A DNA stretch of 64,000 bases, taken from assembly GCA_021405315.1 (NCBI GenBank), contig QWIH01000008.1:1-64000 (forward strand), written 5' to 3'. This document shows, piece by piece, positions 1 through 64,000 of this stretch. The notes beneath the pieces are model-generated. The model made no database searches, was not told where the DNA came from, and worked only from the letters and a program-made list of their open reading frames with translations. The translations under genes and the position numbers were made by a program. Source of the DNA: Leptolyngbya sp. PLA1 (lineage in GTDB: Bacteria > Planctomycetota > Phycisphaerae > Phycisphaerales > UBA1924). Position 1 is the stretch's first letter. Every line of letters starts with the position of its first letter.

Positions 1-29
1 GTGGGCTTTGGGGAGTCGAAGGAGATCTA

Positions 30-1697
<1,668 letters not shown>

Positions 1698-1937
1698 TTA
1701 GCGGTTGGCGGACTTTCGGCCGAGTGAGATTCGAATCCAGGCGACGCGCTCGGCCTCCACGATGTAGACGGAATGGCCGTCGGTGACTTTCACAAGCTGG
1801 TCGGGCTCAACGGGGATGAGCATGGCGCCGTGCACGGTGAGCTGGGCGGCATGGTCCGCGAGGCCGGTGAAGGCGAAGGTGGCATCGCGCTCGCCATTGA
1901 GTTCCTTGAGTGCGGTGCGGAGTTGCTCGGGTGTCAT
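1698..1937 (-). CDS. Small protein of unknown function between groES and groEL
   Basis: A 79-residue reading frame (MTPEQLRTALKELNGERDA...) starts 17 bp after the groES stop and ends 33 bp before groEL, on the same strand, so it is probably part of the same transcript. The sequence alternates hydrophobic and polar residues in its middle (LTVHGAMLIPVEPDQLVKV), as expected for a small beta-rich soluble domain. There is no signal peptide, membrane segment or cysteine. I do not recognise a family. The position suggests co-expression with the chaperonins, but no functional link is shown by the sequence itself. Confidence 0.65.
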   Translation of the reverse strand: MTPEQLRTALKELNGERDATFAFTGLADHAAQLTVHGAMLIPVEPDQLVKVTDGHSVYIVEAERVAWIRISLGRKSANR

Positions 1938-1954
1938 CGGGGGCCCCGTCGTGG

Positions 1955-2278
1955 TCAGTCGATGACGGCGAGGATGTCGTCCTCGGACATGATGAGGAGT
2001 TCCTGGCCGTCGATCTTGACCTCGGTTCCCGCGTAGGAGGAGAAGATGATCTTGTCGCCCTTTCGGACGGAGAGCGGGATGCGCTCGCCGGTGTCGGTGT
2101 TGAGGGCGCCGGTGCCGACGGCCTCGATGGTGCCGGTCTTGGGCTTGTCCTTGCTGGTCTCGGGGAGGAAGATGCCCGAGTCGGTCTTGGTCTGGGCCTC
2201 GTCGCGGCGGACGAGGATCTTGTCGTGCAGGGGACGGACGGCGAACTTGCTGTTCTTGCTCATGTGCGGAGGCTCCAA
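1955..2278 (-). CDS. groS: Co-chaperonin GroES
   Basis: Ten-kilodalton co-chaperonin that caps the GroEL ring. The 107 residues include the family core: VRPLHDKILVRRDEAQTKTDSGIFLPET (mobile loop region), KPKTGTIEAVGTG, the VRKGDKIIFSSYAGTEVKIDG segment and the closing SEDDILAVID. The start ATG at 2278 has a GGAG ribosome site (GGAGCCTCCGCAC). The protein is about ten residues longer than E. coli GroES because of an N-terminal MEPPHMSKNSK extension; the internal ATG at MSKNSK is an alternative start. It is first in the groS-unknown-groL run, 24 bp after the receiver-like gene. Confidence 0.97.
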   Translation of the reverse strand: MEPPHMSKNSKFAVRPLHDKILVRRDEAQTKTDSGIFLPETSKDKPKTGTIEAVGTGALNTDTGERIPLSVRKGDKIIFSSYAGTEVKIDGQELLIMSEDDILAVID

Positions 2279-2302
2279 AGTGGGTATCAGGTAACCCGGT
2301 GA

Positions 2303-2824
2303 TCAGGCCACGGGCCAGCGGCCCTCGTAGTGACGTTCGAGGATGCGATGCAGGACGCCGAGGATCACCTCGAGGTCCGAGAGTTCCTTGGGCCGGTCGA
2401 CGACGGCGAAGGCACCCAGCCGGAGGGCCGCGGCGAGGTCGCGGCAGTCGTCGCGGGAGGTGCGGGAGCGTTTGACGGCAACGACCGGGGGCGGGGCGTC
2501 GAGACGGGAAAGGAGTTCGAGGAGGCGAGGGCCGCCCTCGGCGAACTCGGGGCTCCCGCCATGGCCGTAGGCACCGTCATCGAGGGGCAGCCCGAGATCG
2601 ACGACGGCGATGTGGATGCGATTGTCGGTCATGACGCGCTGGGCCTGGGCCCCGGAGCTGGCGCGGAGGGACTGGATGCCCATCGGGGCCAGGAGCGAGG
2701 GGAGGCGGTCGACCCAGGACTCCGGGTGCCAGCCCGCGTAGGACAGCAGAAGGTTGAGACGCCCACCCGAGCCGAATGGTGGGGCGGCAGGTGCATCGGG
2801 GGAGTTGGCGCGCACGTTCCTCAC
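2303..2824 (-). CDS. Response-regulator receiver-like protein
   Basis: The open frame continues upstream to an ATG at 3004, but the first ~60 residues of that version are R/P/G-rich and overlap the rmuC promoter region. I therefore place the start at the GTG at 2824 (173 residues); TTG 2839 and GTG 2815 are equally possible. The body reads like a CheY-type fold: RLNLLLSYAGW (beta1), IHIAVVDLGLPLDD with a candidate phospho-acceptor Asp in VVDLGLP, PPPVVAVKRSRT in place of the usual T/S-K region, and LRLGAFAVVDRPKEL. No output domain is present, so it would be a single-domain receiver or a degenerate one. It lies just upstream of groES on the same strand. Confidence 0.55.
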   Translation of the reverse strand: MRNVRANSPDAPAAPPFGSGGRLNLLLSYAGWHPESWVDRLPSLLAPMGIQSLRASSGAQAQRVMTDNRIHIAVVDLGLPLDDGAYGHGGSPEFAEGGPRLLELLSRLDAPPPVVAVKRSRTSRDDCRDLAAALRLGAFAVVDRPKELSDLEVILGVLHRILERHYEGRWPVA

Positions 2825-2983
2825 TGCTTCGACGATGGGCAACTGCCGTGCCGAACGGGAGGGGCGTTCGCCGTGCCCCGGGCAGGGTGCCGGTGCCCTG
2901 TGGGGAGTCCCTCTACGTGTGGCGACAGAGGCGAGGTGCCAAGTTGGCAGACCGGCACGACCACCTGCTGCCCGGATAAAACC

Positions 2984-3012
2984 CTGACGACAGGCAGGGG
3001 GCACGGTACACT
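2984..3012 (+). promoter_or_regulatory. Sigma70-like promoter of rmuC, apparently giving a leaderless mRNA
   Basis: CTGACG (2984-2989), 17 bp, TACACT (3007-3012). The rmuC ATG begins at 3019, six bases after the -10 hexamer, where transcription would be expected to start. No Shine-Dalgarno sequence precedes this ATG. Inference from sequence only. Confidence 0.45.
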
Positions 3013-3018
3013 CTGGCC

Positions 3019-4524
3019 ATGCTTACGGCGGTGATTGTTCTCGCGGCGGTCGGCGCGGCGCTCGGTGGGGCGTGCGTGGTTCTGGTCTGGCAGCGAGGGA
3101 AGATGATGGCGGCGGAGGCCGCGTTGCGGGCTGAGCTGACCGCGGCCATCGCGGCGCGCGCGCAGGCGGCCGAATCTCTCGAGCGGACGGGGGCGGATCT
3201 GGAGGGGGTGCGTGCCGCGTTGACGAGGGCGGAAGCGCAGGCGGCGGCGATGACGCGCGACGCCGCGAACCTGAGGCAGGAGCGAGAGGCCGACCGGGCC
3301 AACGCGGAGCAACGCCTGCGCGATGCGGTGGAGGCGACCCGGCGCGAGTTGCGGGCGCAGGTCGAGGCGTTCGAGGCGGCGAAGCGCGAGTATGAGAAGG
3401 AACGGGCGGCGAGTCAGCAGAGCCTGCGTGACACGTTCGGGTCGCTCGCGGCGGAGGCGCTGAAGCAGTCCAGCGCTGAACTGCTGAAGGCGGCGAAGGA
3501 GAACTGGAACGCGGAGCGCACCCGACTCGCCGGTGAGCAGGAGAAGCAGAAGCTGGAGGTGCAGTCGATCGTGGCGCCCATCAGCGAGACTCTGAAGAAG
3601 ACGGATGAGAAGCTGTCTCAGATGCAGCAGCAGTGGGCGACGGATCGCGGGACGATCAGCGAGCAGGTGCGGGCGGTGGGTGAGGCCGGGATGACGCTGC
3701 GGGCGGAGACGGGGAAGCTGGTGCGGGCGCTCAGCCGCCCGGAGGTGCGCGGGGCGTGGGGCGAGTGGCAGCTCAAGCGGGTGGCGGAGCTGGCGGGGAT
3801 GACGGCGTACTGCGACTTTGCGGAGCAGGTGACGGCGCCGAGGCAGGGCGAGGAGGGGGCGATCCGCCCCGACATGGTGGTGAGGCTGCCGAACGACCGC
3901 GTGATCATCGTGGACGCGAAGACCAACACGCTGGAGTACCTGGAGGCGGCTCGGGCGGAGACGCCGGCGGCGGCGGAGGAGCATCTGGAGAACTTTGCGA
4001 GGCACGTCGCGGAGCAGGTGGCGGCCCTGTCACGGAAGCGCTATTGGGCGGGCTTTGAGGGCGCGATCGACTTCACGGTGATGTTCGTGCCGGGGGATCA
4101 GTTCCTGGATGCGGCGCTGGCCCGGAGGCCCGGGCTGATGGAGTCGGCGGCGGCGTCGAATGTGATCCTCGTGACGCCCGCGACCCTCATCGGGCTCCTC
4201 CGCGCGGTCGCGGTCGGGTGGCGGGAGAAGCACCTGGCGGCCGAAGCCGCGGAACTGCTTGCTCTGGGCCGGACGCTCCACGAACGGGCTCGCGTGGCGA
4301 TGGAGAAGGCCGCGGACCTGGGCGGCGCGCTCGAGGCGGCGGTCAAACGCTACAACGAGTTCGTGGGGTCGTACAAGTCGCGGCTGGAGCCGACGCTGAG
4401 GCGATTCGAGGATGCGGGCGCCCGAAGCGCCAAGGACCTGCCCGAGGTCACGGAGATCGAGGTGGCGCCGAGGCTGCTTTCCGAGGCGCGGGCCGAGCCT
4501 TCCGAGTCATTGCTTCACGAGTGA
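3019..4524 (+). CDS. rmuC: DNA recombination protein RmuC family
   Basis: RmuC proteins limit inversions between inverted repeats and carry a PD-(D/E)XK-like nuclease fold. This 501-residue protein starts with one membrane segment (residues 3-23), followed by a long Ala/Glu/Arg coiled coil to about residue 200. The conserved RmuC core comes next: RPEVRGAWGEWQLKRVAELAGM, IRPDMVVRLPNDRVIIVDAKTN (candidate catalytic Asp and D-A-K) and the KRYWAGFEGAIDFTVMFVPGDQF segment. Length and domain order are normal. The start is the ATG at 3019, six bases after a TACACT box. The last 18 bp overlap the 3' end of convergent birA. Confidence 0.93.
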   Translation: MLTAVIVLAAVGAALGGACVVLVWQRGKMMAAEAALRAELTAAIAARAQAAESLERTGADLEGVRAALTRAEAQAAAMTRDAANLRQEREADRANAEQRLRDAVEATRRELRAQVEAFEAAKREYEKERAASQQSLRDTFGSLAAEALKQSSAELLKAAKENWNAERTRLAGEQEKQKLEVQSIVAPISETLKKTDEKLSQMQQQWATDRGTISEQVRAVGEAGMTLRAETGKLVRALSRPEVRGAWGEWQLKRVAELAGMTAYCDFAEQVTAPRQGEEGAIRPDMVVRLPNDRVIIVDAKTNTLEYLEAARAETPAAAEEHLENFARHVAEQVAALSRKRYWAGFEGAIDFTVMFVPGDQFLDAALARRPGLMESAAASNVILVTPATLIGLLRAVAVGWREKHLAAEAAELLALGRTLHERARVAMEKAADLGGALEAAVKRYNEFVGSYKSRLEPTLRRFEDAGARSAKDLPEVTEIEVAPRLLSEARAEPSESLLHE

Positions 4525-5292
4525 GGTGCACGAGGCCGGGAGGCGCACATCGCCTTGGGGAGTGGCGAGCAGGATTTCCGTGAGGGGATCGATGGCCCGG
4601 ATGATCCCCCGCACGCGCGTGCCGTCGTGATCGAACTCCTGCTCGGTGCCCGTCAGCACGTCCGCGGCACGCCACTCCGTGAGGGTCGCCCGGAGCCCGG
4701 CGTCTGACCGGCACTCGGAGAGGACCGCGTCGAGCGAGGCAAGGACCGCGGCGAGGACGTCGGCGCGGGTGGTGGTCACGCCGAGCTCACGAAGTGAGAC
4801 GGCGCGGCCCTGCACGGGCGCGGGCCAATCCCGCTGCGTCTGGAGCACGTTGAGCCCGACTCCCAGGAGCGTCACTCCGTTCTTCACTTCCACGAGCACA
4901 CCGGCGAGCTTGCGCCGCCTGCCATCTCGCTCCACGACGTCGTTGGGCCACTTGAGGCCGATGAGGCGTGCACCGAGTGATCGTACGGCCCGCAGGATCG
5001 CGACGCCGGCGACGAGGGGGAGCGACGGGGTGTGAGCGGGCAGGACGCAGGTGAGCGCAAGACCCAGGCCCGACTCGTCGTGCCACGCGCGGCCGAGCCG
5101 GCCCCTTCCCGCACGCTGTCGCCCCGCGACGAGGACGAGGCCGGGCGTGCCCGCGCCGGCGTGCAGCGCCGCGTCCTGAGTGCTGGCGCATTCGTCGAGC
5201 ACGATGGCCGCGTGCCAAGGGGATCCGGGGCGAGCGACCGCGCGGTCGGCGGCGAGTCGGAGGTCGGGGAGATCTGGGGATGGGGTGCTCAC
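4507..5292 (-). CDS. birA: Biotin--[acetyl-CoA-carboxylase] ligase
   Basis: Activates biotin with ATP and attaches it to the biotin carboxyl carrier protein of acetyl-CoA carboxylase. The 261 residues carry STQD (biotin pocket), GRGRLGRAW (the GRGRxGRxW adenylate loop), GLKWPNDVV (catalytic lysine region) and KLAGVLVEVKNG. There is no N-terminal winged helix, so this is the monofunctional type and not a biotin-operon repressor. Its ATG overlaps the nadC stop by four bases (ATGA), which indicates translational coupling. The stop is convergent with rmuC and overlaps it by 18 bp. accD, another part of the carboxylase system, lies at 43.3-44.2 kb. Confidence 0.95.
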   Translation of the reverse strand: MSTPSPDLPDLRLAADRAVARPGSPWHAAIVLDECASTQDAALHAGAGTPGLVLVAGRQRAGRGRLGRAWHDESGLGLALTCVLPAHTPSLPLVAGVAILRAVRSLGARLIGLKWPNDVVERDGRRRKLAGVLVEVKNGVTLLGVGLNVLQTQRDWPAPVQGRAVSLRELGVTTTRADVLAAVLASLDAVLSECRSDAGLRATLTEWRAADVLTGTEQEFDHDGTRVRGIIRAIDPLTEILLATPQGDVRLPASCTSLVKQ

Positions 5293-6215
5293 GAGGCATC
5301 CACGTCCATCGCGACGTCGAGGGAGACGGCGTGGTGGGTCAGGGCGCCGATGCTGATGCGGTCGACGCCGGTGGCGGCGATGCGAGGGAGCGTGGCGAGA
5401 CTGATCCCGCCGCTGGCCTCGAGTTCGAGGCGAGGGTTGAGCCTGTCACGTCTCGCGCAGGCGTGGCTCAACTGCTCGGGGGTCATGTTGTCGAGGAGCA
5501 CGATGTCCACGACGCCCGGGGGGAGTGAGAGGAGTGCTTCGAACTGATCGAGCGTGTCGGCCTCGACCTCTACGAAGGAGATGTGCCCGAGCGCGCGGGC
5601 GCGGGCGGAAGCCTCGGCGACGAAGCGTGCGAGGTTCGAAGTGGAGATTCCCGCGATGTGGTTGTCCTTGATGAGGACGGCGTCGTGGAGTCCGAGGCGA
5701 TGGGAGAGCCCCCCGCCGCACCGGACCGCGTATTTCTCAAGGACGCGGAGGCCGGGGGTGGTCTTTCGGGTGTCGTAGACGCGGGCGCGGGAGGCGTCGG
5801 GGAGAGCCGCAACATGGGTCGCGGTGAGCGAGGCGATGCCGGAGAGGCGGCCGAGGAGATTGAGCGCGGTTCGTTCTGCTGCGAGGAGTTCCACGAGCGG
5901 GCCGCGGAGAGCGGCGAGGTCCGTGCGTGCGGGGACGCGGCAGCCGTCGGAGGCGAAGAGGGTGAGCGAGCAGCGTGGCGCGAAGCGATGCAGGATGAGC
6001 GGGAGCGCGGCGAGGCCGCTGATCACGCCCTCTGCGCGTGCGATGATCCTGGCGTGACCCGGGGCGGAAGAATCAAGGCAGGCAGCGGAGGTGACGTCGC
6101 CTTCCCGGCCCAGGTCTTCGTCGTGGGCGAGGTCGATCAGCCTCTGAACCAGGCCGCCGGAGGCGAGGTGTTCCCAGACGGTGTGGAGCGGAGCGGCGTT
6201 CAGCGGGCCGGACAT
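5289..6215 (-). CDS. nadC: Nicotinate-nucleotide pyrophosphorylase (carboxylating), quinolinate phosphoribosyltransferase
   Basis: Makes nicotinate mononucleotide from quinolinate and PRPP in de novo NAD synthesis. The family pattern is present across 308 residues: EDLGREGDVTS, ERTALNLLGRLSGIASLT, YDTRKTTPGLRVLEKYAVRCGGG, HRLGLHDAVLIKDNHI, FVEVEADTLDQF, DIVLLDNMTPE and LEASGGISL. The ATG at 6215 has no ribosome site, but TAAAGT lies six bases upstream (6222-6227), so it may be leaderless. The next gene, birA, overlaps by ATGA. nadA and nadB are not in the window. Confidence 0.96.
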   Translation of the reverse strand: MSGPLNAAPLHTVWEHLASGGLVQRLIDLAHDEDLGREGDVTSAACLDSSAPGHARIIARAEGVISGLAALPLILHRFAPRCSLTLFASDGCRVPARTDLAALRGPLVELLAAERTALNLLGRLSGIASLTATHVAALPDASRARVYDTRKTTPGLRVLEKYAVRCGGGLSHRLGLHDAVLIKDNHIAGISTSNLARFVAEASARARALGHISFVEVEADTLDQFEALLSLPPGVVDIVLLDNMTPEQLSHACARRDRLNPRLELEASGGISLATLPRIAATGVDRISIGALTHHAVSLDVAMDVDAS

Positions 6216-6257
6216 GGGGTGACTTTACGGGAGAGAGGTGTCGCCCGGGGGCGCACG

Positions 6258-6917
6258 CTAGGACATCATTGAGAAGCCCCGGCGGACGTAGGGAACGCCG
6301 GAGAGGACGGTGACGCCGACGGTAAGCCAGACCGCGATGTCGATGAGGATGCGGCCCATCGAGCCCGGGCGGACGTCGGTGATGCCGAGCATCACGAGGA
6401 TGAAGGGGATGACGCACGCCTGGAGGACCATCTTGGCCTTGCCGGTCCAATCGGCTGAGAAGTCCTTGCCCTCGCCCTCGATGACGGCACGGATGGACGT
6501 CACGAGGAGTTCGCGGCCCAGGATGACCACGACCATCCAGGACGCGACGCCGGAAACCTGATAGACGGGCTTGCCTTCGATGTCCACGCCGAAGGTCGGG
6601 CCGGCGAGCATGACGAAGGCGCCGATGACGAGGACCTTGTCGGCGAAGGGGTCCATCACACGTCCGAAGCGGGAAACAACCTTCCACCTGCGTGCGAGCG
6701 GGCCGTCGATGGCATCGGTGATGGCCGCCAGTCCGAAGAGGGCGGCCTCGATGAGGTAGGGCCAGAGCGGCCTGAGGGGCATGATCCTGGCTTCATCGAC
6801 GAGGAATCGAGGCGGGTAGTTCCATTCGGCGAGGAGGATGAAGAAGGCGGCGGCGATGACGAGGCGTGCGGCCGTGAGGGCGTTGGGGATCCAGCGCCGG
6901 TGCCGGTCGGTGATCAT
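6258..6917 (-). CDS. pgsA: CDP-diacylglycerol--glycerol-3-phosphate 3-phosphatidyltransferase
   Basis: Integral membrane enzyme of phosphatidylglycerol synthesis. The CDP-alcohol phosphatidyltransferase signature D-G-x2-A-R-x8-G-x3-D-x3-D is seen as DAIDGPLARRWKVVSRFGRVMDPFADK. The start MITDRHRRWIPNALTAARL fits the family (IPNxLTxxR), so I use the ATG at 6917 (219 residues) with an upstream GAGG, and not the open frame that reaches 7118. Multiple hydrophobic segments follow. The N-terminal half has an insertion (EWNYPPRFLVDEARIMPLRP) that lengthens the first loop relative to short PgsA proteins. It is divergent from nuoJ across about 316 bp. Confidence 0.9.
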   Translation of the reverse strand: MITDRHRRWIPNALTAARLVIAAAFFILLAEWNYPPRFLVDEARIMPLRPLWPYLIEAALFGLAAITDAIDGPLARRWKVVSRFGRVMDPFADKVLVIGAFVMLAGPTFGVDIEGKPVYQVSGVASWMVVVILGRELLVTSIRAVIEGEGKDFSADWTGKAKMVLQACVIPFILVMLGITDVRPGSMGRILIDIAVWLTVGVTVLSGVPYVRRGFSMMS

Positions 6918-7141
6918 GTCCTCGGGAGATGACGTGGTGCCCTGCGTCAATCTGGGGAGTGTAGTGTCGGGGTGGTGTGACCGCGCGAGCAACCTCTGGA
7001 TCCGAACGCGGTGGACGCCGCCGCAGCACGCGTGCGCAAAGTGTGCGGGGCCCTTGGCTTCGGTGTGAGCAGCGTGCGGCGTGGCGCACGAACTCGCGCC
7101 GGCGGCGGGGGCGGGCACCTGTCGCTCTCCCGGGCCGTCGG

Positions 7142-7170
7142 TTGAAGATGCGCCACGCGGCTTCTATCCT
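7142..7170 (+). promoter_or_regulatory. Candidate sigma70-type promoter of the nuoJKLMN operon
   Basis: TTGAAG (7142-7147), exactly 17 bp, TATCCT (7165-7170), in the 316-bp pgsA-nuoJ intergenic region. A short hairpin (ACCCCG / CGGGGT, about 7191-7210) lies between the predicted start site and the nuoJ start. No other gene is seen in this gap. Confidence 0.5.
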
Positions 7171-7233
7171 GACGGCTCACTACCCCGGCGTCGTCGGGGT
7201 TGCGTCAGGTGGTGCGCACAGGACGGATCGACC

Positions 7234-8196
7234 TTGGGCGAACTGATTCACCCTTTCATCGTGTACGGGTTCTGCGTGCTTGGCGGCGCAGCGCTGTGCC
7301 TGGCGCTGCCACGAGGCGGGCGGTCCCCTCAGGTGCTGGGGGCCCTCGCGGGGGCGCTCATCGCGGGGCTCGCGCTGCTGGCGCTCGCGGTCAAGTTTGC
7401 GCCCGTGCTGCCCAACGTCTACTTCTACATTTTTTCCCTGATCGGCGTCGGCGCGGCCTTGCGGGTGATCACGCACCCCAGGCCGGTGTACGCGGCGTTG
7501 TACTTCATTCTGACGGTGATCTCCACGGGCGGGCTGTTCGTGCTGCTCTCCGCGGAGTTCATGGCGTTTGCGCTGATCATCGTCTATGCGGGCGCGATCC
7601 TGATCACGTATCTGTTCGTGATCATGCTGGCGACCCAGGCGCCGCAGGAGGACCAGACGGAGGTGCTGGCGTCGTACGACACCCGCGCGAGGGAACCGGT
7701 GGCGGCGTCGGTGGTGGGCTTCCTGCTGCTGGCGGTGCTGACGACGCTCTTCTTCCGTGGTGTGGACCGCCTCCCGATGCCCCCGAGCCGGGTGGACGAC
7801 CAGGCGCTGCTCGCGGATATGCCCCGCAAGGTGGAGAACTCGCTCAGGTCCGCGGGGCTGCTGCGGGAGGGTGAAGCGATTCGGGAGATCGACACCGGGG
7901 CCGGCGTGGTGCGTGTGGCCGCCGGCGGGGCGGTGCGTGACATCCCGAGGTCGGACTGGCCCGAGGGGATGGGCGTGAGCAACGTGGAGGCCTTGGGATT
8001 CAACCTGCTCCGGGAGCACCCGGGGTCGATCGAGATCGCGGGCGTGATCCTGCTGATGGCGATGCTGGGAGCGGTGGTGCTGAGCCGCAAACAGGTGGAG
8101 ATGGACGAGGAGGCGAAGCGACGTCAGGCCCAGAAGCTGGGACAGACGACGGGCGGGATTTCGGACGTGACCGGCCCGATCGGGGGTGAGTCGTGA
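7234..8196 (+). CDS. nuoJ: NADH-quinone oxidoreductase subunit J
   Basis: Membrane subunit of complex I next to the quinone channel. Five hydrophobic segments are visible, with the NuoJ signature region FALIIVYAGAILITYLFVIML. The frame is open back to 7081, but that stretch is Arg/Gly-rich and overlaps the promoter. I place the start at TTG 7234 (AGGA ten bases upstream), giving MGELIHPFIVYGF; GTG 7261 is the alternative. At about 320 residues it is longer than E. coli NuoJ because of a soluble loop (about residues 165-250) before the last membrane helix. It overlaps nuoK by GTGA. nuoA-I are not in the window. Confidence 0.92.
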   Translation: MGELIHPFIVYGFCVLGGAALCLALPRGGRSPQVLGALAGALIAGLALLALAVKFAPVLPNVYFYIFSLIGVGAALRVITHPRPVYAALYFILTVISTGGLFVLLSAEFMAFALIIVYAGAILITYLFVIMLATQAPQEDQTEVLASYDTRAREPVAASVVGFLLLAVLTTLFFRGVDRLPMPPSRVDDQALLADMPRKVENSLRSAGLLREGEAIREIDTGAGVVRVAAGGAVRDIPRSDWPEGMGVSNVEALGFNLLREHPGSIEIAGVILLMAMLGAVVLSRKQVEMDEEAKRRQAQKLGQTTGGISDVTGPIGGES

Positions 8197-8546
8197 GCCT
8201 TCTGATGACGCTGGCGCAGACCGGGGCTCCCGCGCCGATGGCGCCGTCGACGCTGGGCCACTATCTGCTGGTGTCGGCCCTGCTGCTGGTGATCGGGCTG
8301 ATCGGGTTTGTGACTCGCCGGAACCTGATCATCATGTTCCTGTGCACGGAGCTCATGTTCCAGGCCGCGGGGCTGGCGGCGGTTGCGTTCGGGCGGTATC
8401 ACCTGAACCTCACGGGGCAGACGCTGGTGATCTTCATTCTGACGGTGGCGGCGGCGGAGGCGGCGATGGCGCTGGCGCTGGTGGTGCTGCTCTTCCGGCG
8501 GAAGGAGAGCCTGAACGCCGAGGAATGGCAGGACCTAAAGGGCTGA
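8193..8546 (+). CDS. nuoK: NADH-quinone oxidoreductase subunit K
   Basis: Small membrane subunit of complex I homologous to MrpC. The 117 residues have three membrane helices and the family features GFVTRRNLIIMFLCTELMF (helix with the conserved Glu) and FILTVAAAEAAMALALVVLLFRR (second conserved Glu). The GTG start at 8193 overlaps the nuoJ TGA by four bases. About 15 extra residues (SLLMTLAQTGAPAPM...) precede the first helix compared with the usual ~100-residue protein. Confidence 0.96.
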   Translation: MSLLMTLAQTGAPAPMAPSTLGHYLLVSALLLVIGLIGFVTRRNLIIMFLCTELMFQAAGLAAVAFGRYHLNLTGQTLVIFILTVAAAEAAMALALVVLLFRRKESLNAEEWQDLKG

Positions 8547-8561
8547 GCCCCGGGACGACTC

Positions 8562-10874
8562 GTGCTGAACCTGATTCAAGACACCATCGTGCACACGCAG
8601 CCGGAGTCGCTCGGCGCCGCCGTCGAGAAGGCGGGGCATGCCCACGGGCAGACCGACTGGTCGGTCGCGGCGATTGTGGCATTGCCGCTGCTGGCCTGCG
8701 TGCTGACGGGGCTGTGCGCGGCGCTCCGGGTGAAGAGCAAGCTGCCGGCCTGGATCACGGTGGCCTCTCTGGCCGGGGCGTTTGCTCTGACGCTGAAGAC
8801 GTTCGCGGCCCACTTCATGGGGGCGGAGTCGCACCCGTTCGTGGTGCACGTGTTTGACTGGGTGACCTTTTCGTGGGCGGCGGACGCGCACGCGCAGGGG
8901 CCGCAGACCAACGAACTGGCGGCAAACTTCGCGTTCTATCTCGATTCCTTGAGCGCCCTGTGGATGCTGTTCGTGACGGGGCTGGCGACGCTCATCGCCC
9001 TGTACGCCAGCGAGTACATGAGCCACGATCAGGGGGCGGGGTACTGCCGCTTCTTCGCGGCGTTCAGCCTGTTTGTGTTCTCGATGGCCTGCCTGGTCAT
9101 GGCGGACAACCTGCTCCTGCTCTACCTGGGGTGGGAGGGCGTGGGGCTCTGCTCGTACCTCCTGATCGGCTACTTCTACAAGAAGCCGAGCGCGGTGGCG
9201 GCGGCGAAGAAAGCGTTCATCATCAACCGCATCGGCGACCTCTTCCTGGCGATGGGCGTCATGCTCATCTTCGTGCAGTTCGGGACGGTCGAGTACTCGG
9301 TGCTGTTCGAGAAGGCGCGGCCCTACATCGAGCTCGCCAGGGCAGGTCAGTTCTCGCAGATTCCGTTCCTGGTGAAGCTGATCCCGTGCCTGCTGATGGG
9401 CGGGGCATTCGGCAAGTCGGCGCAGCTCCCGCTCTACGTGTGGTTGCCGGACGCGATGGAGGGCCCGACGCCCGTGTCGGCGCTGATCCATGCCGCGACG
9501 ATGGTGACCGCCGGTGTCTTCCTGATCGCGAGGACCTACCCCCTGTTCCTGCTGAGCGAGATCGCGCTGCCGGTGGTGGCGTGGGTGGGAGCCCTCACGG
9601 CGCTGCTCTCCGCGACCATCGGCATGGCCCAGTTCGACATCAAGCGGATCATGGCGTACTCCACCGTGTCCCAGCTCGGGTACATGTTCTGCGGGCTGGC
9701 GGTGCTGTCGCCCTCCGGCGGCGTCTTCCACGTGGTGACGCACGCGTTCTTCAAGGCGCTTCTGTTCCTCTGCTGCGGGGCGGTCATGCACGGTTTCGCG
9801 GGTCAGCTCGACCTGCGGAAGCTCTCCGGCGTGATGAAGGTGCCGGGGTGGCGGATCGTCGGGTTCGGCATGCTGATCGGCTGTCTCAACCTCGCGGGGT
9901 TCCCGCTCACCGCCGGCTATTTCTCGAAGGACATGATCCTGGCGGAGGCCTTCGTCACCCCGGGGACGGCGGTCATCGGCTGGATCCTGCTCATCACCGC
10001 GGGGCTGACCGCCTACTACACCTTCCGCGTCTTCTTCCGGGTGTTTGTCGGCCCGGTGGCGTACGAGCTGGGCGACGAGCATCACGGGGCTGACCACGGG
10101 CACGATGACGGGCACGGTCACGGCGATGCCCACGGCCATGCCCAAGCGAAGGGCCACGCTGATGCGCACGGCCACGGCGGCACGCACCACGAGCCTCACG
10201 CGCCGGGCTGGGCGATCAACACGGTGCTGGCGACACTGGCGGTACTTTCCCTCGCCGCGACGGGTCTGTACTTCGTGGGCGGCGACCACGGCGCCGTTGC
10301 CGGGCTGGTGGACCAGAGCAGCGCGGGGTTCCACTCGCCGCTGGCGCACCACGGGGCCGCGGAGGGAGCCCCGGCGCACGAGGCCGGCCACGCGGTTGTC
10401 AGCTACGTGCCCGAGTTCGTGCATGCCCGAGCGCACGGCGGCGAGGTGCACGCGGGGACGATCTTCGGCGCCGACCCGCACAAGGCGATGTACTTCATCT
10501 CCGCCGGCGTGGGGGCGGTGGGCATCTTCGTGGCGTTCTGGCTGCACCTTGCGGGGCGGAAGTCGGCCGCGACGAGCCGGGCGGACGCGCTGCTGCCGGC
10601 GCTCGGGCCCATCCCGGGGTGGGCTCAGGGCAAGTGGTACGTGGATGAGTTCTACGACTTCCTGGTGCGCAAGCCGCTGTGGGTGCTCTCGCACATCTTC
10701 TATCTGATTGACTCGTACCTGGTCGACGGGCTGGTGGACTTCATCGGGGCCGCGCCGAGGGCGGCGGGGAAGGTGATCCGGCCCAGCCAGAGCGGGGAAC
10801 TCCACGGGTATGCGCTCGGCATGGCCGGGGGGCTCGTGATCCTGATCGTGATCGTCGCGCTCGTGGCGACGTGA
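8562..10874 (+). CDS. nuoL: NADH-quinone oxidoreductase subunit L
   Basis: Antiporter-like proton-pumping subunit of complex I. The 770 residues contain the NuoL core: FYLDSLSALWMLFVTGLATLI, LGWEGVGLCSYLLIGYFY, LPLYVWLPDAMEGPTPVSALIHAATMVTAGVFLI and KRIMAYSTVSQLGYM. The GTG start at 8562 lies 15 bp after nuoK. Two His-rich soluble inserts are unusual: about residues 505-550 (many HGHG/HAHG pairs) and about 593-633. They sit after the second antiporter half, in the loop before the C-terminal amphipathic helix region (WVLSHIFYLIDSYLVDG). A metal-binding or low-complexity role for them is speculation. Confidence 0.96.
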   Translation: MLNLIQDTIVHTQPESLGAAVEKAGHAHGQTDWSVAAIVALPLLACVLTGLCAALRVKSKLPAWITVASLAGAFALTLKTFAAHFMGAESHPFVVHVFDWVTFSWAADAHAQGPQTNELAANFAFYLDSLSALWMLFVTGLATLIALYASEYMSHDQGAGYCRFFAAFSLFVFSMACLVMADNLLLLYLGWEGVGLCSYLLIGYFYKKPSAVAAAKKAFIINRIGDLFLAMGVMLIFVQFGTVEYSVLFEKARPYIELARAGQFSQIPFLVKLIPCLLMGGAFGKSAQLPLYVWLPDAMEGPTPVSALIHAATMVTAGVFLIARTYPLFLLSEIALPVVAWVGALTALLSATIGMAQFDIKRIMAYSTVSQLGYMFCGLAVLSPSGGVFHVVTHAFFKALLFLCCGAVMHGFAGQLDLRKLSGVMKVPGWRIVGFGMLIGCLNLAGFPLTAGYFSKDMILAEAFVTPGTAVIGWILLITAGLTAYYTFRVFFRVFVGPVAYELGDEHHGADHGHDDGHGHGDAHGHAQAKGHADAHGHGGTHHEPHAPGWAINTVLATLAVLSLAATGLYFVGGDHGAVAGLVDQSSAGFHSPLAHHGAAEGAPAHEAGHAVVSYVPEFVHARAHGGEVHAGTIFGADPHKAMYFISAGVGAVGIFVAFWLHLAGRKSAATSRADALLPALGPIPGWAQGKWYVDEFYDFLVRKPLWVLSHIFYLIDSYLVDGLVDFIGAAPRAAGKVIRPSQSGELHGYALGMAGGLVILIVIVALVAT

Positions 10875-10887
10875 AGAGGAGCCTGAC

Positions 10888-12615
10888 GTGCTGCTGATGG
10901 CGGCGATCCTGATTCCCCTCGTGTCGGCGGTGCTGATCGCCGCGGCCCCGGAGGCGCGCGCGAAGACCATCGCCCTCCTCGGGACGCTGGCGCAGCTCGT
11001 CATCGCGTGCTACGCGGCGACGGTGTTCGACTGGTCGTTCTCGTCGCGGGCGCAGCTCGGCATGTCCGTGGCCTGGTTCGAGGGCCTGGGCGTGAGCCTG
11101 TCCCTGGGCGCCGACGGCGTGTCGCTGGTGCTGATCCTGCTGACCGGGCTGCTGGGGCCCATCTGCGTGCTCGCGTCGTCGACGGCGATCACGACGCGCA
11201 TCCGGACCTACTACGCGTGGCTTCTGGTGCTGCAGGCGGCGATGGCGGGAGTGTTCGCCGCACGCGACGTGATCCTCTTCTACATCTGCTTCGAGTTCAC
11301 GCTGATCCCGATGTTCATCCTGATCAGCCTGTGGGGGTCGACCAACCGTCGGAAGGCCGCGATCAAGTTCTTCCTGTTCACGTTCACGGGCTCGGTGGTG
11401 GCGCTGGCCGGGCTGGTGTACGTGACGTGGTTCAACGCGACCCTGGACCGGGGCGCGGTGCCCCAGGTCATCCTGTCGCAGAACGAACTGCTCGGGACCT
11501 GGACCTTCGACGTCTCGACCCTCATCACCGCGGGGCAGATGATGTCCGCGTCTGAGCAGGCGTGGGTGCTCCTGGCGCTGATGGCCGGGTTCGCGGTGAA
11601 GGTGCCCCTGTTCCCCGTGCACACGTGGCTCCCGCTGGCGCACACGGAGGCGCCCACAGCGGGCTCTGTGATCCTCGCGGGCGTTCTGCTCAAGCTGGGG
11701 ACCTACGCCATCTACCGATTCGCGCTGCCGATGGTGCCGGAGGCGGTGGCGCTGTACGCGCCGCACCTCTCGATGCTGTGCGTGGTGGGCATCATCTACG
11801 GCGGGCTGATCTGCTGGGTGCAGACGGACGTCAAGAAGCTCGTCGCGTACTCGTCGGTCGCCCACCTGGGCTTCTGCATGCTGGGGATGTTCGCGCTGAA
11901 CAACACCGGCATCACCGGCTCGATCCTCTACATGGTCAACCACGGCCTGTCGACCGGCGCGCTGTTCCTCCTCATCGGCATGATCTACGAGCGGTATCAC
12001 ACCCGGGACATGAACCAGCTCGGCGGCCTTGCGGCGAAGATGCCGGTATGGGCGACGTTCATGGTGTTCTTCACGATGGCGTCGGTCGGTCTCCCCGGGC
12101 TCAACGGGTTTGTCAGCGAGTTCCTGTGCCTGCTCGGCGCGTTCCAGGCGTCGTCGTCCTGGGGTTCCGGGGCGTGGGGGAGCGACATCGAGCCTGTCGC
12201 CGCGGCAACCCCGGGCGCGCTGGGCCCCTGGTTCGCGATGATCGCGGGCACCGGGATGATCATCGCGGCGATGTACCTGCTGTACATGGTGGGCAAGGTC
12301 GTCTGGGGTCCGCTCAAGACGCCGCACGGCCATGCCGGCGGGCACGCCGGGCACGAGTCTTCGGGAGCGGATGACCATCCGGCGCCTCTGCCTACGGACC
12401 TTTCCGGGCGTGAGATCGTGACCCTGATGCCTCTGGCGGTGCTGTGCCTTGTGCTGGGCGTGTATCCGAAGCCGCTGATGAACGCGATCCAGGGCTCTGT
12501 GGATCAGACGGTGGCGGTGGTGCGGGAGCCGCTGCGGACCCATGCTGTCACGGGGGCGCCCGCGAAGCCCGCCCCAGCGAGCCCGGCGAACACCCACGGG
12601 GAGGGCGCCCAATGA
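10888..12615 (+). CDS. nuoM: NADH-quinone oxidoreductase subunit M
   Basis: Second antiporter-like proton-pumping subunit of complex I. The 575 residues include FYICFEFTLIPMFILISLWG (conserved Glu in TM5), KVPLFPVHTWLPLAHTEAPTAGSVILAGVLLKLG and KLVAYSSVAHLGFCMLGMF. The GTG start at 10888 has a GAGGAG ribosome site, 13 bp after nuoL. A shorter His-rich loop (HGHAGGHAGHESSG, about residues 484-497) echoes the NuoL insert. The C-terminal tail is Ala/Pro-rich. The stop overlaps the nuoN start by ATGA. Confidence 0.96.
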   Translation: MLLMAAILIPLVSAVLIAAAPEARAKTIALLGTLAQLVIACYAATVFDWSFSSRAQLGMSVAWFEGLGVSLSLGADGVSLVLILLTGLLGPICVLASSTAITTRIRTYYAWLLVLQAAMAGVFAARDVILFYICFEFTLIPMFILISLWGSTNRRKAAIKFFLFTFTGSVVALAGLVYVTWFNATLDRGAVPQVILSQNELLGTWTFDVSTLITAGQMMSASEQAWVLLALMAGFAVKVPLFPVHTWLPLAHTEAPTAGSVILAGVLLKLGTYAIYRFALPMVPEAVALYAPHLSMLCVVGIIYGGLICWVQTDVKKLVAYSSVAHLGFCMLGMFALNNTGITGSILYMVNHGLSTGALFLLIGMIYERYHTRDMNQLGGLAAKMPVWATFMVFFTMASVGLPGLNGFVSEFLCLLGAFQASSSWGSGAWGSDIEPVAAATPGALGPWFAMIAGTGMIIAAMYLLYMVGKVVWGPLKTPHGHAGGHAGHESSGADDHPAPLPTDLSGREIVTLMPLAVLCLVLGVYPKPLMNAIQGSVDQTVAVVREPLRTHAVTGAPAKPAPASPANTHGEGAQ

Positions 12616-14285
12616 CGGAGCGTCTGGCGTTCCTCTATCCGGAGATCGTGCTGTTCGTCGCCACCTGCGTGGTGATGGTGCTCGGGCTGTCAAGGAGCCT
12701 GCGTGCCCGGAAGTCTTCTGCGGTTGTCGCGGGCGTGTCTGTGTTGCTCGCCGGGTTCCTGGCGGTCGTGAGCACGCCCCGCGGCTCGGGGGACGCCGCG
12801 TGCCCCCTCTCGGGCTTCGTCTACAGCCACGCGCTGACGCCGGCGATGGGCCAGGTGCTGCTGCCCGAGCTTGCACCGTATGCGAAGGCGGTGATCGCGC
12901 TGGTGGGAGCGCTCCTGCTTCTGCCGATGGCGGGAACCGTGGACCGTACCGACGAGGCGCGGATCGCGGCTGGCAAGGCGGGCTTTGATCCGCTGCGGAG
13001 CAACCGCGCCGAGTTCTACGCCTTCTACCTGTTCTCGCTCACCGGCCTGATGCTGTGCGCGAGCGCGGACAACCTGATCTGGCTGTTCCTGGCCCTCGAG
13101 CTGACGAGCCTGCCGACGTACATCATGGTGGCGATCTCGACGTCCCGGAATCGCAGCCGCGAGGCGGGCGTGAAGTACTTCTTCCTCGGCGCGCTCGGCG
13201 CCGCGGTGTTCCTGTACGGGTTCGCGCTGGTCTATGGCGGGACCGGGACCACGAACCTGAACGCGATCGCGCACTCCATCAGCACCGGCGGGCTGAACAC
13301 GATCACCCTGCTGGGCGTGGTGGTCAGTCTTCTTGGGCTCTGCTTCAAGATCGCGGCTGCTCCGATGCACTTCTACACGCCGGACGTGTACGAGGGCGCG
13401 GCCCCGCAGGTCTCCGGCTTCCTGGCGTTCGTGCCCAAGACCGCGGGGTTCATCGCGATCCTGCTGCTGTGCGCCGCTGTGGGCTGGGGGTATTCCCACG
13501 CGGACTCGGGCGTGGGCTCGCTGCTGCACGCGGTGTCCGCGGAGCCCCTGGTCCAGGGGACCGGGCGGCGCCTGCCCTACCTCCTGTGGCTGATGATCTG
13601 GGTCGTCGCGGCCCTGACCATGACCATCGGCAACGTGCTGGCGGTTCTGCAACGCAGCGTCAAGCGCATGCTGGCGTATTCCTCGATCGCCCACTCCGGT
13701 TACATGCTGGTGGGCGTGCTCGCGGGCCCGGGAGACTCCGCCTCCACCAGCGGCGTGTCGGCGGTGCTGTTCTACCTGCTCGCCTACGGCGTGATGAACG
13801 CGGGAACCTTCGCCGTGCTCGCGGCGCTGGAGCGGGGCACGGACTCCGAGGGACAGCCCGTCGAGGTCGAAACGCTTGACGACCTCCGCGGGCTGTGCGC
13901 GAGCCATCCGCTGCTGGGATGGACGATGGTGGTCTGCTCGCTCAGCCTGCTGGGGCTTCCGCCGCTCCTTGGCTTCTTCGGAAAGCTGCCCCTGTTCACC
14001 TCGGGCATCGCGGCGGGGCAGATCACGCTGGTCGTGGTGCTGGGCCTCAACTCGGCGATCGCGGCGTTCTACTACCTCAGGCTCGCGTTCACTCCCCTCC
14101 TCGAGAGCCGCGACGAGAGCGAGGCGCCGCCGGCGCTCGCGCCCTTCCGCTCGCGCATGGCCGGGGCCGTGATCGCGGCGGTGGGGGTGCTTGTCCTCTC
14201 CGCCATCGGGGGCTGGGCCATGGGCCACGCGTTCGATGCCGCCACGGTGAAGGGCGCGGGCGCGATCGCGCCCCGGGGGCACTGA
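12612..14285 (+). CDS. nuoN: NADH-quinone oxidoreductase subunit N
   Basis: Third antiporter-like subunit of complex I and last gene of the nuoJ-N run. I start it at ATG 12612 (MTERLAFLYPEIVLF, 557 residues), which overlaps the nuoM stop by four bases; the frame is open further upstream, inside nuoM. Core motifs are EFYAFYLFSLTGLMLC, FLALELTSLPTYIMVA, FKIAAAPMHFYTPDVYEGA and KRMLAYSSIAHSGYMLVG. The sequence YSVxHxGY is typical of NuoN. The gene ends convergent with an unknown membrane protein, 34 bp away. Confidence 0.96.
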   Translation: MTERLAFLYPEIVLFVATCVVMVLGLSRSLRARKSSAVVAGVSVLLAGFLAVVSTPRGSGDAACPLSGFVYSHALTPAMGQVLLPELAPYAKAVIALVGALLLLPMAGTVDRTDEARIAAGKAGFDPLRSNRAEFYAFYLFSLTGLMLCASADNLIWLFLALELTSLPTYIMVAISTSRNRSREAGVKYFFLGALGAAVFLYGFALVYGGTGTTNLNAIAHSISTGGLNTITLLGVVVSLLGLCFKIAAAPMHFYTPDVYEGAAPQVSGFLAFVPKTAGFIAILLLCAAVGWGYSHADSGVGSLLHAVSAEPLVQGTGRRLPYLLWLMIWVVAALTMTIGNVLAVLQRSVKRMLAYSSIAHSGYMLVGVLAGPGDSASTSGVSAVLFYLLAYGVMNAGTFAVLAALERGTDSEGQPVEVETLDDLRGLCASHPLLGWTMVVCSLSLLGLPPLLGFFGKLPLFTSGIAAGQITLVVVLGLNSAIAAFYYLRLAFTPLLESRDESEAPPALAPFRSRMAGAVIAAVGVLVLSAIGGWAMGHAFDAATVKGAGAIAPRGH

Positions 14286-14319
14286 GGGACTCGACTCCAG
14301 TGACGAGGCGGGGGCGTAC

Positions 14320-15147
14320 CTACGCCGTCGCCGCAGGCGGCGCCGTCCGGCGGCGCGTCATGACCACCTGCGAGGTGAGGCCCACAACGGTGACAGTCGC
14401 CCACGCGGCGAGCACCAGCCCCGCCGTGGGATGCACCGGCACCGCCCAGCCCTGGGAGATCCAGAGCGCGGCCAGCGAGCCGAGCAGGATGGCGCCCCCG
14501 GACGCCGCGGTCATGGCGGCACCGCTGACCCGGGGCATGAGCCCTCCCACAAGAAGTCCGGCGAGTCCGCCCAGAACGAGCGAGCCGGCGAGGGAGGCTC
14601 GGTCTTCCGCCGAAAGACCGGACCACGCACGGGACGCCTCCGCCCCCGTGATCGTCGCGGCGCGGGCACCGGCTTCGCGCAACGCCTCGGTGCTCTCATC
14701 GCTCTCATAGGACATCAGGCCGGTGCGGGCGGTCTCCGCGTACGCGGCGACGGCTTCCGCAGACGGGTGCACGTCGCTCGGCTCCATCCCGAGATGCACG
14801 GCGGTGCCCAGCACGCAAGCAATGGCGACGACGGCGCAGGAAGCGGCGGCGACTGCGGCTCTCCAGAGCGCCGCGGCCACCACGACGCCGACGACGACGC
14901 CCGCGATTCCGCCTATGAGCCACGACGGCGCGCCGGCAATCCCCGCGGGTGCCACGCGTGAGGCGAGCAGGCCGCCGCCGACAGCGCCCAGGCAGACCGC
15001 AAGAAGGACGGCGCCGGGCCGGAGGAGCTTTTCGCCCCCGAAGAGGAGGACGGCGCCGATGAGCGAGAGACAGAGCCAAGGCCATGGCTGCCCGGCCAGG
15101 GAGGCGAGTGCATCGGGGTCCGGAAGTTGGGGGAGGATGGCGGTCAT
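14320..15147 (-). CDS. Polytopic membrane protein of unknown function
   Basis: 275 residues starting at the ATG at 15147, with seven or eight hydrophobic Ala/Gly/Val-rich stretches: residues ~22-38, 43-65, 75-95, 98-118, then after a soluble segment ~125-185, 187-207, 212-232 and 238-262. The soluble segment (MEPSDVHPSAEAVAAYAETARTGLMSYESDES...) is acidic and probably lies on one face of the membrane. The arrangement of two helix blocks around a soluble loop resembles TMEM198/DUF4203-like proteins, but I see no diagnostic motif, so no function is assigned. It is convergent with nuoN. Confidence 0.7.
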   Translation of the reverse strand: MTAILPQLPDPDALASLAGQPWPWLCLSLIGAVLLFGGEKLLRPGAVLLAVCLGAVGGGLLASRVAPAGIAGAPSWLIGGIAGVVVGVVVAAALWRAAVAAASCAVVAIACVLGTAVHLGMEPSDVHPSAEAVAAYAETARTGLMSYESDESTEALREAGARAATITGAEASRAWSGLSAEDRASLAGSLVLGGLAGLLVGGLMPRVSGAAMTAASGGAILLGSLAALWISQGWAVPVHPTAGLVLAAWATVTVVGLTSQVVMTRRRTAPPAATA

Positions 15148-15669
15148 CGGGGGTGTGGTCGGGCTATCCAGCTTTCGGGCCGCGGAGGGTCGGGTTTCGG
15201 GCGAAGGGCGCAGATGTTCGCGGACGAGGTCGGGCTATGAGACCATACCCTTGCTCCGAAGCAACCGGCGGAGCGGGGCCGCGTACAGCCAAGGCATCGG
15301 AGCGGCGCCGGCCAACCGAAACCCGAACGTTTACAGAACGGTCAGATGGGGAATCTGGCAGGTATCTGTGAGCCCCCCGAGTTGTAAGTTGGCGGGAAGG
15401 TCGGTACTCTGGTATGGAGTTTCCCGGGGACTCGGCGCGAGCCGAGGGTCTGGGGAGCACACGCCGCGCCAGTCGCCACCGGCGACGCGTGGGAATATGG
15501 GGTGTGAGACCACGCAAGTCGTGAGTCTCACGCCACCAGCCGCGGTCATGCGGGACAGCACGTGGCGGACGCGGAAGACAGCCGCGGCCCGCTGGCGTGA
15601 GGCTCGCAGGACTGAGGAGCATGGATGTTGGCCGTCCTGACGGGCGGCGATACAGATCGAGGAGCAGTC
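15148..15669 (+). other. Long non-coding leader region before the giant surface-protein gene
   Basis: 522 bp without a convincing gene. A promoter-like pair TTGTAA (15382-15387), 17 bp, TACTCT (15405-15410) would give a leader of about 250 nt. Two strong hairpins lie in that leader: CTCGGC-GCGA-GCCGAG (GNRA-type tetraloop, about 15430-15445), and a longer stem at 15502-15533 (GTGTGAGAC then CACG, loop CAAGT, CGTG, GTCTCACGC). The sequence GGTCGGGCTAT is repeated directly near 15157 and 15223. No known riboswitch class was recognised. Confidence 0.4.
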
Positions 15670-18600
15670 ATGGGTCAATCTCGCGTGAGCAGCAAGTCCG
15701 TCGTCCGCACTCACGATCATGGCAAGAAGCCTGGGCTGTTCAGCCGCCTGGCGGCGTGGGCGGGGCTGGCGGAAGCGCCGTCGATGGATCAACTCGAGAA
15801 GCGAGAGCTGCTGTTCACGCTGACGGTGACGGCGGACTCTGTGGACCCGAACACGGGCATCGGGCAGGTGACCGGCTATTTCGGTTACGTGATCCCGCAC
15901 CTGATTCGGTCGGGCGAGGCGCAGCAGAACCAGACTGGCCAGACGATCACGGAATCGTTCGACCAGCAGCCCCCCGGGGCGCGGGGTTCGGGTCAGTTCT
16001 ATGCAGAGTCCCAGATTCAGGCGCTGCATTCGATCGCGCCGCCGCAGGACTTCGCCGTGGAGCCGCTGGCGACCGGCGGTCAGACCAACGACCGGTGGAT
16101 GAAGATCTCGATGGACCGTGCCGGGGAGTTCTTCGCGTTCCGCATCTGGGACGACGGGGACAACCCGACGGTTCCCATCCAGGCGCGCACGGTGCGGTTC
16201 ACGGTGAGGCCGAACAACGTGCCCGGCGGGCCGGTGACGGACGTGACGGGGATTCTGCCGGACCTGCACGTGGTGGAGCTGCTCTCGAACAACAACGTCG
16301 TCGCGACGTTCACGGGCAACCAGATCCGCGCGGCCATTCAGAACGGCAACCCCGACCAGGGCGTGGGCGACTTCACCTTCAACGCGCCGGCGAACAACCC
16401 GGGGTTTGACACCATCCGGGTCCGGGCACTCTCGAACGTCTCCGGCCGGCCCGATTTCCAGCTCGACAACCTGGCGTTCGACATCCCGCCGGCGATCTTC
16501 GCGCCGACCATCCCTGTTGACTTCGGCGCGCGCGTGACCCTGGCCGGCCCGGTGGGGGCGAGCGTCACGATCACCGACCTCTACGGCCGCGACATGGTGC
16601 AGACGCTGCGGCTGGGGCCCCTGACCGGCGGGCAGGGACTGCTGGTGGACCTGAACGACGACGGCATCCCGGACTTCAACGACGGCATCGGTGCCATCAG
16701 GCTCACGGGCACGGATTCCAGGACGGCGCTCTCCATGTGGGGCGGGACGATCAGCGCCTCCACCACGCAGCCTCAGGACGCGGACACGTGGGACGGCCAG
16801 TTCGCCTTCACGCTCTCCGACGGCCTCGAGGGGCTGTACGACGACTTCGAGGGCAAGGGCTTCGGCTACGTGCTGCGGGCTCAGAACAACCAGGTGGAGG
16901 TCGCGGGGCTCCCGGGCGGTCCGGGCTCGGTGATCATCGGCTCGCCGTTCGTCCGGCCCCTCAACAACTACAACCCGAACGGTAACGCCGCGGGCGCCGC
17001 GAACCCTGTCATCACGGGGTTCACCAACCCGAACCAGGGCATCTTCGTCGACGGCGACATCAACAGCATCATGATCCACGGCGTGGTGCACGGCTCGTCG
17101 CACATTCAGGGGGCGGCGCAGCGAGTGAACATCGGCTACCTCGTGGGCTCGCTCAGCGTCGACGGGGACCTGGGCTATCTCGCGGTGGGCTCCGACGCGG
17201 GTATGTGGGCGCCCGACCCCGACTTCCAGCCCCCGCCCAACATCCGCCTGGATGCGGTGAACAAGACCAACGGGTCGCTCACGGTCGGGCGAACGGTCGG
17301 CGAGATCCTCGTCGGCGGCCGCATGCTGATGGACGTGACCGTGGTGGGCGATCTGAACTCTCCGACGACGCGGCCCGCACGCGACACCTTCAACTACTGG
17401 GAGAAGGAGCGCAACTTCGGGACCGGCACCACGGGCATCACCGCGCTGCAGATGACGCGGAACCAGATGAACGCGACGAACTTCGTCGCGCGCAACGCCA
17501 CGGACCTGTTCCGCAGCTCCGACCAGGGTGTGCTCTTCGGCCTCAGCAACTACTTCCGCAACGACACCATCATGGGCGCCGAGTTCATCGGCTCGATCTC
17601 CGGCGGCGTCCACCTGCGCGGCGAGCTGTCGGGCGTGGACCTCTTCAACGGCGAGGATCGCGCGGACGTGTTCGCGTTCGCCGTTGACGGCACGTCGGAG
17701 GTCGTCGTCGAGGGCGCCAACTCCCTCGCGAACATCTCTCCCTACTTCCGCATCATGGACCAGGACGGGCGGACCCTCGCGGCGCCCGAGCTGCCCTTCA
17801 CCGCCGGCCGGTTCAACGCGACCCAGCTCCGCTTCAAGCCCACAGGGCCCGGCGTGTACTACCTCGTCCTCTCCGATCCCAACGGGAACGACACGGGCAC
17901 CGGCAACTCGCAGTACTCCGTGGTGGTCACCGGCATGGCCCCCGTGACTCTCGGCGCGATCCGTTCCGCCGGCGGCTTCGGCTTCACGGACGTGACCTCC
18001 GGCGAGGGCAACTCGATCACCGTCCTCTCCGGGAGCGTCGGCTCGGTCCGCGTGGGCACCGGGCTGGTGGACGGCGGCGGCGAGGACGCCTCTCCGCTCG
18101 AGACCTATAACACGGTGCAGAACGACGACGACTCGCTCTCATTCCAGGGCGGAACGTTCTCCGTCTCCGGTTCGCTCTACAACATCACCGCGGGCGGAGA
18201 CTTCGGCGCGCCCGACTCGCAGCAGGCGCCCCCCGACGTGGTCTTCCAGATCGGCGGCGATCTGGGCACCCTGTTCGTCGGCCTCAGCCCCGTCGTGGGC
18301 GGCGGGCCCGGCGAGGGCGATCTCAACTTCCTGAATCTCGCGGTCGGCGGACGCATCGCGCTCATCGACGTCCGCGGCGGCATCGGCATGGACCAGGACG
18401 CGGTGGACCCCAGGGGCAGCCGCGGCGCCGGCATCGTCAACATCCGTTCCGGCGTCTCCGGTGGCAACGGCGACATCGGCATGATCCGGACCGGCTTCCA
18501 CGTCTACGGAGACTCCACCAGCATCACGACTTCGCCCGGCTCAACGATCGGCGCCATTCTGACGAGCCAGGAGGCGTACTTCGACACCAACCCCCGCTCG

Positions 18601-21600
18601 GGCATCTACCTGGGCCTCGATGGTCTGTCGATCAACTCAGGCTTCGGCTCGGACGTGAAGTTCGTCGATCTGATCCAGCTCGATCTCTCCAACAGCGTCA
18701 ACGTCACCCTTCCCATCATCGGCGATCGCCCCTTGCAGATCGTGGATGACAGCGGCGTGGCGTACACCATCGACGTCGAGGGAGCGCCCCCGGACGTGCT
18801 CATCGGCCAGGTGACCTTCATGCCGATCGACGGGTCCCAGGGTGTGGCCGTCGGCCGCATCGCGGTCGATCTCTCCGGCGGGCGCATCCTGCGCGTCACC
18901 CCCGTCGGTGGCGGCGGTGGCGGTGGCGGCGGCGGCACGACCGGCGTGGTCGGCATCGGCCACATCTTCGTGACCAACTCCGACGCCGCGTCGGCGATCG
19001 AGTTCACCGGCAACGTCGAGATCGACGTGCTGCGCATCGACGCGCCGGGCGGGCTGGATCACATCTCGAACCTCACCCCGGGCGGCGACATCGTGACCGC
19101 GGATGTGGGAGCACTGAACAGGATCGAGGTCACCGGCGACCTCGGCCGCACCCAGTTCCCGGCCTGGGGACCCGCGAACTACGCGACGTTCCTCGGCGTG
19201 AACGCCGGCGACGGCGGCGAGTTCGGCGGCGTGCTCGGCTTCAACGCGGGCAACGGGCTCTTCGACGACGATTTCAACGGCGACACCTTCCGTCCGGTCG
19301 GCGATGACAACTTCGACGCGGGCAACGCGTACCTGGACGACATCGGCGGGCCCATGGACGGCTGGCTGAACGGCCTGGTCGTGCGCGCGGGCGGGCTCAT
19401 CGAGGCGAGCATCGACGGCGCGGTCGGAGATCTGATCCTCAACGACCCGCTCGGCGTGCTGCAGCTCCTGAACGTCAACGCGGACCTCATCGCGCCGCTC
19501 GGCAGGTTCGACGGCATCTTCGGCACCATCTTCGCACGCGACATCGGGCGGCTCGAAGTCGGCGCCGGCATCGTCAACCCCGCGCCCTGGAGCCCGCTCG
19601 CGGTCGCGGGCATCTTCGCGGAAGACGACATCCTCGAGGTGGTGAGCGCCGCCACGGGCACCCGATTCTCGGCGCCCATCGTCGCGGGCAACTTCACCCG
19701 AGTCGACCTCCCCGGCATCGAGCAGGACGGCGTCAACTCGTTCATCGCGACCAGCGCCGTCATCGACGGGCTCTTCCTCGCCTCGCAGAACCTGGATGGC
19801 TTCTGGACCTCCTTCAACTTCGGCGAGCAGAACACGCAGACGGGCGATATCAACACCGTTACGCTCACCAACACCAACTTCTTCCGCAGCGCGATGCGCG
19901 CCAACGACATCCGCACGGTGAACATCACCGGCGTGCTCACGGGGGACACCGGCTACTTCGACGCCTCCGAGGTCGCCGCCACCGGCAACATGGGCGCGTT
20001 CACGGCACGCGGGTTCCGCAACTCCACGCTGCTGGGCGACGGCACCGAGCTGCGCCGCAACATCATCGAGGGCGCCGGCGACATCGATCGCCTCACGGCC
20101 CTCGAGGACATGCAGGACCTGATCGTGGACTTCACGGGCCGCGTGAGGCAGTCTGTCAGCGCCCGCAACATCGAGCGGACCTCGATCGATGTCGACAACG
20201 AGCTCGCGGCGATCACGATCCTCAACGACCTCCGCGGGTCGGAGATCACGGTCGGTGCGCTGCCGACGGTCACCGTTGGCCGCAATATCGCGTCCTCGAC
20301 CATCACCGCCTCGGGAGCCCTTACCACGGTCACGGTCGCCGGCTCCATCTCCAACGGCCTGATTCAGGTCACGGGTCCTTCGGGCGCGATCGGCACGATC
20401 ACGGCGGTCGGCGGGATCAGCGGCGAGATCGCCGCGTCCGGACCCATCGGCACCGTCAGCGTCACCGGGGGCGACCTCACGGCGAACATCCGCACGACCA
20501 CGACGCGGGGCAGCGTGACCGCTCTCTCGGCCAGCCGCGACGTCGCGATCTCAAGCGATATCTCCGCCAACCTCGGCACCATCACCGCGGGCCGGCATAT
20601 CGGAAACTCCGCCACCAAGGCACCGATCCTCGTCAGGGGCGACCTCACCTCCGCCACCGCGGCGAACGGACAGTTGTACGGCGATCTCCGCGTGGGCGGC
20701 GCCATCCTCGGCACGATCACGCTGGGCGGGGCGGCCAACAAGCCCGGCAACAACCAGGTCGGGACCGGCTCCATCCTCGCGTTCAGGTCCATCGCGGGCG
20801 TCACGATCAACGGCGACTTCGACGGCGACATCGTGTCGTACGGCGGGGGCATCGCCTCCATCGCCATCAACAACGGCTCGCTCCTTCCCGGCAACACCAT
20901 CGCCGCGTACGACGGTTCGCTCGCGAGCGTGGTCATCACCAACGGCTCGCTCTTCGGCAACGTGCACGCCGACGTCGATGTGACCAGCCTCCGCGTGGTC
21001 GCCGGTGCGGATGGGGTCTTCGGCGACGTGGGCGTCAACCCAGCGTCCTCCTCGCTGGTTTCCTATGACGCACGGCGGAACCAGCTCCCGCTCGGCGTCG
21101 CGCAGACGACCGGCTTCCAGGGGCCCCGCATTTCCGCGGGGCGGAACGTCGTGTCCTTCGTGGTCACCAACGGCTCCATGTTCGAGACCACCGTGTGGGC
21201 CGGGCAGTCCATCCAGACGATGACCATCGGCGGGAGCGTCTCCAACGACGCGGTCACGTCGGGCGCGGGCACGATCATCGCCGCGGGCGACTCCATCGAC
21301 AACGTGTCCATCTCGGGTTCCCTCTCCAACGCCTACGTGATGGCGGGCGTGCAGTCCCTCGGTGCGGACAATCGGCCCGGCGGCAAGCTGGAGAACCTCG
21401 ACGCGATCAAGCCCGGTTCCATCACCAAGGTCTCGGTCAGCGGCCAGACCAGCGACACGCTGTTCCTCGCGGGTATCGATGCGGGCACGGACGGGCTCTA
21501 CAACTCGTCCGATGATCGCTCGGTGCTCGGGCAGTCGTCGATCACGACGCTCACCCTCGGCTCGGTCGGCGCCAACGTGATCGCCCGTGGCGACATCCTC

Positions 21601-24600
21601 TCCACGAGCGTGGCCAACGACGGCCGCCTAATCCGCAGCGGCGCAGGCCTCGCGAGCACCAACGCCGATCTCGACAACGGCGCGGGCACGCCCGGCACCT
21701 CCTTCACCGGCAGCCGCACCTTCAACTACGGCCCCGGCACCGTCACCATCAACGCCTCCGGGGCCGGCCAGTTCTTCTTCGATTCCGGCACCGGGCGCCT
21801 CACGATCCGCAACTCAACCTCCGGCACGAATGTCACGGTCGCCTCCAGCACCGGATCGCTGGCGAACTTTGACGTGGTGACCAACGACGACGCCTCGCTG
21901 GGCAGCCTGGTCTTCCAGGCGGCGCTCACGGGCGACTCGGACGTGGCCATCGACGGCAACGTCGGCACACTCACCTTCGCCGCGTTCTCCGGCACCGGCA
22001 CCGTGGCGGTCGGCGGCAACATCACGGGCGCGACCTTCGCCTCGCTCGCCGGCGGGTTCTTCGCCGCTCAGGCCGTCCAGACCTTCCGCGTGAATGGCGA
22101 CTTCGGGGCGAGCAACTCGCTTGTCCTCGGAGAGGCGCACATCCAGTTCCTCTCCGGCGGCACGCTCAACATCACCGGCGCCGCCAAGGGCACGGTGAGC
22201 GTCGACCGGTCTCTGACGAGCCTTGTGGTGAACGGCGCCGCGGACCGGGCCGCGTTCCGCGTGGGCGGCTCGCTGGGCACGTTCTCCGCCGCGAGCGTCA
22301 GCCGCTCGCTGGTGGCGGTGGGTGACACGCTCACGACCCTCACCGTGGGCGGGGACGTCTTCGCCTCGTCGTTCATGGCTGGCCTCGACCTCGGCCGCGA
22401 CGTGGCGTTCGACAGCAACGGACTCGTGACCGAGGCCGAGGGCCTCAACGCCGACGTGGTTTCCACGGGCTCGGTCGGCACGGCGACCATCGCCGGGAAC
22501 TTCCGCGAGTCGAACCTCGTCGCCGGGTACTACCGCAACTTCGACGGGTTCTTCGGCAGCACGGACGACAACCTGGCCTCAGGCCGCTCCTCCATCGGCG
22601 CGGTCACCATCGGCGGCACCCAGGTCGGTTCGAGCCGCGCATCGGAGACCTACCGCATCGGCTCCACCGGCACGGTGGGACTGGTCAGCATCGGTGGTGC
22701 GATACTGAACGGCGCGGTCGGCAACTTCGCGGTCGAGGCCCCGCTGCTCGCCCCGGCGGCGTTCCAGGTCTCCGACCTTCGTGTCACGTCGGACGCGGGC
22801 GTTTTCCAGGGCGAGATCAGGTTCAACCAGCCCGTGGACGCGAGCACCCTCAGCCGGGCGATCTCGATCTCCGAGGTCCGCGGGAACGGCAGCATCGAGA
22901 TCCGCCTCATCGAGGGGCCGGACTTCACGCTTTCGTACCGCTCCACGGACAACACCGCCGTCATCACCTTCGCCCGCAGCCTGACCAGCCAGAATCTCCC
23001 CGTGGTGCCCGGCAGGCCCGGCCCCGGCGTCTACCGCTTCGACCTCGCGAGCGACTCGCTCCGCGCGAAGCTCTACAACCAGGCGCTGGACGGCAACGCC
23101 GACGGCGGCGCGATCACCGGCGACGACTACTCGCAGGACACCGTCGTCGGGGATGCCGGCGACAAGATCGTCCCGGGACGCGGCACCAGCGGCACCGTCA
23201 CCGTTGACTTCTACGCGCCCGCCAACCTCGACTTCATGCTGGACGACAACGCGGCGTCCGACGGCCTGCCCGACATCAACAGGTCCTTCACGGTCCGCGG
23301 GTCCATCGGCGATCACCCCGACGCGAACGTCAACTTCTTCTCCTTCGCCAGCGACGTCGACGTGTACGCCGTCACCCTTCAGGCCGGGCAGATCCTCCAG
23401 CTCGGCGCCCTTCAGGGCCCCGGCTCGCGCGCCGGCCTGACACTCGTGGCGCCGAACGGCCAGGCGGTCCCCCGCTTCGCCAACGCCGCCACCGCGCTCG
23501 CCCTGCCCACGGACCGCGGCGCCGCCCGCGACTTCACGTTCCCCGAGTCCTTCCTCATCAAGACCACGGGCACCTACCACGTGGTGATCGGCAGCACCGC
23601 CAGCGTCGCGAACCTCTCCAACCTCACGGTCCCGAACATCGCGACGCCCCCGGGCGGCGTCGGCGCCTACTCCTTCACCGTCAGCGTCTTTGATGACGGC
23701 GATTCCGGGTTCACCTCCACCACCGATTCCGGCAACGGCGCCCCGGTGGTCAACGCCCCGGCGCCCGCGGCATTCGCCGGCACCGACCAGCTCTTCGGCA
23801 CGCCGGACGACCTGGCGGAGATCGTCGTTGGTGACTACACCTTCACCTACAGCCGCGGGCTCGACAACCTTCCCAACACCTCGGACGACCTCGTGACCGG
23901 CACCAACGCCGCCGGGATCACCTCCACGCGCGACGGGAGCGGACGCCTGGTGACCACGATCGAGTCGTCCATCGGCCCCTCCGGGCATCTCGGTGTGCCC
24001 TTCGAGATCGCCGCGGACGTGGATGTGTACCACCTCAACAACCGCCAGCCGATCGCGCCCAACACTCCCATGAAGCTGACCGTCAAGCTCAGCGACAAGG
24101 GTTCGAATCTCGGCTCCGCGACCGCCCCGGCCCGCGTCCGCAACTCGACGCGGACCGTGGTGGACAACCGCGGATTCGTGCAGGTCGGCCTCTTCGACAC
24201 GTCCTCGTCGAGCACGCTCGACGATGCGCTCCTGGTGTTCAGCCCCACCGACTTCCGCGCCTTCGGCGGAAACAAGCAGGAAGTCCTCTCGTCCGACGGC
24301 ACCACGACCTACGGCTACGACGCCAACGGCGACTTCTACATCGAGTTCCTCACGCCCGACCGCATGGGCGTCCCGGGCGCCTCGGGCACCTTTGCCGTCT
24401 ACATCCAGGGCGCGACCAACAGCGATTACGCCCTGGAGGTCATCACGAATCCCTCCACCGGCACACCCGTCGAGACCTCCCGCCAGAACTTCTACATCGA
24501 GACCAACGGCGGGTCGGTGGACTGGCTCCAGATCGCCGGCATCTCCACGCAGCTCGCCGCCTTCGACCCCAGGGCCCTCGGCTTCGCCGGACAGACCTCG

Positions 24601-25221
24601 GGCGGCTCGCCCGTGCGCGAATACCTGATCAGCGCGGTCGTGGCCCAGCTCAACAGCATCTACCAGGGCGCGGGCTACGACGTCCGGTTCTCCGCCGACC
24701 CCACGGCCTTCGGCGCGGAGCAGTTCTCCACCATCTATCTGTCCTCCACGAACGACCCGCTGGTGCCGATCTTCGACCCCTTCAACCTCTTCAACTTCGA
24801 CTTCCTCAACACCACGCAGTTCTTCACCACCCAGCCCTACGGCTTCAGCGAGGCGAGCGACCCCTTCAACTCCAACAAGGAGGACGAGGGTGTGGTGTTC
24901 GTCCCATCCTTCGCTCTGCAGGGGTACACCCCCAGCCAGTCCGACGTCGACCGCTTCTCCCGCGGGCTCTCCGCCGCGATCGGCCGCCGTGCGGGCGAGC
25001 TCATGGGTCTGCGGCTCACCGGTCAGTTCGGTGCCGGTGGTCCCTTCGACCTCATGGCCTCGAACTCACCCGGCTCGACCCCCGCGGGCGGGCAGACCTA
25101 TAGCCTGCCCAACATCGGGCGCGACCTCTCGGATGCGTTCGATGAGACGCAGAGCACCGACTTCTTCCTCGGCCGCATGAACTCGGTCGCCCTGCTCCGG
25201 AAGTTCGTCAGTCTCCGCTGA
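15670..25221 (+). CDS. Giant secreted beta-repeat protein with planctomycete LExRxLL motif and degenerate metzincin-like C-terminus
   Basis: 3183 residues from the ATG at 15670, which has a GAGGAG ribosome site; an upstream ATG at 15625 is possible but lacks one. Residues 42-48 read LEKRELL, the motif near the N-terminus of many large planctomycete surface proteins. PPC-like beta domains lie at ~658-757 and ~2541-2681, with a related third segment (DVDVYHLNN) near 2780. Residues ~1480-2245 are short Gly/Thr/Val beta repeats of the type TVTVGRNIASSTI, suggesting a right-handed beta-helix. A Gly-run linker lies at ~1080-1090. The C-terminal ~200 residues resemble planctomycete metzincin domains but lack the HExxHxxGxxH residues: RRAGELMGLRL at 3106-3116, followed by a Met-turn-like FDLMAS at 3126-3131. 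I noticed no cysteine and no sortase or dockerin signal. Probable role: cell-surface or matrix structural protein. Confidence 0.88.
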   Translation: MGQSRVSSKSVVRTHDHGKKPGLFSRLAAWAGLAEAPSMDQLEKRELLFTLTVTADSVDPNTGIGQVTGYFGYVIPHLIRSGEAQQNQTGQTITESFDQQPPGARGSGQFYAESQIQALHSIAPPQDFAVEPLATGGQTNDRWMKISMDRAGEFFAFRIWDDGDNPTVPIQARTVRFTVRPNNVPGGPVTDVTGILPDLHVVELLSNNNVVATFTGNQIRAAIQNGNPDQGVGDFTFNAPANNPGFDTIRVRALSNVSGRPDFQLDNLAFDIPPAIFAPTIPVDFGARVTLAGPVGASVTITDLYGRDMVQTLRLGPLTGGQGLLVDLNDDGIPDFNDGIGAIRLTGTDSRTALSMWGGTISASTTQPQDADTWDGQFAFTLSDGLEGLYDDFEGKGFGYVLRAQNNQVEVAGLPGGPGSVIIGSPFVRPLNNYNPNGNAAGAANPVITGFTNPNQGIFVDGDINSIMIHGVVHGSSHIQGAAQRVNIGYLVGSLSVDGDLGYLAVGSDAGMWAPDPDFQPPPNIRLDAVNKTNGSLTVGRTVGEILVGGRMLMDVTVVGDLNSPTTRPARDTFNYWEKERNFGTGTTGITALQMTRNQMNATNFVARNATDLFRSSDQGVLFGLSNYFRNDTIMGAEFIGSISGGVHLRGELSGVDLFNGEDRADVFAFAVDGTSEVVVEGANSLANISPYFRIMDQDGRTLAAPELPFTAGRFNATQLRFKPTGPGVYYLVLSDPNGNDTGTGNSQYSVVVTGMAPVTLGAIRSAGGFGFTDVTSGEGNSITVLSGSVGSVRVGTGLVDGGGEDASPLETYNTVQNDDDSLSFQGGTFSVSGSLYNITAGGDFGAPDSQQAPPDVVFQIGGDLGTLFVGLSPVVGGGPGEGDLNFLNLAVGGRIALIDVRGGIGMDQDAVDPRGSRGAGIVNIRSGVSGGNGDIGMIRTGFHVYGDSTSITTSPGSTIGAILTSQEAYFDTNPRSGIYLGLDGLSINSGFGSDVKFVDLIQLDLSNSVNVTLPIIGDRPLQIVDDSGVAYTIDVEGAPPDVLIGQVTFMPIDGSQGVAVGRIAVDLSGGRILRVTPVGGGGGGGGGGTTGVVGIGHIFVTNSDAASAIEFTGNVEIDVLRIDAPGGLDHISNLTPGGDIVTADVGALNRIEVTGDLGRTQFPAWGPANYATFLGVNAGDGGEFGGVLGFNAGNGLFDDDFNGDTFRPVGDDNFDAGNAYLDDIGGPMDGWLNGLVVRAGGLIEASIDGAVGDLILNDPLGVLQLLNVNADLIAPLGRFDGIFGTIFARDIGRLEVGAGIVNPAPWSPLAVAGIFAEDDILEVVSAATGTRFSAPIVAGNFTRVDLPGIEQDGVNSFIATSAVIDGLFLASQNLDGFWTSFNFGEQNTQTGDINTVTLTNTNFFRSAMRANDIRTVNITGVLTGDTGYFDASEVAATGNMGAFTARGFRNSTLLGDGTELRRNIIEGAGDIDRLTALEDMQDLIVDFTGRVRQSVSARNIERTSIDVDNELAAITILNDLRGSEITVGALPTVTVGRNIASSTITASGALTTVTVAGSISNGLIQVTGPSGAIGTITAVGGISGEIAASGPIGTVSVTGGDLTANIRTTTTRGSVTALSASRDVAISSDISANLGTITAGRHIGNSATKAPILVRGDLTSATAANGQLYGDLRVGGAILGTITLGGAANKPGNNQVGTGSILAFRSIAGVTINGDFDGDIVSYGGGIASIAINNGSLLPGNTIAAYDGSLASVVITNGSLFGNVHADVDVTSLRVVAGADGVFGDVGVNPASSSLVSYDARRNQLPLGVAQTTGFQGPRISAGRNVVSFVVTNGSMFETTVWAGQSIQTMTIGGSVSNDAVTSGAGTIIAAGDSIDNVSISGSLSNAYVMAGVQSLGADNRPGGKLENLDAIKPGSITKVSVSGQTSDTLFLAGIDAGTDGLYNSSDDRSVLGQSSITTLTLGSVGANVIARGDILSTSVANDGRLIRSGAGLASTNADLDNGAGTPGTSFTGSRTFNYGPGTVTINASGAGQFFFDSGTGRLTIRNSTSGTNVTVASSTGSLANFDVVTNDDASLGSLVFQAALTGDSDVAIDGNVGTLTFAAFSGTGTVAVGGNITGATFASLAGGFFAAQAVQTFRVNGDFGASNSLVLGEAHIQFLSGGTLNITGAAKGTVSVDRSLTSLVVNGAADRAAFRVGGSLGTFSAASVSRSLVAVGDTLTTLTVGGDVFASSFMAGLDLGRDVAFDSNGLVTEAEGLNADVVSTGSVGTATIAGNFRESNLVAGYYRNFDGFFGSTDDNLASGRSSIGAVTIGGTQVGSSRASETYRIGSTGTVGLVSIGGAILNGAVGNFAVEAPLLAPAAFQVSDLRVTSDAGVFQGEIRFNQPVDASTLSRAISISEVRGNGSIEIRLIEGPDFTLSYRSTDNTAVITFARSLTSQNLPVVPGRPGPGVYRFDLASDSLRAKLYNQALDGNADGGAITGDDYSQDTVVGDAGDKIVPGRGTSGTVTVDFYAPANLDFMLDDNAASDGLPDINRSFTVRGSIGDHPDANVNFFSFASDVDVYAVTLQAGQILQLGALQGPGSRAGLTLVAPNGQAVPRFANAATALALPTDRGAARDFTFPESFLIKTTGTYHVVIGSTASVANLSNLTVPNIATPPGGVGAYSFTVSVFDDGDSGFTSTTDSGNGAPVVNAPAPAAFAGTDQLFGTPDDLAEIVVGDYTFTYSRGLDNLPNTSDDLVTGTNAAGITSTRDGSGRLVTTIESSIGPSGHLGVPFEIAADVDVYHLNNRQPIAPNTPMKLTVKLSDKGSNLGSATAPARVRNSTRTVVDNRGFVQVGLFDTSSSSTLDDALLVFSPTDFRAFGGNKQEVLSSDGTTTYGYDANGDFYIEFLTPDRMGVPGASGTFAVYIQGATNSDYALEVITNPSTGTPVETSRQNFYIETNGGSVDWLQIAGISTQLAAFDPRALGFAGQTSGGSPVREYLISAVVAQLNSIYQGAGYDVRFSADPTAFGAEQFSTIYLSSTNDPLVPIFDPFNLFNFDFLNTTQFFTTQPYGFSEASDPFNSNKEDEGVVFVPSFALQGYTPSQSDVDRFSRGLSAAIGRRAGELMGLRLTGQFGAGGPFDLMASNSPGSTPAGGQTYSLPNIGRDLSDAFDETQSTDFFLGRMNSVALLRKFVSLR

Positions 25222-25265
25222 TGGACGGCGGCCGCCGGTCGTCCCAGGACAGCACGCTTCACACG

Positions 25266-25290
25266 CCCCGGGCCCGGCCCGGGGTTTTTT
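25266..25290 (+). terminator. Intrinsic terminator of the giant gene
   Basis: Perfect inverted repeat CCCCGGGCC-C-GGCCCGGGG (25266-25284) followed at once by six T (25285-25290), 44 bp after the stop of the 3183-residue gene. This is the clearest rho-independent terminator in the window. Confidence 0.9.
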
Positions 25291-25349
25291 GTTGATGTTC
25301 GTCCGTCGGGTGCTCGGAAGGCCCGGCGTCGGAAGGCTGACGTCCGCGA

Positions 25350-26483
25350 TCAGCCCTGGCCCGGTCGCTGCGCGCGGTCCAGCAGCGTGGCGAGGCCACT
25401 GCCCACCATGTCCGCGTGCGCCACCAGCTTCGCCAGCGAGTCGCCCACGGTGCGGGCGCGGGTGAGCGACTCGTCCATCGTGGCCAGGCGGGCGGCCGTG
25501 TCGGCCACGTCCCGGACGCGGGCTTCGGCGTTCCGGAGGCGATCTTCCAGCGTGACGCGCTGCTCGAGCGCCGCGGAGATCGCACCGAGGAGAGCACGTT
25601 CGGCCTCCGCTGCGGCGGCGAGCGTCGCGGCGTCTCGCCCCTCCCGCTCCTCGCGGGCCTGGGCGGCCCGCCGGTCCAGGTCGAGCATGCCCGCCTCGAT
25701 GCCGGTGACGAGCGTCTGGCCGCGTCGTTCGGCCTCGGTGACGGCAGCGCCGAGCGTCGTGCTCGCGCGGGTGACCTCGGTGTCCGCCGATGCGAGGAGC
25801 TGCGTGACGCGATCGTTGAGTTCCGTCACGCGTGCTTCGGCGCCACGGGCGGCTCCGTCGAGCTCGGAGCGAGCCGCCTCCACCTGCTGGGCCAGGGCGG
25901 CGACGCGGACCACGATGCCGTCCGCAAGGCCTTCCAACGCCCGGGCCGCCCCATCAAGCTGCGCGAGCGTTTCCTCCGCTCGCCGGAGCGTGCCCGCGGC
26001 CCGCGATTCCAGGGCCTCCATCTCGCTCGCGCGGGCCACGAGCACCCGCTCAATCGCCGCGCGGGCCAGAGTGTCCATCGTGGCGGGGTCCGGCGGCTCG
26101 GCCCTGGGCCCGGGCTGCTTGAGCAGCGACTCGATCGCCGCGACCCTCTGATCGATGGTCGGAACGACCCGTGCGGCTCGTTCGACGCGCTCGCCGAGCT
26201 CGCGCGAGGCCTCGCGGAGCTGCCCCCCCAAGGCCTTGACCTCCGTGCTGGCAAGGTCGAGGGCCCGCTGCTGGGTCGCGGCGTCGCGGATGAGCGACTT
26301 GAGCGACCCCGCGAACGTCTCCAGTGCTGCCTGGTCGACGATGCGAGGCGAGAGGAACATGCGGTCCAGCATGCGCTCGATGTCGTCTCCCGCGGCTGTG
26401 TCCGGAGTCCTCGGCACCGTGGGATCGGGGGACGACCGGGTTGCTGGGCTCTGCGTGGGGTGAGCGGGAGGGGTGGGGGGCAT
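25350..26483 (-). CDS. Coiled-coil protein of unknown function
   Basis: 377 residues starting at the ATG at 26483. The first ~30 residues are Pro/Ser/Thr-rich and disordered (TPPAHPTQSPATRSSP). The rest is almost entirely Ala/Glu/Arg/Leu heptad-like helix (for example LAQLDGAARALEGLADGIVVRVAALAQQ), so a long parallel coiled coil is expected. There is no signal peptide or membrane segment, so it is probably cytoplasmic. Possible relatives are tape-like or methyl-accepting-like helical proteins, but no signalling hairpin motif is seen. It is divergent from rluB across ~73 bp and ends ~60 bp from the terminator of the giant gene. Confidence 0.75.
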   Translation of the reverse strand: MPPTPPAHPTQSPATRSSPDPTVPRTPDTAAGDDIERMLDRMFLSPRIVDQAALETFAGSLKSLIRDAATQQRALDLASTEVKALGGQLREASRELGERVERAARVVPTIDQRVAAIESLLKQPGPRAEPPDPATMDTLARAAIERVLVARASEMEALESRAAGTLRRAEETLAQLDGAARALEGLADGIVVRVAALAQQVEAARSELDGAARGAEARVTELNDRVTQLLASADTEVTRASTTLGAAVTEAERRGQTLVTGIEAGMLDLDRRAAQAREEREGRDAATLAAAAEAERALLGAISAALEQRVTLEDRLRNAEARVRDVADTAARLATMDESLTRARTVGDSLAKLVAHADMVGSGLATLLDRAQRPGQG

Positions 26484-26556
26484 GGGCGTTCCAGTGGGGA
26501 GAGTGCATCGTCGCCTCGCCGCGGCGCACGGGCAACTCAGCCCCTAGGGTTGTCGG

Positions 26557-27633
26557 ATGTCCGACCCAGAACTCCATACAACTTCCGATCCGGCGGGACG
26601 CATCCGCCTCCAGCGGTTCCTCGCCGATGCGGGCGTCGCCGCCCGCAGGACGTGCGAGGCCATGATCGAGGCCGGACGCGTCACAGTGAACGGGGAGGTT
26701 CACACCAGGCTTCCTGTCTTCGTGAACCCGGAGACCGACCGTGTCGCGGTGGACGGCAAGGGCATCCGCGGGGCCTCCCGGCACCTTTACGTCATGCTGA
26801 ACAAGCCGACCCGGACCATCGTGGCGGCGGCGGATGACCCGAACTTCTCCCGGCGGACGGTCATGGATCTGGTGGATCACCCGGCGGCGGCGAGGCTCTT
26901 CCCCGTCGGTCGGATGGACTTCGACTGCACCGGACTGGTGATTCTGACGAACGACGGCACGCTCGCCAACCGCCTCACTCACCCTCGATACGGCGTGACG
27001 AAGACCTACCGCGTGCTCGTTCGGGGTGACCTTGACGATGCGGCGCTCGCCGCCATTCGGTCCAAGCTCCGGGGGGGGCTGGCGGCATTGCGGGAGAGCG
27101 GTCCGGACCGTGGTGGGGCGGACATCTCGATCGTGAAGCGGGAGGAGGGGCGGACGCTGCTCGAGGTCGTCTCTGCCGAGGGCCCCAGCCGCGGACTCAG
27201 GGACGTGCTGAAGTACCTTGGAATGCCCGTCAAGCGGATCGAGCGCACGGCGATCGGGGAGCTGAAGCTGCGGGCTCTGGGACTCGGCCAATGGCGCGAG
27301 CTCACACGCGACGAGGTTCGGCTTTTGAAAGGGCAGGGAGAGTCTCGAACCCGAACTCGTCAAAAGCCGAAGAACAATCCGCGGCGGGTTCGCCCGAGGG
27401 GGCCCGGTGAACAGCAGGGTGGCTCAGACCGAGATCAGGGCAAGCGCCGGGGCGGACCGGCCTCGGGCGGACGCGCTGGGAGACGTCCAAGACCGGGTCC
27501 TGTGGCCGGACCGGGGTCAGCGGGCCGCGGCGGGACGTCTGGCCGTCGGGAACCGTCGAGACCACCTACGGCGGGGCCCGATCGAAGGCGAAGTGAAAGG
27601 AATGGCAGGCCACGCCGCTCAGAGCGACCCTGA
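26557..27633 (+). CDS. rluB: 23S rRNA pseudouridine synthase, RluB/RsuA family
   Basis: Isomerises a specific uridine in rRNA. An N-terminal S4 domain (RLQRFLADAGVAARRTCEAMIEAGRVTVNG, residues ~10-40) is followed by the RsuA/RluB catalytic domain: YVMLNKPTRTIV, the catalytic-Asp motif GRMDFDCTGLVILTNDG (usual form GRLDxxTxGLLLLTNDG) and KTYRVLVRG, ending with LKYLGMPVKRIERTAIGELKL. The last ~100 residues are a basic, Gly/Pro/Arg-rich disordered tail, as in many RluB proteins. The ATG at 26557 has TAGGGT six bases upstream and no ribosome site (possible leaderless mRNA). The stop TGA shares a base with the next ATG (TGATG), so translation is coupled to the BrkB protein. Confidence 0.92.
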   Translation: MSDPELHTTSDPAGRIRLQRFLADAGVAARRTCEAMIEAGRVTVNGEVHTRLPVFVNPETDRVAVDGKGIRGASRHLYVMLNKPTRTIVAAADDPNFSRRTVMDLVDHPAAARLFPVGRMDFDCTGLVILTNDGTLANRLTHPRYGVTKTYRVLVRGDLDDAALAAIRSKLRGGLAALRESGPDRGGADISIVKREEGRTLLEVVSAEGPSRGLRDVLKYLGMPVKRIERTAIGELKLRALGLGQWRELTRDEVRLLKGQGESRTRTRQKPKNNPRRVRPRGPGEQQGGSDRDQGKRRGGPASGGRAGRRPRPGPVAGPGSAGRGGTSGRREPSRPPTAGPDRRRSERNGRPRRSERP

Positions 27634-29237
27634 TGCCTTCTCAGACTCCAAGACGAACGAAGGTTGACGCCATCCAGCGGGTGCTGGGGGGGCGCCCGAT
27701 CGCATGGGACGGGGACTCGGAGCAGACGGTTCCGACTGGCCTGGTGCGGTCGATCTTTCACGTGCTTCACCTGCTGCTGGTCGGGATCCGTCGCACGCAG
27801 CTCACGCGCATGGCCGCGGCGCTTGCGTACCGCACGATGTTCGGCATCATCCCCGTCATCGTGGTCGTCGCGGTGGCGCTCGCGGCGTTCACGAGCCAGG
27901 AGCGTCAGCAGGAGGTCATCAAGGGGATGCTGACCTATGCCGGGCTCAACCAGATCAGGGTCGAAGATCGCCGGGCGAGGGAAGAGCAGCCTGCCCCGGC
28001 GCCCGAGTCGCCAGCCCCGGGGGCCACAGGTCCCGGCGCCGGAGAGCCAGAGCCCGGGCAACGCGGTGTCGTGTCGGAGCCTCCGGCGGCGAGCCTTGAC
28101 GAGTGGATCAACGAGCGCGCGGTGTCGATAGCTCAATCGATCAAGAAGCTCCCCTTCAACCTGATCGGGTTCGTCGCGATCCTGACGCTGCTGTACGCCG
28201 CGATGTCGATGCTGGTGGAGATCGAGCACGCCTTCAACGAGATCTACCTGGCGCCGGAGGGCCGGAGCTGGGCGAGGCGGATCGCGCAGTATTGGACGCT
28301 CCTGACGCTCGGGCCGATCCTGCTCATCGCGAGCTTCACGATCTCGCACTATCTGACGGATTCTGCGGACACCATCGCGAAGCTGGGTGGCGACACGTAC
28401 GCCGTGCACCTCAAGGAGGCGCTCAGGTTCGTGATCGCCGCGGTCGTGAGCTCCGGCCTTCTGCTCCTCATCTACGTGATCGTGCCCAACACGCGGGTGC
28501 AACCCCTTCCCGCGGCCCTCGGGGCGCTGGTGGCGGGTGTGCTCTGGGAGTCCAGCAAGGCGGGATTCACGGCGTATGTCGGGTTTGCGACCCGTGAAGT
28601 CGAGGGAGGGACGAACCTCTCGAACCTCTACGGCACGGTGGCGATCCTCCCGCTCTTCCTCGTGTGGGTGTATCTCTCGTGGCTCATCATCCTGTTCGGC
28701 CTTCAACTTGCGTACTCGATGCAGACGTACTGGCAGGCCTCGGCCAAGGGACTCACGCTCTCGGTGCTCGCGGCGCTCGGACTCATCGAGGACCCGAACC
28801 CGGCCGGTCGGCCCCGCCTGATCGATCCCGCCTCGATCCTCGCGGCGCTCGCCGCGGTGGCTGAGCGCTTCCGCGAGGGCAAGCCCAGCGACCACAACCA
28901 CATCGCGGAGGCCACCGGCCTCCACGAGAAGGCCGTGGCGCTCATGCTGTCGAGGCTGGCGGATGACGGACTGCTCCTGCCTGTCGCCGGCTCCTCGGGG
29001 AGGCTGGAGGCGTACGCACTGGCTCGTCCGCCCGAGACGATCGACGCGCTGCGGGTGATGAAGCTTGCGGACGACCTCGGCGGCGCGGTGCCGCCAGCGC
29101 CGACGCCGGCCCGGATCGCGAGGCAACTCGCGGAGGCCAAGCGGACGGCCCTGCGTGGCAAGACCCTCGCGGACTTCTTGCCTCCGGTGCCCGCAGCGGA
29201 CGGGGCCTCGCCCTCGACGGCGCCCCTGGGGGCGTAG
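27633..29237 (+). CDS. YihY/BrkB family inner-membrane protein with C-terminal winged helix
   Basis: 534 residues. The N-terminal ~330 residues form the YihY/BrkB membrane domain (formerly misnamed RNase BN): LTRMAAALAYRTMFGIIPVIVVV, PFNLIGFVAILTLLYAAMSMLVEIEHAFNEIY, YWTLLTLGPILL and the closing NLYGTVAILPLFLVWVYLSWLIILFG. A Pro/Glu/Ala-rich insert (about 110-150) interrupts the first loop. Residues ~400-480 form a winged-helix-like segment (HIAEATGLHEKAVALMLSRLADDGLLLPV), known in some BrkB proteins. The function of the family is unsettled; transport or export roles have been proposed. It starts at ATG 27633, overlapping the rluB stop by one base. Confidence 0.9.
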   Translation: MPSQTPRRTKVDAIQRVLGGRPIAWDGDSEQTVPTGLVRSIFHVLHLLLVGIRRTQLTRMAAALAYRTMFGIIPVIVVVAVALAAFTSQERQQEVIKGMLTYAGLNQIRVEDRRAREEQPAPAPESPAPGATGPGAGEPEPGQRGVVSEPPAASLDEWINERAVSIAQSIKKLPFNLIGFVAILTLLYAAMSMLVEIEHAFNEIYLAPEGRSWARRIAQYWTLLTLGPILLIASFTISHYLTDSADTIAKLGGDTYAVHLKEALRFVIAAVVSSGLLLLIYVIVPNTRVQPLPAALGALVAGVLWESSKAGFTAYVGFATREVEGGTNLSNLYGTVAILPLFLVWVYLSWLIILFGLQLAYSMQTYWQASAKGLTLSVLAALGLIEDPNPAGRPRLIDPASILAALAAVAERFREGKPSDHNHIAEATGLHEKAVALMLSRLADDGLLLPVAGSSGRLEAYALARPPETIDALRVMKLADDLGGAVPPAPTPARIARQLAEAKRTALRGKTLADFLPPVPAADGASPSTAPLGA

Positions 29238-29319
29238 CGGGCCGAACGTCCCAGCCTGCCGCACGCCCGGTGGAACAGCCCGATGCGACGCGCCTCGGAG
29301 GCGGCGCATATCATCGTGG

Positions 29320-29607
29320 ATGCGTACCGGGACGCTCATCGTGCTGGTGGCCGGACTGGTCGCCTGCCCGCCGCTGGGTGGCTGCTACAAGCGCGTGGTG
29401 TCGTCGAAAGGGCTCGGGGCCACGGGCAGCAGGCCGCAGGACGGTTACCGCAGCGATACCGCGCTGGACCGCTGGTATGACCGGACCTTTACCGGCGGCG
29501 AGACCAAGACCACCACGCGCTGGGTGAACCCTGGGGCGACGACGGACGTGCGGCAGAAGGGCGTGGACTCGTACCCGCAGCTCGGGCCGACCCTTCAGCC
29601 GAGATAG
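29320..29607 (+). CDS. Small putative lipoprotein
   Basis: 95 residues starting at ATG 29320: MRTGTLIVLVAGLVACPPLGGC gives a short basic N-terminus, a hydrophobic core and an LGGC lipobox (acylated Cys at residue 22; ACP at 16 is a weaker alternative). The mature part (YKRVVSSKGLGATGS...TTTRWVNPG...SYPQLGP) is polar with no recognised domain. The same frame is open further upstream, but that part overlaps the 3' end of the BrkB gene. TATCAT lies five bases before the ATG. Function unknown. Confidence 0.65.
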   Translation: MRTGTLIVLVAGLVACPPLGGCYKRVVSSKGLGATGSRPQDGYRSDTALDRWYDRTFTGGETKTTTRWVNPGATTDVRQKGVDSYPQLGPTLQPR

Positions 29608-29753
29608 CTCGCTTCCCGCCCTCGCGAGGCGGCACCGGTTGTCCGGCGTGGGCCCCCGGGACGCGTTTGCTCGCAGCCCTCGCCCGGCTTTCTCGCCTTC
29701 GGCCCGCTGGCCGCGTACACTCCCGTCCCTCGCGCCCGGGGCGGGGCAAGACT

Positions 29754-29826
29754 GGGGCGGTAGCTCAGCTGGTAGAGCGCATCGTTCGCAATGATGAGGT
29801 CGGGAGTTCGATTCTCCTCCGCTCCA
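29754..29826 (+). tRNA. tRNA-Ala (anticodon CGC)
   Basis: 73-nt cloverleaf. Acceptor GGGGCGG pairs with CCGCTCC and includes the alanine identity pair G3:U70. The D stem is GCTC/GAGC, the anticodon loop TTCGCAA gives CGC (reads GCG), and the T arm is GGGAG-TTCGATT-CTCCT. The discriminator is A and CCA is not encoded. A TACACT box lies at 29716-29721. Confidence 0.96.
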
Positions 29827-29835
29827 CTTTGAATG

Positions 29836-29861
29836 AAAAGGGCCTGTTGCTGGGCCCTTTT
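29836..29861 (+). terminator. Intrinsic terminator of tRNA-Ala
   Basis: AAAAGGGCC, loop, GGCCCTTTT (29836-29861) ten bases after the tRNA, with a further T run at 29866-29870. Confidence 0.85.
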
Positions 29862-29960
29862 CGCATTTTTGGGGCGGGGCTCCAGGTCGCAGCCGGCTCC
29901 CTCCCCGCCCGGGGAAGAAACCGAAGGGGCGGGGCGTCTGGGGCGACCGGTCGGTCGCGG

Positions 29961-29988
29961 TTGACTCGCAGTCCGGACCGGCTAACAT
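29961..29988 (+). promoter_or_regulatory. Promoter of the arsR-arsCM operon
   Basis: TTGACT (29961-29966), 16 bp, TAACAT (29983-29988). The expected start point falls at about 29995-29996, on the second in-frame ATG of arsR, so the transcript would be leaderless. An ArsR operator is expected to overlap this site but no clean dyad was identified. Confidence 0.5.
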
Positions 29989-29995
29989 GTGCATC

Positions 29996-30379
29996 ATGAC
30001 GCAAGTACGCAAACGAAAGATCCCCGCCACGCCCAAGCAGGCCGCACGGTGCTGCGGCCCGCTCGACACGCTACTGGACCCCGCGCTGTTCGGGGCGCTC
30101 GCCGACCCCACCCGTGCCTCGTTGATTGCGTGCCTGGCCAAGTGCGGCAGGGGTTGCTCCGTCGGCGAAGTCGCCGAGTGCTGCTCGGTGGATCTCTCCG
30201 TGGTGTCCCGGCACCTCTCGCTGCTGGCCCGCGCGGGCGTGCTGGAGGCGAAGAAGGAGGGGCGCACCGTCATCTACCGCGTCCGCTACGCCGAACTCTG
30301 CCGCTCGCTCCGGTCGCTCGCGGACGCGGTGGAGGAGTGCTGCCCGGAGAAGGGAGGGCACAATGGCGGGTGCTGCTAG
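29996..30379 (+). CDS. arsR: ArsR/SmtB-family metalloregulator, cysteine-rich
   Basis: Winged-helix repressor expected to leave DNA on binding arsenite or a related soft metal. 127 residues from ATG 29996; an ATG at 29987 lies inside the -10 box. The recognition region is VGEVAECCSVDLSVVSRHLSLLARAGVLEAKKEGRTVIYRV. Twelve cysteines occur in 127 residues: 19/20, 46, 50, 54, 62/63, 102, 115/116 and 126/127. C62-C63 lie in the helix that carries the metal site of classical ArsR (ELCVCDL), and C115-C116/C126-C127 offer a C-terminal site. The gene overlaps the start of arsCM by 17 bp, so the two are co-transcribed. Confidence 0.93.
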   Translation: MTQVRKRKIPATPKQAARCCGPLDTLLDPALFGALADPTRASLIACLAKCGRGCSVGEVAECCSVDLSVVSRHLSLLARAGVLEAKKEGRTVIYRVRYAELCRSLRSLADAVEECCPEKGGHNGGCC

Positions 30380-31718
30380 GCCGCTTCGCGTTCTGTTTCT
30401 GTGCACCGGCAACTCGTGCCGGAGCCAGATGGCGGAGGGTTGGGCGCGGACGCTCCACCCTGAGTCGCTCGACGCCTACTCCGCGGGGACCAATCCCCAC
30501 GGGTTGAACCCGCTCGCCGTGCGGGCGATGGCCGAGGCGGGCGTGGACATCTCGGGTCACACCTCAAAGCCCGTGGAAGCACTCGCGTGCGTCGGCTTCG
30601 ACGCCGTGGTGACGGTGTGCGACGCGGCGAACAAGGGCTGCCCCCGCCTCCCCGGCCCTGCAAAGGTGATCCACGCCGGCTTCGACGATCCGCCGAGGCT
30701 TGCCAGGAATGCACGGACTGACTCTGAAGCCATGCCGCACTACCGCCGAGTGCGGGACGAAATTCGACGATTCGTGGAATCCCTGCCCCAAGCCCTCACC
30801 GGAGAACCGACCATGAACGACCGTACATGCTGTGGTGAATCATGCTGCACTCCCGCCACTTCCACCGCTCCCGCCACTTCCACCGCTCCCGCCGCGCACG
30901 CGGTGCGGGAACAAGTCCGCGAGGGCTACGCCAAGATCGCGCAGGGTGGGTGCTGCGGGCCGAGCGGCGGCGGGTGCTGCGGAGCGATGACGTTCTCGCC
31001 CGAGCAGCTCGCCAAGGCGATCGGCTACACGCCTGACGAGCTCGCCGCGATGCCCGACGGCTCGAACATGGGGCTTTCGTGCGGCAACCCGACCGCCATT
31101 GCCTCGCTCCGCCCCGGTGAAGTGGTGCTCGATCTCGGGGCGGGCGGAGGCTTCGACTGCTTCGTCGCCGGCCCCAAGGTCGGGACAACGGGGCGGGTGA
31201 TCGGGGTGGACATGACGCCGGAGATGCTCACGAAGGCCCGCCGCAACCTGGCGACCTACGTGAGGCAAACCGGGCTCGACAACGTGGAGTTCCGGCTGGG
31301 GGAAATCGAAGCCCTCCCAGTCGCGAACGCGAGCGTGGACGTCGTGATCTCGAACTGCGTTCTGAATCTATCGCCGGACAAGCCGCGCGTGTGGAGGGAG
31401 ATTGCCCGCGTGCTAAAGCCCGGCGGCCGCGTGGCCGTCTCCGATCTGGCGCTCCTGCGCCCGCTCCCCGACTCGGTCAGGACCGACATGGAAGCGCTCA
31501 TCGGTTGCGTGGCCGGAGCTGTTCTTGTGGAGGAGATGCGGGCCATGGCGCTGGCGGCGGGCTTGTCCGAGGTGACGCTCACGCCCAAGCCGCAGTACAT
31601 CGACGCCATGACAAACTGGGACGACCCGCTCTACCGCCGAATCGTGCAGGCGCTCCCCGCCGGGGCCAAGCCCAGCGACTACATCACCAGTCTTGACCTG
31701 TCGGCCGTGAAGCGGTGA
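30363..31718 (+). CDS. arsC-arsM: Arsenate reductase (LMW-PTPase type) fused to arsenite S-adenosylmethionine methyltransferase
   Basis: 451 residues with no stop between two complete enzymes. Residues 8-145 are a thioredoxin-coupled arsenate reductase: P-loop C14-TGNS-C19-R20, and a CDAANKGCP relay pair C86/C93. Residues 151-451 are ArsM: Cys-rich start ([21 protein letters not shown]), SAM motif [17 protein letters not shown] (254-270), and the two substrate cysteines in MGLSC240GNP and ISNC332VLNLSPDK. The fusion would turn As(V) to As(III) and then methylate it. M151 (ATG 30813) has a GGAG nine bases upstream, so free ArsM could also be made. An 18-bp tandem duplication encodes the linker repeat [12 protein letters not shown]. 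The start ATG 30363 lies within the end of arsR. Confidence 0.92.
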
Positions 31719-32019
31719 CCGGCTCTCTCTTCGTCACGGGGTGGGAGGCGGGTGACCGGCATCCGGTGTCGCCCGGTGCTTGGGTGCACCGTCGGAGCAT
31801 GTGGGCCTTCAGAATGCCCCCCTGAGGGGATTCCACGTCTTGGACCGCGACGCGGGCGTCCGCCTCGCCGAGGCGATGCTGCGCGGGCACGTCGCACGGC
31901 CTCCAAGACTTGCGTAAGTATCGGTAAACAAGAGAGTTACGTGCCACTCCGAGAATTGATTTGGAACCAAGCCCAAAATAGGAGACACTTATGCGTATTG
32001 GGGCAAAAGGAGGGTTCCT
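31719..32019 (+). other. Intergenic region between the ars locus and the multiheme cytochrome
   Basis: 301 bp with no supported gene. The right part (31915-32019) is much richer in A+T than the surroundings and probably carries the cytochrome promoter; TTGATT near 31956 is a weak -35 candidate without a good partner. A 23-codon reading frame with its own AGGAG site begins at ATG 31991 and ends at TAG 32062, overlapping the cytochrome start in another frame. Confidence 0.35.
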
Positions 32020-33222
32020 ATGGAGCTCCGCGGGCGGTCGAAGGGATCGAGGGCGCGGGTAGTCACTGGTCTGACATTGCTGCTGGCGCTCGGGGGTGGG
32101 CTGGCGGCGGGAGTGTTCCCCGGTCAACCGGGGGGTGAGGGGTTCGCCCCGGGGACTCATGTGGTCTTAGGGACCAACGACCTGGGCATGCACTGCATGC
32201 AGCAGGACTATGCGGACTTCCTGGTGCTGCCGCCGTACAACACGCTCCACGCGCAGGTGATCCGGCGTGGACAATCGCCGGAGATCATCGAGGGCGACAT
32301 CACGGTCACCTACATGTTCGGGGAGAACACTCGCTCCGCGGACAAGGTGAACTTCTGGGACTACGCGCCGGCGCTCTTCGGGGTGACGGTGCCGCCCAAC
32401 GTGGGGCTGACGGGCAGCCGCCTGCGTGGGACGATGACGCGCACGGCGAACAAGGACTGGGCGGTGACCGGGATTCCCATCACGCCGATCCGGGACGACG
32501 GGCGCGAGGACGCGTATCAGCTCGCGACGATCACGGCGCAGCAGGGGTCGACCGTCCTTGCTCGCACGCAGGCGGTGGTGCCGGTGTCGTGGGAGATCGG
32601 CTGCAACCTGTGCCACGGGGGGCCGACGGAGTCCGTGGGAGATAGTGTGCTTCGGCTGCACGACCAGCTGCACCAGACGACTCTTTCGAGCCAGCGTCCG
32701 GTGAACTGCTCCGCGTGTCACGCAGACCCGGCGCTGGGTGCGCCGGGTGTTCCGGGAGTCTCGACCTTTTCGGCGGCGATGCACGGGGCGCACGCGGACC
32801 GGCCGCCACCGCCGGGAGTGCAGAACTCCTGCTACGCGTGCCATCCCGGCGAGCGAACGGACTGCCAGCGCGACCTCCACGCCTCTCGGGGGCTGACATG
32901 CACGGACTGCCACGGCGGGATGGTTGACGTGGGCTCGCCGCTCCGGACGCCCTGGGTCGATGTGCCGAAGTGTGGGGGATGCCACACGCGGGCCGGGTTC
33001 GAGTTCGAGGAGCCGGGGAAGCTGTTCCGTGAGTCGAGGGGGCATGGCGGGGTGACGTGCCTGGCATGCCACGGGAGCCCGCACGCGATGGGGCCCGCGG
33101 TGACGACCATTGACAACCACCAGGCGATGGTGCAGCAGGACATGACCGGGCCGATCCGGAACTGCCTGGTCTGCCACACGTCCCAGCCCGAGGATCCGTT
33201 CCCGCACCGGCGCGACGACTGA
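32020..33222 (+). CDS. Secreted heptaheme c-type cytochrome
   Basis: Periplasmic or extracellular electron-transfer protein of 400 residues. The start at ATG 32020 has a perfect AGGAGG ribosome site. A basic N-terminus and hydrophobic stretch (VVTGLTLLLALGGGLAAGVF) serve as signal peptide or anchor. The first half is a beta-rich head beginning GTHVVLGTNDLGMHCMQQDYADF, a pattern seen in front of multiheme cytochromes in other bacteria. The second half has seven CxxCH heme sites: CNLCH, CSACH, CYACH, CTDCH, CGGCH, CLACH, CLVCH. Extra His residues (HGAHAD, HDQLHQTT, DNHQAM) could be distal ligands. The partner and substrate are unknown. The next gene starts 22 bp downstream. Confidence 0.9.
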   Translation: MELRGRSKGSRARVVTGLTLLLALGGGLAAGVFPGQPGGEGFAPGTHVVLGTNDLGMHCMQQDYADFLVLPPYNTLHAQVIRRGQSPEIIEGDITVTYMFGENTRSADKVNFWDYAPALFGVTVPPNVGLTGSRLRGTMTRTANKDWAVTGIPITPIRDDGREDAYQLATITAQQGSTVLARTQAVVPVSWEIGCNLCHGGPTESVGDSVLRLHDQLHQTTLSSQRPVNCSACHADPALGAPGVPGVSTFSAAMHGAHADRPPPPGVQNSCYACHPGERTDCQRDLHASRGLTCTDCHGGMVDVGSPLRTPWVDVPKCGGCHTRAGFEFEEPGKLFRESRGHGGVTCLACHGSPHAMGPAVTTIDNHQAMVQQDMTGPIRNCLVCHTSQPEDPFPHRRDD

Positions 33223-33244
33223 GCCGCGACATGAGGAGATGCAC

Positions 33245-34429
33245 ATGAAACTGAGCAGAAAGGTGTGCGCGTGCGCGGGCGCCCTGCTGGCGACGGGCGC
33301 CTACGGACAGACGTACGAGATTCAACTCGTCGACTTCGGGCTGCGACCCGCGCAGGCGTGGTGTGTCAACGGATCCGGCACGTCCGCCGGCGGGTTCATC
33401 TCAACGGTGCACAACGCGTATCGCGGCTTCGTGGGCGCGGGGCAGGAACTGGCCCCGGCGCCGGGCGACACGCAGTCGATGGTGTTCGCGCTGGACGACG
33501 CGGGCCGGGCGGCGGCGGTCTCATTCACGATCGGCGACCCCGGTGAGCGTGCCCTGCTTGTCGACGGCGCGGGCTCGACGGTGTTGGGTGACTTCTGCCC
33601 GCGGGGGTTCGGCCCCGACGGGCGGGTGGTCGGATCGCGCGTGTCGACGTTCGGCCCGGGCTGGCTCGGGCGCCGCGCCTGCGTGTACACCGAGGCTGGC
33701 CTCACGGATCTTCCATCGCTGGGGGGGGAGTTTTCCCAGGCGATGGCCGCGGGGCCGGGGGATTGGGTGGTGGGGTTCTCGTTCACCGCCACGGGGCTTA
33801 CGCCGCGGGCGACACTCTGGTCGGGGGGCGTGGTACGCGACCTCGGCACGCTGGGTGGCCCCGGGGCCGAGGCGCTCGGCGTGGGTGCGGGCGGACGGAT
33901 CGTGGGCACATCTGAGACCGTCGGCGGTGCGCAGCGGCCGTTCCTCTTCCTGGTCGATGCCGGCGGGAACGTCACGCAGCGTGTTGACCTTGGCACGCTC
34001 GGAACCGGCGGCGGGAACTACGGCGCCGCGTACGGCGTGAACTCCGCCGGCCATGTCGTGGGCACCTCCGCGGACCGCGCGTTCATGTTCCGCGACGGCG
34101 TGATGCATGACCTCGAAACCCTTGTGGTGAACCCGGGTCATTGGCACCTCGCGGTGGCGTCGTCGATCAACGACGCCGGGCACATCGCCGGCTGGGGCGT
34201 CTACAAGGGCTGGCCCGCGGCGTTCGTGCTCACGCCGGTCGCGGCTTGCGACCCGGATCTGAACGGGGACGGGAACGTGGACCAGGACGACGTCGCGTAC
34301 CTCGTGAACGTGGTGGGGGGCGGGAGCAACCCCACGGGCATCGACCCGGACTTCAACGGGGACGGCAATGTCGATCAGGACGACGTTGCCGCGCTCATCA
34401 ACGTGGTCGCCGGCGGCGGGTGCCCGTAG
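33245..34429 (+). CDS. Exported HAF-repeat protein with C-terminal dockerin-like calcium repeats
   Basis: 394 residues. I use ATG 33245, six bases after GAGGAG; ATG 33239 overlaps the ribosome site. Signal peptide MKLSRKVCACAGALLATGAYGQ. The body holds HAF-type repeats such as DLGTLGGPGAEALGVGAGGRIVGTS and DLGTLGTGGGNYGAAYGVNSAGHVVGTS, expected to form a beta-propeller-like fold. The end has two dockerin-type-I-like EF repeats (DPDLNGDGNVDQDDVAYLVNVV and DPDFNGDGNVDQDDVAALINVV). In planctomycetes such terminal repeats are common on secreted proteins and need not mean a cellulosome. A second protein with the same ending lies at 48.0 kb. Function unknown. Confidence 0.85.
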   Translation: MKLSRKVCACAGALLATGAYGQTYEIQLVDFGLRPAQAWCVNGSGTSAGGFISTVHNAYRGFVGAGQELAPAPGDTQSMVFALDDAGRAAAVSFTIGDPGERALLVDGAGSTVLGDFCPRGFGPDGRVVGSRVSTFGPGWLGRRACVYTEAGLTDLPSLGGEFSQAMAAGPGDWVVGFSFTATGLTPRATLWSGGVVRDLGTLGGPGAEALGVGAGGRIVGTSETVGGAQRPFLFLVDAGGNVTQRVDLGTLGTGGGNYGAAYGVNSAGHVVGTSADRAFMFRDGVMHDLETLVVNPGHWHLAVASSINDAGHIAGWGVYKGWPAAFVLTPVAACDPDLNGDGNVDQDDVAYLVNVVGGGSNPTGIDPDFNGDGNVDQDDVAALINVVAGGGCP

Positions 34430-34453
34430 TCAGCTCGCGGCCAATGATCGGCC

Positions 34454-35389
34454 ATGAGCACAGGCCGGCCGGGCGACATGTCATGGCGGGGGGTGATCCC
34501 CGCGATCACGACCCCCTTTGACGAGCGGGGCGAGATCGACCTTGCATTCGCGGCGATGCACGCGGCGTGGATGGTTGACGCCGGGTGCACGGGCATCGTG
34601 GCGCTCGGTTCGCTCGGAGAGGGCGGGACACTGAGCGCGGAGGAGCGGGGGACGCTGCTCCGGGCTCTGGTGAATGCGGTCGGGAGGAGGGTGCCGGTGG
34701 TGGCCGCGGTGGCGGCCCTCAGCACGCGGGAGGCCGCGAGGCAGGCGGAGCAGGCGGCAGCGTCGGGCTGCCGCGGACTGATGGTGCTCCCTCCGTACGT
34801 GTACCAGGGAGACTGGCGCGAACGACGGGCGCACTTCGAGACAGTCATGGGCGCGACCGGGCTCCCGTCCATGCTCTACAACAACCCGATTGCCTATGGG
34901 GTGGACGTGCCGCCCGAGCAGGTGGCCGAACTCGCGGCCTTGTGCCCGGCGATGAAGGCCGTGAAGGAGTCCAGCGCGGACGTCAGGCGGGTGACCGCGA
35001 TCAGAGCGCTGCTCGGCGACCGGATCGAGGTGCTCGTGGGCGTGGATGATCTGATCGTTGAGGGCGTGGCGGCGGGCGCGACGGGGTGGATCGCGGGGCT
35101 CGTGAACGCGCTGCCCGCGGAGTCTGTGACGCTCTTCGAGCACGCCCGGGCGGGCCGGTGGGAGCAGGCGAGGCGGCTGTACGAGTGGTTCCTGCCCTTG
35201 CTGCGGCTGGACGTTGTTCCCGAGTTCGTGCACCTGATCAAGCTGGTGCAGGCGGAGGTGGGAATGGGCAGCGAGCGGGTGCGACGGCCCCGCATGGAGC
35301 TGGCGGGGAAGGCCCGCGAGGAGGCGTTGCGGACGATCCGCGGCTCGCTCGCGACCAGGCCGGACGTTCGGGAATTCAGGCCGACGTGA
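34454..35389 (+). CDS. Dihydrodipicolinate synthase/N-acetylneuraminate lyase family protein
   Basis: Class I aldolase (TIM barrel) acting through a Schiff base on a pyruvate-type substrate. 311 residues; the frame starts at ATG 34454, and the internal ATG at residue 9 (MSWRGVIPAITTPFD) matches the family start better. Catalytic residues are visible: Y142 in SMLYNNP and K171 in MKAVKESS. The pyruvate-binding loop reads GSLGEGGTL where DapA has GTTGESATL, so the second Thr is lost and lysine biosynthesis is not implied. Related enzymes work in hydroxyproline, sialic acid or sugar-acid breakdown. The 3' end overlaps the convergent peptidase by 14 bp. Confidence 0.85.
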   Translation: MSTGRPGDMSWRGVIPAITTPFDERGEIDLAFAAMHAAWMVDAGCTGIVALGSLGEGGTLSAEERGTLLRALVNAVGRRVPVVAAVAALSTREAARQAEQAAASGCRGLMVLPPYVYQGDWRERRAHFETVMGATGLPSMLYNNPIAYGVDVPPEQVAELAALCPAMKAVKESSADVRRVTAIRALLGDRIEVLVGVDDLIVEGVAAGATGWIAGLVNALPAESVTLFEHARAGRWEQARRLYEWFLPLLRLDVVPEFVHLIKLVQAEVGMGSERVRRPRMELAGKAREEALRTIRGSLATRPDVREFRPT

Positions 35390-36815
35390 TGTGATGGATG
35401 AACGCCGCGTGGGCTCGGCATCCGAGACGGAAGCAGTCGAGTTCGAACTTTTCGTTGGGCGAGTGGACGCGGTCGTCGTCGAGGCCGAAGCCCATGAAGA
35501 CCGTGTCGAGCCCGAGCTTGTCCTTGAGCATCCCGGCGACGGGGATCGAGCCGCCGGACTTGATGAGCGCGGGGGCCTTGCCCGAGGCGGACTTGAGAGC
35601 CGCGGAGGCGGCACGCATCGCGGGAGAGTCGATGGGCGTGGTGACGCCGAACCCGCCATGGTGATCTGTAAGGTCCCAGCGGCAGCCCGACGGCGTGTGG
35701 TCCTTGCACCACTTGAAGAAGCGCTTCGTGATGTCCGCGGGGTTCTGGTTCGCCACGAGCCGGAACGAAACCTTCGCGGAGGCGTGGGCCGGAATGACCG
35801 TCTTGGCGCCCTCGCCCGTGTAGCCGCCCCAGATGCCGTTGATCTCGGCCGTCGGGCGCCCCCATTCACGCTCGATGGCGGTGAAGCCCTTCTCGCCGAT
35901 GTCGGCGGCGGGCGGCAGCCCGATGGCCTTCAGCGCGGCCTTCTGGTTGAACTTCAGGGCGGCCCAGTTGGCACGCTCCTTCTTCGAGATGGGCACGACC
36001 TTGTCGTAGAACCCGGGAATCGTCACGCGACGGTTCTTGTCGTGGAGCTGGGAGAGAACCCGGGTGAGTTCCGTGATGGGGTTGGGACAGCGGCCTCCCC
36101 ACAGGCCGGAGTGGAGGTCCTGGTTGGATGCGTGCAGGGTCACCTGCGTGTAGGCCAGGCCCCGCACCCCGTAGGTGATCGCCGGCTTGTTGCGGCCCAG
36201 CATGCCCGTGTCGGAGATCAGGCAGACATCGGCGGCGGACAGCAGCTTCTTGTGAGCCAGCACAAACGGCTGAAGGTTGACGGAGCCGGACTCCTCCTCG
36301 CCCTCGATGACAATGGTGTAGGCGGCGCCGCCCGTAGCGTGGCCGGTTGCCTGCTTCCATGCGCGGCAGGCCTCGAGGAAGGTCATGACCTGGCCCTTGT
36401 CGTCCACGGCGCCGCGGGCGACGATGCGCTCCCCTCCGGGCTCTCCGGGAAGTGGGCCCCGGCGGACGGGCTGGAACGGGTCCGAGTGCCAGAGGCTGAC
36501 AGGGTCGACAGGCTGCACGTCGTAATGGCCGTAGAACAGAACGTGGGGGCCCTTGTATGAGCCGGCCGGCTCGATCGAGGCGAGGACGATCGGGTGACCG
36601 GAGCCCTTCCCGTCGGTGACCGTGCCGGTCTCGACGAGTGACGCGGTGAAGCCCAACTCCGTGAGCTGATCGCGGCACCACTCGGCGGCGCGCCGGCAGT
36701 GCCCCGCATAGGCCGGGTCGGTGGAGATGCTCGGGATCTTGAGCCAGTCAACCCAGCGGTCTATGGAGGCTTCGAGGTTGGCGGCGAGGGTGTCGGCGGC
36801 GGCGGAGAATGACAT
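35376..36815 (-). CDS. M20-family metallopeptidase (dipeptidase)
   Basis: Zinc-dependent exopeptidase or amidohydrolase of 479 residues starting at ATG 36815 (GAGG upstream). Metal-ligand and catalytic motifs follow the M20 order: FYGHYDVQPVDP (first His and adjacent Asp), RGAVDDKGQ (bridging Asp), EGEEESGS (catalytic and ligand Glu), SDTGM (Asp) and the terminal FIHHI (His). The central dimerisation domain has LHSGLWGG (DLHSG motif), typical of dipeptidase/carnosinase-like members. It is cytoplasmic, with no signal peptide. It is convergent with the DHDPS-family gene and is followed upstream by a small membrane protein gene. Confidence 0.92.
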   Translation of the reverse strand: MSFSAAADTLAANLEASIDRWVDWLKIPSISTDPAYAGHCRRAAEWCRDQLTELGFTASLVETGTVTDGKGSGHPIVLASIEPAGSYKGPHVLFYGHYDVQPVDPVSLWHSDPFQPVRRGPLPGEPGGERIVARGAVDDKGQVMTFLEACRAWKQATGHATGGAAYTIVIEGEEESGSVNLQPFVLAHKKLLSAADVCLISDTGMLGRNKPAITYGVRGLAYTQVTLHASNQDLHSGLWGGRCPNPITELTRVLSQLHDKNRRVTIPGFYDKVVPISKKERANWAALKFNQKAALKAIGLPPAADIGEKGFTAIEREWGRPTAEINGIWGGYTGEGAKTVIPAHASAKVSFRLVANQNPADITKRFFKWCKDHTPSGCRWDLTDHHGGFGVTTPIDSPAMRAASAALKSASGKAPALIKSGGSIPVAGMLKDKLGLDTVFMGFGLDDDRVHSPNEKFELDCFRLGCRAHAAFIHHITSA

Positions 36816-36841
36816 CGGTGCCTCGTGGGGTTGTGGTCAGG

Positions 36842-37165
36842 TCAGTTGCGGGGGCGGGTCGCGAGTTCGTCTGTGGCGCGCGCGTACGCGGACATGGCGG
36901 CGGACTGGACCGCGGGGTCCCGGGCGGCCCGCATGGCGGCTTCGCGCTTCGCGACCTCCGCCTGCAGCGACGGGAGATCCAACGCCTTGAGCATCGCGAG
37001 GTCTTCGCGATCGGCGATTGCCTCGGGCGGAAGGTTCGAGTCGTCGAGGACGACCGGACCCTTGAAGAACTGGGGCAGTTGCCATGCCAGCAGGCCCAGG
37101 GCCGCGGCTCCGATGACGCACGCCACAATGATCTTGACCTTGCGGACCTGAGCTTCGGAAGACAT
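36842..37165 (-). CDS. Small single-pass membrane protein of unknown function
   Basis: 107 residues starting at ATG 37165 with an AGGGAG ribosome site. A short basic N-terminus (MSSEAQVRKVK) precedes one hydrophobic helix (IIVACVIGAAALGLLAWQL, residues 12-30). The rest is a charged helical tail (REDLAMLKALDLPSLQAEVAKREAAMRAARD) that may form a coiled coil. It lies 26 bp upstream of the M20 peptidase on the same strand and is divergent from the dehydratase gene across 52 bp. No family recognised. Confidence 0.7.
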   Translation of the reverse strand: MSSEAQVRKVKIIVACVIGAAALGLLAWQLPQFFKGPVVLDDSNLPPEAIADREDLAMLKALDLPSLQAEVAKREAAMRAARDPAVQSAAMSAYARATDELATRPRN

Positions 37166-37217
37166 GCATCTGACTCCCTGAGGGGGCGAGGGACACAGTA
37201 GGAAGAGGAACGAGCGG

Positions 37218-37655
37218 ATGCGCCGTCACCTACAGTCCGTCGTGCATTTCAACCTTGTTGATCGCGTGCTGGAACTGACCCCCGAGCGGGTTGTAACCCT
37301 CAAGCAGGTCTCGAGTGCCGAGGAGTACCTCCAGGATCACTTCCCGACCTTCCCCGTGCTTCCGGGCGTCATGATGCTTGAGGCCATGGTGCAGGCCGGG
37401 CGACGGCTGGCGCACGAGGCCGGGCACGGCGATCGGCTGGTACTCGGGGGCGTGCGGGCGCTCAAGTACGGCCGGTTCGTGAGGCCGGGGGGGGCGTTGA
37501 GGGTGGAGGTCACGCTGGCCGGGGTGGGGGGGGCGGGTCTGGACATGGAAGGGCAGGCGGTGCTGCTGGAGCCTCAGCCGGGGGGGGGCTGGGAGGACCG
37601 TGGGGTGGCGGTGTCGGGCCGGTTCGTGCTGCGGGGAGTTCGGGTGGCGCTATGA
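37218..37655 (+). CDS. FabZ-like 3-hydroxyacyl-[acyl-carrier-protein] dehydratase
   Basis: HotDog-fold dehydratase of 145 residues. The catalytic region DHFPTFPVLPGVMMLEAMVQAG places the active-site pair at H41 and E55, as in FabZ (HFPxxPVxPGVLxxEAxAQ). The ATG at 37218 has an AGGAAGAGGAACG upstream sequence. It is the first of three genes (dehydratase, acyl carrier protein, dehydratase) in the same direction with 69- and 17-bp gaps, which suggests a small fatty-acid or lipid-modification cluster separate from the main fab genes. Whether it is the housekeeping FabZ cannot be told from sequence. Confidence 0.85.
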   Translation: MRRHLQSVVHFNLVDRVLELTPERVVTLKQVSSAEEYLQDHFPTFPVLPGVMMLEAMVQAGRRLAHEAGHGDRLVLGGVRALKYGRFVRPGGALRVEVTLAGVGGAGLDMEGQAVLLEPQPGGGWEDRGVAVSGRFVLRGVRVAL

Positions 37656-37724
37656 TCACCCTTCGCCGCTATGCGGGCTCGCATCGGGTGCGGGCGGCAC
37701 GGCGGGTGCGAGGAATGTGACCCG

Positions 37725-38111
37725 ATGACGCGTGAAGAGATCTTTGGGAAGGTGCGCACGATCCTGGTGGACGCGTTGGCCGTGGATGAGGACGAGGTCA
37801 CGCTCGACTCGGTGCTGACGAAGGATCTCGGGGCCGAGTCGATCGACTTCCTCGACATTGTGTTCAAGCTCGAGCAGGCCTTCGGGATCAAGATCCCGCA
37901 GGGTGACCTGTTCCCCGACAACGTCGCCCAGGACCCCGAGTACGTGAAGGACGGTAAGGTCACCCCCAAGGGCGTCGCCACACTCAAGGCGCGGATGCCC
38001 CACGTGGACTTCGCGGGCTGGGAGTCCAACCCTGAGATCGGGAAAGTGGCGGAACTGTTCACGGTGCGTTCGCTGGTGTCCTTCGTCGAGGCCAAGGTCG
38101 CGGCGAAGTAA
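37725..38111 (+). CDS. Acyl carrier protein, long variant
   Basis: 128 residues from ATG 37725 (GAGGAA upstream); an in-frame ATG at 37671 would add 18 Arg/Cys-rich residues and is less likely. The phosphopantetheine site is GAES39IDFLDIVFKLEQAFGI, with E-S-I instead of the usual D-S-L. Between the third and fourth helices there is an insertion of about 35-40 residues (GDLFPDNVAQDPEYVKDG...LKARMPHVDF), so the protein is half again as long as a standard ~78-residue ACP. It sits between two HotDog dehydratase genes, which are its likely partners. Confidence 0.88.
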   Translation: MTREEIFGKVRTILVDALAVDEDEVTLDSVLTKDLGAESIDFLDIVFKLEQAFGIKIPQGDLFPDNVAQDPEYVKDGKVTPKGVATLKARMPHVDFAGWESNPEIGKVAELFTVRSLVSFVEAKVAAK

Positions 38112-38128
38112 GCCGGGTCGGGGCACGC

Positions 38129-38638
38129 ATGCGCTGGATGTGGATCGACAGGATCGTGCTGCTCGAGCCCGCGAAGAGGCTCGTTGCCGTCAAGAATGTC
38201 TCGATGGCCGAGGAGCACCTGCACGATCACTTCGCGGCCGGCCCCGGCCAGCCGGCCCAGCCCATCATGCCCGCCTCGCTGATGGTGGAGGGCATGGCGC
38301 AGACCGCGGGGATTCTGGTCGGGCACGCCGAGGGCTTCCGCGAGAAGGTGATCCTGGCCAAGGTCAGCCGCGCGGAGTTCACCGAGGACGTGCCCCCGGG
38401 GTACACCATCCGGTATGACGCGCGGGTAGAGCAGATGGGCCCGAGCGGAGCCTCGACATCCGGAACGGTGGAACGCATCGACCCCGCGACCGGAGCCGCA
38501 ACCCTGATCGGAAGGATCGACCTCATGTTCAGCCACCTGGATCAGAACATGTCGGGCGAGAAGTTCCCCGAAGAAAACTTCGTATTCGGCGAGGGGTTCC
38601 GCACGCTGCTCCGCCAGAGCGGCGTGGCGATCGGCTGA
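38129..38638 (+). CDS. Second FabZ/FabA-like hydroxyacyl-ACP dehydratase
   Basis: 169 residues starting at ATG 38129; MWIDRI at residue 4 is an alternative start. The HotDog catalytic region is HDHFAAGPGQPAQPIMPASLMVEGMAQTAG, with H34 and E54 as the likely catalytic pair. The usual PGV of FabZ is replaced by PAS and the loop before it is longer. The C-terminal part carries FSHLDQNMSGEKFPEENFVF, absent from standard FabZ. It is co-directional with the ACP and first dehydratase; the three probably act together on one carrier-bound substrate. Confidence 0.85.
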   Translation: MRWMWIDRIVLLEPAKRLVAVKNVSMAEEHLHDHFAAGPGQPAQPIMPASLMVEGMAQTAGILVGHAEGFREKVILAKVSRAEFTEDVPPGYTIRYDARVEQMGPSGASTSGTVERIDPATGAATLIGRIDLMFSHLDQNMSGEKFPEENFVFGEGFRTLLRQSGVAIG

Positions 38639-38643
38639 GAGCG

Positions 38644-39120
38644 CTAGCAAGGTATGGGGTTGTGCAACTGGCCGCATTCGGGGCACCGGGGTGGAGTGCT
38701 TCCAGGAGGGTGGCTTGCGAGGTTGTAGCCGCACGCGAGGCAGGGCGTGGCGGGTGCGCGGGGCAGGGCCGACAGACGGCCCTGCACGAAGGCGGCCCAC
38801 ATGGCCGCGGCCAGCGTCGGGAGCCAGAGTGGGAGAGCGATGCCCCGGGTGACCGAGTCGTCGAACCTATAGGGACGCCAGGCCAGGCTTATGGAATCTG
38901 ACCAAGCTTGACCGGTGTCGAGCCGCGCATAGCCGTAGACCGGTGAGGGGGTGCGCTGCGACCCGAGTCGGAGCGTGCCCTGCGAGAGGGAGGCGGAGAG
39001 CCCCCCCTCGAAGGAAAGAGTCACCGTCCGGGTGGTTGAGGCCCCGAGCAGGGTGAGCATGAGGAGTGCGAGCAGGCACGCGCGGCGGCGGCGTGCCACG
39101 AGAAGCGATGGGGCGTGCAT
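38644..39120 (-). CDS. Membrane protein with C-terminal zinc-ribbon knuckle
   Basis: 158 residues starting at ATG 39120. There is a hydrophobic segment after a basic start (RRRRACLLALLMLTLLGAS, about 10-28), a central polar domain with SISLAWRPYRF, a second hydrophobic segment (IALPLWLPTLAAAMWAAFV, ~94-112), and a terminal zinc-knuckle, CLACGYNLASHPPGSTPPRCPECG (two CxxC pairs). This combination of membrane protein and CxxCGYxL...CPECG end is frequent in planctomycete genomes. Function unknown. It is convergent with the second dehydratase, 5 bp away. Confidence 0.78.
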   Translation of the reverse strand: MHAPSLLVARRRRACLLALLMLTLLGASTTRTVTLSFEGGLSASLSQGTLRLGSQRTPSPVYGYARLDTGQAWSDSISLAWRPYRFDDSVTRGIALPLWLPTLAAAMWAAFVQGRLSALPRAPATPCLACGYNLASHPPGSTPPRCPECGQLHNPIPC

Positions 39121-39228
39121 GGAGCCCTCCCGGCGTCGGCATGAACATCGGGAGGATCCCCGGAGGGCCTCGAAGGGATAACCGCGCTGAGGGCGTGGTC
39201 AGCACGGGATCCGCGGATACCGTGGCAC

Positions 39229-40401
39229 ATGGGCGAGCCGGTTGAATCAGGCGAGGTGGCGCTGGCGGGCGGGCTGGTGCTCCCCGGTGGGAAGATCGAT
39301 GCCGACGCGATCCGGCGTGCGGTCGAGAGCGCGCGCGAGCAGGGCCTGGAGGACGAAGAGGACGTACGGACGGTCCGGTTCTTCATCAAGCGTGACCTGG
39401 ACAAGAGGCTGGACCGCTACCTCGTGGATCGGATCGCATTCCTCAGCCGCACCCAGTTGCAGCGGCTGATCGATGAGGGCGGGGTGACCGTGAACGGGCG
39501 GCGGCCCAAGGCCTCCACGCGCATCGGCGCCGGCGACGAGGTGGAAGTGGTCGTTCCCGTGCCTCCCGAGCCCAACATCCAGCCGGAAGCGATTCCGCTG
39601 GAGGTGATGTACGAGGACGAGGACCTGATCGTGGTGAACAAGTCGGCGGACATCATCGTGCACCCGGCGCGAAGCCATCTGAAGGGGACGATGCTGAGCG
39701 CGCTGACCTACCACTTCCGGTCCTTGGGGCGCGGGGGGCTGTCGGAAGTGGGCAAGGACCTCGCCAGGCCCGGGGTGGTGCACAGGCTGGACAGGCACAC
39801 GAGCGGGTGCATCGTCTTCGCGAAGCGGGAGGAAGCACACTGGAAGCTGGGACAGCAGTTCGAGCACCGAAAGGTCGACAAGCGGTACCTCGCGGTTGTG
39901 CACGGGAAGGTGGAGCCGCTCGTGCAGGTGCTCGACGAGCCAATGGGGCCTCACCCGTCGCGGGAGAAGGGGTATCGCGAAAAGCAGGTCGTGCGCCACG
40001 ATGAACTGGGCAAGCCCGCGGTGACAATCGTGCGCGTACGCGAGCGCTACGAGGTGAAGGGTGCCTGGTACTCGCTCGTGGAGTTGGAGTTGAAGACCGG
40101 GCGAACCCATCAGATCCGAGTCCACCTGTCCTACCACGGGTGGCCGATCGTCGGGGACGACATGTACGGCGGACGGGTGTACGAGGACGGCACGGGTGCA
40201 GTCCTGATCGCCAAGCAGGCGCTCCATGCGTGCGTGCTGGGATTCCATCACCCGATGAAGGGGGAACCGATGGTCTTTACGGCGCCCGTGCGGGGCGAGA
40301 TGGGGGCGCTGATCGCCGACCTCCGTTCGAGGAGCGGCGGGGGCGAGCGCTGCGAGGCCCCGGGGGCCACGGTGGACCTGAGGGCCGCGGTGGGCGCGTA
40401 A
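39229..40401 (+). CDS. rluD: 23S rRNA pseudouridine synthase, RluD/RluA family
   Basis: 390 residues. An S4 RNA-binding domain (DKRLDRYLVDRIAFLSRTQLQRLIDEGGVTVNG, about 55-90) precedes the RluA catalytic domain: YEDEDLIVVNKSADIIVHPA, the catalytic motif VVHRLDRHTSGCIVFAK (HRLDxxTSG), KRYLAVVHG and GRTHQIRVHLSYHGWPIVGDDMYG. About 50 residues precede the S4 domain (GGLVLPGGKIDADAIRRAVESA), longer than usual. RluD normally modifies helix 69 of 23S rRNA; the exact target is inferred from the family. TACCGT lies five bases before the ATG. Confidence 0.94.
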   Translation: MGEPVESGEVALAGGLVLPGGKIDADAIRRAVESAREQGLEDEEDVRTVRFFIKRDLDKRLDRYLVDRIAFLSRTQLQRLIDEGGVTVNGRRPKASTRIGAGDEVEVVVPVPPEPNIQPEAIPLEVMYEDEDLIVVNKSADIIVHPARSHLKGTMLSALTYHFRSLGRGGLSEVGKDLARPGVVHRLDRHTSGCIVFAKREEAHWKLGQQFEHRKVDKRYLAVVHGKVEPLVQVLDEPMGPHPSREKGYREKQVVRHDELGKPAVTIVRVRERYEVKGAWYSLVELELKTGRTHQIRVHLSYHGWPIVGDDMYGGRVYEDGTGAVLIAKQALHACVLGFHHPMKGEPMVFTAPVRGEMGALIADLRSRSGGGERCEAPGATVDLRAAVGA

Positions 40402-40404
40402 GGA

Positions 40405-40440
40405 CGCGGTGAGCCCCACCGTGAAATGGGGCACACCGCG
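40405..40440. terminator. Large inverted repeat between convergent genes
   Basis: CGCGGTG-A-GCCCCA, 8-nt loop, TGGGGC-A-CACCGCG: 7 plus 6 paired bases with one A-A mismatch (40405-40440), between the rluD stop (40401) and the convergent repeat-protein stop (40465). There is no T run, so it is a probable bidirectional 3'-end hairpin and not a classical terminator. Confidence 0.6.
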
Positions 40441-40464
40441 TGAACAAGAGGTCTTTGGTCAAGG

Positions 40465-41217
40465 TCAGCGCGGATCGCGCGGGGAATCGGGCGCTCGGTT
40501 CTCATCACCCTCGGGGCCTCGATCTGGGCGAGCCGGCCCGCGACCGTCCGGTCCCCGTCGACCGCCATGAGGACCGGCGTCGTTGCGGGGGCCGTCGTTG
40601 CGTTCACCGGGGGGGCCCTGGAAGCCTGGTCCCTGCTGGGGGCCACGGCGGTGCTGCATGCCGGGGGGGCCCTGGAAGTCGGGGCCATTCTGGGGGCCAC
40701 GGCGGTGCTGCATGCCGGGGGGGCCTTGGAAGTCGGGGCCGCGCTGGGGGCCGCGGCGGTGCTGCATGCCGGGGGGGCCCTGGAAGTCGGGGCCGCGCTG
40801 GGGTCCGCGGCGGTTCATTGCATGGGGGCCTTGGGTGCCGGGGCGACGCTCGGACCGGAAGCCGCCTCGGCGGTCGTCATCGCGCTTGTCGTCACGGCGA
40901 GCCTCGCGGCGGTCGTCATCGCGCTTGTCGTCACGGCGAGCCTCGTGGCGGTCGTCATCGCGACTGTCGTCACGGCGAGCCTCTCGGCGGTCGTCGTCGC
41001 GCTTGTCGGCCCGGCGAGCCTCGCGGCGGTCGTCATCGCGATTGTCGGCCCGGCGAGCCTCGCGGCGGTCGTCATCGCGATTGTCGGCCCGGCGATCGCT
41101 TTCGCTCTTCTTGGTGGGCGGGCTCCAATATCCGGGCTGCGCGAGCGCTGGAGAGAGCCCCGCCGCGAGAACAAGCGCCGCGATGGCTGTAGCGGAACGG
41201 GTGAATCGTGGGAACAT
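40465..41217 (-). CDS. Secreted tandem-repeat protein: charged 13-mer repeats plus collagen-like 18-mer repeats
   Basis: 250 residues starting at ATG 41217 with an AGGAG site. Signal peptide MFPRFTRSATAIAALVLAAGLSPALA, with cleavage expected before QPGYW. Residues 44-117 are 5.7 copies of a 13-residue unit (ADNRDDDRREARR) made almost only of Asp, Arg and Glu. Residues 138-205 are 3.7 copies of an 18-residue unit (GPQRGPDFQGPPGMQHRR). The end is Gly/Pro/Arg/Asp-rich. No catalytic domain. A polyampholyte of this kind would be disordered and could act as a matrix, polyanion- or mineral-binding protein; this is speculation. The strong period-3 structure leaves an equally long open frame on the opposite strand, which I regard as a shadow. 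Confidence 0.75.
   Translation of the reverse strand: MFPRFTRSATAIAALVLAAGLSPALAQPGYWSPPTKKSESDRRADNRDDDRREARRADNRDDDRREARRADKRDDDRREARRDDSRDDDRHEARRDDKRDDDRREARRDDKRDDDRRGGFRSERRPGTQGPHAMNRRGPQRGPDFQGPPGMQHRRGPQRGPDFQGPPGMQHRRGPQNGPDFQGPPGMQHRRGPQQGPGFQGPPGERNDGPRNDAGPHGGRRGPDGRGPARPDRGPEGDENRAPDSPRDPR
40603..40806. repeat. 54-bp tandem repeat, ~3.7 copies
   Basis: In-frame minisatellite encoding the 18-residue GPQ-GPDFQGPPGMQHRR unit of the secreted repeat protein. Copies are nearly identical at DNA level, suggesting recent expansion or homogenisation. Confidence 0.9.
40867..41088. repeat. 39-bp tandem repeat, ~5.7 copies
   Basis: In-frame minisatellite encoding the 13-residue Asp/Arg-rich unit of the secreted repeat protein. 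Unit-to-unit changes are mostly single substitutions (N/K/S at position 3, A/D at position 1). Confidence 0.9.
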
Positions 41218-41304
41218 GGATGAACTCCTGGCGTGCGAGCGATACCCCCTCGCAGCACAGGCAGAACGCGAGCAGAGGGCGGCATATTGCGGGGCCGGGA
41301 GCGG

Positions 41305-41985
41305 TTATCTGGCGGCGGCGAGGTAGAGATACCAGCCGAGACCCACGGTGAACAGCAGGCAGCCGTAGAGCGAGTGCTCGATGGAGACCAGGAGAATGGA
41401 GCGGTGCTTGTGGTAGGTGTGGGCGAAGATGAGCCCGCCCGCGAGTGTGAGGAAGAGGGCGACGGCGTTGAGGAAGATGATGTGCGCGAACGAGAAGGCG
41501 GCGGCGGACGCCCAGATCATGGCGTTCGGCGAGGGGAAGAGGTTGCGGTATCGGTGGAAGATGAACGCGCGGTAGATGATGTTCTGCGCGTAGACGGACA
41601 GGACGGGGTAGAGGACCATGACGGCGGCCCAGACCAGGGGCTTCTCGCGAGGGAACGCGAGCCAGAGGTGGGGCGCGAGGAACTTGATGAGCAGCGAGAG
41701 GACGACGACACCCACGGCCCAGAGCGAGAGGACGCCGGGGAGGCCCGCGCGGAGCGAGGCCGTGTTCCACAGCCGAGAACGGTCGAACGAGCGGTCGAAG
41801 AGGAGCAAGAGCGAGCAGATGACCGTCGCGGAGTAGAGGAGAACGAAGAAGGGGATGCGCGGAGGGCCGAAGGCGATGATGGCGGGAATGGCGAAGAAGA
41901 GCAGGGAGTATTCCAGCCCGAGGTAGCTCCGGTCGGAGGCGCTCAGGGGGATCGGGGCGGGGATGGGTGCCTGCGGGGGCTCCAC
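41305..41985 (-). CDS. CPBP-type (Abi/CAAX protease-like) membrane protein lacking the catalytic Glu pair
   Basis: 226 residues starting at GTG 41985. About six to seven hydrophobic segments. The CPBP/Rce1 layout is recognisable: motif 1 should be EExxxR but reads Q134-N-I-I-Y-R139; motif 2 is FSFAH168; motif 3 is the IEH204SLYG region. Losing both glutamates of motif 1 predicts loss of, or a change in, protease activity. Members of the family process or protect against peptides, or have unknown roles. It is divergent from the thiolase gene across ~96 bp and lies upstream of the repeat-protein gene on the same strand. Confidence 0.75.
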   Translation of the reverse strand: MEPPQAPIPAPIPLSASDRSYLGLEYSLLFFAIPAIIAFGPPRIPFFVLLYSATVICSLLLLFDRSFDRSRLWNTASLRAGLPGVLSLWAVGVVVLSLLIKFLAPHLWLAFPREKPLVWAAVMVLYPVLSVYAQNIIYRAFIFHRYRNLFPSPNAMIWASAAAFSFAHIIFLNAVALFLTLAGGLIFAHTYHKHRSILLVSIEHSLYGCLLFTVGLGWYLYLAAAR

Positions 41986-42081
41986 GCGGGATTGTTGGGA
42001 GTCGGGAGGGGGCGTTTTTGCCCCGGCCCCAACCTAGAATACCTGCCCGGCGCGGAAGGCGCCCAGAAGGAGTATTGAGGC

Positions 42082-43266
42082 ATGACGACCGCGACCACCC
42101 CCGTGATCCTCTCGGCGAAGCGAACCCCGATCGGGAGGTTCCTGGGCGGGCTCTCGAAGGTTCCCTCTCCGGTGCTCGGCTCGTACGCGATCGGCGCGGT
42201 GCTGAACGAAGTGCCCATCGTGAAGGGAGCGGTTGACGAGGTCATCATGGGCTGCGTGCTCCAGGCAGGTGTGGGGCAGAACCCCGCCCGGCAGGCCGCC
42301 CTCAAGGCCGGGCTCCCGGACACCATGTCCGCGCAGACCGTGAACAAGGTCTGCGGCAGCGGACTTCAGGCGGTGATGCTGGCGGCCCAGTCGATCAAGG
42401 CCGGCGACAACAAGGTGGTCCTCGCCGGCGGCTTTGAGAACATGACGGGCGCCCCGCACCTCGCCAAGGTGCGGGAGGGCGTGAAGTTCGGCCCCGCCGC
42501 CATGGAAGACCACATGGCCTGGGACGGCCTCCGCTGTGCCTTCGAGGGGTGGGCGATGACCATGGGCGCGGACCACATCGCGAAAAAGCACGAGATCAGC
42601 AGGGGCGAGCAGGACAGGTTCAGCGTCCAGAGCCACCAGCGGGCGGCAGACGCCGCGAAGCAGGGGTGGTTCAAGGCCGAGACCGCGGTGCTGACCGGCG
42701 AGCAGTGCATGGACAAGAAGTCGCCCGGTGTGGCCGCGGACGAGGGGGTGCGAGCCGAGACCACGCTGGAGTCGGTCTCCAAGCTGCGGGCCCTGCCCGG
42801 GCACGAGACGATCACCGCGGCGAACGCATCGCAGATCTCCGACGGGGCGGCGGCGCTGTGCGTCGCGAGCCTGGCCAAGGCCGAGGAACTGGGCGTCAAG
42901 CCCATCGCGAAGATCGTGTCGTATCACACCAGCGGCATCGCGCCCAAGGAGATCTTCGCGGCGCCCATCGAAGGCGTGAAGGGCGCGTTGGCCAAGGCGG
43001 GGCTCGCGGTGAAGGACATTGACCTCTTCGAGATCAACGAGGCGTTCGCGGCCCAGGTGCTCTGCAACATCAAGGCGCTCGGGATCGACGAGGCCCGCCT
43101 GAACATCTGCGGCGGGGGCATCGCGCTGGGGCACCCGATCGGGGCTTCAGGGGCGAGGATTCTCACCACCCTGATCCACCAGTTGCGCCGCACGGGCGGA
43201 AAGCGCGGCGTCGCGGCTCTGTGCCTCGGCGGCGGGAACAGTGTCGCGATGGTCGTCGAGGTGTAA
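42082..43266 (+). CDS. Acetyl-CoA C-acetyltransferase (thiolase)
   Basis: Condenses two acetyl-CoA or cleaves 3-ketoacyl-CoA. 394 residues starting at ATG 42082 with AAGGAG upstream. Family signatures: nucleophile region NKVCGSGLQAVMLAAQ (active-site Cys near residue 91), NEAFAAQ, GGGIALGHPIGASGARIL (catalytic His) and CLGGGNSVAM (second catalytic Cys). Length and motifs match biosynthetic thiolases (PhaA/AtoB type). No beta-oxidation or PHB genes flank it, so its pathway cannot be fixed from context. Confidence 0.95.
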   Translation: MTTATTPVILSAKRTPIGRFLGGLSKVPSPVLGSYAIGAVLNEVPIVKGAVDEVIMGCVLQAGVGQNPARQAALKAGLPDTMSAQTVNKVCGSGLQAVMLAAQSIKAGDNKVVLAGGFENMTGAPHLAKVREGVKFGPAAMEDHMAWDGLRCAFEGWAMTMGADHIAKKHEISRGEQDRFSVQSHQRAADAAKQGWFKAETAVLTGEQCMDKKSPGVAADEGVRAETTLESVSKLRALPGHETITAANASQISDGAAALCVASLAKAEELGVKPIAKIVSYHTSGIAPKEIFAAPIEGVKGALAKAGLAVKDIDLFEINEAFAAQVLCNIKALGIDEARLNICGGGIALGHPIGASGARILTTLIHQLRRTGGKRGVAALCLGGGNSVAMVVEV

Positions 43267-43323
43267 GACGAGGCCGCGGGGCCGTCGCTCAGCACCACGA
43301 AATCGCCCGGGCGAGTCACGCCC

Positions 43324-44193
43324 CTAGCGACCCGAGTAGTCGATGATTCGGGCGATCTCGCTGCGCAACTGCGAGCGGGGGACCACGCGGTCCACCAGCC
43401 CGGCATTCATCAGGAACTCAGAACGCTGGAAGCCGGCGGGCAGCTCCTGGCGGATGGTCTGTTGGATGACGCGCGGGCCGGCGAAGCCGATCAGGGCCTT
43501 GGGCTCGGCGATGATGACATCGCCCAGCATGGCGAACGAGGCCGTGACGCCCCCCGTGGTCGGGTCGGTGAGGACGCTGATGAAGAGGCCCCCGGCGTCG
43601 TCGAAACGCGCGAGCGCTCCGCACGTCTTGGCCATCTGCATGAGCGACAGCCCGGATTCCTGCATGCGGGCGCCGCCCGAGCAGGAGACGATGATGACGG
43701 GCAGCCCGGGGTCCCCGCTCGCGCGGTTCGGCGTCGCCGCCTCCACGGCCCTCGTGATCGTCTCACCCACGACCGAGCCCATCGAGCCCATCATGAAGGT
43801 CAGATCGAGGCAGCAGAGCATCGCCTCCCGGCCCTTGATGAATCCTCGGCCCGCCTTGATGGCGTCCAGTGAGCCGGACTTGATCTGCTCTGCCAACAGG
43901 CGGTCCTTGTAGGACTTGAGGTCCCGGAAGCCCAACGGGTCGCCCGGGGCCAGACCCTTGAAAAGCTCCTGGAATGACCCGGCGTCGCAGAGTTGCTCGA
44001 TGCGCTGCGCCGCCGAAATGCGATGGTGGAACTCGCACTCCGGGCACACGTGGAGATTGTCCTCCAAGTGCCTTCGGTAGACCATCTTGGAGCAGGAGGG
44101 GCACCGGAGCCACAGGCCCTCTTCGATGGTCACCTTGCGCTGCGGCCGAACATCGCTCCACGTCCGTGTGCTGGGCTTGGCTGCCTTTGCCAT
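43324..44193 (-). CDS. accD: Acetyl-CoA carboxylase carboxyltransferase subunit beta
   Basis: Transfers the carboxyl group from carboxybiotin to acetyl-CoA, the first committed step of fatty-acid synthesis. 289 residues from ATG 44193 (GAAGGAAA upstream). N-terminal zinc ribbon C31-PS-C34 ... C50-PE-C53, then the crotonase-like core with LGFRDLKSYKDRL, VVGETITRAVEAA, PVIIVSCSGGARMQESGLSLMQM, ISVLTDPTTGGVTASFAMLGD and IGFAGPRVIQQTIRQELP. Not fused to AccA. BirA for biotinylation of the partner subunit is at 4.5 kb. Confidence 0.97.
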   Translation of the reverse strand: MAKAAKPSTRTWSDVRPQRKVTIEEGLWLRCPSCSKMVYRRHLEDNLHVCPECEFHHRISAAQRIEQLCDAGSFQELFKGLAPGDPLGFRDLKSYKDRLLAEQIKSGSLDAIKAGRGFIKGREAMLCCLDLTFMMGSMGSVVGETITRAVEAATPNRASGDPGLPVIIVSCSGGARMQESGLSLMQMAKTCGALARFDDAGGLFISVLTDPTTGGVTASFAMLGDVIIAEPKALIGFAGPRVIQQTIRQELPAGFQRSEFLMNAGLVDRVVPRSQLRSEIARIIDYSGR

Positions 44194-44289
44194 GCGAGTT
44201 TCCTTCGGGCCGGTCAGGCCGGACCAGATCGGTTAATGGGAAGTGTACCAGAGGTGCATCGCCTTTGAACCCGCCATACGAACATTATC

Positions 44290-44985
44290 CTATCGGACCT
44301 GAGCCATCCCCTTGAGTGACGAGATGATCGCGGGACGCTCTGCAGAGGGGCGGCTCATCAGGGCAGACCCGGCCACCAGGACATCGAAGCCGGCTTCTCG
44401 GACAGCGCCGGCGTTGGCCGGCGAAACGCCGCCGTCGACCTGGAGCCGTTGGTCTGGCCGCAGGCGTGGCTTGATGAGCCGTGCCTTGTCGAGCGCGGTG
44501 GGGATGAATGCCTGGCCCGAGAACCCGGGGTTGACGGACATGATCAGGATGAGATCGGGGAGGTGCACAAAGGGCAGCAAGGCCTCCGCGGGCGTGGGCG
44601 GGTTGATGACGAGGCCCGCGGCGACGCCGAGCGTCCGGATCGAGGCGATGAGGGGCTCGATCTGGCCGGGCTTGACTGCCTCCAGGTGAAACGAGATGTG
44701 GTTCGCACCCGCCGAGGCAAAGGGCGAGATGAACCGGGCCGGGTCGGCCACCATCAGGTGAACGTCGAGATACGCGGCCGGGAGCGCGCGGCGCAGGCAC
44801 CGGCAGTAGTCGGGTCCGAGCGTCAGGTTCGGCACGAAATGCCCGTCCATGACGTCCAGGTGCAGCAGGTCGGCGCCCGCGGCAAGAGCATCGGAGGCGT
44901 CGTGGGCGGCGTGTGCGAAGTCGCCCGCGATCACCGAGGGGGCGATCAGCGGGCGGGCGGGGGGCACAGTCAGGAGTGAGGCCAT
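44290..44985 (-). CDS. rpe: Ribulose-phosphate 3-epimerase
   Basis: Interconverts ribulose 5-phosphate and xylulose 5-phosphate in the pentose-phosphate or Calvin pathway. 231 residues with the TIM-barrel motifs IAPSVIAGDFAH, LLHLDVMDGHFVPNLTLGP (metal-binding His/Asp), DVHLMVADP, ANHISFHLEA, ILIMSVNPGFSGQAF and LQVDGGVSPANA. The ATG at 44985 lacks a ribosome site; TACAGT lies seven bases upstream (44993-44998), so it may be leaderless. Confidence 0.96.
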   Translation of the reverse strand: MASLLTVPPARPLIAPSVIAGDFAHAAHDASDALAAGADLLHLDVMDGHFVPNLTLGPDYCRCLRRALPAAYLDVHLMVADPARFISPFASAGANHISFHLEAVKPGQIEPLIASIRTLGVAAGLVINPPTPAEALLPFVHLPDLILIMSVNPGFSGQAFIPTALDKARLIKPRLRPDQRLQVDGGVSPANAGAVREAGFDVLVAGSALMSRPSAERPAIISSLKGMAQVR

Positions 44986-45065
44986 GGCGCGGACTGTACG
45001 TCTCGGCAGCCACCGCCGGGCGAAACTAGGATGCCGGGAACGGGCGGCAGGGAACAGGAGGAGTC

Positions 45066-46378
45066 ATGGTGAGCGTCGAGAGCGTGCGGGCGAGGCTGGG
45101 CGCGGTGGGGCAAGGGCACGTGCTGCGCTTCTGGGATGAACTTGACGCGGCGGCGAGGGAGACGCTGCTGGCTCAGATCGCAAGCCTGGATCTCGAGGGT
45201 CTGCCCGGGCTGATCGGGGAGTATGTGCAAGGCAAGTCCGAACCCGGGGAACGGGGAGAGGTCGCACCGGCGCCGTACTACGGGCTCGACGGCACCTGCT
45301 GCGGGAGGCCTTGGGATCGGCGCGCCGCCGCCGCCCGGGGGGAGGCGATGATCCGGGGGGGGAAGATCGCTGCCTTCGTGGTTGCGGGCGGTCAGGGGTC
45401 AAGGCTCGGGTTCGAGGGGCCGAAGGGGTGCTTCCCCGCGGGGGCGGTGACGGGCAAGCCTCTGTTCCACGTGTTCGCCGACCATCTGCTCGGCGCCAAG
45501 GACCGGTATGGCGTGAGCGTGCCTCGCTGGAGATGAAGACGGGGCGGCTGCTTCTCTCGGGGAAGGGGGAGGTTGCGACGAACCCGGACGGGCACGGGGG
45601 GTGCGTTCGCGCGCTGCACCAGAGCGGGGCGCTGGCGGAGATGAGGCGGCGTGGCGTTGAGCAGGTCAGCTATTTCCAGGTGGACAATCCGCACGTGCGA
45701 GTACTGGATCCGGTCTTCCTCGGGCTGCACGCGGGCGCGGTGGACTCGTCCGCGGAGATGTCGAGCAAGATGGTGGTGCGCGCGGGACCGGACGAAAAGG
45801 TCGGGGTCTTCTGCCGCGTGAGCGGGAAGCTGGGCGTGGTTGAGTATTCGGACATGCCGGCGTCTCTGGCGGGGGAACGGCGGCCGGACGGGAAGCTGGC
45901 GTACAACGCGGGATCGATCGCGATCCACGTGATGAGCGTGGAGTTTCTGGGGCGGCTCGCGACGGACCCGGCGTTCTCGCTGGAGTTTCACAGGGCGGAG
46001 AAGAAGGTGCCGTACGTGGACGTGGAGAGCGGGCGGCTGGTGGCCCCGGAGAAGAACAACGCTGTGAAGCTGGAGCGGTTCGTCTTCGACGCGCTGGGGC
46101 TTTGCCGCGAGAGCATCGTGGTGGAAACGGACCGCGTGGAGGAGTTCGCGCCGATCAAGAACGCCACCGGCGTGGACAGCGTGGAGAGCAGCAAGGCGCT
46201 GCAGACCGAGCGTGCAGCGCGCTGGCTGCGGGCGAACGGGGTGGAGGTGCCGACCAAGGCAAACGGGAGCGCGGACTGCGTGCTCGAGATTTCGGCACGG
46301 ACCGCCACGTGCGCCGAGGAGTTGAGGGGGAAGACGCTGCCCCGGGTGATCGAGAGGGGCGCGAGGGTGGCTCTGTAG
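45066..46378 (+). pseudogene. UDP-sugar pyrophosphorylase (UAP1/UDPGP-like) interrupted by an internal deletion and frameshift
   Basis: Two frames together make one UDPGP-family protein. Fragment 1 (45066-45536, AGGAGG ribosome site) runs through the N-terminal helices to the nucleotide-binding loop VVAGGQGSRLGFEGPKGCFP and GKPLFHVFADHLLGAKDRYGVSVP, then ends abruptly. Fragment 2 resumes in the +2 frame with SLEMKTGRLLLSGKGEVATNPDGHGGCVRALHQSG and continues through YFQVDNPHVRVLDP, VVEYSDMP and YNAGSIAIHVMSVEFL to 46378. In intact relatives these points are separated by a further ~40-60 residues, including the PW-x-MTS..N segment. So bases are missing at about 45520-45530, and their number is not a multiple of three. 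The stop of fragment 1 overlaps an ATG of fragment 2 (ATGA at 45533-45536, GGAG upstream), so coupled translation is conceivable, but the missing active-site segment argues for loss of function or an assembly error. Confidence 0.8.
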
Positions 46379-47247
46379 TGGCGCGCGTCCCGGGCATGGA
46401 CGAGCGGTTCGGGGCGTTTCCCAGGGCTCTGGCGGAGCGGACGCGGACGGTTCGGCTGGCGGGCGTGCCGGCGCTCATCGCGCATCCGGATTGGAGGTCT
46501 CCGGCGCCGGTGATGCTCTGGATGCACGGGAGGACGGTCAGCAAGGAGCTCGATCCTGGGAGGTACCTGCGCTGGGTGCGGGCAGGAATCGCGGCCGTCG
46601 CACTGGACTTGCCGGGCCACGGCGAGAGATTCGAGGCGGCGCTTCAGAAGCCCGAGCGGACGCTGGACGTGCTGGAACGAATGCTGGGCGAGGTGGACGG
46701 CGTGACGGACGCCCTCGCGGCGAGGGAGTACGAGGGCCTGCTGGACGTGGCGCGCATGGGCATCGGAGGGATGTCCGCGGGCGGGATGGTGGCGCTGCGC
46801 CGGCTCTGCGAGGGGCACGAGTTCGTGTGCGCTGCGGTCGAAGGCACAACGGGGTGGCTCGAGGGGCTCTACCTGTCGGGCGGGCGGACTCCCTGGGGCG
46901 CGGCGCAGGAGCCCGCGCGGGTGCGGGCGCTGGATGCGATGAGCCGGTTGCAAGGCTGGAGGCCCATCCCGCTGCTCGCGCTGCACAGCCGCGCCGATGA
47001 AATAGTGCCGGTAGCGACCCAGGAGCGCTTCGTGGAGGCGTTGCGTGCGCGCTGCGTGGCACAGGGCGCGGACCCCGGGATCGTGCAGATGCGGACCTGG
47101 GAGCGCACGGGAGCGCCGTGGGAGCACGCGGGGTTTGGGATGGTGGCGAACGACGCAAAGAACGAGCAGGTGGCGTTTCTGAGGCGGTGGTTGGGAGGCG
47201 GGAAGGAGGCGCAGGATGGCGATGCACTGCCCGAAGTGCGGGAATGA
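46378..47247 (+). CDS. Alpha/beta hydrolase (dienelactone-hydrolase/acyl-peptidase-like)
   Basis: 289 residues from GTG 46378, which shares a base with the preceding TAG; ATG 46396 (MDERFGAFPRAL) is an alternative. The fold is shown by APVMLWMHGRT (oxyanion strand), LDLPGHGERFE, the nucleophile elbow GIGGMSAGGMVALRRL, LALHSRADEIVP (acid Asp) and WEHAGFGM (catalytic His). There is no signal peptide, so it is cytoplasmic. Substrate unknown. It overlaps the next gene by 32 bp and follows the disrupted pyrophosphorylase, so the three were probably one operon. Confidence 0.82.
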   Translation: MARVPGMDERFGAFPRALAERTRTVRLAGVPALIAHPDWRSPAPVMLWMHGRTVSKELDPGRYLRWVRAGIAAVALDLPGHGERFEAALQKPERTLDVLERMLGEVDGVTDALAAREYEGLLDVARMGIGGMSAGGMVALRRLCEGHEFVCAAVEGTTGWLEGLYLSGGRTPWGAAQEPARVRALDAMSRLQGWRPIPLLALHSRADEIVPVATQERFVEALRARCVAQGADPGIVQMRTWERTGAPWEHAGFGMVANDAKNEQVAFLRRWLGGGKEAQDGDALPEVRE

Positions 47248-47908
47248 GATCGCGGAAGCGGACGTGAACGTGGGGGCGAACGTCGCGTTCTGCCGCGCGT
47301 GCGATGAGGCCCTCGTGCTCTCCTCGCTGGCCACGGGTGCGCCGGTGGACTCCGAGGGAGTCCCGGTGGAGGTGTTCACGCCCCCGATGCAGGCGGTGGA
47401 CCTCGCCAACCCCCCGAAGGGGTGCGCCTACAGGGATGACGGGACCGTGGCTGAGATCACCGCGGCCTGCCGTTCGGAGACGGGCTGGTTCTTCCTCTTC
47501 TTCAGCGGGTTCTGGAACGCCATCACCTGGACGGTCGGGCTCGCCATGCTCTTCTCCGGCGACTCCACCGATCTCATCGCGGTGCTGTTCATGATCCCGT
47601 TCATGCTGATCGGGCTGCTCACAGCGGCCTTTGCCGTCGTCGGTCTCTGGGGGGCTGTGAGGGTGCGGCTGCGGCGCGAGGATGGGGAGGTCTTCCTCGG
47701 GTTCATGAACATCGGCTGGCGGAAGACCTTTCGCCCGGCGGAGGTCACGGCTGTCGCCCTCGAGGACAGCGGGACCCGCGTGAACCGAAAGGCGGTGCCT
47801 CACATCGTGCTGAAATGCCTCGGCGAGGAGGTGAAGTTCGGGACGCTGCTCAAGGAAGACAGGCGAAACTTCGTCTACGGAGCCCTGAAGCAGGTGCTCG
47901 GGCGCTAG
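47216..47908 (+). CDS. Membrane protein with N-terminal zinc ribbon
   Basis: 230 residues starting at ATG 47216. An N-terminal zinc ribbon (MHCPKCGNEI...FCRACDEA, two CxxC pairs) is followed by two hydrophobic helices (WFFLFFSGFWNAITWTVGLAMLF, ~92-114, and LIAVLFMIPFMLIGLLTAAFAVVGLWGAV, ~120-148). The C-terminal domain is soluble, beta-rich and PH-like (FRPAEVTAVALEDSGTRVNRK...IVLKCLGEEVKFGTLL). No enzyme motif. The overlap with the hydrolase gene indicates co-transcription. Function unknown. Confidence 0.78.
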   Translation: MAMHCPKCGNEIAEADVNVGANVAFCRACDEALVLSSLATGAPVDSEGVPVEVFTPPMQAVDLANPPKGCAYRDDGTVAEITAACRSETGWFFLFFSGFWNAITWTVGLAMLFSGDSTDLIAVLFMIPFMLIGLLTAAFAVVGLWGAVRVRLRREDGEVFLGFMNIGWRKTFRPAEVTAVALEDSGTRVNRKAVPHIVLKCLGEEVKFGTLLKEDRRNFVYGALKQVLGR

Positions 47909-48045
47909 CACGCTCGAAGCAGGGGAGAGTTATGGGGCGGCTCGGCCGGCGAATCGGCATTGCGGATTCCACGTTCGAGATGTAGGCTGTGGGGCAGCGG
48001 CGGACGCGGTGAGAGGGGACCACGCTGATGCCCGAGAGGACTCCG

Positions 48046-48957
48046 ATGCGAACAGCTCAGAGCGCGATCTTCTGGGGTGCGGCCGCTCTAGCCGCGAGCA
48101 ACGCGCTGGCCCAGCCGCTCCCGGACTCGCAGCACGTTGTGGATGTGAGCTCGACGGTGGGGGGGTCGTTCCGCAACTGGGGGCCCGTGCCGATGTCGGC
48201 CTCTGGCGATTGGTCCGGCGAGTACCTCGGCCTGGTGTCGTACAGCTGCCAGGCGACCGCGCAGACCTTTGGCGGGATGCGCCCCATGGCCACGGCGACG
48301 GCGGAGGCGCACGGCGCGGTCATCACCACCTCATGGCCCTTCCGGTCGCAGGCGGTCAGCGCCGTCGAGTACGAAGCCAGGCCCAGGCAGATCAACGTGC
48401 CTCCCAACGCGTTCCCGTACATCCCCGCGTATGTGTTCATCCGCGGCCATGCGACCGGGTACGCGACTTCCATCGCGCGGGTGCACTGGCAGACGACACG
48501 AGTGGACACCATCAACGGGACGCAGGGGTACGACCTGGCGGTGCCGGTGGTCTTCGACCCGGTGAACAGCCCGACGGTGAACGTGTGGCTCAGCGCCGAA
48601 GCAACGGCCTTTGAGTTCACTCCCAACCGGCCTCATTCCTCGGAGGCCGTGGCGGACCCCCTGTTTGTGTTCGATCAGGCGGCCTTTGACGCGGAGATGG
48701 GTGAGCAGACGTTCACCCTGTCGGACTATTTCGAGTTCGAGTACAGCCTGGGCATCATCGACATGCCGCCCCCGTCGTGCGATCCAGACGTGAACCAGGA
48801 CGGGAATGTGGACCAGGATGACGTGAGCTACCTCATCGACGTGATCGGCGGCGGTGACAATCCGACCGGGATCGACCCTGACTTCAACCAGGATGGGAAC
48901 ACGGATCAGGACGACGTGCTGAAGCTCATTGACGTCGTGGGCGGAGCGGGCTGCTGA
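48046..48957 (+). CDS. Exported protein with C-terminal dockerin-like calcium repeats
   Basis: 303 residues from ATG 48046 (GAGAGGA upstream); ATG 48028 would add six residues. Signal peptide MRTAQSAIFWGAAALAASNALAQ. The body is beta-rich without a recognised domain (QHVVDVSSTVGGSFRNWGPV...VEYEARPRQINVPPNAFPYIPAYVFIRGHATGYAT). The end has two dockerin-like EF repeats (DPDVNQDGNVDQDDVSYLIDVI and DPDFNQDGNTDQDDVLKLIDVV), closely matching the pair at 34.2-34.4 kb but with NQDGN instead of NGDGN. Function unknown. Confidence 0.82.
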   Translation: MRTAQSAIFWGAAALAASNALAQPLPDSQHVVDVSSTVGGSFRNWGPVPMSASGDWSGEYLGLVSYSCQATAQTFGGMRPMATATAEAHGAVITTSWPFRSQAVSAVEYEARPRQINVPPNAFPYIPAYVFIRGHATGYATSIARVHWQTTRVDTINGTQGYDLAVPVVFDPVNSPTVNVWLSAEATAFEFTPNRPHSSEAVADPLFVFDQAAFDAEMGEQTFTLSDYFEFEYSLGIIDMPPPSCDPDVNQDGNVDQDDVSYLIDVIGGGDNPTGIDPDFNQDGNTDQDDVLKLIDVVGGAGC

Positions 48958-48971
48958 ATCCGCGGCCGGCC

Positions 48972-49886
48972 TCAGGGCAGCGGGATCGCCGCGTCGTCGA
49001 ACCTCGCGATGATCGTGCGCTGGTGCTCGGCGAGCTGCAGTCGCAGCATGGCGCCCGCGCGATACGGCTCAGGAATGTAGAAGCTGATGCCGGAGGAATC
49101 GAACCCCTGCGGGGGTCGGAGCCGGGCCATCAGGCCGCTGGGGCTGGGGATGCCGGCGCGGAGTACCCGCCACTCGGCCTCGCGGGGGCGGAGGTCGAGG
49201 TGGCTTGAGTCCTCCGAGAACGCGCGGCAGATGTACGACACATCGAGCCCATCGAAGGCGGTGTGCCTCAGCGGTGTCCACGTCGGCACGGCCGGCACGT
49301 CAAGCGACACCACGCGGTCGCAGACGCTCAGTTCGATCTCGAAGGCGACGCGGATGCTCGTGGCGCCGGGCGCCGGGGCGTCGACGGCAAGTTGCAGCGT
49401 GCCCGCGTAGGAATCGACCTGGAAATAGCGCGTGAGCGGCTCGGGGCGGCCGTCGTCGAGCAGCGGGGCCACGAGGTCGCGGCCCGTGGAGTCGGTGACG
49501 CTGAGTGACCGAACCGCGTAGAGGGCGACGGCACGTGGTCTGGCGGGGGGCTCCTCGGGCCGCTCCGAGGTTGGCGGGTCCGCGATGGGCGTCTTGACCG
49601 GCGTTGGCACCTGCGGCTGGAACGCCAGGCGAGTGGTCGGGATGCGCGGCCAATCCGCGAGCGGGAGCGTCGCGCCGTTCGGGGGATCGGCGCGGGTGAC
49701 GGCGATCGCGAGCCGGGTGAGGCCGATCGGCTCCCCGGGCTTGAGCGGGCGTTGATCCGGCGGCTGCGTGCCCGGGATCGGCAGGGGTGTGTGGGTCGTG
49801 CCCGGTGGGGGGGGCTCCGCAGGCGCGCCCTCGGAAGGGTGCGGGCAGGCGATCAGGCTCAGGAGCAGAACGGCGGTGATGCTCAC
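48972..49886 (-). CDS. Putative lipoprotein with proline-rich linker
   Basis: 304 residues from GTG 49886: MSITAVLLLSLIACPHPSEG gives a signal sequence with an LIAC lipobox. A Pro/Thr-rich linker (EPPPPGTTHTPLPIPGTQPPDQ) follows. The C-terminal ~190 residues are beta-rich (YFQVDSYAGTLQLAVDAPAPGATSIRVAFEIELSVCDRVVSL...) with no known catalytic motif. The frame is open to 49952, but that part overlaps the GH57 gene. It starts 4 bp after the GH57 stop, so the two are probably co-transcribed. Confidence 0.72.
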   Translation of the reverse strand: MSITAVLLLSLIACPHPSEGAPAEPPPPGTTHTPLPIPGTQPPDQRPLKPGEPIGLTRLAIAVTRADPPNGATLPLADWPRIPTTRLAFQPQVPTPVKTPIADPPTSERPEEPPARPRAVALYAVRSLSVTDSTGRDLVAPLLDDGRPEPLTRYFQVDSYAGTLQLAVDAPAPGATSIRVAFEIELSVCDRVVSLDVPAVPTWTPLRHTAFDGLDVSYICRAFSEDSSHLDLRPREAEWRVLRAGIPSPSGLMARLRPPQGFDSSGISFYIPEPYRAGAMLRLQLAEHQRTIIARFDDAAIPLP

Positions 49887-49890
49887 GTGG

Positions 49891-51177
49891 TCAAGCCGGG
49901 GAGGTGGCCGTGGGGGCCGAGGCCAGGCGCTGACGCAGGTTGTCCAGCACATTCATGAAGTTGATGTAGGAGTCGTAGGGTGAGTCGTAGGGGTTGAAGT
50001 ACTTGTGCACGTCGCCATCGGCGAAGTACTTGGTGCACATGTAGTAGAAGTGATCGGAGGTGGTGAGCTTGCGCCAATCGGTGAGCAGGTGGGCGGCGTG
50101 GTCGCGTTCCTCGGGATCGGCCTCTCGGAGGGAGGCGGCGACCCGGTCCTTGATGGGGCGCTCGAGCTTGTAGATCTCCTCCAGGGCGTTCCACTGCATC
50201 GCATTGGCTCGCCAGGCGGAGAGGTCTCGCTCCGTGTCAGCCCAGGAGATGTAGTCGTGGACGTCGTACTCGCCCACGGGCGGGAACTGGTCGAGGGCCT
50301 GGCTCGGTGTGATGAAGTGGTTCTGGCCCGGCGCGGTGTCGAAGATCGCCTCGGGGAGCTTGGAGAGAAACTGAAAGATGCCGGTGTCGGCCCACTGATG
50401 CTCGCCGAATGTCTCGTAGTCCATGAAGAGGTTGCAGAGGTACCCGTCGCCGTTGATGTGGTGAACCCACTGGGCGAACTTCTCGGCGGAGAGGGGCCAC
50501 TCGGACCAGCCCCGGTTGGAGAACCGGAAGGCGATGTCGTCCGAGAGCCGGTAGTTCTTGCAGAGCACGCCGAATGGCTTGCCGTCGCGGCCCGTCGGCT
50601 TGCCCGGCGGCTGGTAGACCCACGAGGGCTTGCGGAATCCCAGGAGGCGGTCGACGCCCTCGCAGAGCATGCCCTTGAAGCGGCGGTTTCCGGCCTCGTC
50701 CTTCATCTGGGAGACGTGCCAGGCGAGATCGTTGTTGTAGATCAGTTCCGTGTTGCGGAAGACCTGCGGAGTCTGGTTGAACAGAGACTGGATGCGCCGG
50801 GTGTGCAGTTCGACCTGCTCGTTGAACTCCGTGCGGGAGTAGAGCGCGGATAGCGAGTGGTAGTACGTCTCGCCCACGAACTCGCAGCAGCCCGTGCGGG
50901 ACAGGTCCTGGAACAGGGAGATGACGTCGGGTGCCCACCGCTCGAGCTGGTCGAGCACCGTGCCGGTGATGGCGTAGGAAACGCGGAAGTTCCCCTTGTG
51001 ACGCCGCACCAGGTCGAGGATGAGCGAGGTCGTCGGGCGATAGCACTTGTCCGCGACCTTGCGGCAGATCTCCGCGTTCTTGGAGTCCTCGAAGTAGAAC
51101 GGGTCGTTGTCGAAGACGGAGTAGCGGCGGAGCCTGTGGGGCTGGTGGACTTGGAAGTAGAAGACAACGCTCGCCAT
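49891..51177 (-). CDS. Glycoside hydrolase family 57 (alpha-amylase/glucan-branching type)
   Basis: Acts on alpha-glucans through a retaining mechanism on a TIM-like barrel. 428 residues from ATG 51177 (MASVVFYFQVHQPHRL); the upstream 29 codons of open frame are low-complexity. GH57 conserved regions: H11-QPHR, GETYYHS (103-108), the nucleophile region FRNTE144LIYNND and the acid/base region FMD253YETFGEHQW. There is no signal peptide, so it probably works on intracellular glycogen or similar polymers. It lies 40 bp downstream of ccoS on the same strand, but a role in respiration is not implied. Confidence 0.9.
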   Translation of the reverse strand: MASVVFYFQVHQPHRLRRYSVFDNDPFYFEDSKNAEICRKVADKCYRPTTSLILDLVRRHKGNFRVSYAITGTVLDQLERWAPDVISLFQDLSRTGCCEFVGETYYHSLSALYSRTEFNEQVELHTRRIQSLFNQTPQVFRNTELIYNNDLAWHVSQMKDEAGNRRFKGMLCEGVDRLLGFRKPSWVYQPPGKPTGRDGKPFGVLCKNYRLSDDIAFRFSNRGWSEWPLSAEKFAQWVHHINGDGYLCNLFMDYETFGEHQWADTGIFQFLSKLPEAIFDTAPGQNHFITPSQALDQFPPVGEYDVHDYISWADTERDLSAWRANAMQWNALEEIYKLERPIKDRVAASLREADPEERDHAAHLLTDWRKLTTSDHFYYMCTKYFADGDVHKYFNPYDSPYDSYINFMNVLDNLRQRLASAPTATSPA

Positions 51178-51217
51178 GCGGGGAGTGTACCCGGGGGGCG
51201 GGCTCCGCGGGGCCCGC

Positions 51218-51358
51218 TCAGTCCTCGTCGTGGAGCATGCGATGCGGCGGGGTGTCCACGTCATCGAACTGCCCCTCGCGGACGGCGTAGATGAACGCCA
51301 GCACCGCGCCCAGCGCGAAGAGGAGCGCGAGCGGCACCATGATGAAGATCACGCCCAT
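51218..51358 (-). CDS. ccoS: cbb3-type cytochrome oxidase assembly protein CcoS
   Basis: 46-residue membrane protein. ATG 51358 to TGA 51218. Sequence pattern MGVIFIMVPLALLFALGAVL then AFIYAVREGQFDDVDTPPHR: one N-terminal helix and the signature F-x-W/Y-A-x2-x-G-Q-F/Y-D-D-x-x-x-P of CcoS. It overlaps the end of ccoI by ten bases and is the last gene of the cco operon. CcoS is needed to insert heme and copper cofactors in cbb3 oxidases of other bacteria. Confidence 0.9.
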   Translation of the reverse strand: MGVIFIMVPLALLFALGAVLAFIYAVREGQFDDVDTPPHRMLHDED

Positions 51359-53829
51359 GCCGGGGCCTCCGTTGGGTTCGCGGGGATCTGGCCGGGCTCG
51401 GGCTGGGGCCTGCCCCGCGCGGCGGCGAACGCACGCGAACGCAGCGCCACCGTAAGCACCGTAATCGAGCTGAGGGGCATGATGAGCGCCGCGAGGAGCG
51501 GGGTGACGAGGCCGCCGACTGTTCCGATGATCGCCACGACGTTGTAGATGAATGACAGCCAGAGGTTCCGCTTGATCGTCGAGATGGCGTCTCGGGAGCC
51601 ACGGGCCAGCGAGACCAGCGGCGCGAGGCCGGGGCGGGAGATGTAGATATCCGCGGCGGCAAGGGCGGCCTCGGCGCCGGAGTGAACGGCAATCCCGACC
51701 GGGGCCGCGGCCAGGGCGGCGGCGTCGTTCACGCCGTCCCCAACGAAGACCACCGGTCCCCTCCGGGCGGCGTCTGCCACGATCGCGAGCTTGTCTTCGG
51801 GGAGCAGGCCGCCCCGCGCGTGCTCGGGCTCGATCCCCACCTGCGCTGCGACCGACGCCACAACCGCGGGGTGGTCGCCCGAGAGGATGCGCGGGCGGAA
51901 GCCCATGGCGCGGAGCTGCGAGATCGCGCGGGCCGCGTCCGGACGCACGCGATCGTCCAGGCTGGCGACAGCGGCGAGGCGCCCATCCTGCGCGATGGCG
52001 ACCGGCGTGAGGCCACGGGCGGCCCAGTCGGCGGCGGTCGCGAGCAGCGCCGGGTCAGCGTCGGGGACGCAGCCGCGGATGAACTCCGGCGAGCCGATGA
52101 CCAGCGAGTGGCCTTCGACCGTGCCCGAGATGCCGGCGCCCACGCTGTGCCTGACATCGGTGACGGCGAGAGGGCGTGCCTCGTGCTCCAGGCCGTCGCG
52201 GAGCGCCGCGGCGAGGGGGTGGGCTGCGTGGAGCTCGAGCGCGGCGACACGCGTGCGGATGGACTCGTCGCCCTTCCATTCCAGGACCCGGGGCGAGCCG
52301 AACGTAATCGTCCCCGTCTTGTCGAGGAACAGGTCGCCAGGACGGGAGAGCTTCTCGATCGCGTCGCCACCCTTTACCAGGATTCCCTGGCGGGCCGCAC
52401 GCCCCAGGGCCACAACGAGCGTCAGGGGCGTGGCCAGGCCCAGCGCGCACGGGCAGGTGACTATGAGCAGGGCCACGGCACGCTCGAGGGCCAGGTGCGG
52501 GGCGGCGAACGAGTACGCGATGTAGGTCAGAACGCCCAGCGAGAGCATCCCGATGACGAACGCGCCGGAGAGGCGGTCCGCCATCTGAACGATCGGGGCC
52601 CGCCGCTGGGCGGCGTCCTCGACCAGGCGCATGAGGGAGGCCACGCGGGTGTCGTCCCCCGCGCGCGTGACGCGGATCAGGAGCGAGGAACCGAGGTTGG
52701 TGGCGCCGGCGTAAACCTGGTCGCCTCCTGTGACCCGCACCGGACGTGACTCTCCCGACAGGAGCGACAGGTCGGCGGTGGAGTCTCCCCGGGTGACAAC
52801 GCCATCAGCGGGGAACGAGTCCCCCGCACGGATCTCAAGGAGGTCCTCCGCCTTCAGTGCATCCGCGGGGACGGTCGTGACCCGGCCCTCGGGATCAAGT
52901 CGGCGGGCTGAGGGGCTTGTCAGGGAGAACAGCAACTCGACGGCGGAGGCGCCCGCCTGCTGCCGGCGGCGCTGGAGGTAGCGACCCGCGAGCAGCGCAA
53001 AGACGAGCACCGAGAGAGAATCGAAGTAGACCTCGCCCTCGCCGCGGACGGTCGAAACCACGCTCCAGACCACACCCGCGACCAGCGCGAGCGTGATGGG
53101 CAGATCAAGGTGAGGGGTCCTGGTGCGGATGGCCGCGATGGCGTTCGCGAAAAAGACCCGGCCGGGCCAGGCGAGCGACACGCCGGTGACCGCCAGGCTG
53201 AGCCAACGGAAGAGGGCGGCGTTCTCGCTCTCGATCCCCTCGAAGATGCCCGCGTAGAGGCAGACCGCGTAGAGCATCGCGTTGCCGGCGCACGCGCCCG
53301 CCACGCCGAGGTGGATGAGGTCCTTGCGGTTGGCCGCCGCGAGGGCCGCGGGGCGGGTGCGGAGGGGCGCGGGCGGGTAGCCCAGGGAATCGAGCGTGCG
53401 CGCGATTCGAGAGAGCGGGGCTTGCGTGGCGTTCCAGACCAGAGAGATCGTCGCACGGTGGAGGCTGACCCTGGCCGAGATCAGGCCGGGGATGACGCGC
53501 GGAAGGCGCTCCAGCAGCCACACGCACGCGCCGCAGTGGATCCCCGCGAGCAGCAGCTCCGCGCGGCGATGCCCCCCTGCGAGGGCCTGCGTATGGCGCG
53601 CGAGGAACGCGGGGTCGTCAAACTCGTCGAACGAGCGGGAACCGGCGGCGCGGGGTGTGCATGCGTCGCCCGGGTTGCACAGCTCATAGAAGCGGTCAAG
53701 ACCGTTGGAGTGGATCAGCGAATACGCCGCGGCGCAGCCGTTGCAGCAGAAGGCCCCCGGCGCGTCAGACGCGGGTGGCGGCGAGGGCAAGCCGCAGTGA
53801 AGGCAGACATGGGCGGGCTCATGGCTCAT
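51349..53829 (-). CDS. ccoI: Copper-transporting P1B-type ATPase CcoI/FixI
   Basis: Exports copper to the periplasm for the CuB centre of cbb3 oxidase. 826 residues. N-terminal Cys-rich segment (CLHCG...FCCNGC, 9-32), then an HMA domain with GIHC99GAC102, six to eight membrane helices, the intramembrane C459-P-C461 motif, phosphorylation site D503KTGT and the GDGVNDAAAL hinge. The long N-terminal zinc-ribbon-like segment is typical of FixI proteins. It overlaps the SafE-like gene by 11 bp and ccoS by 10 bp. Confidence 0.95.
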   Translation of the reverse strand: MSHEPAHVCLHCGLPSPPPASDAPGAFCCNGCAAAYSLIHSNGLDRFYELCNPGDACTPRAAGSRSFDEFDDPAFLARHTQALAGGHRRAELLLAGIHCGACVWLLERLPRVIPGLISARVSLHRATISLVWNATQAPLSRIARTLDSLGYPPAPLRTRPAALAAANRKDLIHLGVAGACAGNAMLYAVCLYAGIFEGIESENAALFRWLSLAVTGVSLAWPGRVFFANAIAAIRTRTPHLDLPITLALVAGVVWSVVSTVRGEGEVYFDSLSVLVFALLAGRYLQRRRQQAGASAVELLFSLTSPSARRLDPEGRVTTVPADALKAEDLLEIRAGDSFPADGVVTRGDSTADLSLLSGESRPVRVTGGDQVYAGATNLGSSLLIRVTRAGDDTRVASLMRLVEDAAQRRAPIVQMADRLSGAFVIGMLSLGVLTYIAYSFAAPHLALERAVALLIVTCPCALGLATPLTLVVALGRAARQGILVKGGDAIEKLSRPGDLFLDKTGTITFGSPRVLEWKGDESIRTRVAALELHAAHPLAAALRDGLEHEARPLAVTDVRHSVGAGISGTVEGHSLVIGSPEFIRGCVPDADPALLATAADWAARGLTPVAIAQDGRLAAVASLDDRVRPDAARAISQLRAMGFRPRILSGDHPAVVASVAAQVGIEPEHARGGLLPEDKLAIVADAARRGPVVFVGDGVNDAAALAAAPVGIAVHSGAEAALAAADIYISRPGLAPLVSLARGSRDAISTIKRNLWLSFIYNVVAIIGTVGGLVTPLLAALIMPLSSITVLTVALRSRAFAAARGRPQPEPGQIPANPTEAPAWA

Positions 53830-54562
53830 GACAGCACGAGGGGACGGCGGCCTGCTTGTCGGGCGCGGGGGCGTGGGGCACGCGCATCACAAGGGTAAAG
53901 ATCCCGGCGGCGATGATCGCCACGCCCACCAGCGCGGGGGCCCGCGATGTGATCGGTCTGAGCAGCCGGGGAAGGCCCGACGTGACCAGGAGCAGCACCG
54001 GCACCGTGCCCAGCCAGAAGGCGGCCATGGTGAGGGCACCCGTGAGCGGGGAGGCAGTGCCGGCGGCGGAGACGAGGAAGACCCACAGCCAGCCGCACGG
54101 GAGCAGGCCCGTGAGCAGGCCGATCACGACGGCGCGGGCAGGCGCCGGCCACGACAGGGCTCGAGTCCACAGCCTCCGGGGCTGCGAGATCGCGATGGAG
54201 GGCGGGCGGAACAGGTTGTACGACTTCAGGAGGTACGCGAGGCCGACGAGGATGATGAGGCCCGCGGCGAGGTACGCCGCAACGCGCTGGACCCCGGCAA
54301 GATTCCCCGCCAGGTCGATCGCCGAGCCCAGCGTCCCCGCGGCGGCGCCGAGTGTGACGTAGGCAGTGAGACGGCCCGCGTGGTAGAGCGCCGAGGCCGG
54401 CGCGTTGAATGCCCCGGAAATCGTCCTGCCTTCCGCGGTGATGGGCGTGGGCGAGGCGGCGCGGGGCAGCGTCGCGGCGCAGGCAAGCGGGCCGCACATG
54501 CCCGCGCAGTGCAGGCTGCCCAAGAGGCTCGCGACGAAGACGGCGCCGAGCGGGGCGATCAT
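53819..54562 (-). CDS. SafE/UreH-like membrane protein in the cco operon
   Basis: 247 residues from ATG 54562, which overlaps the fixH stop by ATGA. Six membrane segments with the family start LGAVFVASLLGSLHCAGMCGP (HCxGMCG, a possible copper-binding CxxxC), GRLTAYVTLGAAAGTLG, and GLLTGLLPCGWLWVFLVSAAGTASPLTGALTMAAFWLGTVP. The C-terminus ends PSCCHEP. This 'sulfite exporter TauE/SafE'-labelled family is a regular member of cco clusters between ccoH and ccoI and is thought to help copper delivery; this is inference from context. Confidence 0.88.
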   Translation of the reverse strand: MIAPLGAVFVASLLGSLHCAGMCGPLACAATLPRAASPTPITAEGRTISGAFNAPASALYHAGRLTAYVTLGAAAGTLGSAIDLAGNLAGVQRVAAYLAAGLIILVGLAYLLKSYNLFRPPSIAISQPRRLWTRALSWPAPARAVVIGLLTGLLPCGWLWVFLVSAAGTASPLTGALTMAAFWLGTVPVLLLVTSGLPRLLRPITSRAPALVGVAIIAAGIFTLVMRVPHAPAPDKQAAVPSCCHEP

Positions 54563-55026
54563 CGGGCGGGCTCCTTGGAGAAGGCGGAGAACTCGGCGGT
54601 GAACAGGTCAAAGCCGGCGGTGACGGCGACGGAGAACGAGGTCGCGTCAGGCAGGTCTTCGTTGCAGGCGTAGACGCCGTCGTCCGTGTGGGTGAAGGTG
54701 AGCGGGACCTTGGAGGAGGGCACCCGGGCCTTGACGGTCGCGGCGCGCATGGGGGACCCGGCGCCGTCGAGAACCGTGACAAAGAGGCGGGGCTTGCCGT
54801 CGGCGCCCGGCCGGACGCTCGGAGTGACCGACCAGCCGAGGGACACATTCCGCTGGATCTGCGCCTGAGTCTGGTCCCAGTTGAGAGCCTTGGTGTAGTA
54901 ATCCGGCTCGATGGGCGAGGCGGTGCGGCTGGCGCCGATGACGGTGATGGCGACGACGAGGAAGTTCACGCCGAAGAGCACAAAGATGATGCCGGGCCAC
55001 ACCTTGAAGCGAGGAAAGAGTCTCAT
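54559..55026 (-). CDS. ccoH: FixH/CcoH family cbb3 assembly protein
   Basis: 155-residue single-pass membrane protein. N-terminal helix WPGIIFVLFGVNFLVVAITVIGAS, then the FixH signature EPDYYTKALNWDQTQAQIQRN. The rest is a periplasmic immunoglobulin-like domain (LFVTVLDGAGSPMRAATVKARV...DDGVYACNEDLP). It overlaps ccoG upstream and the SafE-like gene downstream by four bases each (ATGA). In other bacteria CcoH stabilises the assembling cbb3 complex and works with CcoI. Confidence 0.92.
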   Translation of the reverse strand: MRLFPRFKVWPGIIFVLFGVNFLVVAITVIGASRTASPIEPDYYTKALNWDQTQAQIQRNVSLGWSVTPSVRPGADGKPRLFVTVLDGAGSPMRAATVKARVPSSKVPLTFTHTDDGVYACNEDLPDATSFSVAVTAGFDLFTAEFSAFSKEPAR

Positions 55027-56507
55027 GGCGTCTCCTTGGGGGGCGCCGGCGTGCTGGAAGGCGAATGGCGGACCGTGTTTCCCGGGCCGGCCATGACGTA
55101 GTTCCTCGAGATGGGCTTGCCCTCGGGCCCTGTGACCGTGATCACGACCGGGAGCTTGCCGCGGGTGAATGCCGAGGCCGGGGCGGTGAGCATGACGGGC
55201 ACGGATTCCATGGCGGACGGGTCGAGCGCGACGGGATTGGTTTCCGGAATCGCTGTGGCGTCCGCATGACCCCCGAGCGTGATGGAGAACTCCGCGCGGC
55301 GGTCCAGCCGGTTGATGATCTTGACCTGGACCTGGTTCGCGATGACGCCGGGCTGGATCTCGGTGTAGACGGCGCCGCGGGCCCGCAGAACCTGGACGTT
55401 CGCGATCGGCGCGGTGAGGAGGACAGCGGTGAACGCTCCTGCGAGAACGGTGATGAGGATGGTGTAGATGACCGTGCGAGGGCGCAGGAATCGCCGCCTC
55501 GAACCCTCGATCTCATTCTGAGAGGCGTACCGGATCAGGCCGGTGGCACGCCCGAGCTTGGACATCACGGCATCGCACGCGTCGATGCACTGTGTGCAGT
55601 GGACACACTCCATCTGCAGGCCGTTTCGGATGTCGATCCCCGTCGGGCAGGTGGCGACGCACAGCCCGCAATCGACGCAGTCCCCTTGCTTGGCCTGCGC
55701 GTCCGCGAGCGGCAGGGCGACGGTCTTGCCCTTGCCCCGGGGTTCGCCCCTCCTGGGGTCGTAGCTCACGATGAGTGAGTTGCGGTCCAGGAGCGTGGAC
55801 TGCATCCTCCCGTAAGGGCAGGCAACCAGGCAGGTCTGCTCGCGGAAGAAGGCGAAGTCAAAGAGCATCAGGGCCGTGACGACCGCCATGACGAGGAAGG
55901 ACGACGGATGTTCGAAGGGCGACCGCGTCATCCAGACGCGGAGCTGATCCGTGGGAACGAAGTACGCCAGAAAGGTGTGCGCGAGGAAGCAGGCCACGAG
56001 GAAGAACGCGAGGAACTTCAGCGGCTTGGCGAGGGGAGACTTCTGGATGAAGTTGGACTTGGGACGGCCGGGGGCGCCGTCGAAGAACCGCTCGATGGGG
56101 CGAAAGACGAGCTCGAGGTAGACGGTCTGTGGGCACGCCCAGCCGCACCACACGCGCCCCAGCAGCGCCGTGAAGAGGAAGATGGAGATGAAGGTGCCCA
56201 GAAGCAGGAGCGCAAGGAGCAGCGTGTCCGTCGGCAGGAACGTGTGACCGAAGATGGTGAAGTGACGCGTCGTGAGGTCGAGGAGGACGAAGGGCTTGCC
56301 CCCGACCCGAATGTGCGGGAGGACCGTGAAGAGCGCGATCAGGAACCAGCCGAGAGCGCGCCGTCGGTTGAGCCAGCGCCCCGGGCTGGGGCGTGGCTTC
56401 AGCCACCGGCGCGAGCCGTCCTCGTTCAGCGTCGAGAGGACGGAGCCCTCGTCGGAGTCTGGCCGGCTGCGGCCACGCGAGGGGGGAGTTGATGTGGTGG
56501 TGGTCAC
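55023..56507 (-). CDS. ccoG: Cytochrome c oxidase accessory protein CcoG (FixG)
   Basis: 494-residue membrane ferredoxin-like protein, a Cu(II) reductase in characterised cbb3 systems. N-terminal Ser/Thr/Arg-rich cytosolic stretch; four to five membrane helices including TALLGRVWCGWACPQTVYLE (GxxWCGWxCPQ motif); two clusters, CVDCGLCVATCPTGI and CVHCTQCIDACD, able to hold two 4Fe-4S centres; and a C-terminal periplasmic Ig-like domain. It starts 2 bp after the ccoP stop. Confidence 0.95.
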   Translation of the reverse strand: MTTTTSTPPSRGRSRPDSDEGSVLSTLNEDGSRRWLKPRPSPGRWLNRRRALGWFLIALFTVLPHIRVGGKPFVLLDLTTRHFTIFGHTFLPTDTLLLALLLLGTFISIFLFTALLGRVWCGWACPQTVYLELVFRPIERFFDGAPGRPKSNFIQKSPLAKPLKFLAFFLVACFLAHTFLAYFVPTDQLRVWMTRSPFEHPSSFLVMAVVTALMLFDFAFFREQTCLVACPYGRMQSTLLDRNSLIVSYDPRRGEPRGKGKTVALPLADAQAKQGDCVDCGLCVATCPTGIDIRNGLQMECVHCTQCIDACDAVMSKLGRATGLIRYASQNEIEGSRRRFLRPRTVIYTILITVLAGAFTAVLLTAPIANVQVLRARGAVYTEIQPGVIANQVQVKIINRLDRRAEFSITLGGHADATAIPETNPVALDPSAMESVPVMLTAPASAFTRGKLPVVITVTGPEGKPISRNYVMAGPGNTVRHSPSSTPAPPKETP

Positions 56508-56509
56508 GT

Positions 56510-57085
56510 TCAGTTGGAGGGCCAGGGCGGGATGGGGGTTCCTTCAGGGGCTTTCGGGCTGGCCGGCTTTGTGCCCCGCAGGGAGGCCACGTAGGAGGCC
56601 ATGAGCACCCTCTCATTCTTGGAGAGAGAGGTCTTCCACGCGGGCATGGCGCCGGCGCCGGCACCCTCGGTGATGACTGTGTAGAGGTCTTCGAGGGACT
56701 TCACGTTCTTGTAGGAGTCGTCGCAGAGGTTGACGCCGTTGACGCCCCCGCCGTCCTTGCCGTGGCACTGCGCGCAGGTGGCCAGGAACTGCCCCTGCCC
56801 GACTCCCATGAGCTTCTGGTCGGAGGTCAGCTTCATGATGGTCGCGGGGGTGGGCTCGAGGTCGCCCAGCGCGCCGAAGATCTTCTTGTTCTCCACGTTC
56901 TGCCGGCGTGCGAGCTCCGTCCAGATTGTGGCCGAGTCCGGATTGGCGTCGTAGTAGACGAAGTAGAAGAACGCGAATACGGCCGTGGCGATGAAGATGA
57001 CGTGCCACCAGCCCGGCGTCGGATTGTCGTACTCGCGGATGCCGTCGTACTCGTGATCGCTCAGATGGTCTTTGACAGTCGACAT
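56510..57085 (-). CDS. ccoP: cbb3 oxidase subunit CcoP, monoheme form
   Basis: 191 residues from ATG 57085. Cytosolic start (DNPTPGWWHVIFIATAVFAFFYFVYY: N-terminal FixP-type helix, ~27-45) and a periplasmic cytochrome c domain with a single heme motif C104-AQ-C107-H108; the axial Met is probably in AGAMPAWK. Characterised CcoP subunits carry two heme c domains and ~300 residues, so this one has lost or never had the second. Electron entry would rely on this heme plus the CcoO heme. It sits between ccoQ and ccoG. Confidence 0.93.
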   Translation of the reverse strand: MSTVKDHLSDHEYDGIREYDNPTPGWWHVIFIATAVFAFFYFVYYDANPDSATIWTELARRQNVENKKIFGALGDLEPTPATIMKLTSDQKLMGVGQGQFLATCAQCHGKDGGGVNGVNLCDDSYKNVKSLEDLYTVITEGAGAGAMPAWKTSLSKNERVLMASYVASLRGTKPASPKAPEGTPIPPWPSN

Positions 57086-57093
57086 GTGTGACC

Positions 57094-57266
57094 TCAGTGT
57101 GCGGAAGAGGAACCGGGTTCGTCGTCAAGGGGGATGGAGGCGTGACGCGCGGCCTGCGACGCCGGGGTGCGGAGGACGCGCCACAGAATGGCGATGAAGA
57201 CCGCGAGGAAGATCAGCATCGCCACCGTGGGATAGAACGCGAGCTTGAGGGAACTCATCAGGGCGC

Positions 57267-57270
<4 letters not shown>
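57094..57270 (-). CDS. ccoQ: cbb3 oxidase small subunit CcoQ
   Basis: 58-residue membrane protein from ATG 57270 (overlapping the ccoNO stop by ATGA) to TGA 57094. Sequence pattern MSALMSSLKLAFYPTVAMLI, then FLAVFIAILWRVLRTPASQA: one hydrophobic helix followed by a charged C-terminal tail, the usual CcoQ/FixQ layout. It is placed exactly where CcoQ is expected, between the catalytic subunit and ccoP. CcoQ stabilises the complex in other bacteria. Confidence 0.88.
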
Positions 57271-59579
<2,309 letters not shown>

Positions 59580-59637
59580 GAGTTCTCCTGAGACTGGGCT
59601 GGGCGTAAGGGCTCTTTGAAACGGACTAGAAGAGTAG

Positions 59638-59673
59638 AATATCGATAATATGACGCACCCCGGGGAAGTTCAA
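59638..59673 (-). promoter_or_regulatory. Promoter of the cco operon with overlapping palindromic operator candidate
   Basis: On the minus strand, TTGAAC (59673-59668), 17 bp, TATTAT (59650-59645), giving a leader of about 60 nt to ccoNO. The AT-rich dyad AATATCGATAATAT (59638-59651, core ATCGAT) covers the -10 box and probable start site, a position suited to repression by the divergent Rrf2 protein. Operator identity is inference. Confidence 0.55.
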
Positions 59674-59728
59674 ATCGACAATTGACCCCTTCGCTCTCCA
59701 GCGTTACCGGACGTCCGCGGTTCCTTAG

Positions 59729-59757
59729 TTGACAAGCCGATCCATATAACCTAATCT
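59729..59757 (+). promoter_or_regulatory. Near-consensus sigma70 promoter of the Rrf2 gene
   Basis: TTGACA (59729-59734), exactly 17 bp, TAATCT (59752-59757). The start codon is at 59775 with GGAGG at 59766-59770, so the leader is only about ten nucleotides. Confidence 0.7.
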
Positions 59758-59774
59758 CGCCCGGTGGAGGCCGA

Positions 59775-60212
59775 ATGCTGAGTCAGGGCGTTGGCTATGC
59801 CATTTCGGCGCTGAGCTTCCTCGCCGCGGCGGGGGGGAAGTCGCTCTTGGTCAAGGACATCGCCGCTGCCACCGGAATCCCGCCCGCCTACCTCGCCAAG
59901 ATCGTCCACGCCCTGGGAAAACGCGGCGTGGTCGCCACCCAGCGAGGCGTGGGTGGGGGGGTGACCCTCGCCAGGCCGGCCTCGGACATCTCGCTCTTTG
60001 ACCTTGCCCTTGCGCTCCAGGATCCCGTGGTTGAACCGATGTGCCTCCTCGGCGGCGCCGTGTGCAGCGACGAACGGGCCTGCCCCGCCCACGAGTTCTG
60101 GAAGGCCCAGCGCGCCGAGATCCACAGCTACCTGCAGACCACGAGAGTCTCCGACGTCGCCGCGTTTGAGGCCGATCGCATGTGGAAGGCCAGCAAGCCC
60201 GGCACCGTCTGA
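59775..60212 (+). CDS. Rrf2-family transcriptional regulator with FeS-type cysteines
   Basis: 145 residues from ATG 59775. N-terminal winged helix of the Rrf2 type: SLLVKDIAAATGIPPAYLAKIVHALGKRGVVATQRGVGGGVTLAR. Three cysteines, C90, C97 and C103 (PMCLLGGAVCSDERACPAH), match the spacing region that binds an iron-sulfur cluster in NsrR, IscR and RsrR. It is divergent from the cco operon, with both promoters in the ~195-bp gap, so it probably adjusts oxidase expression to oxygen, NO or FeS status. This regulatory link is inference. Confidence 0.9.
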   Translation: MLSQGVGYAISALSFLAAAGGKSLLVKDIAAATGIPPAYLAKIVHALGKRGVVATQRGVGGGVTLARPASDISLFDLALALQDPVVEPMCLLGGAVCSDERACPAHEFWKAQRAEIHSYLQTTRVSDVAAFEADRMWKASKPGTV

Positions 60213-60334
60213 GCGACTCGGCGGCGGACGAGGTCTGAACATCGACGTCAGCCAGCTCGGGGGCTCCCCCTCCCGTGCCGAGCCACGAGCCGGGCTCGCG
60301 GCTCGCCCGTCGCGCTCACCGCCTCGCGGTCACG

Positions 60335-60343
60335 TGCTATACT
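60335..60343 (+). promoter_or_regulatory. Extended -10 promoter of tRNA-Gly
   Basis: TG-C-TATACT (60335-60343), ten bases before the tRNA, with only a weak -35 (CTCACC) 17 bp upstream. Confidence 0.55.
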
Positions 60344-60352
60344 GACCCAGCC

Positions 60353-60424
60353 GCGGGCGTAGTTCAGCGGTAGAACGTCAGCTTCCCAAGCTGAATGTCG
60401 GGAGTTCGATCCTCCTCGCCCGCT
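60353..60424 (+). tRNA. tRNA-Gly (anticodon CCC)
   Basis: 72-nt cloverleaf. Acceptor GCGGGCG pairs with CGCCCGC; anticodon loop TTCCCAA gives CCC (reads GGG); T arm GGGAG-TTCGATC-CTCCT; discriminator T; CCA not encoded. The 3' end faces the integrase-bearing region to its right, so it is the likely attachment site of that element. Confidence 0.95.
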
Positions 60425-60430
60425 TTGACT

Positions 60431-60465
60431 GCCGCCGATGTCACACGATGACACCGGCGGCTTTT
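60431..60465 (+). terminator. Intrinsic terminator of tRNA-Gly
   Basis: GCCGCCG-AT-GTCA, loop, TGAC-AC-CGGCGGC (60431-60461), followed by TTTT (60462-60465), seven bases after the tRNA. Confidence 0.85.
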
Positions 60466-60570
60466 CGTTGACAAACTCCGCAGAATCCGCGAGTTTCGGC
60501 AAGGTGGACGGAAGCGGCCGGATCGGGGCCGACGGCCCGACGATGACAGGGAATGACCTAGGCGGACGCT

Positions 60571-60606
60571 CGCTTGTGCAAGCGCTTGTGCAAGTGGTTG
60601 TGCAAG
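60571..60606. repeat. Three tandem 12-bp iterons
   Basis: CGCTTGTGCAAG, CGCTTGTGCAAG, TGGTTGTGCAAG in direct succession. The first two are identical and each carries an inner CTTG/CAAG dyad. They lie in the non-coding gap between tRNA-Gly and the TIR gene. The rest of 60466-60682 holds no supported gene. Confidence 0.75.
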
Positions 60607-60682
60607 GCGTGGCGTGGATGAGGCTGCCGATCGGCGGGGGGACGGCCGAGCTGCACGCCCCCCGGCGGCAGGCCGAGCGGGT

Positions 60683-61483
60683 TCACTCGAACTGGTCCGA
60701 ATCCGCCGCTCGCCCGTGGATGACGTCGGCAATCTCCGCGGCTATTTCTTCGACGGTGTGGGTAGCCGTGCTCCGGGCAAGCTTGTCCGCCAGGGATGGG
60801 CTGTAATTGATGACCTCTTGCTTGGTGACGTTGTGCCAGATGGGCAGCAGCACCTGCTCCCCGCTTACCGCGCGGGTCACCAGACCGTCGAGCTCGTAGT
60901 TCGTCCATCCCTTGGCGAAGAAGCTCTTCGAGAAGACCACGACTCCGAAGCGACTACGCGCGAGGCCCATGTCGATCTTCCGGCGCAGACTGTCACCGAT
61001 TCGGAGTTCAAACTCGTCGTACCAGACCCTGAGGCCGGCAGCTTGAAGTGCCTGCGCCAGGGGGCGCACAATCTCCGCTTTGTCCTCTGAGGCGTGGGAA
61101 ACGAACACGTCGTAGTCGCGATGGGCCGACGCCCCAGCGTTCGGGGGCTCCTCGTCGCTCCCTTGCAGCAGACTCGGCACGCTAGACAGGGGTCGCTCTT
61201 GCAATGGTGGAAGCGCGCCCGGCAGCACGCGGACACCAGCACGGACATTACCGCTATAGCCACCCATGTCGATGGCGACATGCCAATGTCCGGACCGCGG
61301 AACCTGCAGCCTAACGGGAGATCGCTTGGCGTGCCCGCCGATGAAGGTGTGGCGACGCCCCGCTCGATAAGCCGAGAAGTTGCTGCTGTCGAGGAGCCGC
61401 ACGTTGGCTGAGTTTCCCTGGAGTGTGATCTCCACGATCTCACCACCACGGAGATTCCCAAGATCGGTGTGCAGGAAGTTCAT
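60683..61483 (-). CDS. DUF1883-TIR domain protein (candidate NAD-cleaving immune or effector protein)
   Basis: 266 residues from ATG 61483. Residues 1-88 match the DUF1883 pattern (MNFLHTDLGNLRGGEIVEIT, NVRLLDSSNFSAYRAGRRH, GGYSGNVRAGVRVLPG), a small beta-rich domain. After a Pro/Ser linker, residues 123-240 form a TIR domain: DYDVFVSHASEDKAEIVRPL (box 1), LRVWYDEFELRIGDSLRRKI (box 2 with the candidate catalytic Glu157 or Glu159) and VVVFSKSFFAKGWTNYELDGL (box 3). Catalytic bacterial TIRs cleave NAD+ or make signalling ADP-ribose products, often in anti-phage defence. It lies 46 bp downstream of the integrase on the same strand, between it and the tRNA-Gly attachment candidate. Defence role is inference. 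Confidence 0.9.
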   Translation of the reverse strand: MNFLHTDLGNLRGGEIVEITLQGNSANVRLLDSSNFSAYRAGRRHTFIGGHAKRSPVRLQVPRSGHWHVAIDMGGYSGNVRAGVRVLPGALPPLQERPLSSVPSLLQGSDEEPPNAGASAHRDYDVFVSHASEDKAEIVRPLAQALQAAGLRVWYDEFELRIGDSLRRKIDMGLARSRFGVVVFSKSFFAKGWTNYELDGLVTRAVSGEQVLLPIWHNVTKQEVINYSPSLADKLARSTATHTVEEIAAEIADVIHGRAADSDQFE

Positions 61484-61529
61484 CGGCGGATTCTATTGGG
61501 GGTTCCGCGGGTACCCCAAAGCACCTCTG

Positions 61530-62978
61530 TCAGCGGATGGCCACCGCGACGTCGGTGCATGCGACTCCACCTAGCGGCAGGTCTGGCAGACTTGCCACCG
61601 CACCGGCCACGTCGAGGAGTTTCGGATCGGTGTAGACGTTGGCCGTCAGGCTAGGGTCGCTGTGCCGCATCGCAGCCTGGGCCGTCCGCAGCGGAACGCC
61701 CGCCTTCGACAGGTGCGTGCCGAAGGTGTGCCGCAGGGCGTGGATGTCAATCGTGCGGCCACGGTCGTCGGTCTTGACGACAACCTCCTTGCCGCCGCGC
61801 TGCTCGACGCGGGCCAGACCCGCGAAGACCAGGTCGCGGTCGAAGATGCGGATCAGCCCGTCTGGCACGTCGAACAGCGGCTCTTCGCTCGGCAGTGCGG
61901 CGGGGATCGGCTCATCCGAGTCGCGGGCGGCCTGCTGCGCCCACGCCAGCCGGTCGGCCAGCCACGCGCGGATGTCTGCGGCAAGGTCGGTCCGCAGCGG
62001 GATCTCCGACCCGCGGCGGTTCTTCTCGTCCCGGGCGTTCAGCAACAGGTGCGGCACCCGACCGCCGAGGTCGACCTGCCCGACGGTAATGCTGGCCAGT
62101 TCGCCCTTCCGCAGGCCGGTGAGCACGAGCGTCTTGTAGATCAGCGCCCGCTCGCGGCCGATGCGCAGCAGGCTCTCGCGCGTCGCGGCCGACACCTTCG
62201 CCTGCGCGTGCCCCTTCGCCTCTCCGCGCCGCACGGTCAGCGCGTCGGCCAGAGGTCGGCGCTGGGCGGCGTCGAGCAGGCGGGCCAGCTCCTCCTCGGT
62301 CAGGGCGCGGCGCTGCCGCCGCGTGTCGGCACGCTGGTCGGCCACGGCGACGGCCAGCAGCGGGTTGTGCGTGAGCCGCCCGGCGCGGACGCACCAGTTG
62401 ACGAACGTCACGCAGGCCTGCCGATAGCCGTTCCGCGTGCCCGCGGACATGCCCTTGTCTGCCTGATCCCGGAGCCACCGCTCGACCGTCGCAGGTGTGA
62501 AGTCGCGGAGGCGCTTCACGCCGCGGTCGGTGGCCACGCGGGCCACCCGGCGGCGGGCCTGGATGTACCAGTGCTCGGTGCTGCCCTTGAGCCGCAGGTG
62601 ATCGCGCCACGCGTCGAGGTTCGTCTCGATCGACTCAGCCCCGTGCCGCGAAGCGGCGTCCTCCTCGGGCGTGATTACGCCGGCGCGGATCAGCTCGGCC
62701 CGACGCACCAGTTGGGCTAGCACGGCCCGTGCGGCGGTCTCATCGGAACAGCCGGTCGGCCGCTCGACCCAGTATCCGGCCGCGTCGCGGAACTTGGCGA
62801 TGTACGACTTGGTCTCGCCGCGAATGCGCACCCGACCGTCGGCAGCGGTGAACACCTCGGCGGTCCGCACTTTGCCGTTGCGGAGTTGGTAGCGGGCCAC
62901 GCGCTTGCCGCGCTGAACGATGATCTCCGCGCCGGGCGGCAGGGGTGCGGTCCAGGCTTTGCGGAACACGGTGCCCAT
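61530..62978 (-). CDS. int: Tyrosine recombinase (integrase) of an integrated element
   Basis: 482 residues from ATG 62978. An N-terminal arm-type region is followed by a SAM-like core-binding domain (RRRVARVATDRGVKRLRDFTPATVERWLRDQADKG, ~142-176). The catalytic domain has TGLR290KGEL, a lysine near K319 (ARDEKNRRGSEIPLR), H413ALR416HTFGTHL, MRH439SD and the nucleophile Y449 in ANVYTD, so all catalytic residues are present. A ~35-residue insert (SDEPIPAALPSEEPLFDVPDG, ~354-374) lies between the beta sheet and HxxR box. This architecture is common in planctomycete element integrases. It sits ~1.1 kb from tRNA-Gly. Confidence 0.94.
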   Translation of the reverse strand: MGTVFRKAWTAPLPPGAEIIVQRGKRVARYQLRNGKVRTAEVFTAADGRVRIRGETKSYIAKFRDAAGYWVERPTGCSDETAARAVLAQLVRRAELIRAGVITPEEDAASRHGAESIETNLDAWRDHLRLKGSTEHWYIQARRRVARVATDRGVKRLRDFTPATVERWLRDQADKGMSAGTRNGYRQACVTFVNWCVRAGRLTHNPLLAVAVADQRADTRRQRRALTEEELARLLDAAQRRPLADALTVRRGEAKGHAQAKVSAATRESLLRIGRERALIYKTLVLTGLRKGELASITVGQVDLGGRVPHLLLNARDEKNRRGSEIPLRTDLAADIRAWLADRLAWAQQAARDSDEPIPAALPSEEPLFDVPDGLIRIFDRDLVFAGLARVEQRGGKEVVVKTDDRGRTIDIHALRHTFGTHLSKAGVPLRTAQAAMRHSDPSLTANVYTDPKLLDVAGAVASLPDLPLGGVACTDVAVAIR

Positions 62979-63114
62979 CGGGCGGGGGTCTCCATCGCCC
63001 CGACCTCGGCGGGTTGCCGGGATCGGGGGTCACAGTCAGGGCTGGCCGGTGGCACGGGTCAAGTCGCTCCCCGGCGGCAAAGCCAGGGGGCGATGCATGT
63101 GGGGATGTGCGGGA

Positions 63115-63804
63115 CTACAGGGCGCTGCGGGCCTTGGCGTGCGCCCGCTCGGCGTCGCTGAGGCGCGCCTCCGCGGCCGCGAGGGCGGCCTTGGCCCGCT
63201 CGAGCTCGGCGTTCAGCCGAGCCTCCTGTTGCTGGCGATCGCGGGAGATGGGGAGCATGCGGAGGTCACGCTCGAGCCGCTGCAGCTCGTCGCGCACTCG
63301 GTTGCGGTCGTTGAAGGCGGTGCACTTGACGGACTCCGCCTCCAGGGCCTTTCGCTCGAGCTCACGACGATCCATGAGTCCGAGCACCTCCTTGGGAAGC
63401 AGCGACTTGGGCAGCAGCCCCTCGTCGTACACCACCATCACGCGGTGGAGCGCTGAGTCGGCCGCGTTCAGCGCCCGCTGAGCATCCTCGGCCGCGAACG
63501 AGGCTGCGTCGGACTCGGCCTCGATCTTGGCGATCTCGGCGCTGCCCTGGGCACGGGTCGCCTCGGCGTGGGCCTTGGCCTTCGCCGCGGCGCGGCGGAG
63601 GGACGCGACGCCATCGGCGGCCTTCATGTCGGCGCGAGCCTCCGTGATGCGGGCGAGGATCTCGTCCGCCTCGGTGGGCTCCATCCCCGCCTCGGCGGCG
63701 AGTTCGGCGAGGCGGTCGGGGGCCTCGCCGGTCCACGCCGACTCGATGAACGAGGCGCGGGCCCGGTGCTTCTTGTTCTGTGCGATCTGAGCGATAGATG
63801 TCAT
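63115..63804 (-). CDS. Coiled-coil protein of unknown function in the integrated element
   Basis: 229 residues from ATG 63804 (AAAGGA ribosome site), which overlaps the upstream gene's stop by ATGA. The frame is open to 63978 but that part belongs to the upstream gene in another frame. Ala/Glu/Arg/Lys-rich helices dominate (SLRRAAAKAKAHAEATRAQGSAEIAKIEAESDAASF and RLNAELERAKAALAAAEARLSDAERAHAKAR), with a short central hinge (VYDEGLLPKSLLPKEVLGL). Size and composition recall phage scaffold-like or small helical structural proteins, but nothing decisive is seen. Confidence 0.72.
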   Translation of the reverse strand: MTSIAQIAQNKKHRARASFIESAWTGEAPDRLAELAAEAGMEPTEADEILARITEARADMKAADGVASLRRAAAKAKAHAEATRAQGSAEIAKIEAESDAASFAAEDAQRALNAADSALHRVMVVYDEGLLPKSLLPKEVLGLMDRRELERKALEAESVKCTAFNDRNRVRDELQRLERDLRMLPISRDRQQQEARLNAELERAKAALAAAEARLSDAERAHAKARSAL

Positions 63805-64000
63805 GGTGCGGTCCTTTCCAAAAGAGGGACTGAGACAACGCCGCGCAGGTACAGCACCCGCGCGACTTCGACGATCTGTGCTTCGTGCTCGCCAACGAGC
63901 CGGGTGGCCAGCCGCGTGATCCACGCGTGCCGCTGCGCCCAGCGCACGGGCTGGTCCTCGATGCCTGAGATGCACCACCGCGCGAGCGAAACGTGGTCGG
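63801..64000 (-). CDS. Partial unknown gene at the window edge
   Basis: The last 65 codons of a minus-strand gene enter from the right edge and stop at TGA 63801-63803, overlapping the next ATG by four bases (ATGA). The visible part (RWCISGIEDQPVRWAQRHAW, then ITRLATRLVGEHEAQIVEVARVLYLRGVVSV) looks helical and soluble. The tight overlap supports it as a real gene co-transcribed with the coiled-coil protein. No family recognised; the N-terminus is outside the window. Confidence 0.6.
   Translation of the reverse strand, partial: DHVSLARWCISGIEDQPVRWAQRHAWITRLATRLVGEHEAQIVEVARVLYLRGVVSVPLLERTAP

Follow-up and report, generated by a model that had tools for sequence, protein, structure and literature searches.

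What does the C-terminal end of a giant planctomycete protein do when it resembles a metzincin-type zinc protease stripped of its zinc ligands, and is it a former protease at all? The gene lies on the forward strand of the window, by which we mean the whole 64,000-nucleotide stretch of DNA that was analysed. Read from its longest possible start, the open reading frame spans 15625-25221 and encodes 3198 amino acids; read from the ATG at 15670, from which the residue numbers of all motifs are counted, it encodes 3183. The features that matter for the argument are as follows.

15670..25221, + strand: open reading frame of the giant protein, 3183 aa from the ATG at 15670
15793..15810, + strand: LEKREL, an LExRxL-type N-terminal motif at residue 42
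24487..25218, + strand: predicted pseudo-metzincin domain, 244 aa, reaching the C terminus (profiles, predicted fold)
24733..24756, + strand: IYLSSTND, a strand of the central sheet (model residues 81-86) and the next turn (sequence, model)
24751..24837, + strand: variable Phe-rich loop, 29 aa (model, family comparison)
24838-24861, + strand: YGFSEASD (sequence)
24859..24888, + strand: DPFNSNKEDE, that is D125..N128....D133-E134, common to intact relatives (alignment)
24892-24912, + strand: VVFVPSF (sequence)
24937..25002, + strand: helix at model residues 151-172, equivalent to the zinc helix (model)
24985..25017, + strand: RRAGELMGLRL, residues 3106-3116, at the place of HExxHxxGxxH (sequence, alignment)
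25045..25062, + strand: FDLMAS, residues 3126-3131, at the place of the Met-turn (sequence, alignment)
25183..25200, + strand: C-terminal helix following a conserved FFLGxxN, in dead and intact forms (alignment, model)

The LExRxLL motif is a mark of extracellular proteins. We take LEKREL to be the LExRxL motif of planctomycete extracellular giants, and relatives carry versions of it (LEPRKL, LEPRLL, LEARQL and LEQRTL), with LEPRKL as the equivalent in the orthologue L184 and LEPRLL or LEPRIL in the giants of family f5. From this start and its composition, the protein is presumably extracellular; cysteine is absent from all 3183 residues. On the 3' side of the gene, at 25350-29237, lie genes for a coiled-coil protein, an RluB-like pseudouridine synthase and a YihY-like protein, the names being judged from sequence. 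As candidates for a conserved partner gene, the RluB-like gene (24 of 51 named loci) and the coiled-coil gene (10 of 51) look like plain synteny; the count covered 60 loci, the 51 named ones and nine more, and neither gene occurs at any of the nine.

The first-pass annotation had described a dead metzincin-like domain at 24640-25221. That domain is real, but it begins further upstream, at 24487, and the short strings quoted for it (IYLSSTND, YGFSEASD, VVFVPSF, RRAGELMGLRL and FDLMAS) all sit at the residues given, counted from the ATG at 15670. We modelled the domain with AlphaFold2, from 39 mixed rows (pLDDT 85.9) and from dead rows only (pLDDT 88.2, pTM 0.88), the second model being built to rule out that intact rows impose the fold; its alignment held 82 of the 83 sequences of f1, the family of the window's genome, with one row omitted for an undetermined residue. 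The models contain the central sheet, helix A and the zinc-type helix in the metzincin order. For the dead-only model, the best Foldseek match was the adamalysin-type structure 1iag (probability 0.98) at an E-value of 0.01, the others being weaker and all modest. VIA-align, with which best Z scores of 7-8 are typical where no clear match exists, returned a Z of 11.3 with 6x5x (150 aligned residues, rmsd 3.7 Å) and aligned 150 residues of 1htd at 3.9 Å; each of the 50 matches listed is a metzincin or a metzincin-like zinc peptidase. The mixed-row model gave a Z of 11.1 (152 aligned, 4.0 Å), and ADAM22 (5y2z) was among its matches at a Z of 9.3. The comparison with metzincin structures that had been proposed for this domain therefore returns a metzincin fold even when no intact row is in the alignment.

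Profile comparisons point the same way. In hhalign, the dead-only f1 profile A6 matched A4, a profile of ten intact metzincins, with a probability of 97.7 and an E-value of 1.5e-12, in a register that puts RRAGELMGLRL on HELGHTLGLNH. The first-pass reading of this segment as a zinc helix without its three His and its Glu thus rests on an alignment and not on a chance resemblance. In genome scans, the dead-only f1 profile picked up intact proteins of the sister family f4, which belongs to the same order, at about E 1e-28. The intact-only profiles A2 and A4 matched snake-venom and matrix metalloproteinases in the PDB at E-values of 0.001-0.01.

Likeness to intact homologues extends beyond the helix, as the first-pass annotation had expected of a true metzincin, and spans the domain and most of the giant protein. 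In a full-length blastp comparison, residues 331-3177 of the window's protein align, at 25% identity and E 1e-130, with 301-2874 of L184, an intact giant of f4, and residues 330-3183 are co-linear with L185, a dead giant of f4 genus g68 (E 4e-156). Two giants of f5 compared in the same way yielded a single weak stretch in one case and no match in the other, so the C-terminal domain is the only part that they recognisably have in common with the window's protein. The intact giants of f4 genus g58 (L035-L039, with L184 at full length) have the LExRxLL start, the terminal metzincin domain and the D..N....DEA..F core as the window's protein does; they differ in retaining HE[AV][AGS]HTLGLRH (all five genomes) and the Met of the Met-turn and in lacking the long Phe-rich loop. 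Co-linearity with L184 and L185 indicates that the f4 and f1 proteins are conserved apart from a change of the head, and since the co-linear giants of the sister family keep HEVSHTLGLRH or variants, this is a real change from protease to pseudoprotease.

We identified HExxH in none of the 83 f1 domains and, by a sequence scan, nowhere in the whole giant protein of the window. The longer HExxHxxGxxH motif is intact in f5, f6 and other families of this class: all 45 rows sampled outside f1, f3 and f4 genus g68 in the one-per-genome set retain it, 19 loci having been taken from the class-wide matches by their giant open reading frame or high score. Other dead versions read KELAKTFGLRE in f3 (L034) and MELGRLMGLRL in g68 (L040), and their distinct replacements suggest parallel losses. 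In a tree of 71 of the 130 one-per-genome rows, from which the columns of the motif and the Met-turn had been left out, the dead and intact states need two changes, one in f1 together with f3 and one in g68, and the intact outgroups make both of them losses. The zinc motif would thus have been lost at least two times, with moderate support at the key forks (SH-aLRT 93-94, quick search); f3, with its long branch and different residues, may represent a third independent loss. Taken together, the hhalign match, the co-linear intact relative and the tree, along with the models, demonstrate by sequence and prediction that the domain descends from a zinc protease, the zinc motif of which survives where relatives of the giant protein end, and that the predicted fold was kept while the catalytic Glu and each of the zinc ligands, three in number, were lost across the family.

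Only part of the order's genomes carry the domain. It occurs in 40 of 101 near-relative genomes (32 in f1, one in f3, six in f4 and one in f5), one protein each, and the N-terminal 777 residues of the giant protein are found in 35 of the 101, nearly the same genomes, so that where the domain is missing the whole protein mostly is as well. Across the order, 119 of 400 genomes match the domain profile; 85 of these belong to f1, and 83 remain once G007 and G027, which match only via other, shorter proteins, are set aside. A search of 392 genomes of the phylum with the dead-only profile at E 1e-10 gave eight matches (five f1, two f4, one f5). Among named records, the domain is present at 51 loci of Phycisphaerales or unclassified planctomycete assemblies, which largely overlap the 83 f1 genomes, and HExxH is found at none of the 51. 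Many well-assembled f1 genomes are without the domain; because the giant protein is missing from a large part of f1, the family does not depend on it. Among the proteins of the window's genome, no intact paralogue from the same family was found that might serve as a partner. That genome does encode three proteins with intact motifs of the HExxHxxGxxH type (HEVGHTLGLRH in L234, HELGHQLGANH in L235 and HEHGHGLGLPH in L236), of which L234 fits the domain profile only from the motif onward and the other two only around the motif.

What has become of the old zinc site? Where competent metzincin peptidases carry HExxHxxGxx(H/D), the window's domain reads RRAGELMGLRL, and within f1 its positions have fared differently. 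Arg has replaced the first His in 80 of 83 sequences and the catalytic Glu in 70, while the second His has become Glu in 78 and Gln in the remaining five; the HxxG glycine is kept in all 83. The third His position is variable (Leu in 26, Ile in 23, Thr in 10). The Met of the Met-turn, which in intact relatives reads G[IM]MDTS or LM[SA]AG, is found in 32 of 82 f1 members versus 24 of 27 intact rows counted from the tree listing. FDLMAS, which the first-pass annotation had regarded as kept, is indeed present in this genome but is not a trait of the family, and the poor conservation of its Met weakens it as evidence. Judged from the alignment, parts of the old machinery that would serve catalysis only are drifting, and two of the old ligand positions have gained a new fixed pair. 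For every one of the 43 pairs that are more than 72% identical, dN/dS falls within 0.03-0.41 (Nei-Gojobori, some dS values being near 1), with 0.029 for the window's sequence versus G005. These low ratios and the new fixed residues argue for selection on a folded domain and not for decay, in line with the earlier suggestion that a protease fold has been put to another use.

With a probability of roughly 0.7, we favour the reading that the giant extracellular protein ends in a stable, non-catalytic pseudo-metzincin head, in which a conserved Arg/Glu pair has replaced the zinc centre and whose most likely role is ligand binding. By this account, the zinc protease head of the giant protein would have lost all three His and the catalytic Glu while its fold stayed, and a new signature, Arg-(Arg)-x-Gly-Glu, would have become established and conserved at the former site under purifying selection. 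The Arg and the Glu that occupy the former positions of the first and second His lie on the same face of the helix, four residues and hence about one turn from each other; they may form an ion pair, as the helix spacing implies, and could stabilise the helix in place of zinc. The head would then bind a protein or another ligand through its surface, the former cleft or the Phe-rich loop of variable length, in a manner like that of ADAM22. The last of these sites is a guess. The loop, which lies between model strands 81-86 and 119-121, comprises 29 residues in the window's protein and 11-41 across the 83 f1 members, with 16% Phe versus 8% for the whole domain; the equivalent stretch of intact relatives is mostly 7-15 residues by a simple pattern that does not fit many of the rows. 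Because the loop is as short as 11 residues in 30 of the 83 members and model confidence in it is low, it is not a general binding site.

The alternative that survives best, and that we take seriously while rating it below an even chance, assigns the module a purely structural or export role: as a C-terminal cap or assembly signal of a long repeat-rich protein, it would be needed at the terminus for folding or secretion, and catalysis would be dispensable. Consistent with such a role, the domain sits exactly at the C terminus of dead forms and likewise of intact f4, f5, f10 and f25 giants, its position is more conserved than its chemistry, and the non-catalytic core (D125, N128, G119 and G229) is common to most dead and intact forms. 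However, intact relatives also occur as stand-alone proteins of 400-550 residues, so the fold is not tied to a giant stalk, and a mere cap would have no need of a lineage-specific Phe-rich loop. The dead head may serve in binding or in structural capping. Two further observations concern the architecture of related proteins. Families f8, f17, f19 and f22 encode stand-alone related metzincins of about 350-550 residues with as many as five of them in one genome, frequently in adjacent pairs (for example at G618:C137, G669:C203, G663:C220 and G584:C79). Order-mates in f6 contain open frames of 19,806 aa (L125, G085:C1:500108-501883) and 17,845 aa (L127, G094:C89:172315-174162), both ending in an intact form of this metzincin domain.

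The remaining alternatives fare far worse. A neutral relic, a protease that died and is drifting away, would account for the relaxed third-His and Met-turn positions and for the several f1 genomes without the protein, but it is very improbable, being contradicted by the low dN/dS of 43 of 43 pairs, by the Arg and Glu newly fixed at old ligand sites and by retention of the domain without stop codons in 83 genomes of many genera. We give no more credence to a hydrolase that still works with a metal bound elsewhere or by some other mechanism: D125 and N128 are invariant in all 83 f1 domains, and D133 and R167/E171 are strongly conserved, but D125, N128 and D133 are likewise conserved in intact relatives with a normal zinc site and so are not its replacement, and neither the domain nor the whole protein contains HExxH. 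An unrelated fold that resembles metzincins by chance, which might be suspected since the C-terminal domain has no match in Pfam or NCBIfam (the sole match on the giant protein being GBD_IRG7_N, sub-threshold, at residues 671-751 of the 3198-aa frame) and the mixed profile A1 none among PDB sequences up to E 10, has next to no chance and is already contradicted by the profile matches and by structural matches that are all of metzincin type among those listed.

Compared with adamalysin/reprolysin and matrixin metzincins (1iag, 1htd and 6x5x; Reprolysin_5 and Peptidase_M10), the pseudo-metzincin head has the same predicted fold and order of elements, the zinc-helix glycine and the position of the Met-turn, whereas its residues leave it without the three His, the Glu and hence the zinc site. 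Pseudo-metallopeptidases are best documented in animals. Those of animals are the focus of a review (PMC11266112), which describes how ADAM22 binds LGI1 via surface residues of its dead metalloprotease domain and not via the pseudo-active site. Like the pseudo-protease ADAMs treated there (ADAM11, ADAM22, ADAM23 and ADAM2), the window's family retains a dead metzincin domain on a surface protein. The ADAMs, in contrast, are animal membrane proteins with disintegrin domains and motifs such as QSLAHNIG in place of a conserved R-R-x-G-E, and their disintegrin and cysteine-rich domains have no counterpart in the cysteine-free protein of the window; the likeness implies no direct descent. More tentatively, and at less than even odds, we propose that Phycisphaerales may at least twice have made a receptor or adhesin out of the protease head that a giant surface protein carried. 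In the window's family, a conserved Arg-Glu ion pair would have taken the place of the zinc, and the result would be an independent bacterial counterpart of ADAM22-type pseudo-protease receptors.

None of the papers listed by our literature searches deals with a bacterial pseudo-metzincin of giant proteins. Pseudo-enzymes as such are already known; what is new is a pseudo-metzincin that is dead throughout its family while co-linear relatives are intact, the loss having occurred repeatedly. One member can be followed further. Phycisphaera sp. Bin4 (L175; RHLH01000001.1, 3,258,164 bases) encodes a 3302-aa giant that ends in the domain with RRVGELVGLRL. In PMC7029141, Phycisphaera sp. Bin4 is a single contig of 3.26 Mb, and the >3 um fraction shows an enrichment of the SM1A02 group; the proteomes of that study, with an exoproteome among them, are deposited as PXD015067. 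We infer that RHLH01000001.1 and this Bin4 are the same assembly. The L175 genome thus seemingly comes from a co-culture with a public exoproteome, so that expression of the giant protein would be checkable without new experiments.

The same giant protein with intact and dead heads in neighbouring families, at least two apparent losses and a defined replacement signature would offer a clean natural comparison of what metal loss without fold loss means for a zinc protease, and of what job the protease head of a surface protein may take up when it no longer cuts.
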